Origin: Neoroseomonas rubea | GTDB lineage: Bacteria > Pseudomonadota > Alphaproteobacteria > Acetobacterales > Acetobacteraceae | DNA length: 35,025 nucleotides | Assembly (NCBI RefSeq): GCF_016106015.1 | Contig: NZ_JACADQ010000015.1 | Span: 1-35,025, forward strand | Direction of reading: 5' to 3' | Part shown: positions 1 to 35,025 of the stretch, one piece after another | Layout: each line of letters starts with the position of its first letter | How positions within the stretch are numbered: the first letter of the stretch is position 1 | Made by a program: the position numbers and the translations under genes | Notes under the pieces: generated by a model | What the model was told of the DNA's origin: nothing | The model's input: only the letters and a program-made list of their open reading frames with translations | Database searches by the model: none

Positions 1-997
1 CGCCGGCGCCGCCGGCGCCGCCGCCCCCGCGACGCTGCGCGCCCAGGGCGCCTGGCGGCCCGATCGGCCGGTGACCATCATCGTGCCCTGGGCCGCGGGC
101 GGTTCCACCGACCAGATGGCGCGCATCGTGGCGGCGGAACTCGAAGGCCCGCTCGGCCAGCGCGTGGTGGTGGTGAACCAGCCTGGCGCCTCGGGCTCCA
201 TCGGCACGCGTAACGCGCTGGAAGCCGCGAAGGACGGGCTGACCTGGGCCGCCGGCGCGGCGGTGGATGTCGGCTGCTACAAGGTGCTCGGCCTGCTCGA
301 CACGCAGCTGTCCGACTGGAACCTGTTCCTCGCGGTGGCGAATGTGAACGTGCTGGTCGCCAACCCGCAATCGGGCTTCCGCGACTTCGGCGCGGCGCTT
401 GAGGCGCTCAAGACGCGCGGTCAGGGCATCGGCATCGCCACCGCCGGCGTGTCCTCCGCCGGGCACAACATGATGGAGGCACTGCGCGCCGCGACGCAGC
501 TGCAGTATCGCCACGCCACCTATGATGGCGGCAACCCGGCGATGATCGCGACCGTGTCGGGCGAGACGCCGCTCGGCGCCGTGCTGCTCGTGGAAGCCGC
601 GGAGATGATCCGCGCCCGCCGCCTGGTCCCGCTGGCGGTGCAGGCCGAGAACCCGGTGACGCTCGCCGCGCAGGGCAATGTGGCGGCGATCGAGATCCCC
701 TCCGTCCGCCGCTGGATTCCCGACATCCCCGCGCCGCTCAACTACTTCGGCATCTGGTCGCCCAAGGGCGTGCCGCAGAACGTCGTCGCGACCATGACGC
801 AGCTGTGGACGAACACGATCGCGAACTCGCAGCGGCTGAAGGACTATGCCGCGAGTCGCGCTGCGCTGTTCACGCCGCTGCACGGGCAGGCCGCACATGA
901 CGAGGCGTGGAAGATGATCCGCCAGACCGCCTGGCTCTACTTCGACGGCGGCAAGGCGCGGGTGAGCCCCGACACGCTCGGGATCGCCCGGCTTTGA
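1..997 (+). CDS. tctC: TctC/Bug-family periplasmic solute-binding protein (5' end outside window)
   Basis: Periplasmic receptor of a tripartite tricarboxylate transporter, which captures a small organic acid and hands it to the TctAB membrane pair. The reading frame is open from the first bases of the window, starting with an Ala/Gly-rich stretch that looks like the end of a signal peptide. The family hallmark follows: WRPDRPVTIIVPWAAGG, then a GQRVVVVNQPGASGSIG segment. A GTG at 71 could be read as a start, but it would remove the signal peptide and part of the first beta strand, so the true start lies upstream of base 1. The stop overlaps the tctB start, so the gene is first in a tctCBA operon. 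The ligand cannot be read from sequence; Bug proteins bind varied carboxylates and amides. Confidence 0.9.
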   Translation, partial: AGAAGAAAPATLRAQGAWRPDRPVTIIVPWAAGGSTDQMARIVAAELEGPLGQRVVVVNQPGASGSIGTRNALEAAKDGLTWAAGAAVDVGCYKVLGLLDTQLSDWNLFLAVANVNVLVANPQSGFRDFGAALEALKTRGQGIGIATAGVSSAGHNMMEALRAATQLQYRHATYDGGNPAMIATVSGETPLGAVLLVEAAEMIRARRLVPLAVQAENPVTLAAQGNVAAIEIPSVRRWIPDIPAPLNYFGIWSPKGVPQNVVATMTQLWTNTIANSQRLKDYAASRAALFTPLHGQAAHDEAWKMIRQTAWLYFDGGKARVSPDTLGIARL

Positions 998-1524
998 GCG
1001 AGGGGACGGCGCCTTCACCCTTCGAGGGTGAGAAGGCGCCTGCCTCCCCGCGCGCCGATCTCGTCACCGCGGCGGTTCTCTTCGCGCTCGGCGTGGCCAT
1101 CGTGCAGCAGGCGCTCGCCATGCCGCGCTTCGTCGAGCAGTCGGGCACGGGACTGACCGCACCCGGCATCGTGCCGGGCTTCCACGGCGCGATGATCGCG
1201 CTGCTGTCGGTTCTGCTCGCCCTGCGTGCGCTGCGCCGTGGCGGCTGGGCGGCGCATGGCCCGGTCGCGCAGGGCGGGACGGATGGGCGGCGGCTTGCGA
1301 TCGCGGCGGCGCTTGGCATCCTCTACGCCGGGGTGATGGTGGGGCGTGTGCCCTTCTGGCTTGCCTCCGCGCTCTTCGTCTTCGCCTTCACCGCGACCTT
1401 CGAATGGAGTGCCGGCCCGGCGGGCCGGGTGCGCCGGCTGGTCGAAGCCGCGGCGATCGGCCTCGGCACCGGAATCGCCGTGACGCTCGTCTTCGAAAAG
1501 CTGTTCCTGCTGCGCCTGCCGTGA
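994..1524 (+). CDS. tctB: TctB-family small membrane subunit
   Basis: Small membrane subunit of the tripartite tricarboxylate transporter, about 176 residues with four predicted hydrophobic segments. One begins at LVTAAVLFALGVAIV, one precedes the central basic loop, and two lie in the C-terminal half. The chosen start is TTG 994, which overlaps the tctC stop as TTGA. An in-frame start further upstream would run deep into tctC, and no ATG or GTG lies between 994 and the first membrane segment. TctB proteins are poorly conserved, so the call rests mainly on size, topology and its place between tctC and tctA. The stop overlaps the tctA GTG start, indicating translational coupling. Confidence 0.85.
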   Translation: MSEGTAPSPFEGEKAPASPRADLVTAAVLFALGVAIVQQALAMPRFVEQSGTGLTAPGIVPGFHGAMIALLSVLLALRALRRGGWAAHGPVAQGGTDGRRLAIAAALGILYAGVMVGRVPFWLASALFVFAFTATFEWSAGPAGRVRRLVEAAAIGLGTGIAVTLVFEKLFLLRLP

Positions 1525-3026
1525 CCGACGCGCTCTCCATGCTGGCCGGCGGGTTCGGCCATGTCTTCGCCGGCGGGGCGGCCTTCCACGCCCTCTGGGC
1601 CGTGCTGATCGGCATCGTCATCGGCGCGCTCCCCGGGCTGACCGCGACGATGGGCGTCGCGCTGCTGACCACGCTGACCTTCGGCATGGGCCCGAATGTC
1701 GCGATGCTCGTGCTGGTCTGCGTCTATGTCGGCGCGATCTATGGCGGGTCGCGCAGCGCCATCCTGCTCAACATCCCCGGCACGCCGGCGAGCGCGGCCA
1801 GCACGCTGGACGGCTTCCCGCTCGCGCGCCAGGGGCTCGCCGGACGGGCGATGGGCATCTCCACCGCCGGATCGTGGCTCGGCACTCTGTTCGGCACGCT
1901 GATCCTCGCGCTGTTTGCCCCGAGCTTCGGGGAATTCGCGCTGCAGTTCGGTTCCTATGAAATGTTCTGGGTGGCGATGTTCGGCATCGTCATCGCGGGC
2001 TCGCTCTCCGGCGGCGATCCGCTGAAGGGCTACATCGCCGGATTCATCGGCCTGTTCGTCGCGAGCATCGGGCAGGAGACGAACCACGCCTATGCGCGCT
2101 TCGCCTACGGCAATGGCGACCTGGCCGGCGGGCTCGGCCTGCTGCCCGTGCTGGTTGGCGTCTTTGGCGTGGCGGAGGTGCTCTCCTCCATGCGCGGGCC
2201 CGCGGTGAAGGCGGTCTCGTCCAAGATCGACTCCGTCATCCCGCGCATCGGCGACATCACGGCCTATTGGCGGACCATCTTCCGATCAGGCGCGATCGGC
2301 ACCTTCATCGGCGCCATGCCCGGGCTGGGGGAGGACATCGCCGCCTGGTCCTCCTACGCCGCGGCCAAGCGGGCGAGCGCGGAGCGGGAGAAATTCGGCA
2401 AGGGCAGCGTCGAGGGACTGATGGCCGCCGAGACGGGCGAGAGCGCCTGCGTGCCCGGCGCGATCATACCCGTCCTCACCCTGGCCGTGCCTGGTTCGGC
2501 GCCCGCCGCGGTGCTGATGGCAGCGATGATGATCCACGGCCTCAATCCCGGGCCGATGCTCGCGATCACCTCGCCCGAATTCATCTACCAGATCGTCGCC
2601 ATGCTGATCGTGGCCGACATGGTGAAGCTGTTCTACGGCCTGGTGCTGGTGAAGCCGCTACTGTGGATCCTGCTGATCCCGCGCGAACGCCTGATGCCGG
2701 TGGTCTTCGTGCTCTGCACCGTCGGCGCCTTCGCCATCACCTCCCGCCTGTTCGACATCTGGGTGATGCTGGGCGCGGGGCTGGTCGGCTTCGTGCTGCG
2801 GGAGCTCCGCTTCCCGATGGCGCCGCTCGTCCTCGGCATCGTGCTCGGCGACCTGCTCGACAAGAACCTGCTGCGGGGCTTGGTGCTCTCGGGCGGCGAC
2901 CTGACGCCGTTCTTCACGCGGCCGATCAGCATGGGGCTTTGCGCACTGACGCTCGTGGCCGTCGCCTGGTCGATCCCGGGCTTCGGGGCGCTGTTCCGCC
3001 GCCGTCAGGCGGCGATGCCGAAATAG
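1521..3026 (+). CDS. tctA: TctA-family large membrane permease subunit
   Basis: Large permease subunit of the tripartite tricarboxylate transporter, 501 residues, the usual size for TctA. It is hydrophobic throughout, and both internally repeated TctA signatures are visible: GALPGLTATMG near residue 35, and GAMPGLGEDIA in the second half. GTG 1521 is chosen because it overlaps the tctB stop (GTGA) and leaves the N-terminus beginning just before the first membrane segment; the frame extends further upstream only inside tctB. Its 3' end overlaps the convergent shikimate-dehydrogenase-like gene by 22 bases (3005-3026), leaving no room for a separate terminator. Confidence 0.93.
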   Translation: MTDALSMLAGGFGHVFAGGAAFHALWAVLIGIVIGALPGLTATMGVALLTTLTFGMGPNVAMLVLVCVYVGAIYGGSRSAILLNIPGTPASAASTLDGFPLARQGLAGRAMGISTAGSWLGTLFGTLILALFAPSFGEFALQFGSYEMFWVAMFGIVIAGSLSGGDPLKGYIAGFIGLFVASIGQETNHAYARFAYGNGDLAGGLGLLPVLVGVFGVAEVLSSMRGPAVKAVSSKIDSVIPRIGDITAYWRTIFRSGAIGTFIGAMPGLGEDIAAWSSYAAAKRASAEREKFGKGSVEGLMAAETGESACVPGAIIPVLTLAVPGSAPAAVLMAAMMIHGLNPGPMLAITSPEFIYQIVAMLIVADMVKLFYGLVLVKPLLWILLIPRERLMPVVFVLCTVGAFAITSRLFDIWVMLGAGLVGFVLRELRFPMAPLVLGIVLGDLLDKNLLRGLVLSGGDLTPFFTRPISMGLCALTLVAVAWSIPGFGALFRRRQAAMPK

Positions 3027-3781
3027 GCGGCAGCGAGCCGCGCCTGTCCCTCGAACATGTCGCGCCCCGTCGCGGTCGCGCAACCCGCCGCGCGGGCAGC
3101 GGCGATCAGCGGCGTGACCTCGGGGTTCGGGATCACATCCGCCACCGCGAGCGCCGGCGCCAGCGATGCGAGGTCGAAGGGCGGCGGGTCCCCGGGCGCG
3201 AGGCCGAGCGGCGTCGCGTTGACCAGCAGGTCGGGCGCGCCCGATGCGGCGACCGCGGGAAAGGCCGCAATCACCTCGGCGGCGAGCGCATCGGCGCGGC
3301 CAGGCACCGCGTCCTCCAGCATCAGCGAGGCAACGCCCGCGCGGGCGAGCGCGAAGGCGATGGCGCGCCCAGCCCCGCCGCAGCCCTTCTGCCGCACGCG
3401 TCGCCCCTCCGGCGCGATGCCGCGCGCGCGCAGCCCGGCGACGAAGCCCTCCCCGTCGAACATCTCCCCTTCCCAGCGGCCATCCGGCAGGCGCCGCGCG
3501 GTGTTGACGGCACCGACCAGCCGCGCGGCAGGACCCAGCGCGTCGAGCAGCGGCAGCACCGCCTGCTTGTGCGGCATGGTCAGCACCAGCCCGTCGATGT
3601 TGCCGATCGCCGTCAGCCCCGCCCAGGCGCGCTGCAGGTCGGCCGCGCTGACCTGCAGCGGCACGAAGGCGGCATCGCGCCCGAGCCGCGCAAACAGCGC
3701 ATTCCACCAGCCGGGGCTGCGCACGACCGAGACCGGGTCGCCGAGGATGCCGAAGAGCCGCGTCGCACCGCCGATGCTCAT
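3005..3781 (-). CDS. Shikimate-dehydrogenase-like NAD(P)-dependent oxidoreductase
   Basis: A 258-residue AroE-fold protein. The catalytic lysine is in the TMPHK motif (K72), the following Asn in GAVNT (N93), and the catalytic Asp in FDGEGF (D109). Two features are unlike true AroE. The shikimate-binding SxS motif near the N-terminus, normally HSLSP, reads VVRSP. The first strand of the nucleotide-binding domain, normally hydrophobic before GxGGA, reads RVRQKGCGGAGRA. It is therefore probably a catabolic paralogue acting on a quinate- or shikimate-like or other hydroxy acid, not the aromatic-pathway enzyme. It is last in a minus-strand operon with Gfo/Idh and 2-hydroxyacid dehydrogenase genes; its ATG overlaps the upstream stop (ATGA). 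Confidence 0.8.
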   Translation of the reverse strand: MSIGGATRLFGILGDPVSVVRSPGWWNALFARLGRDAAFVPLQVSAADLQRAWAGLTAIGNIDGLVLTMPHKQAVLPLLDALGPAARLVGAVNTARRLPDGRWEGEMFDGEGFVAGLRARGIAPEGRRVRQKGCGGAGRAIAFALARAGVASLMLEDAVPGRADALAAEVIAAFPAVAASGAPDLLVNATPLGLAPGDPPPFDLASLAPALAVADVIPNPEVTPLIAAARAAGCATATGRDMFEGQARLAAAYFGIAA

Positions 3782-4797
3782 GGCGCTTCCTCCCGCCCGC
3801 TGTCGCTCGCGCGCAGCCAGGCCTCGATCAGCCGCTGCACCGGCAGACCGGTCGCGATGTCGTTGGACGGCGCGCGGCCGGCTTCGATCGCGTCCAGGAC
3901 TTCGAGAATCATGGCGCGGTGCGGGCCGTGGTCGAAGGCCATCGGGTCGGCGCCGCCGCCGCCCGCGCTGCCATGGTCGATCACCTCCGGCGCCTGGCCG
4001 GCGATGTGGAGGTCGAGCCGCTCGGCGACCAGCACCGCGCTGCCCCTGGTGCCGGCGATCTCGATGCGTTCCGGGAAGCCGGGGCGGGCGACCGTCGTCG
4101 CATCCACCGCGCCGACCGCGCCGCTCGTGAAGCGCAGCGCGGCGGCCGCCATGTCCTCCGTGTCGATCGCCCGCAGCGGCGAGGTGCGCGCGATGCCGCG
4201 CACGCCCGCGACGGGCCCGGCGAGGTGCAGCAGCAGGTCGAGCGTGTGGATCGCCTGGGTCAGCAGCACGCCACCGCCGTCGCGTGCCTTCATGCCGCGC
4301 CCGGGCGTGGCGAAATAGGCCTCGTCCCGCCACCACCGGATGTTGGCGGAGCAGGAGAGGAGGTCGCCCAGCGCCCCTTCGGCCACCACCTGCTTGAGCC
4401 GGCGCGCCGCGGGGCGGAAGCGGTGCTGGAAGACGACGGCGCCGACGCGCCCTGCTCGGCGGACGCCGTCGGCCAGCGCCGTCGCCCGCGCCGCGTCCCA
4501 TTCGACCGGCTTCTCCACCAGGATGTGCCTGCCGGCCGCCAGCGCGGCTTCACCGAGCGGCAGGTGGGTTGCGGGCGGCGTCAGGATCAGCACCAGGTCG
4601 AGCCCGGGCGCGGCCAGCAGCGCCTCCACGCTCGCGAAGGTCGGCCAGCCCCATGCGGCGGTGAAGGCGGCTCGGCGTTCGGCCGAGGGCGCCGCGCCAC
4701 CCACCACCCGCACGCGCCCCGCCGCTGTGAGGTCCCGCAGCGCCAGCGCATGCGGCTTCAGCGCCATGCCGAGCCCGACGATGCCGACACCGATCAT
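3778..4797 (-). CDS. Gfo/Idh/MocA-family oxidoreductase
   Basis: NAD(P)-dependent sugar or polyol dehydrogenase-like protein of 339 residues, normal for the family. The Rossmann motif IGVGIVGLGMA opens the protein. The family signature EKP is at 95-97 (HILVEKPVEWD), and a conserved His lies in TQAIHTLDLL (H184), the position that acts as general base in characterised members. The substrate is not predictable. ATG 4797 overlaps the stop of the upstream 2-hydroxyacid dehydrogenase gene (ATGA), and its own stop overlaps the next start, so the three genes are translationally coupled. Confidence 0.9.
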   Translation of the reverse strand: MIGVGIVGLGMALKPHALALRDLTAAGRVRVVGGAAPSAERRAAFTAAWGWPTFASVEALLAAPGLDLVLILTPPATHLPLGEAALAAGRHILVEKPVEWDAARATALADGVRRAGRVGAVVFQHRFRPAARRLKQVVAEGALGDLLSCSANIRWWRDEAYFATPGRGMKARDGGGVLLTQAIHTLDLLLHLAGPVAGVRGIARTSPLRAIDTEDMAAAALRFTSGAVGAVDATTVARPGFPERIEIAGTRGSAVLVAERLDLHIAGQAPEVIDHGSAGGGGADPMAFDHGPHRAMILEVLDAIEAGRAPSNDIATGLPVQRLIEAWLRASDSGREEAP

Positions 4798-5795
4798 GCC
4801 GGGCGCACCCCGAGGCGGGAGAGCCGGTGCGCGGCTGCCGCGTTCACCGCGCCCTCCGGCATCTCGCCCCGCGCCAGCGCCGCGACCTGGCGCACGGTGT
4901 CCATCGCCTGGTGCTCCATCGCCTCCGGCGTCATGCCGCCGATATGCGGCGTCGCGATCACGTCGGGCCGACGCGCGAGGACGGCGGAGGGTCGCTGGTC
5001 CTGCGCGCGCCCCACATCCATCGCCGCGCCGGCGATGTGCCCGGCGTCGAGCGCGGCCGCGAGCGCCTGCTCGTCCACCAGCTCCCCGCGCGAGAGGTTG
5101 ATGAAGCGGGCGCCGCGCTTCATGCGCGCGAAGGCCGCCGCGTCGAACAGGTTGCGCGTGGCGGCGTCCGAGATGGCGAGGCAGACGGTGATGTCGGCCT
5201 CGGCGAGCAGCGCCTCCATGGGCAGCTGCGCGATGCGGGGATCCTCGACCGTCGCGAAGGGATCGGCCACCAGCACCCGCATGCCCAGCGCGAGCGCGAC
5301 CTCCGCCAGCCGCCGTCCGATCCGCCCGAAGCCGACGATGCCGAGCGTCGCGGCGGAGAGCTGCAGCCCCATCCGCCCAACAGGTTCCTCACCGCGCCGA
5401 TAGGCCTGCACATGGCCCGACACGCCGCGCGCGAGATCGACCATGTAGCCCAGGGCGAGTTCCGTCACGCTGTCCACGAAGCCCGGCGTCGCGCGCGTGA
5501 CGAGCACGCCGGCAGCACTCGCAGCCGCCACGTCGATGGTGCTGATATCGACCGCGACGCGCAGGAAGGCGACGAGATCGGGCGCCGCGCCGAACGTCTC
5601 CGGCGTGCCGGGCGTCGCGCGGTCCGCGACGATCGCCTGGCAGCCGCGGGCGGCTTCCGCCAGCGCCGCGCCGGACAGCACGGCGGAGCCCGGGTTGCGC
5701 ACCACCTCCGCATGGCGCTGCAGCGCGGCGAGCGCGCGCGCGCCGTAGTAGCCCTCGAACATTTCCGGCGTATGCGCCAGGAATACGCGCAGCAT
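4794..5795 (-). CDS. D-isomer-specific 2-hydroxyacid dehydrogenase family protein
   Basis: A 333-residue NAD-dependent dehydrogenase of the phosphoglycerate or glyoxylate reductase superfamily. The nucleotide motif GFGRIG is at 155-160, the substrate Arg is in LSRGELVDE (R236), and the catalytic His is in TPHIGG (H284). At the position where the family normally has the Glu of the Glu-His relay, the text reads DVGRAQDQ, with Gln 265 in place of Glu. This may be a subfamily trait and may change the chemistry. Start ATG 5795 follows a good ribosome site (GGAAG). It is first in the minus-strand operon and divergent from the MaoC gene. Confidence 0.88.
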   Translation of the reverse strand: MLRVFLAHTPEMFEGYYGARALAALQRHAEVVRNPGSAVLSGAALAEAARGCQAIVADRATPGTPETFGAAPDLVAFLRVAVDISTIDVAAASAAGVLVTRATPGFVDSVTELALGYMVDLARGVSGHVQAYRRGEEPVGRMGLQLSAATLGIVGFGRIGRRLAEVALALGMRVLVADPFATVEDPRIAQLPMEALLAEADITVCLAISDAATRNLFDAAAFARMKRGARFINLSRGELVDEQALAAALDAGHIAGAAMDVGRAQDQRPSAVLARRPDVIATPHIGGMTPEAMEHQAMDTVRQVAALARGEMPEGAVNAAAAHRLSRLGVRPA

Positions 5796-5855
5796 GGCCG
5801 CTTCCTTCCCCCGTCGCGGCCAGCCTATCCTCTCCGCACGGGAAGGAAACCGCCG
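5796..5855. promoter_or_regulatory. Short divergent intergenic region between dehydrogenase operon and maoC-like gene
   Basis: Sixty bases separate two divergent start codons, so both promoters must overlap here or lie within the genes. Each side carries a GGAAG-type ribosome site 5-9 bases from its start. I see no convincing -35/-10 pair and no long dyad. Shared control of the two transcripts is likely from the geometry alone. Confidence 0.4.
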
Positions 5856-6290
5856 ATGCGCTTCGGGCTCGAGATCGGGGACGCCGTGTCCTTCGCGCGC
5901 ACGGTCACGGACATGGACATCGCGCTGTGCGCGGCCATCACCGGCGATTTCGACCCGCTGCACATGGACGCGGACTATGCGCGGGAAACCGCCTTCGGCG
6001 GGCGGATCGCGCATGGGTCGCTGGTCCTTGGCCTCTGCTCGACCTGCGCGTCGCTGATCGCGCAGCGCAGCATCGCCGCGGGGGCGGAGGGCACGCCGGC
6101 CTCGCTCGGCTACGACCGGGTGCGCTTCCTCAAGCCCGCCTTCATCGGCGACACGCTGACGGCGCGCTATATGGTGGAGGCACTCGACGCCGCCGCGCGG
6201 CGCAGCGACAGCCGGATCGAGGTGCTGAACCAGCGCGGCGAGACGGTCCTCGCGGGCCGGCACGTGATGAAGTGGGTCGCGGCGCTGTAA
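5856..6290 (+). CDS. MaoC-family (R)-enoyl hydratase / dehydratase
   Basis: A 144-residue hot-dog-fold protein with the R-hydratase motif AAITGDFDPLHMD (residues 26-38). The catalytic Asp (D31) and His (H36) are present, and the usual Asn between them is Asp 33. Proteins of this size hydrate enoyl-CoA or dehydrate hydroxyacyl-CoA and act as dimers. ATG 5856 follows GGAAGGAAA at good spacing; the frame is open far upstream, but only antisense to the dehydrogenase gene. Its place between the dehydrogenase operon and a Bug receptor suggests a step in catabolism of an imported acid (inference). Confidence 0.88.
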   Translation: MRFGLEIGDAVSFARTVTDMDIALCAAITGDFDPLHMDADYARETAFGGRIAHGSLVLGLCSTCASLIAQRSIAAGAEGTPASLGYDRVRFLKPAFIGDTLTARYMVEALDAAARRSDSRIEVLNQRGETVLAGRHVMKWVAAL

Positions 6291-6417
6291 ATCCTTCACG
6301 AAATCGCGGCGGATCCTGTCGAAGCCTTTGCCGCTTCACGCGCGGGAAGGCGCGAAGACCCCTGCACAGCGGGGCCCGAACCGGCACATCTGCGGCCACG
6401 ATCTTCGGGAGGACCGC

Positions 6418-7377
6418 ATGACCACGCTGACCCGCCGCACGACCCTCGGCGCCCTCTTCGCCACGCCCTTCGCCGCGCCGGCGATCGCGACACCCTGGCG
6501 CCCGGACCGCCCGATCGAGTTCGTCGTCGGCTTCGCCGCGGGCGGCGGGACGGACATCGTCGCGAGGCTCTTCGCCCGCCACCTCGAACCGCGGCTCGGC
6601 CAGCCGGTCACGGTGGTGAACCGGCCGGGCGCGTCGTCGGAGATCGCGCTGACCTACGTCGCCCGTTCCCGCCCCGATGGGCATGTGATCGGGCTGACCA
6701 ACATGCCTTCCTTCGTCACGGTGCCGGTGGAACGCCGGGCGCAGTACACGCTCGATTCCTTCGCCTTCGTCGGCAACATCATGACCGATCCGACCGGGCT
6801 GATGGTGAAGGCGGACGGGCCGATCCGCGACCTGGCCGACCTGGTGCGCATGGGGCGGGAGCGGCCGGAGGAGCTGACCGTCTCCACCTCCGGCATCGGC
6901 ACCGACGACCACCTGCTGATGGTGCTGCTGGAACAGGCGACGGGGGCGCGCTTCACCCTCGTGCACTTCAACGGCGCGCCGCAGCAGCGCACCGCGCTGA
7001 TGGGCGGGCAGGTGGCGGCGAACACCGTCTCGATCGGCGAATACGCGCCGTCGCCGCAGGGCATGCGCTACATCGCCCATGGCGGCGCCGAGCGCAGCCG
7101 CTTCGCGCCGGAGACGCCGACCTTCCGCAGCATGGGACTTGAGATCGAGATGTATTCCGAGCGCGGCATCGTCGTGCCCGCCGGCACGCCGGCCGGAATC
7201 CTCGAGCGGCTGCGGGAAGCGGTGAAGGAAGCCGCCGAAGACCCCGCGACGCGCGCGACCTTCGAGGCCCAGTTTATCGAGCCGCGCTACGAGCCCGGCC
7301 CGGTCTGGGAAGCGCGCATGCGGCGCGTGCAGGGGCAGTATGCCGACCTCTGGCGCCGCCAGCCCTGGCGGGCGTGA
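6418..7377 (+). CDS. Bug-family tripartite tricarboxylate transporter substrate-binding protein
   Basis: A 319-residue periplasmic binding protein. It opens with MTTLTRRTTLGALFATPFA, a signal peptide with twin arginines that may use the Tat route. The mature protein then has the Bug signature (WRPDRPIEFVVGFAAGGGTD; GQPVTVVNRPGASS). ATG 6418 follows GGGAGGACC; the frame extends upstream, but without a signal peptide at that position. No tctA or tctB lies next to it, so it either borrows the TctAB encoded at 994-3026 or another pair elsewhere, or serves as a sensor. It is 127 bases downstream of the MaoC gene on the same strand and is probably cotranscribed. Confidence 0.92.
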   Translation: MTTLTRRTTLGALFATPFAAPAIATPWRPDRPIEFVVGFAAGGGTDIVARLFARHLEPRLGQPVTVVNRPGASSEIALTYVARSRPDGHVIGLTNMPSFVTVPVERRAQYTLDSFAFVGNIMTDPTGLMVKADGPIRDLADLVRMGRERPEELTVSTSGIGTDDHLLMVLLEQATGARFTLVHFNGAPQQRTALMGGQVAANTVSIGEYAPSPQGMRYIAHGGAERSRFAPETPTFRSMGLEIEMYSERGIVVPAGTPAGILERLREAVKEAAEDPATRATFEAQFIEPRYEPGPVWEARMRRVQGQYADLWRRQPWRA

Positions 7378-7385
7378 CCGCGACG

Positions 7386-7414
7386 GCCGCCCGGCTCATC
7401 GCGCGCCGGGCGGC
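7386..7414. terminator. GC-rich hairpin between convergent genes
   Basis: A perfect 10-bp stem (7386-7395 with 7405-7414, GCCGCCCGGC and its complement) with a 9-nt loop. It lies just after the Bug gene and overlaps the last codons of the convergent DUF2585 gene. No T-run follows on either strand, so intrinsic termination is only possible, not shown. Confidence 0.4.
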
Positions 7415-7971
7415 GCGCCCTGCATCTGCCACTCCCGCACCGCCTCGAGCGGCCAGAGCAGCATCAGCACGTTGAGGAGCAGGTTGTCGCGGATCATCAA
7501 GGCCGCGACGCCCTCCATCCCGATGACGATCACGACCGAGGCCATGACCGGCAGCCGCGCGGCCAGGAAGAACCCCGCCAGCATCGCGACCCCGTCGCCG
7601 AAGGAATTGACGATGCTGTCGCCGTGGTAGTCGAGCGAGGCCGTCACCTCCCGGTACCGATCTATGATGAGGGAGGTGTTCTCCACCACCTCCCAGGCCC
7701 CCTCCATCACCAGCGCCGCCACGGCACGCCACGCGACCGACCAGCCCGGCCGCAGCCAGCACAGCAGCGCGTAGAAGACGAAGCCATGCGCCAGGTGCGA
7801 CAGCGTGTACCAGTCCGTCAGGTGTTGCGAATTGCCCGACGACCAGACATCGCCATGCCACAGCGAGACATAGCCGCAGGCGCAGATCCACAGCCGTCCG
7901 ATCGCGAACTGGATCGCGGCCACGCCCGCCAGGATCGCGCCCATCGCCGCCCAGGGCAGCCACGCCGCCAT
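7396..7971 (-). CDS. DUF2585 (UPF0314) family membrane protein
   Basis: A 191-residue integral membrane protein of unknown function. Hydrophobic segments lie near the N-terminus (PWAAMGAILAGVAAIQFAIG), in the middle (HGFVFYALLCWL) and twice near the C-terminus. Conserved-looking polar blocks lie between them: LWHGDVWSSGNSQHLTDWY, and later DYHGDSIVNSFGD. These contain several His, Asp, Asn and Ser residues that could form a metal or phosphate site; that is inference. ATG 7971 overlaps the BenE stop as TGATG, so the two are translationally coupled. A GTG one codon upstream is the only near alternative. Confidence 0.82.
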   Translation of the reverse strand: MAAWLPWAAMGAILAGVAAIQFAIGRLWICACGYVSLWHGDVWSSGNSQHLTDWYTLSHLAHGFVFYALLCWLRPGWSVAWRAVAALVMEGAWEVVENTSLIIDRYREVTASLDYHGDSIVNSFGDGVAMLAGFFLAARLPVMASVVIVIGMEGVAALMIRDNLLLNVLMLLWPLEAVREWQMQGAPPGAR

Positions 7972-9104
7972 CACGCCCGCCACCGCGCCAGCAGCATCAT
8001 CCCGCCCCCCGCGAGCAATCCCCAGAAGGCCCCGCCGATGCCGAGGAAGGCGACGCCGGAGGCCGTGACCACGAAGCAGACCAGCGCCGCTTCCCGCCCC
8101 TGCGGCGCATGCACCGCGCCGAGCATCGCGCCCCCCAAGGGTGCGAGCAAGGCAAGCCCCGCCACCGCCTGGATCAGCACCGGCGGCGCTGCCGCGACGA
8201 AGACCGTCACCGCCCCGGCCAGCAGCCCGAACAGCACATAGACGCAGCCTGCCACCACCGCCGCCACCCAGCGCCGCGCCGGGTCCGGCCCCGCGCCATC
8301 CCCCGCGCACAGCGCCGCGGTTATCGCCGCGAGGTTCACCGCATGCGCGCCGAACGGCGCGGACAGCAGGCTGAAGGCGCCCGTGGTCGCGAACAACGGC
8401 CCGGCTTCCGGCCGGTAGCCATTGGCCGACAGCACCGCGAGGCCGGGAATGTTCTGCGACGCCATGGTGACGATGAACAACGGCAGCGCGATGCCCGTAA
8501 CGGCCGCGAAGGACAGGTCCGGGACCACGAATTCCGGTCGCGGCACCCATCCTTCCATCGGCATCGGCGCCGATGCCGCGATGACGCCGACCGCGACGGC
8601 GACCGCCGCCGGCACCGCAAGCAACCTGTTGACCCGCGCCACCACCGCCCAGGCGAGGATGATGGCGATGCCCGCCAGCGGCTGTTCCGCCACCGCGCGG
8701 ACCGGGGCAAGGCAGAGCGTGAACAGGATCCCCGCCAGCATGGCGTTGGCGAGCGGCGCCGGAATCGCCGCCACCGCGCGCCCGAGCGGCTTCCACAGCC
8801 CGGCGATCGTCAGCAGCGCGCCGCACAGCAGGAAGGCGCCGACCGCCTCGGCAAAGCCGCCCGCCGGTGCGGCCGTGGCCGCAAGCAGCGCTGCCCCTGG
8901 CGTCGACCAGGCGACGCTGACCGGCAGCCGCAGCCGCAGCGAGAGCACGATGCCCGCAAGCCCCATCGCGACCGACAGCGCCATCAGCCCCGAGGCAGCC
9001 TGCGCCGGCGAGGCACCCACCGCCGCAAGACCCTGGAGCACGACGGCAAAGGAGGAAGCGAAGCCGACGAACCCCGCCAGCAGCCCGGCCGAGACCGCCT
9101 GCAT
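7971..9104 (-). CDS. benE: BenE-family benzoate/H+ symporter-like transporter
   Basis: A 377-residue inner-membrane transporter of the BenE family, related to the nucleobase-ascorbate and SulP fold. It is almost wholly hydrophobic, with about a dozen membrane segments. The start MQAVSAGLLAGFVGFASSFA and the internal VAWSTPGAAL segment are typical of BenE, the half-helix TPGAA region corresponding to the substrate site. Characterised members import benzoate with protons, but no benzoate-degradation genes are visible here, so the substrate is unsure. ATG 9104 overlaps the upstream XRE stop (TGATG). Confidence 0.9.
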   Translation of the reverse strand: MQAVSAGLLAGFVGFASSFAVVLQGLAAVGASPAQAASGLMALSVAMGLAGIVLSLRLRLPVSVAWSTPGAALLAATAAPAGGFAEAVGAFLLCGALLTIAGLWKPLGRAVAAIPAPLANAMLAGILFTLCLAPVRAVAEQPLAGIAIILAWAVVARVNRLLAVPAAVAVAVGVIAASAPMPMEGWVPRPEFVVPDLSFAAVTGIALPLFIVTMASQNIPGLAVLSANGYRPEAGPLFATTGAFSLLSAPFGAHAVNLAAITAALCAGDGAGPDPARRWVAAVVAGCVYVLFGLLAGAVTVFVAAAPPVLIQAVAGLALLAPLGGAMLGAVHAPQGREAALVCFVVTASGVAFLGIGGAFWGLLAGGGMMLLARWRA

Positions 9105-9463
9105 CAGCGCACCGCCCGGTCGAGCGTGGCGGTCAGCGCGGCGATGTCCTCTGGCCGCAACTGCCGGATCTCCCGTGCCAGCCGGTTGGCGAGCTCCGTC
9201 GCCTCCGGCGCGAGGCCCGCCGTGTCGAGCACGACACGCGGATGGGATTGGCGGGCGAGGCGCGCAAGCTCCTCGGCATCGTCCCAGATCAGGCCGAAGA
9301 ACTCGTTCACCTGGTGGACCAGGCCCGCGGAGGGCCGGCCGCGGCGGCCATGCTCGAGCGCGGAGAGATAGGCCGCCGAGACCTGGAGCGCGGCGGCGAG
9401 GTCTTTCAACGTCACGCCGCGCTGCTCGCGCAGCGCGCGCAGGCGGGCGCCGAAGGGGGTCAT
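9104..9463 (-). CDS. XRE-family helix-turn-helix regulator
   Basis: A 119-residue DNA-binding protein. The N-terminal lambda-repressor-like HTH spans about residues 5-60 (LRALREQRGVTLKDLAAAL, then VSAAYLSALEHGRRG). The C-terminal half is helical and lacks a recognisable ligand-binding domain. It is first of three overlapping minus-strand genes (XRE, benE, DUF2585) and probably regulates this small operon; autoregulation is an inference from position. Start ATG 9463 is the only good candidate. Confidence 0.88.
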   Translation of the reverse strand: MTPFGARLRALREQRGVTLKDLAAALQVSAAYLSALEHGRRGRPSAGLVHQVNEFFGLIWDDAEELARLARQSHPRVVLDTAGLAPEATELANRLAREIRQLRPEDIAALTATLDRAVR

Positions 9464-9485
9464 GAGGGGGTTATGGAGAAGAGGC

Positions 9486-9507
9486 GGGGGGAAGGGAACT
9501 TCCCCCC
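9486..9507. repeat. GC-rich perfect palindrome with GGAA loop
   Basis: GGGGGGAAG (9486-9494), loop GGAA, then CTTCCCCCC (9499-9507): a perfect 9-bp stem just upstream of the XRE gene. It forms a pair with the next hairpin at 9511-9541 and resembles the palindrome at 10242-10265, whose loop TTCC is the complement of GGAA. It may be a REP-like element or part of a bidirectional stop region after the immunity gene. Confidence 0.6.
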
Positions 9508-9510
9508 GTG

Positions 9511-9541
9511 GCCCCCCAACCTTCTTTGCCTGTTGGGGGGC
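9511..9541. terminator. Hairpin directly downstream of the Imm11-type gene
   Basis: GCCCCCCAAC (9511-9520) pairs perfectly with GTTGGGGGGC (9532-9541) over an 11-nt loop. It begins about five bases after the immunity-gene stop when read on the minus strand. There is no clear T-run, so it is either a weak terminator or an mRNA 3'-end stabiliser. Confidence 0.5.
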
Positions 9542-9546
9542 GGGCG

Positions 9547-10188
9547 CTAGGCCTCCCGCACCTTCTGCACGCGAAAGCCCTTCAGCCCCTTCTCCTCAAT
9601 CGCGGCGAGGAACGCGTCCGAGACGAAGAGTTCACCTCCCCCGAAGTACGCATCCACCCACAGGTGTCGGCCCGCGATCACCGCCCGCGAGACGCACAGG
9701 TCGTCGACGGTGCGCAGCACCTCGTTCAGGGTCTTGCGGCGTTGTCCCTGCTTGCCAATGCATTCCTCAGGCAGCAGCGAGTTGATGCGCACCAGCGGGT
9801 TCATGATGAAGTACTGGCCCGGCGCGACTTCCCGCCCGTCAAGCCGCTCGATCGGCTTGCCGTTGGGCCGGCGGATCATGATAGGGAAGAACTGGTGCAG
9901 CCCAGGCTCGAAAGCTTCCACCACCTCCCGGAATTCTGCTGAGACGCCCCATCGGGCCACGACCGGTAGAAAGTCGGCGAGCGTCTTCTGCCGTGATGTA
10001 AGCCAGAACTCGGTCTTCACGTCGGCCGGGTCGAAGCGGACGGCCTTGTTGCCGAAGTCCATACCGAGCCAGCGGCATCGCTCATAGGCGGCGTCGGTGA
10101 GCACACCAGCGCCCGGCCCCTCCTTTGGTGCCCCGCGGACGTCCGGCGAAAATCTCGGATCGTGCGAGAATGCGATGATCGCTGCCAT
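9547..10188 (-). CDS. Imm11-family (DUF1629) immunity-like protein, orphan
   Basis: A 213-residue soluble protein. The central part has EAFEPGLHQFFPIMI followed by PNGKPIERLDGREVAPGQYF. The end reads ELFVSDAFLAAIEEKGLKGF, the typical C-terminal signature of the Imm11 immunity family (DUF1629, MXAN_0049 type). Family members are usually found beside polymorphic or secreted toxins and neutralise them. No toxin gene is visible on either side here. Base composition appears somewhat less GC-rich than its neighbours by eye, with codons such as ATG-CAT and AAG-ACC clusters, and the gene sits between palindromes, consistent with acquisition. ATG 10188 is the only start before the stop upstream of the domain. 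Family call is by pattern recognition only. Confidence 0.72.
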   Translation of the reverse strand: MAAIIAFSHDPRFSPDVRGAPKEGPGAGVLTDAAYERCRWLGMDFGNKAVRFDPADVKTEFWLTSRQKTLADFLPVVARWGVSAEFREVVEAFEPGLHQFFPIMIRRPNGKPIERLDGREVAPGQYFIMNPLVRINSLLPEECIGKQGQRRKTLNEVLRTVDDLCVSRAVIAGRHLWVDAYFGGGELFVSDAFLAAIEEKGLKGFRVQKVREA

Positions 10189-10241
10189 CGGATGCCGCGC
10201 CTCCCCCAGTCGGTACCCGGAAGATAGAAAAGGGAGGGGGC

Positions 10242-10265
10242 TCGGGGGAGGTTCCCCTCCCCCGA
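10242..10265. terminator. GC-rich hairpin after the molybdenum hydroxylase operon
   Basis: TCGGGGGAGG (10242-10251), loop TTCC, CCTCCCCCGA (10256-10265): a perfect 10-bp stem. It lies three bases past the stop of the large hydroxylase subunit, reading on the minus strand, and is followed there by a C-rich stretch and TTTT about 15 bases on. It may stop the upstream operon, and it also belongs to the same class of palindromes as 9486-9507. Confidence 0.55.
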
Positions 10266-10268
10266 CCT

Positions 10269-12503
10269 TCAAGCCCCGGACAACCGCGTCCTGTCGAACG
10301 GCATGCTCCGCAGCCGCTGCCCCGTCAGCGCGAACACCGCGTTCGCCACCGCCGGCGGCACGCCTGGCGTGCCGGGCTCCCCCACGCCGCCCATCGGCGC
10401 GCCGCTTTCGACGATGCGCGTGTGCACGCGTGGCATCCGGTCCCGCCGGAGCACCTGGTAGGTGTCGAAGTTGCGCGTCGTCACCTCCCCGCGCTCGAAG
10501 CCGATCGCTTCCATGAGCGCGGAGGACAGCCCGATGGCCGCGGCGGACTGCACCTGTTCCTCGATGGTGCGCGGGTTCACCGCGCGCCCCGGGTCGATCG
10601 CGATCCACAGGTCGTGCACGACGACCTCGCCATCCTGCACCGAGGCCTCGGCGATGGTCGCGACCTCCGATCCGAAGGGCGATGCCATGGCGACGCCGCG
10701 TGCGCGGCGCGTGCCGTCGGCGGCCGTGAAGGGCCCGCGCCGCCAGCCGCCGGACAGGTCGGCGACTGCCTGCAGCAGCGTGCGGTGCCGCTCGGAATGC
10801 GCGAGCAGCCCCACGCGCAGCGCGAAGGGATCGCGGTCGGCCGCCGCGGCGATCTCGTCGAGGAAGGATTCGAAGAAGAAGTCGTTCATCGAATGCCCGA
10901 CGGACCGCCAGAAGCCGAGATTGACCCCCGGCGGATGCGGCACGGGCACGAATTCCACGCGCTTGACCGGGAAGCGGTAGGGCTTGCCGGTCAGTCCCTC
11001 CATCACCGAGCCGTCGACCGGCGGGTTGCCCAGCCGGGCCGCACCGAAATGGCGCGAGATGGGGCCTTCGCCATAGCCCGCCGCCTGGAAGGCGACGATC
11101 TCCCCGGCCGCATCGAGGCCGGCGCGGAAGGTGGCAAAGGACAGCGGGCGGTAGGCGTCGCGGGCGAACTCTTCCTCCCGGCTCCAGATCACCTTCACCG
11201 GGCGGCCGGTGGCCTTGGCGAGCAGGATCGCCTGTGGATGCGCGTTCGCCGGCCCATAGGCGAAGTGCCGGCCGAAGAAGCCGCCGAGCGGCGGGGAGTG
11301 GATGCGGACCTTCTCCGGTTCGAGCTGCGCGACGCGCGCGGCGCTGGCGCGGAAGAAATCCGGCGCCTGGTTCGGCACCCAGACATCGAGCGAGCCATCC
11401 GCGTTGAAGCGCGCGGTGGCCGAGGCCGGTTCCATCTGCGCATGGGCGAGGTAGGGCGCGTCGTATTCGGCCTCGATCACGCGCGCCGCACCGGCGAGCG
11501 CGGCACGGAGGTCGCCTGCCTCCTCCGCGGTGTTGCCGGGCGTGCCGGCGGCCGCCTTCAGCCGGTCGAGCATGGTCGCGGGCGAGAAATCCTCGGCCAT
11601 CACGGGCCCTTGCAGCGCCGCCCAGGCGACCTGCGCCTGGTCCGCCGCCTTCTTCGCGCGCCACCATGTGTCGGCGACGACGGCGACCGCGCCGGGCAGG
11701 CGATGGACGGAATGCACGCCGGGCAGGGCGCGCAGCGCGGACTCGTTCGTCACCGCAGCGGGCTGGGCGCCGGCGCGCGGCGCGTGGAGGACGGCGGCGA
11801 GCAGCATGCCCTCGACCTTCACGTCGATGGCATAGGTCACGTTGCCGGTGGATTTGGCGCGCACATCGAGGCGCGGCTGCGCGTGGCCGATCAGGCGGAA
11901 GCGCGCCGGGTCCTTCAGCGGCGCGTTGCCCGGCGGCGCGAGTGCCGCCGCGTCCTCGGCCAGTTCGCCGTAGGAGAGCGCACGGCCGGTGGCGGCGTGC
12001 AGGACCCGGCCCGGGTCGGTCGAGAGCACGCTCGCCGGCACGGCGAGGCGCGCGGCCGCCGCTTCGATCAGCATGGCGCGCGCGGTGGCGCCGAGGGTGC
12101 GGAAATGCGCGAAGGAGGAACGGACGGAGAAGGACCCGCCGGTGAAGCGGGCATTGCCGCCCTGCATGACACGGAAATCCTCGCCCGCCGGCGCGCAGGC
12201 GACGAAGAAGCGCGCCGGGTCGGCGTCGAGTTCCTCGGCGACGATCTGCGCGATGGCGGAATCGATCCCCTGGCCGCCCTCGACGAAGGGATTTTGCAGG
12301 TGCACCACGCCATCGGGCGCGATGCGGAGGTAGACGCCGACCTTGGTCGCGTGGCGCAGCGCCGCGGCAGCGGAGCCTTGCGCCGCCGGCCGGCGCGCCG
12401 GCAGGGCGAGGCCGAGGAAAAGCCCCGCTCCTGCCGCGGCGAACATGCCGCGGCGGGAGAGGTTCACGGGGCGGCCTTCGGGCAGCATGTCCTCGATGCG
12501 CAT
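10269..12503 (-). CDS. Molybdenum hydroxylase large subunit (isoquinoline 1-oxidoreductase beta / aldehyde dehydrogenase type)
   Basis: A 744-residue molybdopterin-cofactor-binding subunit that hydroxylates an aldehyde or N-heterocycle with water-derived oxygen. The N-terminus has a Tat signal (NLSRRGMFAAAGAGLFLGLAL, twin Arg at 17-18), so the enzyme is exported folded with its cofactor. Large-subunit motifs include GGSFSVRS, PLGGFFGRHFAYG, and near the end GGVGEPGTPGVPP, whose Glu (E709) is the catalytic residue of the family. The single-polypeptide layout with a Tat signal and a small 2Fe-2S partner fits the IorAB group, which usually passes electrons to cytochromes. ATG 12503 is used; the frame upstream overlaps the partner gene. 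It lies 11 bases after that partner. Substrate unknown. Confidence 0.9.
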   Translation of the reverse strand: MRIEDMLPEGRPVNLSRRGMFAAAGAGLFLGLALPARRPAAQGSAAAALRHATKVGVYLRIAPDGVVHLQNPFVEGGQGIDSAIAQIVAEELDADPARFFVACAPAGEDFRVMQGGNARFTGGSFSVRSSFAHFRTLGATARAMLIEAAAARLAVPASVLSTDPGRVLHAATGRALSYGELAEDAAALAPPGNAPLKDPARFRLIGHAQPRLDVRAKSTGNVTYAIDVKVEGMLLAAVLHAPRAGAQPAAVTNESALRALPGVHSVHRLPGAVAVVADTWWRAKKAADQAQVAWAALQGPVMAEDFSPATMLDRLKAAAGTPGNTAEEAGDLRAALAGAARVIEAEYDAPYLAHAQMEPASATARFNADGSLDVWVPNQAPDFFRASAARVAQLEPEKVRIHSPPLGGFFGRHFAYGPANAHPQAILLAKATGRPVKVIWSREEEFARDAYRPLSFATFRAGLDAAGEIVAFQAAGYGEGPISRHFGAARLGNPPVDGSVMEGLTGKPYRFPVKRVEFVPVPHPPGVNLGFWRSVGHSMNDFFFESFLDEIAAAADRDPFALRVGLLAHSERHRTLLQAVADLSGGWRRGPFTAADGTRRARGVAMASPFGSEVATIAEASVQDGEVVVHDLWIAIDPGRAVNPRTIEEQVQSAAAIGLSSALMEAIGFERGEVTTRNFDTYQVLRRDRMPRVHTRIVESGAPMGGVGEPGTPGVPPAVANAVFALTGQRLRSMPFDRTRLSGA

Positions 12504-12514
12504 CGCCGCCCCCT

Positions 12515-12967
12515 TCAACCGGCCTCGGCCGCGGCGCCGATGGCGGCGGCGATGGCGTTGTAGGTGCCGCAGCGGCAGATGTTCGTCATCGCCTCCCGAA
12601 CCTGCTCGGGCGTCGGCTTCGGCGTCGCGGTGAGCAGTGCGGTCGCGGCCATCACCTGGCCGGACTGGCAGTAGCCGCATTGCGGCGCCTGGTGGGCGAC
12701 CCAGGCCTCGACGACGCGCCGGCCGACCGGATGCGCCTCGATCGCCTCGATCGTGGTGATGCGGTGCGCCGCAGCGACCTCGACCGTCATGGAGCAGGAC
12801 CGCATCGCCTCCCCGTCCACCAGCACGGTGCAGGCGCCGCATTGCGCGACGCCGCAGCCATACTTTGTCCCGGTCAGGCCGAGCTGTTCGCGCAACACCC
12901 ACAGCAACGGCGTGTCGCCTTCCGCCTCGACCCGGTGGATCTGTCCGTTGACGTTGATCTCGAGCAT
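12515..12967 (-). CDS. (2Fe-2S)-binding small subunit of the molybdenum hydroxylase
   Basis: A 150-residue electron-transfer subunit with two 2Fe-2S clusters. The plant-ferredoxin-type cluster uses C38, C43, C46 (CGVAQCGAC) and C58. The second cluster uses C97, C100 (CGYC), C131 and C133 (CRCGTYN). It passes electrons away from the molybdenum site of the large subunit encoded immediately downstream. It has no signal peptide and would be exported by hitch-hiking with the Tat-tagged partner, as is known for related enzymes. First gene of the pair. The 102-base gap to hemF holds no obvious promoter. Confidence 0.94.
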   Translation of the reverse strand: MLEINVNGQIHRVEAEGDTPLLWVLREQLGLTGTKYGCGVAQCGACTVLVDGEAMRSCSMTVEVAAAHRITTIEAIEAHPVGRRVVEAWVAHQAPQCGYCQSGQVMAATALLTATPKPTPEQVREAMTNICRCGTYNAIAAAIGAAAEAG

Positions 12968-13069
12968 CGCCTGCCCCTGCCACCCTGTCCTTGCCGAGGA
13001 AGATGGGGCCTTCCCGGCGTCCGGGGAAGTGCGGGCGCCGGGCAGGTTACGTGCTGAAACCCGGCAGTG

Positions 13070-13981
13070 TCACGGCCAGGCGGCGGCGGGGGGAAGCGAC
13101 ATCAGGATCGCCTCGACATTCCCCCCGGTCTTGAGGCCGAACAGCGTGCCGCGGTCGTGGATCAGGTTGAACTCCACGTAGCGGCCGCGGCGGATCAGCT
13201 GCGCGCGCCGTTCCTCGGGCGTCCAGGGCTCGTGCATGCGGCGGCGGACGATCGGCAGGTAGCCTTCCAGGAAGGCCAGGCCGACATCCTTGGTGAAGGC
13301 GAAGTCGGCCTCCTGGCCATGGCCCGGGGTGCGGTCACCGAGCCAGTCGTAGAAGATGCCGCCCAGGCCGCGGGGCTCATTGCGGTGGGGCAGGAAGAAG
13401 TATTCGTCGCACCACTGCTTGAAGCGCGGGTAATAGGTCGGGTCGGCGCGGTCGCAGGCGGCCTTGTAGGCGGCGTGGAAGCTGCGGGCGTCCTCCTGCG
13501 CCTCGGCGCTGTCGGGGAACATCGGCGTCAGGTCGCCGCCGCCGCCGAACCAGGCCCGGGTTGTGACGATGAAGCGGGTGTTCATGTGCACTGCCGGCAC
13601 GCGCGGGTTCTGCATGTGGGACACCAGCGAGATGCCGGTCGCCAGGAAACGCGGATCCTGGTCGGCGCCCGGGATCTGCTTGCGGAAGTCGGGGGAAAAC
13701 TCGCCGAAGACGGTGGAGACGTTGACGCCCACCTTCTCGAACACCCGCCCGCGCATGACGGACATGACGCCGCCGCCGCCCTCCGGCCGGGTCCAGGCGG
13801 TGCGCTCGAAGCGGCCGGGCGGATCTCCGGCGTGAGGGCCGGCGGCGAGCTCGTCCTCGATCGCCTCGAAGGCGGCGCAGATGCGGTCACGCAGGCTTTC
13901 AAACCAGGCGCGGGCCGGGCCGGCGAGAGGGTGGTCCGCCGGCGCGGTGCCTGTGCCGCCGGCGGTTTTCACTTCATTCAT
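13070..13981 (-). CDS. hemF: Aerobic coproporphyrinogen III oxidase
   Basis: Oxygen-dependent decarboxylase that converts coproporphyrinogen III to protoporphyrinogen IX in heme synthesis; a cytoplasmic dimer. It has 303 residues, matching bacterial HemF. Recognisable blocks are [41 protein letters not shown], and [16 protein letters not shown] near the end. ATG 13981 has a good ribosome site (AGGGAG) and begins just before the conserved region. The gene is divergent from petABC across 197 bases, so heme supply and the heme-rich bc1 complex share a control region. Confidence 0.96.
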
Positions 13982-14013
13982 GTAACGCTCCCTAGGTGAC
14001 AGGCCGGGTGGCA

Positions 14014-14045
14014 TGGACACCCCGCGCAAGCGACCCTTATAAGGG
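14014..14045 (+). promoter_or_regulatory. Candidate petABC promoter with symmetric -10 palindrome
   Basis: TGGACA (14014-14019) and TATAAG (14038-14043) are spaced 18 bases apart and resemble a housekeeping -35/-10 pair pointing to petA. The -10 lies inside a 12-bp perfect palindrome, CCCTTATAAGGG (14034-14045), which also presents TATAAG on the opposite strand toward hemF. This is one of the few AT-containing spots in the region. It would leave a leader of about 130 nt before petA. Motif matching only; the start site is not demonstrated. Confidence 0.5.
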
Positions 14046-14178
14046 CCGCCGCGCGGGGTGGGCAGCGCGCGAGACAGCGTGCGCCCCCGCAAGCGTGGCG
14101 GGTGCCATTCGCGGCACCCCGGGTCGAGACGATGCAGCCGACGCCGCCCAAGGCGCGCCGGCGGAAGGGATGGTAGGC

Positions 14179-14724
14179 ATGGCTGACAGTGGCGGGGCTG
14201 CCGCGACCGACGGTACGCCGCGGCGTGATTTCCTCAACCTTGTGACGGCGTCGTTCGCCGCGGTGGGCGTCGGCGCGGTGGCGTGGCCGTTCATCGCCTC
14301 GATGCAGCCGGCGCGCGACGTTCTCGCGCTGGCGAGCACCGAGGTCGACCTCGCCCCGATCGCCGAGGGCCAGGCCGTGACGGTGATGTGGCGCGGCAAG
14401 CCGGTCTTCGTCCGCCACCGCTCGGCGGCCGAGGTCACGGCGGCGCGTGAGGTGCCGATCTCCCAGCTGCCGGACCCGGCGCCGGACCAGGCCCGCGTCC
14501 AGAAGGACCAGTGGCTCGTCGTGCTCGGTGTCTGCACGCATCTCGGCTGCGTGCCGCTTGGCCAAAAGCCGACCGACGCGCGCGGCGACTACGGCGGCTG
14601 GTTCTGCCCATGCCATGGCAGCCACTACGATACGGCCGGGCGGATCCGGAAGGGACCCGCGCCACGGAACCTTGAAGTTCCGCAATACGCCTTCACGTCC
14701 GACACCAAGATTCGGATCGGTTGA
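14179..14724 (+). CDS. petA: Cytochrome bc1 complex Rieske iron-sulfur subunit
   Basis: Rieske protein of ubiquinol:cytochrome c reductase, 181 residues. It carries a 2Fe-2S cluster that takes the first electron from ubiquinol at the Qo site and gives it to cytochrome c1. A Tat-type N-terminal anchor ([10 protein letters not shown], twin Arg at 15-16) precedes a membrane segment that normally stays uncleaved. Cluster ligands are in CTHLGC (C119, H121, C124) and CPCHGSHY (C143, C145, H146); C124 and C145 would form the disulfide. ATG 14179 is preferred over ATG 14170 because GGAAGGGA lies at proper distance only for the former. First gene of petABC. Confidence 0.96.
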
Positions 14725-14735
14725 GGAGCGCGGAC

Positions 14736-16004
14736 ATGGCGATCGGTCTTCACAACAGCGATTTCAAGAACCCGGTGGTGCGCTGGATCGACCAGCGCAT
14801 GCCAATCTTCACGATGATGCAGAAGGAGTACGGGACCTTCCCGACTCCCCGGAATTTCAACTATTTCTGGAATTTCGGCGCGCTGGCCATGGTCAACCTG
14901 ATGATCATGATCGCGACGGGCATCTTCCTGGCGATGCACTACACGCCGCACACCGCCTACGCCTTCGACAGCGTCGAGCGGATCATGCGCGACGTGAACT
15001 TCGGCTGGCTCATCCGCTACGTGCACATGAACGGCGCCTCGATGTTCTTCATCGTGGTGTTCATCCATATCTGGCGCGGCATGTACTACGGCTCCTACAA
15101 GGCGCCGCGGGAACTGCTGTGGATGCTCGGCGTCGTCATCTTCCTGCTGATGATGGCCACGGCCTTCATGGGCTACGTGTTGCCCTGGGGCCAGATGTCC
15201 TTCTGGGGTGCGACCGTCATCACCAACCTGTTCTCCGCCTTCCCTGTGGTGGGCGACTGGATCGTGGCCCTGCTGTGGGGCGGCTTCAGCGTCGACAACC
15301 CGACGCTGAACCGCTTCTTCAGCCTGCACTACCTGATGCCCTTCGTGATCGTCGGCGTGGTCTTCCTGCACGTGGTGGCGCTGCACATCACGGGTTCGAA
15401 CAACCCGCTCGGCGTCGAGCCCAAGGGCCCGCAGGACACGCTGCCCTTCCACCCCTACTACACGGCGAAAGACAGCTTCGGCCTGGTGATCTACTTCATC
15501 GTGTTCGCCTCGCTGGTGTTCTTCGTGCCGAACATGCTCGGCCACCCGGACAACTACATCCCGGCCGACCCGCTGGTGACGCCCGCGCACATCGTGCCGG
15601 AATGGTACTTCCTGCCCTTCTACGCGATCCTGCGCGCGGTGCCGGACAAGCTCGGCGGCGTGCTGCTGATGTTCGGCTCGATCGCGGTGCTGTTCGTGCT
15701 CCCCTGGCTCGACAGCAGCCCGGTGCGCTCGATGCGGTTCCGCCCGATCGCGCGCATCTCCTTCCTGCTGTGGACCGTGTGCTTCTTCGTCCTGATGTAC
15801 TGCGGCGCCATGCCGGCGGAGGAGCCCTATGTCACGGTCAGCCGGATCGCGACTGCCTACTACTTCGCATACTTCCTCGTGATCCTGCCGCTGCTCGGGC
15901 GCCTGGAGCGTCCGCTGCCGCTGCCCGAGAGCATCGCGCGCGCCGTCCTCGGCGGCGGCCCGCTGCCCGCCGGTGCCGCGGCGAAGCCGATGGAGAAGGC
16001 CTGA
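14736..16004 (+). CDS. petB: Cytochrome bc1 complex cytochrome b
   Basis: Di-heme membrane subunit, 422 residues, holding the Qo and Qi quinone sites. The four heme-ligand histidines are at H97, H111, H198 and H212, the numbering familiar from Rhodobacter cytochrome b. The Qo-site PEWY motif is at 288-291 ([14 protein letters not shown]). About eight membrane helices are evident, and the length indicates the fused, mitochondrial-like form. ATG 14736 follows GAGGAGC; an in-frame TTG at 14721 overlaps the petA stop but has no better ribosome site. The petC start lies two bases past the stop. Confidence 0.97.
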
Positions 16005-16006
16005 CC

Positions 16007-16777
16007 ATGCTTCGTTCCACGCTGAAGGCCTTCGCCATCCTCGGCGGCCTGCTCGCCATCGCCCCCGCCCCCGCCCGCGCGGCGGGGGAAGCGATCGCGA
16101 TCCCCGACACCCGCTTCTCCTTCGACGGGATCTTCGGGACCTATGACCGTGCCAGCGCCCAGCGCGGCTTCCAGGTCTACAAGGAAGTCTGCTCCGCCTG
16201 CCATTCCATGCGGCTGCTGTCCTACCGCAACCTGCGGGAGCTCGGCCTGACGGAACAGCAGGTCGCGGCGATCGCGGCGCAGTTCACTGTGACCGACGGC
16301 CCGAATGACGAAGGCCAGATGTTCGAGCGCTCGGGGCGCCCCTCGGACCGGTTCCGCCGGCCCTTCCCGAACCAGCAGGCGGCGCGCGCTGCCAACAATG
16401 GCGCCTATCCGGTTGACCTCTCGGTCATCACCAAGGCGCGGCTCGGCGGCGCGGACTACATCTTCGCCCTGCTCACCGGCTACCAGGACCCGCCCGCCGG
16501 CGTGACCATGATGGATGGGATGAACTATAACCGGTACTTCCCGGGCCATCAGATCGCCATGGCGGCGCCGCTCAATCCCGACCAGGTCGAATATGCGGAC
16601 GGCACGCCCGCGACGGTCGAGCAGATGGCGCGCGACGTCACGACCTTCCTCGCCTGGGCGGCCGAGCCGGAACTCGAACAGCGCCGCGCCATGGGCGTGA
16701 AGGTGATCCTGTTCCTGACCATCCTCGGCGGCCTTGCCTATGCCGTGAAGCGGAAGGTCTGGGCGGACGTGCACTGA
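16007..16777 (+). CDS. petC: Cytochrome bc1 complex cytochrome c1
   Basis: Membrane-anchored c-type cytochrome, 256 residues, which relays electrons from the Rieske protein to soluble or membrane cytochrome c. A Sec signal peptide ending near APARAAG is followed by the heme motif CSACH (C62, C65, H66). The likely axial Met is M185 in HQIAMAAPL. One C-terminal membrane helix (KVILFLTILGGLAYAV) ends in a basic tail. Last gene of the operon, followed by a strong terminator. Confidence 0.96.
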   Translation: MLRSTLKAFAILGGLLAIAPAPARAAGEAIAIPDTRFSFDGIFGTYDRASAQRGFQVYKEVCSACHSMRLLSYRNLRELGLTEQQVAAIAAQFTVTDGPNDEGQMFERSGRPSDRFRRPFPNQQAARAANNGAYPVDLSVITKARLGGADYIFALLTGYQDPPAGVTMMDGMNYNRYFPGHQIAMAAPLNPDQVEYADGTPATVEQMARDVTTFLAWAAEPELEQRRAMGVKVILFLTILGGLAYAVKRKVWADVH

Positions 16778-16844
16778 CATGATGGCGGCGGCCCATCCGG
16801 GCCCCGCCACGCGCTCCGGCATTCAGCGGTCGGGCGACATACAG

Positions 16845-16879
16845 CCGGTCCGGGGTCTTCCCCGGGCCGGTTTTTCTTT
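16845..16879 (+). terminator. Rho-independent terminator of petABC
   Basis: An 11-bp stem, CCGGTCCGGGG (16845-16855) with CCCCGGGCCGG (16860-16870), containing one G-U pair and a TCTT loop. It is followed at once by TTTTTCTTT. This is the clearest intrinsic terminator in the window, 68 bases after the petC stop. Confidence 0.9.
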
Positions 16880-16999
16880 GCGTCGCCGCGACGCGCCGGC
16901 GCGTCCGTCCCCCTTGGCTTTTCCGGCGGATTCCTGCCAGTTTCGGCATGCCAGCCCCGGCAGTCCTCAATGTCGGGCAGGAACGACAGGGAGCGCGAG

Positions 17000-18331
17000 A
17001 TGAAGGTCAATCCAGGCGGCAAGACGCCGCGCCGAATCACTGCCGCCGAAGCCGCCGCCCTCGTGAAGTCCCGTGACTGGCTCGACTACGGCGCCATCAC
17101 CGCGCAGCCCGACGCCTTCGATGCCGCCCTCGCCGCGCGCGCGGCCGAACTGCAGGGCGTCGGCATCCGCAACTGCCTCTCGGTCCGCCCGCGCGCGGTG
17201 TTGGAAGCCGACCCGACGGGCGAGCATTTCCAATGGTTCAGCCTGCATTTCTCCGGCTACGACCGGAAGAAGCACGATGCGGGCATAAGCCACTACATCC
17301 CGGTCAACCTCGGTGAGATCCCCGACTACTACCGCCGCTTCATCGACCCGATCGATATCGCGATCCTGAAGACGCGCCCGGCCGATGCCAACGGCTTCTT
17401 CAACTTCGGCAACGCGAACCTGTGGCACCGCGCCGTGGTCGAGCGCGCGCGCCTCGTGATCGTCGAGACCAACCCGAACATCCCGTTCGGCCATGGCGAG
17501 CAGAACGGCATCCATGCCGGGGAGGTCGACTTCATCATCGAGGGCGACGGCGCGTCGGTCGCGGAACTGCCCAGCGCCGCACCGACCGAGGTGGACCGCG
17601 CCGTCGGGCGCCTGATCGCCAACGAGATCGAGGACGGCGCCTGCCTGCAGATCGGCATCGGTGGCATGCCGAACGCGGTCTGCTCCCAGCTGCTCCATTC
17701 CGGCCAGACGGACCTCGGCATCCATACCGAGATGCTGACCGACGGCCTGGCCGAACTCTACCGCGCCGGCCGCGTGACGAACGCGCGCAAGCAGCTCCAT
17801 CCGGGCAAGTCGGCCTATTCCTTCGCCCTCGGTTCCCGCGCGCTCTACGACACGATCGACGGCAATCCGGACTTCCACTGCCTGCCGGTAGAGGCGACCA
17901 ACATGCCGGACGTGATCATGCGCAACGACCGCGTGGTCGCGATCAACAACACGACGCAGATCGACCTGCAGGGCCAGGCCGCCTCCGAGAGCGACGGGCA
18001 TCGCCACATCAGCGGCACGGGCGGGCAGCTGCAATTCGTGCGCGGCGCCTATGCCTCGAAGGGCGGGAAATCGTTCGTCTGCCTGTCTTCCACCTATGAA
18101 CGGAAGGGCGTGCGCAAGAGCCGAATCGTGCTCGAACTGACACCCGGCAACGTGGTGACGACGCCGCGGACGGACATGATGTACGTCGTCACCGAATACG
18201 GCATCGCGAACCTGAAGGGCCGGTCCGTGGCGGAACGGGCGAAGGCGCTGATCGGCCTCGCCCATCCGGATTTCCGGGAAGGGCTGGAGCGCGAGGCGCG
18301 CGCAAAGGGGCTGATCCCGCGCTTCTACTGA
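17000..18331 (+). CDS. Acetyl-CoA hydrolase/CoA-transferase family protein
   Basis: A 443-residue two-domain family I-type CoA-transferase, related to 4-hydroxybutyrate and butyryl-CoA:acetate CoA-transferases. The CoA-binding motif IGIGGMPNAV lies around 218-227. The catalytic Glu that forms the glutamyl-CoA thioester is at E244 in LGIHTEMLTDG. It would move CoA between an acyl-CoA and acetate or another short acid, or hydrolyse acetyl-CoA. ATG 17000 follows AGGGAG; an in-frame ATG at 16970 has no such site. The gene's end overlaps the convergent ridA-like gene by seven bases. Exact substrate pair unknown. Confidence 0.92.
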   Translation: MKVNPGGKTPRRITAAEAAALVKSRDWLDYGAITAQPDAFDAALAARAAELQGVGIRNCLSVRPRAVLEADPTGEHFQWFSLHFSGYDRKKHDAGISHYIPVNLGEIPDYYRRFIDPIDIAILKTRPADANGFFNFGNANLWHRAVVERARLVIVETNPNIPFGHGEQNGIHAGEVDFIIEGDGASVAELPSAAPTEVDRAVGRLIANEIEDGACLQIGIGGMPNAVCSQLLHSGQTDLGIHTEMLTDGLAELYRAGRVTNARKQLHPGKSAYSFALGSRALYDTIDGNPDFHCLPVEATNMPDVIMRNDRVVAINNTTQIDLQGQAASESDGHRHISGTGGQLQFVRGAYASKGGKSFVCLSSTYERKGVRKSRIVLELTPGNVVTTPRTDMMYVVTEYGIANLKGRSVAERAKALIGLAHPDFREGLEREARAKGLIPRFY

Positions 18332-18732
18332 CCGCGCGGCGGCCGCTTCGCGACCGCTTCCACCTCGATCAGTGCGCCGCGCACCAACGCGGTGACGCCG
18401 ATGCAGGTGCGCACCGGCCGCCCGCCCGGCGGCAGGCAGGTGGCATAGGCTTCGTTCATCGCCGCATAGTCGCGTTCGAATGCGCTGAGATAGACCCGAA
18501 CGGAGACGAGATCGCCGAGTCCGAGCCCCAGCGCGCCGAGCGCGCGCGCCAGGTTCCCCATGGTCCGCGTCGTCTGCGCTGCGATCCCCTCCGGCAGCGG
18601 CGCCTCCGGGTCGTCGAGGTCGCGCGGGAACTGACCGGTCAGGAAGACGAAGCCATCCGCCTCCACCGCGTGGGAGGAGGGCGAGACGGATGGCGGGAAG
18701 CCCGCCAGCATGTGGTGGAGGGTAGGGCTCAT
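18325..18732 (-). CDS. RidA/YjgF-family protein
   Basis: A 135-residue member of the reactive-intermediate deaminase family, which forms trimers and hydrolyses enamine/imine intermediates. The diagnostic Arg (R108, in PVRTCIGVTAL) and downstream Glu (E123, in LIEVEAVAKR) are present, and FLTGQFPRD fits the N-terminal strand, so an active deaminase is possible; it may instead belong to a catabolic subgroup. Its ATG overlaps the DUF4169 stop (ATGA). The stop TAG lies inside the end of the convergent CoA-transferase gene. Confidence 0.88.
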   Translation of the reverse strand: MSPTLHHMLAGFPPSVSPSSHAVEADGFVFLTGQFPRDLDDPEAPLPEGIAAQTTRTMGNLARALGALGLGLGDLVSVRVYLSAFERDYAAMNEAYATCLPPGGRPVRTCIGVTALVRGALIEVEAVAKRPPRGQ

Positions 18733-18905
18733 TCCTCGCGCTTCGCGCCGTCGAGCAGCGCCTTGCGCCGCGCCTCGGCGTGGGCGTCGTTGGACTTTTC
18801 CGCCTTGGTACGGCCGTGCTTGGCGCGGTTCGCGGCGGCCTCGGCCGCTTCCTCCGCCCGCGTCCGCGCCTTGCGGGCCTTGTTCAGGTTGACGATCTCG
18901 GCCAT
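18729..18905 (-). CDS. DUF4169 small basic protein
   Basis: A 58-residue, highly charged, probably helical protein. It begins MAEIVNLNKARKARTRAEEA and continues with NRAKHGRTKAEKSND, the complete DUF4169 pattern found across alphaproteobacteria. Function is unknown; the Lys/Arg and Ala-rich helix suggests nucleic-acid or ribosome contact, which is speculation. Four-base overlap with the downstream ridA-like gene. It is divergent from the dienelactone hydrolase gene by 39 bases. Confidence 0.87.
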   Translation of the reverse strand: MAEIVNLNKARKARTRAEEAAEAAANRAKHGRTKAEKSNDAHAEARRKALLDGAKREE

Positions 18906-18944
18906 GGGGCGAGGATACCGCGCCACCGCATCCGGGGAAACGCC

Positions 18945-19604
18945 ATGCCGACCATCTCGCTGACTGCCGCCGACGGCCACCGCCTGACCGCCTATCGCGC
19001 CGGGCCGCAGCACGCCCCCCGCGCCCTTGTCGTGGTGCAGGAGATCTTCGGCGTGAACCGCCACATGCGCGCCGTGTGCGACCGCTTCGCCGCGGAAGGC
19101 TACGCCGTGATCGCGCCCGCCCTGTTCGACCGCGTCGGCCCGGGCATCGAGCTCGGCTACGAGGCCGCGGACGTCGCCCAGGGGCGCGAGCTCCGCGGCA
19201 AGATCGATGCCGGGTTGACCGTGCTCGACGTGCTGGCCGCGGCCGCCGCGCTGCCGCGCGCGGCGAAGCGCGGCATCGTCGGCTATTGCTGGGGCGGCAC
19301 CGTCGCCTGGCACGGCGCGACCCGCACCAGCGCCTTCGCCGCATCCTCCGGCTGGTACGGCGGTGGTATCGCCGCGGCGAAGGACGAAGTGCCGCGCTGC
19401 CCCGTCCAGCTCCATTTCGGGGAGGCCGACGCCTCCATCCCGATGACCGACGTCGCCGTCATCCGCGCCGCCCAGCCGGGCGTCGAGGTGCACGTCTATG
19501 GCGGCGGCCACGGCTTCGGCTGCGATGAGCGCGGCTCCTACGTCGAGGCCGATTACCGGCTGGCGCAGGAGCGGACTCTCGCCTTCTTCGCGACTCATCT
19601 CTGA
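18945..19604 (+). CDS. Dienelactone hydrolase family protein
   Basis: A 219-residue alpha/beta hydrolase of the carboxymethylenebutenolidase type. The nucleophile is Cys 115 in GYCWGG, the triad is completed by D162 (GEADASIP) and H189 (GGHGFGC), and the supporting Glu is E33 (VVQEIFGVN). All four match the positions used in characterised dienelactone hydrolases. It probably opens a lactone or cleaves a related ester. No chlorocatechol genes are nearby, so a role in aromatic degradation is not proven. ATG 18945 follows GGGGAAA. Confidence 0.92.
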   Translation: MPTISLTAADGHRLTAYRAGPQHAPRALVVVQEIFGVNRHMRAVCDRFAAEGYAVIAPALFDRVGPGIELGYEAADVAQGRELRGKIDAGLTVLDVLAAAAALPRAAKRGIVGYCWGGTVAWHGATRTSAFAASSGWYGGGIAAAKDEVPRCPVQLHFGEADASIPMTDVAVIRAAQPGVEVHVYGGGHGFGCDERGSYVEADYRLAQERTLAFFATHL

Positions 19605-19738
19605 GTCGCGGCGCAGAAGGATCGGAGCCTTATGAGGAGGGCCCTTCGCAGCGGGGCTGGTCGCGCGGGTGCGCAGCAGACCCGACGCTGAAGTCCGGCC
19701 GCGCGGAGCGTCACCCTTCGCGCGATTGTCCTGAGCAT

Positions 19739-19766
19739 CCCGGGCGCGGCCGCGGCCACGCCCGGG
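19739..19766. terminator. Nested GC-rich hairpin between convergent hydrolase and katG
   Basis: CCCGGGCG (19739-19746) pairs with CGCCCGGG (19759-19766), and the enclosed bases are themselves nearly self-complementary. It sits in the 178-base gap where two genes converge. No T-run follows, so termination is plausible from position only. The rest of the gap (19605-19738) shows nothing else that I can support. Confidence 0.4.
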
Positions 19767-19782
19767 TGCCGTTCCGCCTGGA

Positions 19783-22186
<2,404 letters not shown>

Positions 22187-22239
22187 TGTTCCGCGCGAGA
22201 CTGGCTCGTGCCGATTATGGCGGCTCGCGGCGCCGCCGG

Positions 22240-23229
22240 TCAGGCGCCCTGCAGTTCGATCTTCTCTTCTTTTTCGGCAGCGTGATGGAAGTTGCTTCGC
22301 TGGTAGCCCGTCATGAAGTCGGGATAGGTGATGGGCTCCATCCGGCCCTTGCTGCCGTCGGCGGTGATGGGCGTCATCACGGCGCGGTAGCTCGCGTCGA
22401 AGAAGAACGGGATGGCGTAGCGCTCCTTCCCCGAACGGTTGATGACGCGGTGCGGCGTCGCCATGAAGCGGTTGTCCGTCCAGCGCCGCAGCATCATCCC
22501 GCCATTGATCAGCAGCGCGCCTTCGGGCGCCGGCGCGTCGATCCATTCCCCCGTGGACAGGCGCAGCGACAGGCCGGGGATGCGGTTCTGCGCAAGGATC
22601 GTCATGAACGACGTGTCGAGATGCGGCGCGATGCCGAACTCGTTCTCCGGCGCCGTCGGTTCCTGCTGCGGGTAGTGCGACATGCGCAGCGTGTACATCG
22701 GCTCGGTGAAGAAGGGCGCGAAAAAGTCGGCGGGCTTGTCCAGCGCGTGTGCGTAGATCGGCAGCAGCGACAGCGCGAGCCCCTCGAAGGCGTCCATCGC
22801 GCGCAGCACCTGCTCGCGGAAGCCGGGCAGATCCTGCGGCCACTGGTTGCGGCCGCGGAAGCGCACATTGGCCAGCACGTCCGGATGGTCGCCGGGCAGC
22901 TCGCGCTTGAAGAAGACCGCCTCGTTCGCGTTCGGCAGCGCCACATCGCCCACCGCGTTCACGCGCGTGGTGGCACCGCGAAGCGGCATGTAGCCGATAT
23001 TGTGCTCGTTGATCTTCATCGCGAGCTTGGCGTCGATCGGCTGGGCGTGGAAGCGCTCGGCGGCTTCGAACGTCTCGTCGAGCAGCGCCTGGTCGATGCC
23101 GTGGTTGCGCACGAAGTAGAAGCCCACCTCCGTGAAAGCGCGGCGCAGCTGGCCGCCGAGACGCTCGAGGGCGCCCGGCACCCCGGCGCGCAGGGGTCCA
23201 AGGTCCAGGACGGGAATCATGTCGCTCAT
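22240..23229 (-). CDS. Isopenicillin-N-synthase-like Fe(II)/2-oxoglutarate dioxygenase
   Basis: A 329-residue soluble oxygenase. The N-terminal DIOX_N domain opens with IPVLDLGPLR and includes GFYFVRNHGID. The jelly-roll core has the iron triad H203, D205 (APHLDTSF) and H260 (ATPHRVIN). The Arg expected to hold 2-oxoglutarate is R270 in RYAIPFF, where the usual RxS serine is Ala. It likely hydroxylates or cleaves a small organic compound. It is encoded 30 bases downstream of a Bug receptor, suggesting that it acts on the imported ligand (inference). ATG 23229 follows AAGGAAA. Confidence 0.9.
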   Translation of the reverse strand: MSDMIPVLDLGPLRAGVPGALERLGGQLRRAFTEVGFYFVRNHGIDQALLDETFEAAERFHAQPIDAKLAMKINEHNIGYMPLRGATTRVNAVGDVALPNANEAVFFKRELPGDHPDVLANVRFRGRNQWPQDLPGFREQVLRAMDAFEGLALSLLPIYAHALDKPADFFAPFFTEPMYTLRMSHYPQQEPTAPENEFGIAPHLDTSFMTILAQNRIPGLSLRLSTGEWIDAPAPEGALLINGGMMLRRWTDNRFMATPHRVINRSGKERYAIPFFFDASYRAVMTPITADGSKGRMEPITYPDFMTGYQRSNFHHAAEKEEKIELQGA

Positions 23230-23259
23230 CTCGGCGTTTCCTTCGTCGTGGCGGAAGCG

Positions 23260-24222
23260 TCAGGCGGGCAGAAGGTTCAGCCGCCGCAGCACGTCCCGCT
23301 CCTCCTCCATCGTCCGGCGCATCGCTTCGCGATAGGCGTCGCCGTCGAGCAGCAGCAGCGGCTGGTCGAGCCGTTCCAGGAACTGCAGATGGGCCGGTTC
23401 CTGCGCCGCCGCGCGGAAGGCGTCGGCCAGGATGCGCACCGTGTCCGGGTTCATCCCGCGCGGCCCGATCAGCCCGCCGGGACTATCGACCACGATGTCG
23501 ATGCCACTCTCGCGCAGCGTCGGCACCTCGGGGAAGCGGCGCGCGCGGGCGGAGGTGTAGATCGCGAGCAGCCGCAGCTGCCCGCCGAGCACCATCGGCG
23601 CCCAGCCCGAGGATTCGGAGGCGAAGTGGATCTCCCCGCCCAGCAGCGCGCGCAGCGTGTCCGAGGTGCCGCGATAGGGCACATGCGTCATGGTAAGGTC
23701 GCGCTGCGCGGCGATTCGTTCCACCACCAGGTGCTGGGTGGATCCGATGCCGAGCGTGCCGTAGTTCAGGCGCCCCGGATTGGCCCTGGCGTGCTCGAGC
23801 AGTTCGGGCAGCGTGCGCCAGGGCGCGTCGGCGCGCACCACCACACCCATGGTGAAGCCGGTGATCTGCAGAATGTAGGTCAGGTCGTCGATCGGGTTGT
23901 AGGGCGGGCGCGGGTTCAGCAGCATCTGCCGCACCACGCCGACATGCATCTGCGACACCGCGTGTCCGTCGGGCCGCGCTTCCTGCAGCGCGACGGCGCC
24001 GAGGATGCCCGAGGCCCCCGCGCGGTTCTCCACGACCACCGGCTGGCCCAACTGCCGCTGCACGTATTCGGCGAGGATCCGGTAGCCCACATCGGCCGGC
24101 CCGCCGGCGGTCCAGGGCACGATCAGGCGGATCGGGCGGTCGGGGAAGCGCGGCTGCGCGACAGCGGCTGCCGGCAGGGCCGACAGCGCGAGAAGGCTGC
24201 CGCGGCGGGTCAGGCGGGGCAT
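23260..24222 (-). CDS. Bug-family tripartite tricarboxylate transporter substrate-binding protein
   Basis: A 320-residue periplasmic receptor. The signal peptide is MPRLTRRGSLLALSALPAAAVA, with a twin-Arg pair that is possibly Tat. It is followed by the Bug signature FPDRPIRLIVPWTAGGPAD and GQPVVVENRAGASG. It is the third receptor of this type in the window and again has no tctAB beside it. It is cotranscribed with the dioxygenase gene downstream. ATG 24222 is the natural start before the signal peptide. Confidence 0.93.
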   Translation of the reverse strand: MPRLTRRGSLLALSALPAAAVAQPRFPDRPIRLIVPWTAGGPADVGYRILAEYVQRQLGQPVVVENRAGASGILGAVALQEARPDGHAVSQMHVGVVRQMLLNPRPPYNPIDDLTYILQITGFTMGVVVRADAPWRTLPELLEHARANPGRLNYGTLGIGSTQHLVVERIAAQRDLTMTHVPYRGTSDTLRALLGGEIHFASESSGWAPMVLGGQLRLLAIYTSARARRFPEVPTLRESGIDIVVDSPGGLIGPRGMNPDTVRILADAFRAAAQEPAHLQFLERLDQPLLLLDGDAYREAMRRTMEEERDVLRRLNLLPA

Positions 24223-24283
24223 GGTGTGTCACTCCCGAGCCAGCCGATGTTTCACCCCTTCGCCGCGGGACGCAAGCGGGCGC

Positions 24284-24309
24284 GGCGCGCGGGACGAAGC
24301 CCGCGCGCC
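24284..24309. terminator. GC-rich hairpin after the chemotaxis transducer gene
   Basis: GGCGCGCGGG (24284-24293), loop ACGAAG, CCCGCGCGCC (24300-24309): a perfect 10-bp stem about 25 bases past the transducer stop on the minus strand. No T-run follows. The remaining bases between the transducer gene and the Bug gene (24223-24334) show nothing else. Confidence 0.45.
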
Positions 24310-24334
24310 GGCCGTGTCGGTCCCTGCCTGGGGC

Positions 24335-25648
24335 TCAGCGCGCGCGGGCGCGGCGCACGAAGCCGCTGACCTCGCCTTCCATCCGCCCCGCCTCGGTCTG
24401 CACGCCGGCGGCCGCATCGCGCACCGCGCGCGCCGTCGCGGCGGTGTTCTCGGAGGATTCTCGCAGCGCCTCGACGTTGCGCGAGGCGGTCGTGGCACCC
24501 TCGGCCGCGCGATGGACGCTGCGCGCGATCTCCTGCGTCGCCGCCGCCTGTTCCTCGACCGCCGCGGCGATCGCGGCCGCGACCTCGTCGGTCTCCTCGA
24601 CCGTGGCGCGGATGGAGCGGATCGCCGCCACCGCCTCTCCCGTCGCGGTGCGCATCGCCGTGATCTGCTCGCCGATCGTGCCGGTCGCACTCGCGGTCTG
24701 GGTGGCGAGGGCCTTCACCTCGCTCGCAACCACCGCGAAGCCCTTGCCGGCTTCCCCCGCGCGCGCCGCCTCGATGGTGGCGTTGAGCGCGAGCAGGTTG
24801 GTCTGCTCGGCGATGGCGCCGATCATGCGCACCACCTCGCCGATGCGGTTCGCCGCGTCCGACAGGCCCTGGATGGTCGGGTCGGTGTTCTGCGCGTCCT
24901 GCGCGGCGCGGCGCGCGATCGCGGATGCGCTGGTCACCTGGCGCGTGATCTCGGCGACGGAGACGGACAGTTCCTCCGCCGCCGCGGCGACGGCCTGTGC
25001 CTCGTTCGACGTGGCGCCGATCGCCGTGCCGGCCTCCTTGGCCGCCGCGATCGCCTCCTCGGCGCGGGCGAGAAGCGTGTCGGCCTGCACGCGCATGCCG
25101 TCGGCCTCCTGCGTCACGCGCCCGACGGACGAGCCCATCTCACTCTCGAAGGTGGCGGCGAAGCCATGAAACTCGTGCGCCTGCCGCTCCATCGTCGCGA
25201 TGCCGGCGTTGATGTCGCGCGCGGCCGCGCCGAAGGCGCCGGGCAGGCCACGCAGCAGCACCTTGCGGTGGTGTCGTCCCTCGGCGGCCGCGCGCATCGC
25301 GCCACCCGCCTCCCGCACGAAGGCGTCCGTCACGTCGAGCATGGCGTTGACGCCGCGCTGCAGTTCGCCCGCCATGCCGCTGCGCGGTGCGCCCAGCACA
25401 CGCGCCTCCATGTCGCCATGCCGCACCCGCTGGCAGGCCTCGGCGACGGCCTGTATCAGCGCGGCGCTGCGTTGGTCGCGGATGCGCAGCACGACCCAGG
25501 CGACAATGCCAAGCGCGGCGGACAGCACCGCGACCGGTACGCCCGCCTCCAGCACCGCGGCGGCGGCGCCGCCAAGAAGGCCCACGATCACCGCGGCGCT
25601 GAGCGCCGGCTGCACCAGCCGGTCAGAGAGCGAAGGCGAAGCGGTCAT
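24335..25648 (-). CDS. Methyl-accepting chemotaxis protein without periplasmic sensor (Aer-like signalling half)
   Basis: A 437-residue chemotaxis transducer. Two close hydrophobic segments (about 15-35 and 38-55) form a short membrane hairpin with almost no periplasmic loop. A linker follows, then a long coiled-coil signalling domain. The hairpin tip is recognisable as [20 protein letters not shown] with [16 protein letters not shown] next to it, the part that contacts CheA and CheW. No C-terminal receptor-docking pentapeptide is visible. Input must therefore come from the membrane or cytoplasm, most simply from the PAS protein encoded just upstream, with which it overlaps by 26 nt. ATG 25648 has GGAGATGAGCT before it. 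Confidence 0.92.
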
Positions 25649-26147
25649 AGCTCATCTCCTTTTCGGCGAGCATGGCGGCGAGCGCGGCCGCGCCCATCTG
25701 CTGGCCGCGCTTGCGGTCCTCCTCCCGCTGCTCGACGGCGAGCAGGTCGCGATAGAGCGCGGAGATGCTAGCCACCTGGCGCGGTTCGGGCTTGCGGCGG
25801 TTGGAATGGAAGCCCACCACCGCGCCGTCCGGCCCGAAGCTCGGCGTCACATGCGCGAAGACCCAGTAGTGGTCGCCGTTGGTCGCGAGGTTCAGCACAT
25901 AGCCAAAGAACTCGCCGCCGGACTGTATCGTTTTCCACATCAGTTCGAAGACGCAGCGCGGCATGGCCGGGTGGCGCACCAGGCTGTGCGGCGCGCCGAT
26001 CGCATCCGTCCAGGTCAGGACGGAGACGCGCAGGAACACCTCGTTCGCATAGGTGATCCGTCCGCGTATGTCGGTCTTGGTGACGATGATCTCGTCCTCA
26101 CCGAGCGGGCTTTCCCGACCGGTCGGCGTCGGTCTCGTGGCAGCCAT
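25623..26147 (-). CDS. Aer-type PAS domain protein
   Basis: A 174-residue cytoplasmic protein. One PAS domain (about 15-125) closely follows the redox sensor Aer: [17 protein letters not shown], then a LVRHPAMP segment and [14 protein letters not shown], corresponding to Aer regions that hold FAD. The Aer HPDMP motif reads HPAMP. A helical tail from about 125 would connect to a partner. Aer normally fuses this domain to the transducer; here the two are separate, overlapping genes. The PAS gene has its own ribosome site (GGAGTG). FAD binding is inferred from family similarity. Confidence 0.9.
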
Positions 26148-26254
26148 GGATCACTCCGTATCGTACGCCACACGGATCGCGGCGCGTCGGGCGATCATGC
26201 ACCTCCAGGGCATAACGGATCGTTGAACTTCGTTGCCTACGTGTGACCGTACTT

Positions 26255-29200
26255 CTACGAGGCCGCCGGCTTGAGGCTGCCGAGCAGCGCCTGCTCCTCG
26301 TCCGGCACCAGCACGTGGAAGGCCGCGCCGCCGCCCGGCGCCTCCGGCGCCGCCCAGATCGACCCGCCATGCGCTTCCACGATCGCGCGGCACATGGCGA
26401 GCCCGATGCCCATGCCGTCCGGCTTGCTCGAGACGACCGGCTCGAACAGCCGCCGGCGCACCTCGGGCGGGATGCCCGGACCGCAATCGCGCACGACGAT
26501 CTCGACACCCTCGCCGGTCCAGCCGCGGCATGCCTCGATCGAAATTTGCGGCCGGCAGCCGGGCGGCGCGGCCTCGACCGCATTGGCCAGGAGGTTCGCG
26601 ATGACCTGGCGCAGCTGCACCGCATCCCCGAAGATCTGCAGGCCCGGCGGCGCGACTGAGATCGCGATCTCCGCCTCGCGGCGCTGCAATGCCTCGGCGC
26701 GCACCTCCTCGAACAGGTCGGCGACGCGCAGCGCCGTCACCTCGCGGTCCGCGCGGCCGATGAAGTCGCGCAGGCGCTTGACGATCCCGCTGGCGCGCAG
26801 CGCCTGGGCGGATGCCTTCTCGAGCAGCGCGGCGAGGCGTGCCCGTTCCTCCTCCGCCATCACCGCGCGGCCGGCGAGCATCGCTGCGGCGCCGGTGTAG
26901 TTCATCATGGCGCCCAGCGGCTGGTTGAGCTCATGCGCCAGCCCGGCCGCCATCGCCCCCATCGCGCCGAGGCGGGATGCGCGCATCGCCTCGGCTTCCA
27001 GCCTGCGCAGCCGCGCCTCGGCCTCGCGCATCGCGGTCACGTCGCGCAGCACGGCAAGGTGCCCCGTGCCGCCACCTGCCAGCGGGAAGGGCACGCCGCT
27101 CGCATCGACGCGGTGGCGCTCGCCGTCGCGGCCCGCCAGGTCGACCTCCCATTGCACCGTTTCGCCCGCGCAGACGCGCGCATGCGCCGCCTGCCAGGCC
27201 GCGCGGTCCTCCGGGGCCAGCAGCTCGAGCAGGCGCGGCGCGTCGCCGAGCAAGGCGGCGGCGGCCGCGTTGGCCGCGCCGATCGCGCCGTCGGGCCCGA
27301 TCTTGGCAACGGCCATCGGCACCGCCTCCAGGATGGCGCGGATCCGGGCCTCACCTTCCGCCAGCGCCGTCTCCAGCGCCTTGCGCGCGGTGATGTCCTG
27401 AAGGGTGCCGAGCATGCGCAGTGGCTGCCCGTCGGGCTCCCGCTCCACCACCCGGCCGCGATCCAGGACCCAGACCCAGTGCCCGTCACGATGGCGCAGC
27501 CGGTGTTCGCTGACATAGGCGCTGGTGGCGCCCTGGAAATGGGCGTCGAGGTGCCGGCGGACCTCGGGCATGTCGTCTGGATGGACCCGGCTCTGCCAGA
27601 AGGAGACATCCTGCTCGACCTCATGCAGCGCATAGCCGAGCATGGCGACGAATGGTTCAGTGAACGATGCGCGCCCGCTGGGGATATGGCAGTCCCACAG
27701 CCCCTCTCCCGTCGCCTCCACCGTCAGGCGCAGGCGTTCCTCGCTCTCCCGTACCCGTTCCTCGAGCATGCGCCGCGCGGTCACGTCGATGTTCACGCCG
27801 AGGATGCGGACTGGCGCGCCATCGGGTCCGGGAATCGCGCGGCCGATCCCCTGCAGCCAGCGCAGGCTGCCGTCGCGCTGCGGGACCCGGAAGGTCACGT
27901 CGAAGGGGGCGAAGGCGCCGCGTTCGGCGTCGGGCTGCCATTTCGCCATGTCCGCGTCGGACGGATGCACGATCCGCCGCCACTGCTCGCGGGGGAATTC
28001 GAGCGGATGGTCGGGGGCGAGGCCGTAGAGCCGCGCCGTCTCGGGCGAGAAGCGCGTCACCCGCCGATCGAGGTCGATCTCCCAGATTCCGATGCCAGCC
28101 GCCTCGTGCGTCAGGCGCAGGCGCATGTCGCTCTCGGCCAGCGCTGCCTCGGCGCGTCGGCGCTCGGTCACGTCGCGGATGATGCCGGTCAGGTGCATCA
28201 CGCCATCAACGACGAACGAGCCGACCGAGAGCTCGATGGGGAAGCGCGACCCGTCGCGCCGCTGCGCCATCAGCTCGCGGTCCTGCAGGCCGAGCACGCG
28301 TGGCGGCGCGCCGGTCCGGAGCGTGGCGACGTAGTGGGCGCCGCGCCGCGCATGCTCGGGCGGCAACAGCATCCCGAGGTCGCGCCCCACCATCTCGGCG
28401 AGCGAGGCATACCCGAACATGTGCAGCGTCGCGGCATTGGCGGTCACGATGCGGCCCAGCGCATCGGCGATGACGATGCCGTCCGCCGCCGTCTCCACCA
28501 CCGAGCGGTAGCGCTGCTCGCTGTCGGCGAGCGCCTTTTCGGCCGCCTTGCGGGCCGAGACGTTGATGATGACGCCGATGGCGGTGAGCGGCGTGCCGTC
28601 CTGCGCGTACTCGTAGTCCGCGCGCGCCTCCATGTGGCGGATCGCGCCGGTTTCCGGGTCGCGCAGCCGGTAGTCGACCGTGATGCCCGGCGCGCGGCGC
28701 GCAAACGCAATGGCGATGTCGGCCTCGATCCTCGCGCGGTCCTCGGGGACCATGTGCGCGAGCCAGTCTTCCATCCGAAGGGGATTGCCGGGCGGCAGGC
28801 TCCCATGCAGCGCCCGCGCCTCGGCCGAGACCTCGACCGTGCCCGCGACGATGTCGCGCCGGAAGGTTCCGATGCCCCCGGCGGCCATGGCAAGGCGAAG
28901 CATCTCCGCCCGCTCGCGCAGTTCGGCTTCCCGTGCGGAAAGCGCGACATTGGCGTCGAACTCCGCGGTGCGGTCCAGCACCGAGACGAGGATGGCGTCG
29001 CGATCCTGGAAGATCACGGGACAGGCGTTGATCTCGACGAGCCGCTCGCGGCCATGGGCATCGCGATGCACCCATGGGCCGGTCGTCGTATCGTGCCGCT
29101 TCTGCTCGGCCCGCCAGCGATCGAGCCGCGCGGCTTCCGCGGGCGAGCGGATGTCGCGGATCGTCATGCGCAGGAAATCGTCGCGGGACCAGCCATAGGT

Positions 29201-29329
29201 CGCGACAGCGGCATCGTTCACGTCGAGGAACCGCAGCGTCCCCTGCTCGAAGATCCACATCGGGACGGGATTCGACCAGAAGGGCGGCGGCCCTGACAGC
29301 CGGATCGGCGGGGGGACGGGCGGGCTCAC
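26255..29329 (-). CDS. Multi-PAS sensor histidine kinase, FixL-like
   Basis: A 1024-residue soluble kinase without membrane segments. I count six PAS domains at roughly 14-125, 143-262, 274-392, 402-522, 532-652 and 662-768, most ending in a PAC-type DVT motif. The dimerisation domain has phospho-acceptor H799 (LAHELNQPLGA), and the ATPase domain has N-box N912/N916, DCGPG (948-952) and GMGIGLA, as in the FixL/DctB group. PAS3 resembles the FixL heme domain but has Gly 330 where the heme-ligand His sits in Bradyrhizobium FixL. The start is GTG 29329 with only a weak upstream ribosome site; ATG at residue 24 is an alternative but would cut into PAS1. It is divergent from the degenerate regulator and near a FixJ-like gene, its likely partner. 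Confidence 0.92.
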   Translation of the reverse strand: MSPPVPPPIRLSGPPPFWSNPVPMWIFEQGTLRFLDVNDAAVATYGWSRDDFLRMTIRDIRSPAEAARLDRWRAEQKRHDTTTGPWVHRDAHGRERLVEINACPVIFQDRDAILVSVLDRTAEFDANVALSAREAELRERAEMLRLAMAAGGIGTFRRDIVAGTVEVSAEARALHGSLPPGNPLRMEDWLAHMVPEDRARIEADIAIAFARRAPGITVDYRLRDPETGAIRHMEARADYEYAQDGTPLTAIGVIINVSARKAAEKALADSEQRYRSVVETAADGIVIADALGRIVTANAATLHMFGYASLAEMVGRDLGMLLPPEHARRGAHYVATLRTGAPPRVLGLQDRELMAQRRDGSRFPIELSVGSFVVDGVMHLTGIIRDVTERRRAEAALAESDMRLRLTHEAAGIGIWEIDLDRRVTRFSPETARLYGLAPDHPLEFPREQWRRIVHPSDADMAKWQPDAERGAFAPFDVTFRVPQRDGSLRWLQGIGRAIPGPDGAPVRILGVNIDVTARRMLEERVRESEERLRLTVEATGEGLWDCHIPSGRASFTEPFVAMLGYALHEVEQDVSFWQSRVHPDDMPEVRRHLDAHFQGATSAYVSEHRLRHRDGHWVWVLDRGRVVEREPDGQPLRMLGTLQDITARKALETALAEGEARIRAILEAVPMAVAKIGPDGAIGAANAAAAALLGDAPRLLELLAPEDRAAWQAAHARVCAGETVQWEVDLAGRDGERHRVDASGVPFPLAGGGTGHLAVLRDVTAMREAEARLRRLEAEAMRASRLGAMGAMAAGLAHELNQPLGAMMNYTGAAAMLAGRAVMAEEERARLAALLEKASAQALRASGIVKRLRDFIGRADREVTALRVADLFEEVRAEALQRREAEIAISVAPPGLQIFGDAVQLRQVIANLLANAVEAAPPGCRPQISIEACRGWTGEGVEIVVRDCGPGIPPEVRRRLFEPVVSSKPDGMGIGLAMCRAIVEAHGGSIWAAPEAPGGGAAFHVLVPDEEQALLGSLKPAAS

Positions 29330-29371
29330 GTGGGTGCGGGGATTCCTGCGATCAGGGTGGCTGGCGACGCA

Positions 29372-29383
29372 GATGCGCGCATC
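29372..29383. promoter_or_regulatory. 12-bp palindrome between kinase and degenerate regulator genes
   Basis: GATGCGCGCATC is a perfect palindrome in the 162-base divergent gap (29330-29491), a position where an operator could act on both genes. Palindromes of this length are expected by chance several times in a window this size, so only the location makes it notable. An AATTTTAC stretch just downstream (29390-29396) is the most AT-rich part of the gap and could contain a -10 element. Confidence 0.3.
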
Positions 29384-29491
29384 CCCGCAATTTTACGGAG
29401 GTGAAACGCGCTGGCCTTCGGCACCAAATAGCATGCCCAGGCTGTGCGATCACGAGAAGCGATGTCCGTCGAGGTTGAAGGACTCTTTTGC

Positions 29492-30094
29492 ATGCGCGCG
29501 GCGCCCCTTGCGGAACCGTTCGTCGCTGTGCAGGTGCCTGACCCTGCCTGGCAGGATTCGCTGCTGCTGCTGCTGCGCGCCGCGGGACTGCCCTGTCGCG
29601 GCTACGCCACGCCGGACGACCTGCTGCTGCCGCCCTTCGCGACGGCGCCGCTTCGTGTCGTCCTGACGGGTGGCGAGCGGGGGCGCCTGCCTCATGCCGC
29701 GGCGCCCGTCGCGGCGCTGCGCGCCGGCGGCGTGGCGGCGCCGATCCTCATGCTGGTGCCAGGCCCGGTGGAACCCGCGCTCGCCTGCCGCCTGCTGACG
29801 ATGGGCCGGACCGAAGTGCTCGAGAACCTCTCGGCGGCGCCGGCCGTGCTCGCCGCGCTGCGCCTGCTCGCGGCTGGCGGCGCTCGGCCGGTGGACGCGG
29901 CGCTTTCCCCGCTTGCCCGCCGCGCGATCGGGATGATGCTGGCCGGGCGCAGCCGGCGCACCATTGCCGCCGCGCTGGCCATGCGCCTCGTGGATTTCGA
30001 TGCGCTGGTGGCCGACACCGTCGCGGCGCGGGCGGTGCCGGGGCTGGTCGCGCTGCTGCGGGCGGCACGCCAGGACGGACTTGTGCCCATCTGA
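29492..30094 (+). CDS. Degenerate FixJ-like response regulator (pseudo-receiver plus degenerate HTH)
   Basis: A 200-residue protein that aligns without large gaps to the FixJ-like regulator at 30890-31501. The receiver half keeps the pattern of strands (PFVAVQVPDPAWQDSLLLLL; APILMLVPG) but lacks the phosphorylation residues. The acidic pair of FixJ (D17, D18) is V15, P16; the acceptor Asp is T59; the conserved Thr is V89; and the conserved Lys is N112 (VLENLS). The C-terminal part (about 138-195) follows the LuxR-type HTH in length and start (LSPLARRAIGMMLAGRSRRTI), but the recognition helix has lost most typical residues. It is an intact gene rather than a broken one. ATG 29492 sits nine bases after AAGGA and gives FixJ-like length; ATG 29462 is an alternative. 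Confidence 0.75.
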   Translation: MRAAPLAEPFVAVQVPDPAWQDSLLLLLRAAGLPCRGYATPDDLLLPPFATAPLRVVLTGGERGRLPHAAAPVAALRAGGVAAPILMLVPGPVEPALACRLLTMGRTEVLENLSAAPAVLAALRLLAAGGARPVDAALSPLARRAIGMMLAGRSRRTIAAALAMRLVDFDALVADTVAARAVPGLVALLRAARQDGLVPI

Positions 30095-30105
30095 CTCCGG
30101 CCGGG

Positions 30106-30134
30106 ATCGCCAGGGCGTCGGTCGCCCTGGCGAT
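30106..30134. terminator. Bidirectional hairpin between convergent pseudo-receiver genes
   Basis: A perfect 12-bp stem, ATCGCCAGGGCG (30106-30117) with CGCCCTGGCGAT (30123-30134), and a TCGGT loop. It begins 11 bases after the stop of the degenerate FixJ-like gene and ends six bases before the stop of the convergent gene. T-content after the stem is low (TGTTCC), but length and position make it a good shared terminator. Confidence 0.7.
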
Positions 30135-30140
30135 TGTTCC

Positions 30141-30644
30141 TCAGCCGGCGGGCGGCGGGGCGCCAAGGACGGCGGCGGGTTCCTTGTCGATCCGGCTGTG
30201 GCGCGCCACGCGGCAGGCGGCGCGCACGACCAGCGTCGCCAACTCGCCGGCGCCGCGCCCCGGTGCGTCGACCGCCCGGTCGAGATCCACCAGCACGCCC
30301 TGGCCCCCGGGGGTCGCTGCGATCAGCGGCACCCAGGGCCGCTCATCCCGCAACAGGCTCACGAGGTCGCCGGCGCCGCGGAACTCGGCGAGGCTCGCGC
30401 AGACCACGAGGTCGATCCGCGCCGTCAACGCCGCCGCGCCGCGGCGGGACGCCGCAAGGTGGCACACGTCGAGGCCGAGCAGGCGCAGTGTGACCGAAAG
30501 CCTGTCCTGGTCCTCGGGGCGCTCGGCGATCAACAGCGCACGCTTGCCGAGCAGCACGCACCGGGCGCCCTCCTGGCCGCAGGGCAGGGTGCAGGCCGAG
30601 GTCACGTCGGGGTCCTCGTCGCCGAGTGCGGTTCCCCGCGCCAT
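30141..30644 (-). CDS. Receiver-like hypothetical protein with N-terminal cysteines
   Basis: A 167-residue protein of no firmly recognised family. Residues from about 34 to 150 have the alternating strand-helix pattern of a receiver: KRALLIAERPEDQDRLSVTL, then a buried strand IDLVVCASLAEF, then VPLIAATPG. At the strand where a receiver carries its phospho-acceptor Asp, the text reads VVCASL, so phosphorylation is unlikely. Before this lies a short segment with C18, C22 and C29 (C-x3-C-x6-C), with C61 further on, which could bind metal or sense redox; that is inference. It is divergent from the FixJ-like gene. ATG 30644 is the last good start; upstream frame extension is low-complexity. Confidence 0.62.
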   Translation of the reverse strand: MARGTALGDEDPDVTSACTLPCGQEGARCVLLGKRALLIAERPEDQDRLSVTLRLLGLDVCHLAASRRGAAALTARIDLVVCASLAEFRGAGDLVSLLRDERPWVPLIAATPGGQGVLVDLDRAVDAPGRGAGELATLVVRAACRVARHSRIDKEPAAVLGAPPPAG

Positions 30645-30889
30645 GCGTCGCGCATATCGCGGCCGGCGCGGCGGCTGTTGGGGTGGCCTCGCATTTGTGT
30701 TACCTCGTTCCGGTCCGGGGTCGCGCCTGAGAGCCCACGGGGAGGGGCCGACCCTGATCACCGTCGCATAATCTAAAAACGCGCGCGCGTTCGACATTTT
30801 TCGACTGTGGGAACTACGGAGGCCGGGGCGTTGCACGTCATCAACCATCTTTCCTTCGCGCATCCGTGTTCGGGCGCGGGGGCCGCGCC
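30645..30889. promoter_or_regulatory. Divergent control region of pseudo-receiver and FixJ-like genes, with FixK-type box
   Basis: A 245-base gap, unusually AT-rich for the window around 30767-30800. CATAAT (30767-30772) is a candidate -10 toward the FixJ-like gene, although no good -35 precedes it. TTCGAC occurs twice close together (30790-30806). TTGCACGTCATCAA at 30831-30844 fits the FNR/FixK2 consensus TTG(A/C)-N6-(T/G)CAA exactly and lies 46 bases before the start codon. FixK sites at that distance could activate or repress. All are motif matches only. Confidence 0.45.
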
Positions 30890-31501
30890 ATGACGCGCGC
30901 CGGCCCGGCGCCGGGCCCTGCCAGGCTGCTCGTCGTAGATGACGACGAAGCCGTCCGCGAATCCCTCGTCGCACTGCTCGAGGCCGGCGGCCACGAGGCC
31001 GCGGCCCGCACCTCCTCGGCCGATCTGCGCGCGCGCGGCATACCGCCCGGCACCGCCTGCCTGCTGCTCGACGTCCGGCTGGGCGAAGGCGACGATGGCA
31101 TCGACCTGATGGTGGAACTGAAGCGCAACGGCCTCGCCGCGCCCGTCGTGGTGATCACGGGCCATGGCGACGTGCCGCTCGCAGTGCGCGCGATGCGCCT
31201 CGGCGCCTTCCACTTCATCGAAAAGCCCTTCACGGCGGAAACCCTGCTCGACGCGGTCACCGAGGCGCTGTCGGCGGCCGCGCCTGCCGCCGATGCCGCC
31301 GCGCGCATGGCGCGGCTGACGGCGCGCGAGCGCGAGGTTGTCGACGGGCTCGTCGCCGGAAAGCAGAACAAGGTCGTCGCCGCCGAACTCGGCATCAGCG
31401 TGCGCACCGTCGAGGCGTACCGCGCGACTGTCATGTCGAAGCTCGGCTTGCGTTCCTTCGCGGAACTCGTCCGCATCGCCCTGGCTGCCGGCGGCCCGTA
31501 G
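30890..31501 (+). CDS. FixJ-like LuxR-type response regulator
   Basis: A 203-residue two-domain transcription regulator. The receiver has the full phosphorylation set: D17, D18 in VVDDDEAVRESL, acceptor D61 in LLLDVRLG, T90 in VVITGHGD, and K112 in IEKPF. The HTH (about 143-200) begins LTAREREVVDGLVAGKQNK and includes ISVRTVEAYRATVMSKL. TGHGDVPLAVRAM is typical of the FixJ/TtrR group. It is the probable target of the multi-PAS kinase at 26255-29329. ATG 30890 is used; an in-frame GTG at 30866 is possible, and neither has a clear ribosome site. Confidence 0.93.
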   Translation: MTRAGPAPGPARLLVVDDDEAVRESLVALLEAGGHEAAARTSSADLRARGIPPGTACLLLDVRLGEGDDGIDLMVELKRNGLAAPVVVITGHGDVPLAVRAMRLGAFHFIEKPFTAETLLDAVTEALSAAAPAADAAARMARLTAREREVVDGLVAGKQNKVVAAELGISVRTVEAYRATVMSKLGLRSFAELVRIALAAGGP

Positions 31502-31599
31502 TTCCACCACAGCGCAATGCCGAGGCAGACGCGGCGCGCCACGACCACGACACTGCGACGATCCGGCGGCACTGGCGCCGCCGACGAGGATCAGCTCGC

Positions 31600-31797
31600 A
31601 TGCGTGCCTTCCAGCAAGGTCATGAGGACAACCAGGACGCGGCCGCGGTCGACGTCCCGCCTGAGGCGGCCCTGGCGGCCGCGCAGCACATTCTTGGGAT
31701 GGTCGCGGGCGATCTCGCGCGTGCTGGCTTCTATGCCTCGGCCCAGGCGGTCGCTGCGCTCGCCGACCTGATACCGGGCGGGCGCCAGCGACATTGA
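31600..31797 (+). CDS. Small hypothetical protein
   Basis: A possible 65-residue protein of unknown function. It is Ala-rich and mostly helical (VPPEAALAAAQHILGMVAGD, then YASAQAVAALADLIPGG), with an acidic, Gln-rich start. The ribosome site is weak (GAGG 14 bases before ATG). The amino-acid pattern looks protein-like and it is not antisense to a known gene, but I do not recognise a family. It could be spurious. Confidence 0.4.
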   Translation: MRAFQQGHEDNQDAAAVDVPPEAALAAAQHILGMVAGDLARAGFYASAQAVAALADLIPGGRQRH

Positions 31798-32111
31798 CAG
31801 CGACGGGCGAAGGCTTCGGCCGCGGCCGGCGACTTCTTCCCCCCATCGGACGGCGGAGGAGAGCTTTCGCGCACGCCCCGCACCGGCGCTCCAGCTGACC
31901 TCCCGCGCGCGGTCGCGCATCGCCCAGCCTGCCCAGGCCGTCGCCGGCGTGCTGGCAGCCAGCCCATGAGGGCGCGGCAGGTCGCGGCCGCCAGGGTGAC
32001 AGGGTGCACCATGGCGCCGCATCACGGTTGGAGTATCGTTGCGGTGACGATGCAAAACCAGCCGCCCCGGCGACCGACGTCGCACATCCGTCAGACCCAG
32101 GACGCGCCGCC
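31798..32111. other. Intergenic stretch with no supported gene
   Basis: About 310 bases between the small ORF and the glycosyltransferase. Open frames here are short, and no family, hairpin with T-run, or -35/-10 pair stands out. The less GC-rich segment around 32025-32055 is the most likely place for the glycosyltransferase promoter. Confidence 0.5.
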
Positions 32112-33284
32112 GTGCGGATCGCGCTGACGAGCCCCTATTGCTGGCCGCAGAGGCGCCGCGGGTCGGAGCGCCTGCTGCACGACCTGTCGCACTGGTTCGC
32201 CGCGCGTGGCCACGATGTCACCGTCATTGCGACCGCGCCCGGCGAGCGCCGGGTGGAAGCCGACGGCCCCGTGCGGCGCATCCTGCTGCCGCAGCGCGGC
32301 CCGCTCGGCCTCGATCTCCGCGCGCTGAACTTCTTCCATCGCTTCGCCTTCCAGGTGGAAGGGGAGATCGCGGCCGACCCGCCCGATGCCGTGCTCGCGC
32401 TCAACTATCACGATGCCTGGGGCGTGCTGCGCGCCCGCCGGCGGGGCGCCCGTACGCGGCTCGTCTACCAGGCGGTCGGCATTCCCGTGCGCCGCTACTT
32501 CCGGCGGATCCCGCTCGATGGCTGGATGTTCCGCCAGGTGCTCCGCGGCGCGGAGGAGGTGCTGACCATCTCCCGCTTCGCGGGAGACCTGCTTGCCTCG
32601 GAGTTCGGCCGCGACAGCCGGCTGCTGCACGCGCCGACGGACCTCGCGCCGCTGCTTGCCGCACCGAAGCCGCCGCCGGACGGCACGCTGCGGCTGCTTT
32701 TCGCCGCCGACCTGAATGAACCGCGCAAGGGCGCGCTGCTGCTCGCCCGCGCCTTCGCGCGCGTCGCTGCCGCACGGCCGGGCGCGCGGCTCGACTATTC
32801 CGGCCATGCGGATGCGGCGATCCAGGCGGCGATCCGCGCCGCCGTGCCGCAGGACCTCGTCCCCGCCATCACCTTCCACGGCGTCGGCGCGGTGGGTGAC
32901 CTGCCGGCGCTCTATGCCCGCGCCACGGTCTTCGTGCTGCCGGCGATCTGGGAAGCGCAGGGCATGGTGCTGGTCGAGGCGCTGGCCGCCGGTACCCCGG
33001 TGGTGGCCTGCGACCATGGCGGCGTCGGCGACATCGTGGACGATCCGGCGATCGGCCGGCTGTGCCCGCCGGGTCCGATCCGCGGTCATGCCGCGACCGA
33101 CGACGCGGCGCTGGCCGAGGCGATCCTCGCCGCCGCCGACCTCGCCGCCCAGCCCGGGACGGACGCCGCCTGCCGCGCCCGCGCCGCGGCTTTCGGGCTC
33201 GACCGGCTGGGTCCGATCTATGAGGCGTGCCTCGCCGGCGAAGGTGCCGCCCAAAGCGGCCTCCGGTCGGATGGCGTCATCTGA
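32112..33284 (+). CDS. GT4-family glycosyltransferase
   Basis: A 390-residue GT-B-fold enzyme that transfers a sugar from a nucleotide donor. The N-terminal domain starts VRIALTSPYCWPQRRRGSER, with RGHDVTVIA after it, typical of the acceptor domain. The C-terminal domain has LRLLFAADLNEPRKGALLL and the GT4 signature EAQGMVLVEALAAGTPVVA, whose two Glu (E-x7-E) contact the donor. The product may be a cell-surface glycan or glycolipid; no other glycan genes are present. GTG 32112 is chosen because the family starts just there and AGGA lies nine bases upstream; the GTG at 32004 would add a 36-residue tail of no clear relevance. Confidence 0.88.
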   Translation: MRIALTSPYCWPQRRRGSERLLHDLSHWFAARGHDVTVIATAPGERRVEADGPVRRILLPQRGPLGLDLRALNFFHRFAFQVEGEIAADPPDAVLALNYHDAWGVLRARRRGARTRLVYQAVGIPVRRYFRRIPLDGWMFRQVLRGAEEVLTISRFAGDLLASEFGRDSRLLHAPTDLAPLLAAPKPPPDGTLRLLFAADLNEPRKGALLLARAFARVAAARPGARLDYSGHADAAIQAAIRAAVPQDLVPAITFHGVGAVGDLPALYARATVFVLPAIWEAQGMVLVEALAAGTPVVACDHGGVGDIVDDPAIGRLCPPGPIRGHAATDDAALAEAILAAADLAAQPGTDAACRARAAAFGLDRLGPIYEACLAGEGAAQSGLRSDGVI

Positions 33285-33572
33285 CCGGAGGTCCTGCGCC
33301 TGAAGGCATGGACCCGCGCGTGCCTTGCGCCGGATCGGCGAAGCGCGCGGCTCCGCCGTTCCGGCACTTGCCCGAGCGCGGTCTCGCGCGGTGGCTGGCA
33401 CGTCATCATGCTCGACAGTCCGCCGCGCCTGGACGGGAAGGGGCGTCGCGCGGTTCGAAGGCGACCGCGCCGCCTGCGCCGGCGCGCACGATCGGGGCGG
33501 GCGGGCGGGACCCACCCTGGACGCGACGCGGCGCGCGGCCCGATCATGCCGCGACCGATGCCGGAGACCACG
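33285..33572. other. Intergenic stretch with no supported gene
   Basis: 288 bases between the glycosyltransferase and allA. Several frames are open by virtue of high GC, but none shows a recognisable protein. No terminator with a T-run or promoter pair is evident. A GGAG ribosome site appears only at the end, before allA. Confidence 0.5.
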
Positions 33573-34055
33573 ATGCGCCTGACCCTCGAACCGCTCACCG
33601 CAGAAGCCTTCGCGCCCTTCGGGGAGGTCCTGTCCGCCCCGGAAGCCCCGGGCCGAACCTATATCGACGCGGCGCTGGCGAACCGCCGGGCGCAGGCGAA
33701 GCCGAGCCTGTCCTTCACCTTCAAGGCGCCGTCGAGCCTGCCGCTCGCCTCGACGGTGATGGAGCGGCATCTCCATTCCTCGCAGTCCTTCGTGCCGATG
33801 GAGGCCGGGCGCTGGCTTGCCATCGTCGCCCCGCACGGTGCGGATGGCAGGCCCGACATGGCGCGCGCAAAGGCGTTCCTGGCGCGGCCGGACCAGGGCG
33901 TGACCTATGGCGCCGATGTCTGGCACCACCCCTTCACCGTGATCGACCGCCCCGGGCGCTTCGCCGTCTTCATGTGGAAGGATGGCGGGCCCGAGGATGA
34001 CGAGTTCGTTGAGGTACCGGCGTTCGAGGTCGTTCTGCCCGACGTGGCCGGGTAG
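33573..34055 (+). CDS. allA: Ureidoglycolate lyase
   Basis: A 160-residue cupin-fold enzyme that splits ureidoglycolate to glyoxylate and urea in the last part of purine/allantoin breakdown. Length equals that of E. coli AllA. Family blocks are LTAEAFAPFGEVL near the start, MERHLHSSQSFVPM in the middle and GVTYGADVWHHPFTVID near the end, with the conserved His and Glu in the second block. ATG 33573 follows GGAG at eight bases. No other ureide genes are in the window, so the rest of the pathway must be elsewhere. It is convergent with the HlyD-like gene, seven bases apart. Confidence 0.93.
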   Translation: MRLTLEPLTAEAFAPFGEVLSAPEAPGRTYIDAALANRRAQAKPSLSFTFKAPSSLPLASTVMERHLHSSQSFVPMEAGRWLAIVAPHGADGRPDMARAKAFLARPDQGVTYGADVWHHPFTVIDRPGRFAVFMWKDGGPEDDEFVEVPAFEVVLPDVAG

Positions 34056-34062
34056 CGCGCGT

Positions 34063-35025
34063 TCAGCGTTCGGCGAAGGCGCGGTCCAGGATGTTGCGCA
34101 CGGGCCGCGCGAGCCACTGTAGCAAGGTGACCTCCCCCGTCGCGATCTCTACCGCGACGCTCATGCCGGGGGAGACGCGCATGCCGCGCCGCGGGTCGCC
34201 GACATGCTCGGAATCGAGCGCCACCTCCACGCGGAAGAACATGCTCCCGTCGTGGCGGCGGAAGGAGGAGGCGGAGACATGCTGCACCGTCCCCGGGATG
34301 CTGCCGAAGCGCGCCGGGTCGTAAGCCAGCACCTTCACGCGCGCGCGGCCGTCCGGGCGGACGCCGCCGACCTGGTCGGCGGGAAGTTCGACGACGGCGA
34401 GCACGCCCGCATCCTCGGGTACGATCTCGGCGACCATCGCGCCGGGCTCGAGCACGGCGCCGACACCGCGCGGCCCGATCTCCTTCACCACGCCGGCCGA
34501 GGGTGCGCGCAGCACGGCGCGCCGGAGCCGCGCCTCGGCGCGCAGCAGCGCCTGATGGGCTTCCGCGCGGTCGGCCTCGACGCGGACCAGTTCGGCCAGC
34601 GCCTCGTTGCGTGCACGCGCGGCGAGTTCGTCGCGCCGCGCCCGCGCCTCCCCCACCGCCAGCCGCGCGGCGGCGATATCGGAGACGCCGCGCTCGACCT
34701 CGCCTTCGGCGCGCAGATGCGTCTGGCGCAGGGAAAAGACCTCATTGCGTCGCGCAAGCCCGCGGTCGAGCAGTCCGGACATCACCCTGACCTCCTGCCG
34801 GGCGAGGTCGCGCGCCTCGGTCGTCGAGGCGAGCAGCACCGTCTCCCGCGCCACGGCCGCCTCGCGGGTGGCGATCTCCGCATCCAGCACGGCGAGCTGG
34901 GCGGCGCGCAGACGGGCGGCGGCCTCGGCCATCGCCGCCTGGCTGTCGCGGATCGGCGCCAGTGCCTCCGAGGCCACGGGGCCGAGCGCGGCGAGGCGCC
35001 CCTCGGCCGCGGCCGCGAGGCGTTC
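34063..35025 (-). CDS. HlyD-family type I secretion periplasmic adaptor (5' end outside window)
   Basis: C-terminal 320 residues of a membrane-fusion protein linking an inner-membrane ABC exporter to the outer-membrane channel. A long Ala/Glu/Arg-rich coiled coil (to about residue 175 of the visible part) is followed by a lipoyl-like half (LRAPSAGVVKEIGPRGVGAV) and a beta-barrel domain. The family end is PGMSVAVEIATGEVTLLQWLARPVRNI. The frame stays open to the window edge, so a GTG at 34977 is internal and the true start, with the N-terminal membrane helix, lies beyond 35025. The ABC exporter gene is expected just outside. Confidence 0.9.
   Translation of the reverse strand, partial: ERLAAAAEGRLAALGPVASEALAPIRDSQAAMAEAAARLRAAQLAVLDAEIATREAAVARETVLLASTTEARDLARQEVRVMSGLLDRGLARRNEVFSLRQTHLRAEGEVERGVSDIAAARLAVGEARARRDELAARARNEALAELVRVEADRAEAHQALLRAEARLRRAVLRAPSAGVVKEIGPRGVGAVLEPGAMVAEIVPEDAGVLAVVELPADQVGGVRPDGRARVKVLAYDPARFGSIPGTVQHVSASSFRRHDGSMFFRVEVALDSEHVGDPRRGMRVSPGMSVAVEIATGEVTLLQWLARPVRNILDRAFAER

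Follow-up and report, generated by a model that had tools for sequence, protein, structure and literature searches.

What are two intact genes for phosphorylation-deficient receivers doing between a FixL-like histidine kinase and a canonical FixJ-like response regulator? That arrangement had been proposed for Neoroseomonas rubea from a reading of the sequence alone (the sequence-only reading), within a window of 35,025 nucleotides, the whole stretch of DNA analysed here. We refer to the two intervening genes and their products as PR1 and PR2, and ask whether they are genuine genes, what their products are, and how they might bear on the kinase and the regulator beside them.

The island and its distribution

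The proposed order of kinase, two intact genes and regulator, together with the strands, is borne out (Table 1). All four are real genes, and Neoroseomonas nitratireducens carries orthologs of each. The island is present in 2 of 35 congeneric genomes, and the conservation of PR1 and PR2 described below is a comparison with this one other species. Synteny with the kinase holds in part: PR1 and PR2 both adjoin the sole orthologous kinase found, that of N. nitratireducens, but neither has an ortholog in the remaining genomes searched, most of which also lack an orthologous kinase.

Table 1. Features of the four-gene island and its intergenic regions, in window coordinates.
Feature	Position	Strand	Description
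Histidine kinase	26255..29329	-	1024 aa; six PAS, HisKA (H799) and HATPase; FixL-type kinase core
Third PAS domain	28133..28519	-	nearest to the FixL haem PAS, by PDB alignment
Shared upstream region, divergent kinase/PR1	29330..29443		conserved TACGGAGGTG block
PR1	29444..30094	+	216 aa; degenerate FixJ paralog with dead receiver and decayed GerE; GTG start, or ATG 29462
Inverted repeat (12-bp) between convergent PR1/PR2 ends	30106..30134		possible two-way terminator, read from sequence
PR2	30141..30644	-	167 aa; putative Cys-rich pseudo-receiver
PR2 cysteine group	30558..30593	-	C18-x3-C22-x6-C29, just ahead of the receiver-like fold
Shared upstream region, divergent PR2/FixJ-like	30645..30889		conserved AACTACGGAG at 30812-30821
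FixJ-like response regulator	30890..31501	+	all five receiver residues, plus GerE; GTG at 30866 as another possible start

Neither tblastn of PR1 and PR2 against plasmids nor a scan of genome contigs with PR1 gave a match, and a search of genome contigs with the PR1 alignment found only N. nitratireducens (records near the N. rubea genome may be left out of it). Matches to PR1 at E 0.001 occur in 119 of the family's 397 genomes, but these were rejected as distant orthologs after inspection of 12 places: ten held a FixJ or receiver far closer to the N. rubea FixJ-like protein than to PR1, and two matched none of the four island proteins. Many of the other matches listed, in ORFs of about 1200 residues aligned over PR1 residues 60-166, we take for composition bias.

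Over 29330-29460, 103 of 131 aligned bases are identical to N. nitratireducens. The conserved AACTACGGAG resembles a FixJ site at chance level, and the FixJ operator GTAGTTTCCC, taken from PMC4999443, occurs 10 times in the window, where 8.25 occurrences would be expected, so it was set aside; a simple promoter scan found no promoter. Both intergenic regions in both species share the 7-mer TACGGAG, which is a lead only. Around the inverted repeat there are three terminator-like sites, part of the repeat among them, where 1.2 would be expected.

A FixL-type kinase and its regulator

The kinase is FixL-like, with six PAS stretches recognized by TIGR00229, as had been claimed. Its HisKA and HATPase_c domains exceed their Pfam cut-offs, its closest solved relatives are PDB chains carrying the FixL kinase core in chimeras (E 9e-49), and its N. 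nitratireducens ortholog is 83% identical; against the NCBIfam FixL model it scores 418.6 bits, below the cut-off of 850 bits. The sequence-only reading had overlooked the absence of the FixL haem histidine. In FixL, this PAS histidine is the haem ligand; at the corresponding position of the third PAS domain, the PDB alignment places a glycine, and the ortholog's sequence reads glutamine. A histidine two residues past the position is present in the N. rubea kinase and absent from the ortholog. Because neither species has a histidine at the ligand position itself, the kinase is unlikely, judging by sequence, to be a FixL-type haem oxygen sensor.

The regulator deserves the description canonical: its DD/D/T/K set is complete, and Response_reg and GerE are both present above their Pfam cut-offs, with a score against NCBIfam FixJ of 197.6 bits (cut-off, 255 bits). 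Its gene probably starts at the ATG at 30890.

The two receiver-like proteins

PR1 had been described as receiver-like, and this requires correction: it is a full-length, degenerate two-domain FixJ paralog, more than a receiver. Its score against a FixJ profile was reached by none of 2000 shuffles. The likeness to FixJ persists mainly in alpha1 (+21.4 bits over 15 columns) and beta2-alpha2 (+24.5 bits over 16 columns), whereas beta1, alpha4, beta5, alpha5 and three HTH segments all score below zero, with segment limits that were chosen by hand and not taken from a structure. As claimed, PR1 lacks Asp and Lys at the positions needed for phosphorylation; it has no lysine at all and no aspartate within residues 60-150, and its ortholog has lysine only at 5 and 211 and likewise no aspartate within residues 60-150. 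Homologous to receivers with these residues lost, PR1 is a pseudo-receiver, a class defined by the absence of any of the five receiver residues. No Pfam or NCBIfam family matches it above cut-off, Pfam gives no GerE match, and a PDB sequence search with the PR1 and PR2 profiles reached best E-values of 0.94 and 0.004, to unrelated repeats or enzymes. Structure prediction produced a poor model of PR1 (pLDDT 43.7), whose top structural match is a full-length FixJ at a low TM-score of 0.24, and its putative receiver fold rests on the profiles. The recognition-helix stretch carries a net charge of -1/-2 against +2/+3 in FixJs, whereas the whole HTH domain carries +5 (+6 in the ortholog) against +3/+4; with only that stretch negative and the domain as a whole more positive than in FixJs, PR1 may still bind DNA.

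Purifying selection acts on PR1 as strongly as on the kinase. Compared with N. nitratireducens, its dN/dS is 0.29 (bootstrap 0.19-0.45), like the kinase's, over 216 codons without indels, and changes fall 25/24/67 by codon position. Recent duplication of the neighbouring FixJ-like gene was considered as its origin and rejected, since the PR1 profile favours FixJs of other genera: the best, L091, scores 42.5 bits, whereas among the 71 ORFs scored the N. rubea FixJ-like protein comes 27th with 14.8 bits and the N. nitratireducens FixJ 22nd.

For PR2, a longer ORF from 30974 was rejected as too long, because third-position GC climbs only near the ATG at 30644. The claimed loss of phosphorylation residues stands for the acidic pair, Asp and Lys, but Thr is retained (T111). 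By hhalign, the acidic pair has become A40/E41 (A/A in the ortholog) and Asp has become A83 (Gly in the ortholog), and the only lysines, K34 and K154, both lie outside the beta5 region. MAFFT --add put D78 in the Asp column after a 4-residue gap; we do not accept this residue as the receiver Asp, because the model has it ahead of strand beta3 (79-82). Cysteines 18, 22, 29, 82 and 144 are conserved.

A receiver fold for PR2 is moderately supported by prediction: the best model has a pTM of 0.65 (the other four are poor), and receivers make up 34 of its 50 best PDB matches, none at E < 0.001. No Pfam or NCBIfam family matches PR2 above cut-off and no output domain is recognized; the weak matches below cut-off are PF06490 and, in the ortholog, PF21695, two of the minor families listed as sources of pseudo-receivers in a 2025 review (PMC12632262). 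Its score against the FixJ profile was reached by 266 of 2000 shuffles (812 of 2000 for the ortholog) and that against single-domain receivers, a borderline result, by 35 of 2000 (47 of 2000); hhalign against FixLJ-linked single-domain receivers gives E 1.5e-4. Its dN/dS of 0.55 (0.36-0.83) divides into 0.27 in residues 76-152 and a value above 1, on few sites, in residues 8-75, where no purifying selection is visible. A separate PR2 match outside the family (E 6e-5) falls on the strand opposite a short basic ORF whose product resembles ribosomal protein S21; E-values near 6e-5 can therefore arise by chance.

Possible actions of PR1 and PR2

The sequence-only reading had PR1 and PR2 tune or titrate the kinase or the FixJ-like protein. 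This remains the best reading. The genes, their lost residues, the selection on them, their pairing and the missing haem histidine are observed, and binding, inhibition and co-regulation are inferred; we put at roughly 0.43 the probability that both are negative modulators of the FixL/FixJ-type system, PR1 as a kinase decoy and PR2 in the manner of FixT. A FixL/FixJ-type two-component system, probably without FixL haem oxygen sensing, would have gained two pseudo-receivers. Alpha1 is a main kinase-docking face of receivers; PR1 has kept its alpha1/beta2-alpha2 face while losing the active site and a FixJ-like DNA-reading helix, and as a decoy it would most likely dock on the kinase and either sequester it or inhibit its autophosphorylation. 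PR2, short and Cys-rich, would most likely act on the kinase as FixT does. As PR1 and PR2 each share an upstream region with one canonical partner (PR1 with the kinase, PR2 with the FixJ-like gene), inhibitor and target levels may be tied.

The sequence-only reading knew of no described FixLJ system with this make-up, but FixT is such a partner: it inhibits FixL autophosphorylation without itself being phosphorylated, and the FixL-FixJ-FixT systems of Sinorhizobium meliloti and Caulobacter crescentus likewise join a FixL-type kinase and a FixJ-type regulator with a receiver-like protein that is not phosphorylated (PMC7078487). Arrangements of this kind are already known from other bacteria, and the island is an unusual form of them. 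Could it be a plain FixT-type feedback arrangement, with nothing beyond those two systems? A receiver-like protein with lost residues does adjoin a FixL/FixJ-type pair, PR2 is, like FixT, a short single-domain protein, and S. meliloti FixT also lacks a Pfam receiver match, with Ala-Ala in place of the acidic pair. We nevertheless consider this improbable: there are two pseudo-receivers here, one of them a whole FixJ paralog, the kinase lacks the haem histidine, and PR2 does not match S. meliloti FixT significantly (hhalign E 0.1). Caulobacter FixT, an Fe-S receiver, also has a cysteine group, but its four-Cys motif (C53, C56, C59 and C64) differs in arrangement from the conserved cysteines of PR2; even between the two FixTs that are known, only 21.5% is shared (PMC7078487).

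The target could instead be the FixJ-like protein, with PR1 heterodimerising with it and altering how it binds DNA or which targets it chooses. PR1 belongs to the FixJ family over its full length, and alpha1, among its best-kept parts, belongs with alpha5 to the dimer interface of the NarL/FixJ family, so the retained alpha1 may serve dimerisation instead of kinase docking; heterodimers of the atypical Streptomyces regulators WhiI and BldM, and an idea of this kind for CmrT in CmrRST, are published (PMC12632262). WhiI acts on DNA through the heterodimer, however, and BldM has no known partner kinase. With alpha5, alpha4 and beta5 of PR1 scoring below zero and the recognition helix stripped of its positive charge, we regard heterodimerisation as unlikely. 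PR1 and PR2 might also be phosphorylation-independent outputs whose levels the two-component system controls, with PR1 still binding DNA or another target. The 2025 review describes outputs of this class, and CmrT of Clostridioides difficile, a pseudo-receiver regulator whose gene accompanies those of a kinase and regulator that are otherwise normal, may in one model be such an output controlled by amount (PMC12632262). CmrT belongs to the OmpR family. The divergent upstream regions permit control by the FixJ-like protein, and the positive charge of the PR1 HTH domain would suit DNA binding; against this stand the negative recognition-helix stretch, the missing GerE match with HTH segments below zero, and the lack of a recognized output domain in PR2, which make this reading quite improbable. 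That both genes are functionless, decaying relics of former response regulators seems very improbable. Both have lost conserved residues, only two species are known to carry the island, and the dN/dS of PR2 is 0.55 overall and above 1, on few sites, in residues 8-75, but the selection on PR1 and its freedom from indels, the constraint on PR2 residues 76-152, and frames that are open for both genes in both species argue otherwise.

Among other receiver-like inhibitors, Osp of Rhodobacter sphaeroides has also lost the acidic pair and inhibits its kinase, CckA, without being phosphorylated, but that is another kinase, Osp retains its Asp (D51), and it is not encoded beside the kinase (PMC9430884). 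RitR of Streptococcus pneumoniae is, by the title of structure entry 5u8m, a response-regulator-derived redox sensor, and 5u8m ranks 28 among the PR2 structural matches. Unlike PR2, RitR has two domains, is of the OmpR type and is not known to have a linked kinase. A bolder version of the modulator reading, which we hold to be distinctly unlikely, would make PR2 an independently evolved Cys-cluster pseudo-receiver (Fe-S or thiol redox) gating a haem-less FixL-type kinase, with PR1 as a FixJ-shaped decoy setting the signalling threshold. If true, recruitment of a redox-sensitive pseudo-receiver to serve as second sensor would be a recurrent event in FixLJ-type systems, and the Cys-cluster receivers L114, L116 and L117, which adjoin FixLJ-type pairs in a different genus of the family, would add another instance.

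How bacterial pseudo-receivers switch on and off is termed a mystery in the 2025 review (PMC12632262). In the island, two of them accompany a kinase and a normal regulator within a compact group of four genes, so binding and inhibition are directly testable in vitro. Among 60 FixLJ-type loci chosen from elsewhere in the family, a third receiver made up of a single domain recurs in 14, and in 8 of these it is missing one or more of the five receiver residues. Such third receivers suggest a series running from normal towards dead receivers, and the degenerate ones, in 8 of the 60 loci, suggest that FixLJ-type pairs are often accompanied by a third receiver missing active-site residues.

Anatomy and conservation of the FixLJ-type island

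The sequence-only reading had placed two receiver-like proteins lacking phosphorylation residues between a FixL-like kinase and a FixJ-like regulator; it was right about the residue replacements and gene order, and the anatomy is slightly richer than it stated. In the window sequence the genes form two divergent pairs, the kinase with the first pseudo-receiver (PR1) and the second (PR2) with the FixJ-like gene, PR1 and PR2 being convergent with a 12-bp inverted repeat between them. In each of the two species carrying the locus, TACGGAG stands in both of the regions between divergent genes (window 29394-29400 and 30815-30821); it could be a common operator, a 7-mer by itself not being significant.

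Genes of the island and cysteine-cluster single-domain receivers from three species of one other genus
Feature	Coordinates	Strand
Six-PAS histidine kinase	26255-29329	-
PR1	29444-30094	+
PR2	30141-30644	-
FixJ-like regulator	30890-31501	+
Extra receiver, locus L114	1488-1979	
Extra receiver, locus L116	4227-4853	
Extra receiver, locus L117	4237-4770	

The same locus was found elsewhere in one genome only, that of Neoroseomonas nitratireducens PWR1, placed in the window's genus. At the amino-acid level the two species are 83% identical in the kinase, 81% in PR1, 64% in PR2, and 89% in the FixJ-like protein, with dN/dS values of 0.29, 0.29, 0.55, and 0.14, respectively. Constraint on PR2 is located in residues 76-152 (dN/dS 0.27), with values of 1.68 for residues 8-33 and 1.07 for residues 34-75, each from few sites; its long reading frame opens at 30974, and third positions are not coding-like until about the ATG at 30644. 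All four loci are genes.

PR2 and an ortholog (88%) of the FixJ-like protein occur in the same 2 of 35 genus genomes. Among 397 family genomes the kinase is found in 2 (at E 1e-100), PR1 in the same 2 that were its clear cases among 59 relatives, and PR2 again in these 2, with 4 further matches at E 2.7e-4 to 9e-4; among 200 class genomes, PR2 matched the window's own and one chance sequence only. At E 1e-60, the MCP-signalling/chemoreceptor gene adjoining the island is confined to the same two of 35 genomes, and the glycosyltransferase flanking the other side is present in 4 of 35. Conservation of the island is thus real, but is based on one pair of species.

The kinase is followed on its own (-) strand by a PAS-only gene (25623-26147) and an MCP-signalling gene (24335-25648), with an overlap of 26 bp between the two. 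The MCP-signalling gene lacks a Pfam PAS match, and the pair resembles an Aer-type receptor split in two.

Identity of the kinase and the two pseudo-receivers

The kinase core is FixL-like, scoring 418.6 and not reaching the NCBIfam FixL cut-off of 850. Its third PAS domain is closest to the FixL haem PAS, and the His that is the haem ligand in FixL is Gly in the window kinase and Gln in the ortholog; an extra His two residues further on is present in the former and absent from the latter. Because this ligand is replaced, we infer that the kinase is not a FixL-type oxygen sensor. The remaining PAS domains could bind other ligands.

PR1, which lacks lysine altogether and aspartate over residues 60-150, gave no significant match in sequence searches of Pfam, NCBIfam, and PDB. 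A profile built from 28 FixJ sequences, including the window's own, scores PR1 at 18.8 bits and its ortholog at 13.4 bits, values that 0 of 2,000 shuffles attained in each case, and hhalign pairs PR1 with FixJ over 185 columns (28% identity, single-comparison E 4.4e-4, probability 34). The structure model is poor (pLDDT 43.7, pTM 0.28); its top Foldseek rank is full-length B. japonicum FixJ (E 5.3e-3, TM-score 0.24). We take PR1 to be a whole FixJ-family protein. Its recognition-helix stretch has a net charge of -1 (ortholog -2) versus +2 and +3 in two FixJs, whereas the whole HTH domain is more positive in PR1 and its ortholog (+5/+6 versus +3/+4). By segment, with limits drawn by us, PR1 resembles FixJs strongly only in alpha1 and beta2-alpha2 and mildly in beta3-alpha3 and beta4, all other segments scoring below zero. 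Alpha1 is a main kinase-docking surface of receivers. The NarL/FixJ family dimer interface is alpha1-alpha5, according to a passage of a 2025 review (PMC12632262). Because alpha1 serves both roles, its retention in PR1 is compatible with kinase docking or dimerisation. Separately, the PR1 profile, around residues 60-166, matches an ORF some 1200 aa long in many family genomes (e.g., L058, L062, and L063).

The best PR2 model (mean pLDDT 66, pTM 0.65; the other four score 35-44) has receiver topology without alpha4. Receivers or response regulators make up 34 of its 50 best PDB matches, counted as chains, 9 of the 34 coming from 6oec, a fusion to 3H5I, which we take to be a response-regulator domain. 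A HemD-like fold comes top (E 1.4e-3), receivers appear from rank 2 (2.1e-3), the next being at rank 4 (AmiR, 4.8e-3), and no receiver among the 50 falls below 1e-3. By hhalign, PR2 residues 33-112 match single-domain receivers adjoining FixLJ-type pairs (E 1.5e-4, probability 51). HMM scores are weak, being attained by 35 (PR2) and 47 (ortholog) of 2,000 shuffles for the single-domain-receiver profile and by 266 and 812 for the FixJ profile. Sub-threshold Pfam matches are to FleQ (PF06490; E 0.042) for PR2 and to GlnR_1st (PF21695; E 4e-4) for its ortholog, two of the six minor families of pseudo-receivers given by the 2025 review (PMC12632262). Cysteines account for 6 of 167 PR2 residues versus 0.67% in 12 other window genes (binomial 0.001), a small control picked after the sequence was seen; five, at positions 18, 22, 29, 82, and 144, are conserved.

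Extra receivers at related loci and a proposed model for the island

Across the 397 family genomes, we surveyed the best 60 places of a longer list matching the window's FixJ-like protein outside the two species, chosen by similarity and not at random. A FixL-type kinase match adjoins FixJ in all 60, and in 14 the pair has, within 1 kb, a receiver ORF that includes neither HTH nor kinase (that of L152 being part of a longer stop-to-stop ORF); an apparently OmpR-type neighbor (L108) and receivers 2.4 kb (L115) and 1.8 kb (L155) away were excluded. At least one of the five phosphorylation-site residues (acidic pair, Asp, Thr, Lys) is replaced in 8 of the 14: Thr in seven, and Asp by Glu in the remaining one. 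Three of the eight come from one genus. At L114, L116, and L117, in three species of one other genus than the window's, the extra receivers have Ala for the conserved Thr and a Cys cluster just before beta1 and are candidate metal or redox receivers. The L115 receiver (701-1210), 2.4 kb from its FixLJ-type pair, is a pseudo-receiver in which none of the five residues is retained. Neither a second such receiver nor a degenerate FixJ was seen at any of the 60 loci, using a profile to which proteins with the divergence of PR1 and PR2 would be invisible.

In published work, FixT, itself not phosphorylated, blocks FixL autophosphorylation, and Caulobacter FixT holds an Fe-S cluster by four cysteines (PMC7078487); Osp is an inhibitor of CckA (PMC9430884); mention is made of FixJ sites and of a FixT homolog in Rhodopseudomonas palustris (PMC4999443, PMC13327599); and pseudo-receivers within two-component systems are treated as an open question (PMC12632262). 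Because of these published cases and the locus anatomy, we favor negative modulation of the system, in which PR1 would serve as a decoy for the kinase and PR2, perhaps tuned by redox state, would inhibit in the manner of FixT. A FixLJ-type system with two pseudo-receivers was not among the literature matches listed from a collection with few subscription papers. The idea of tuning by pseudo-receivers, which the sequence-only reading had advanced, has direct precedents, and the locus is therefore a variant of a known arrangement.
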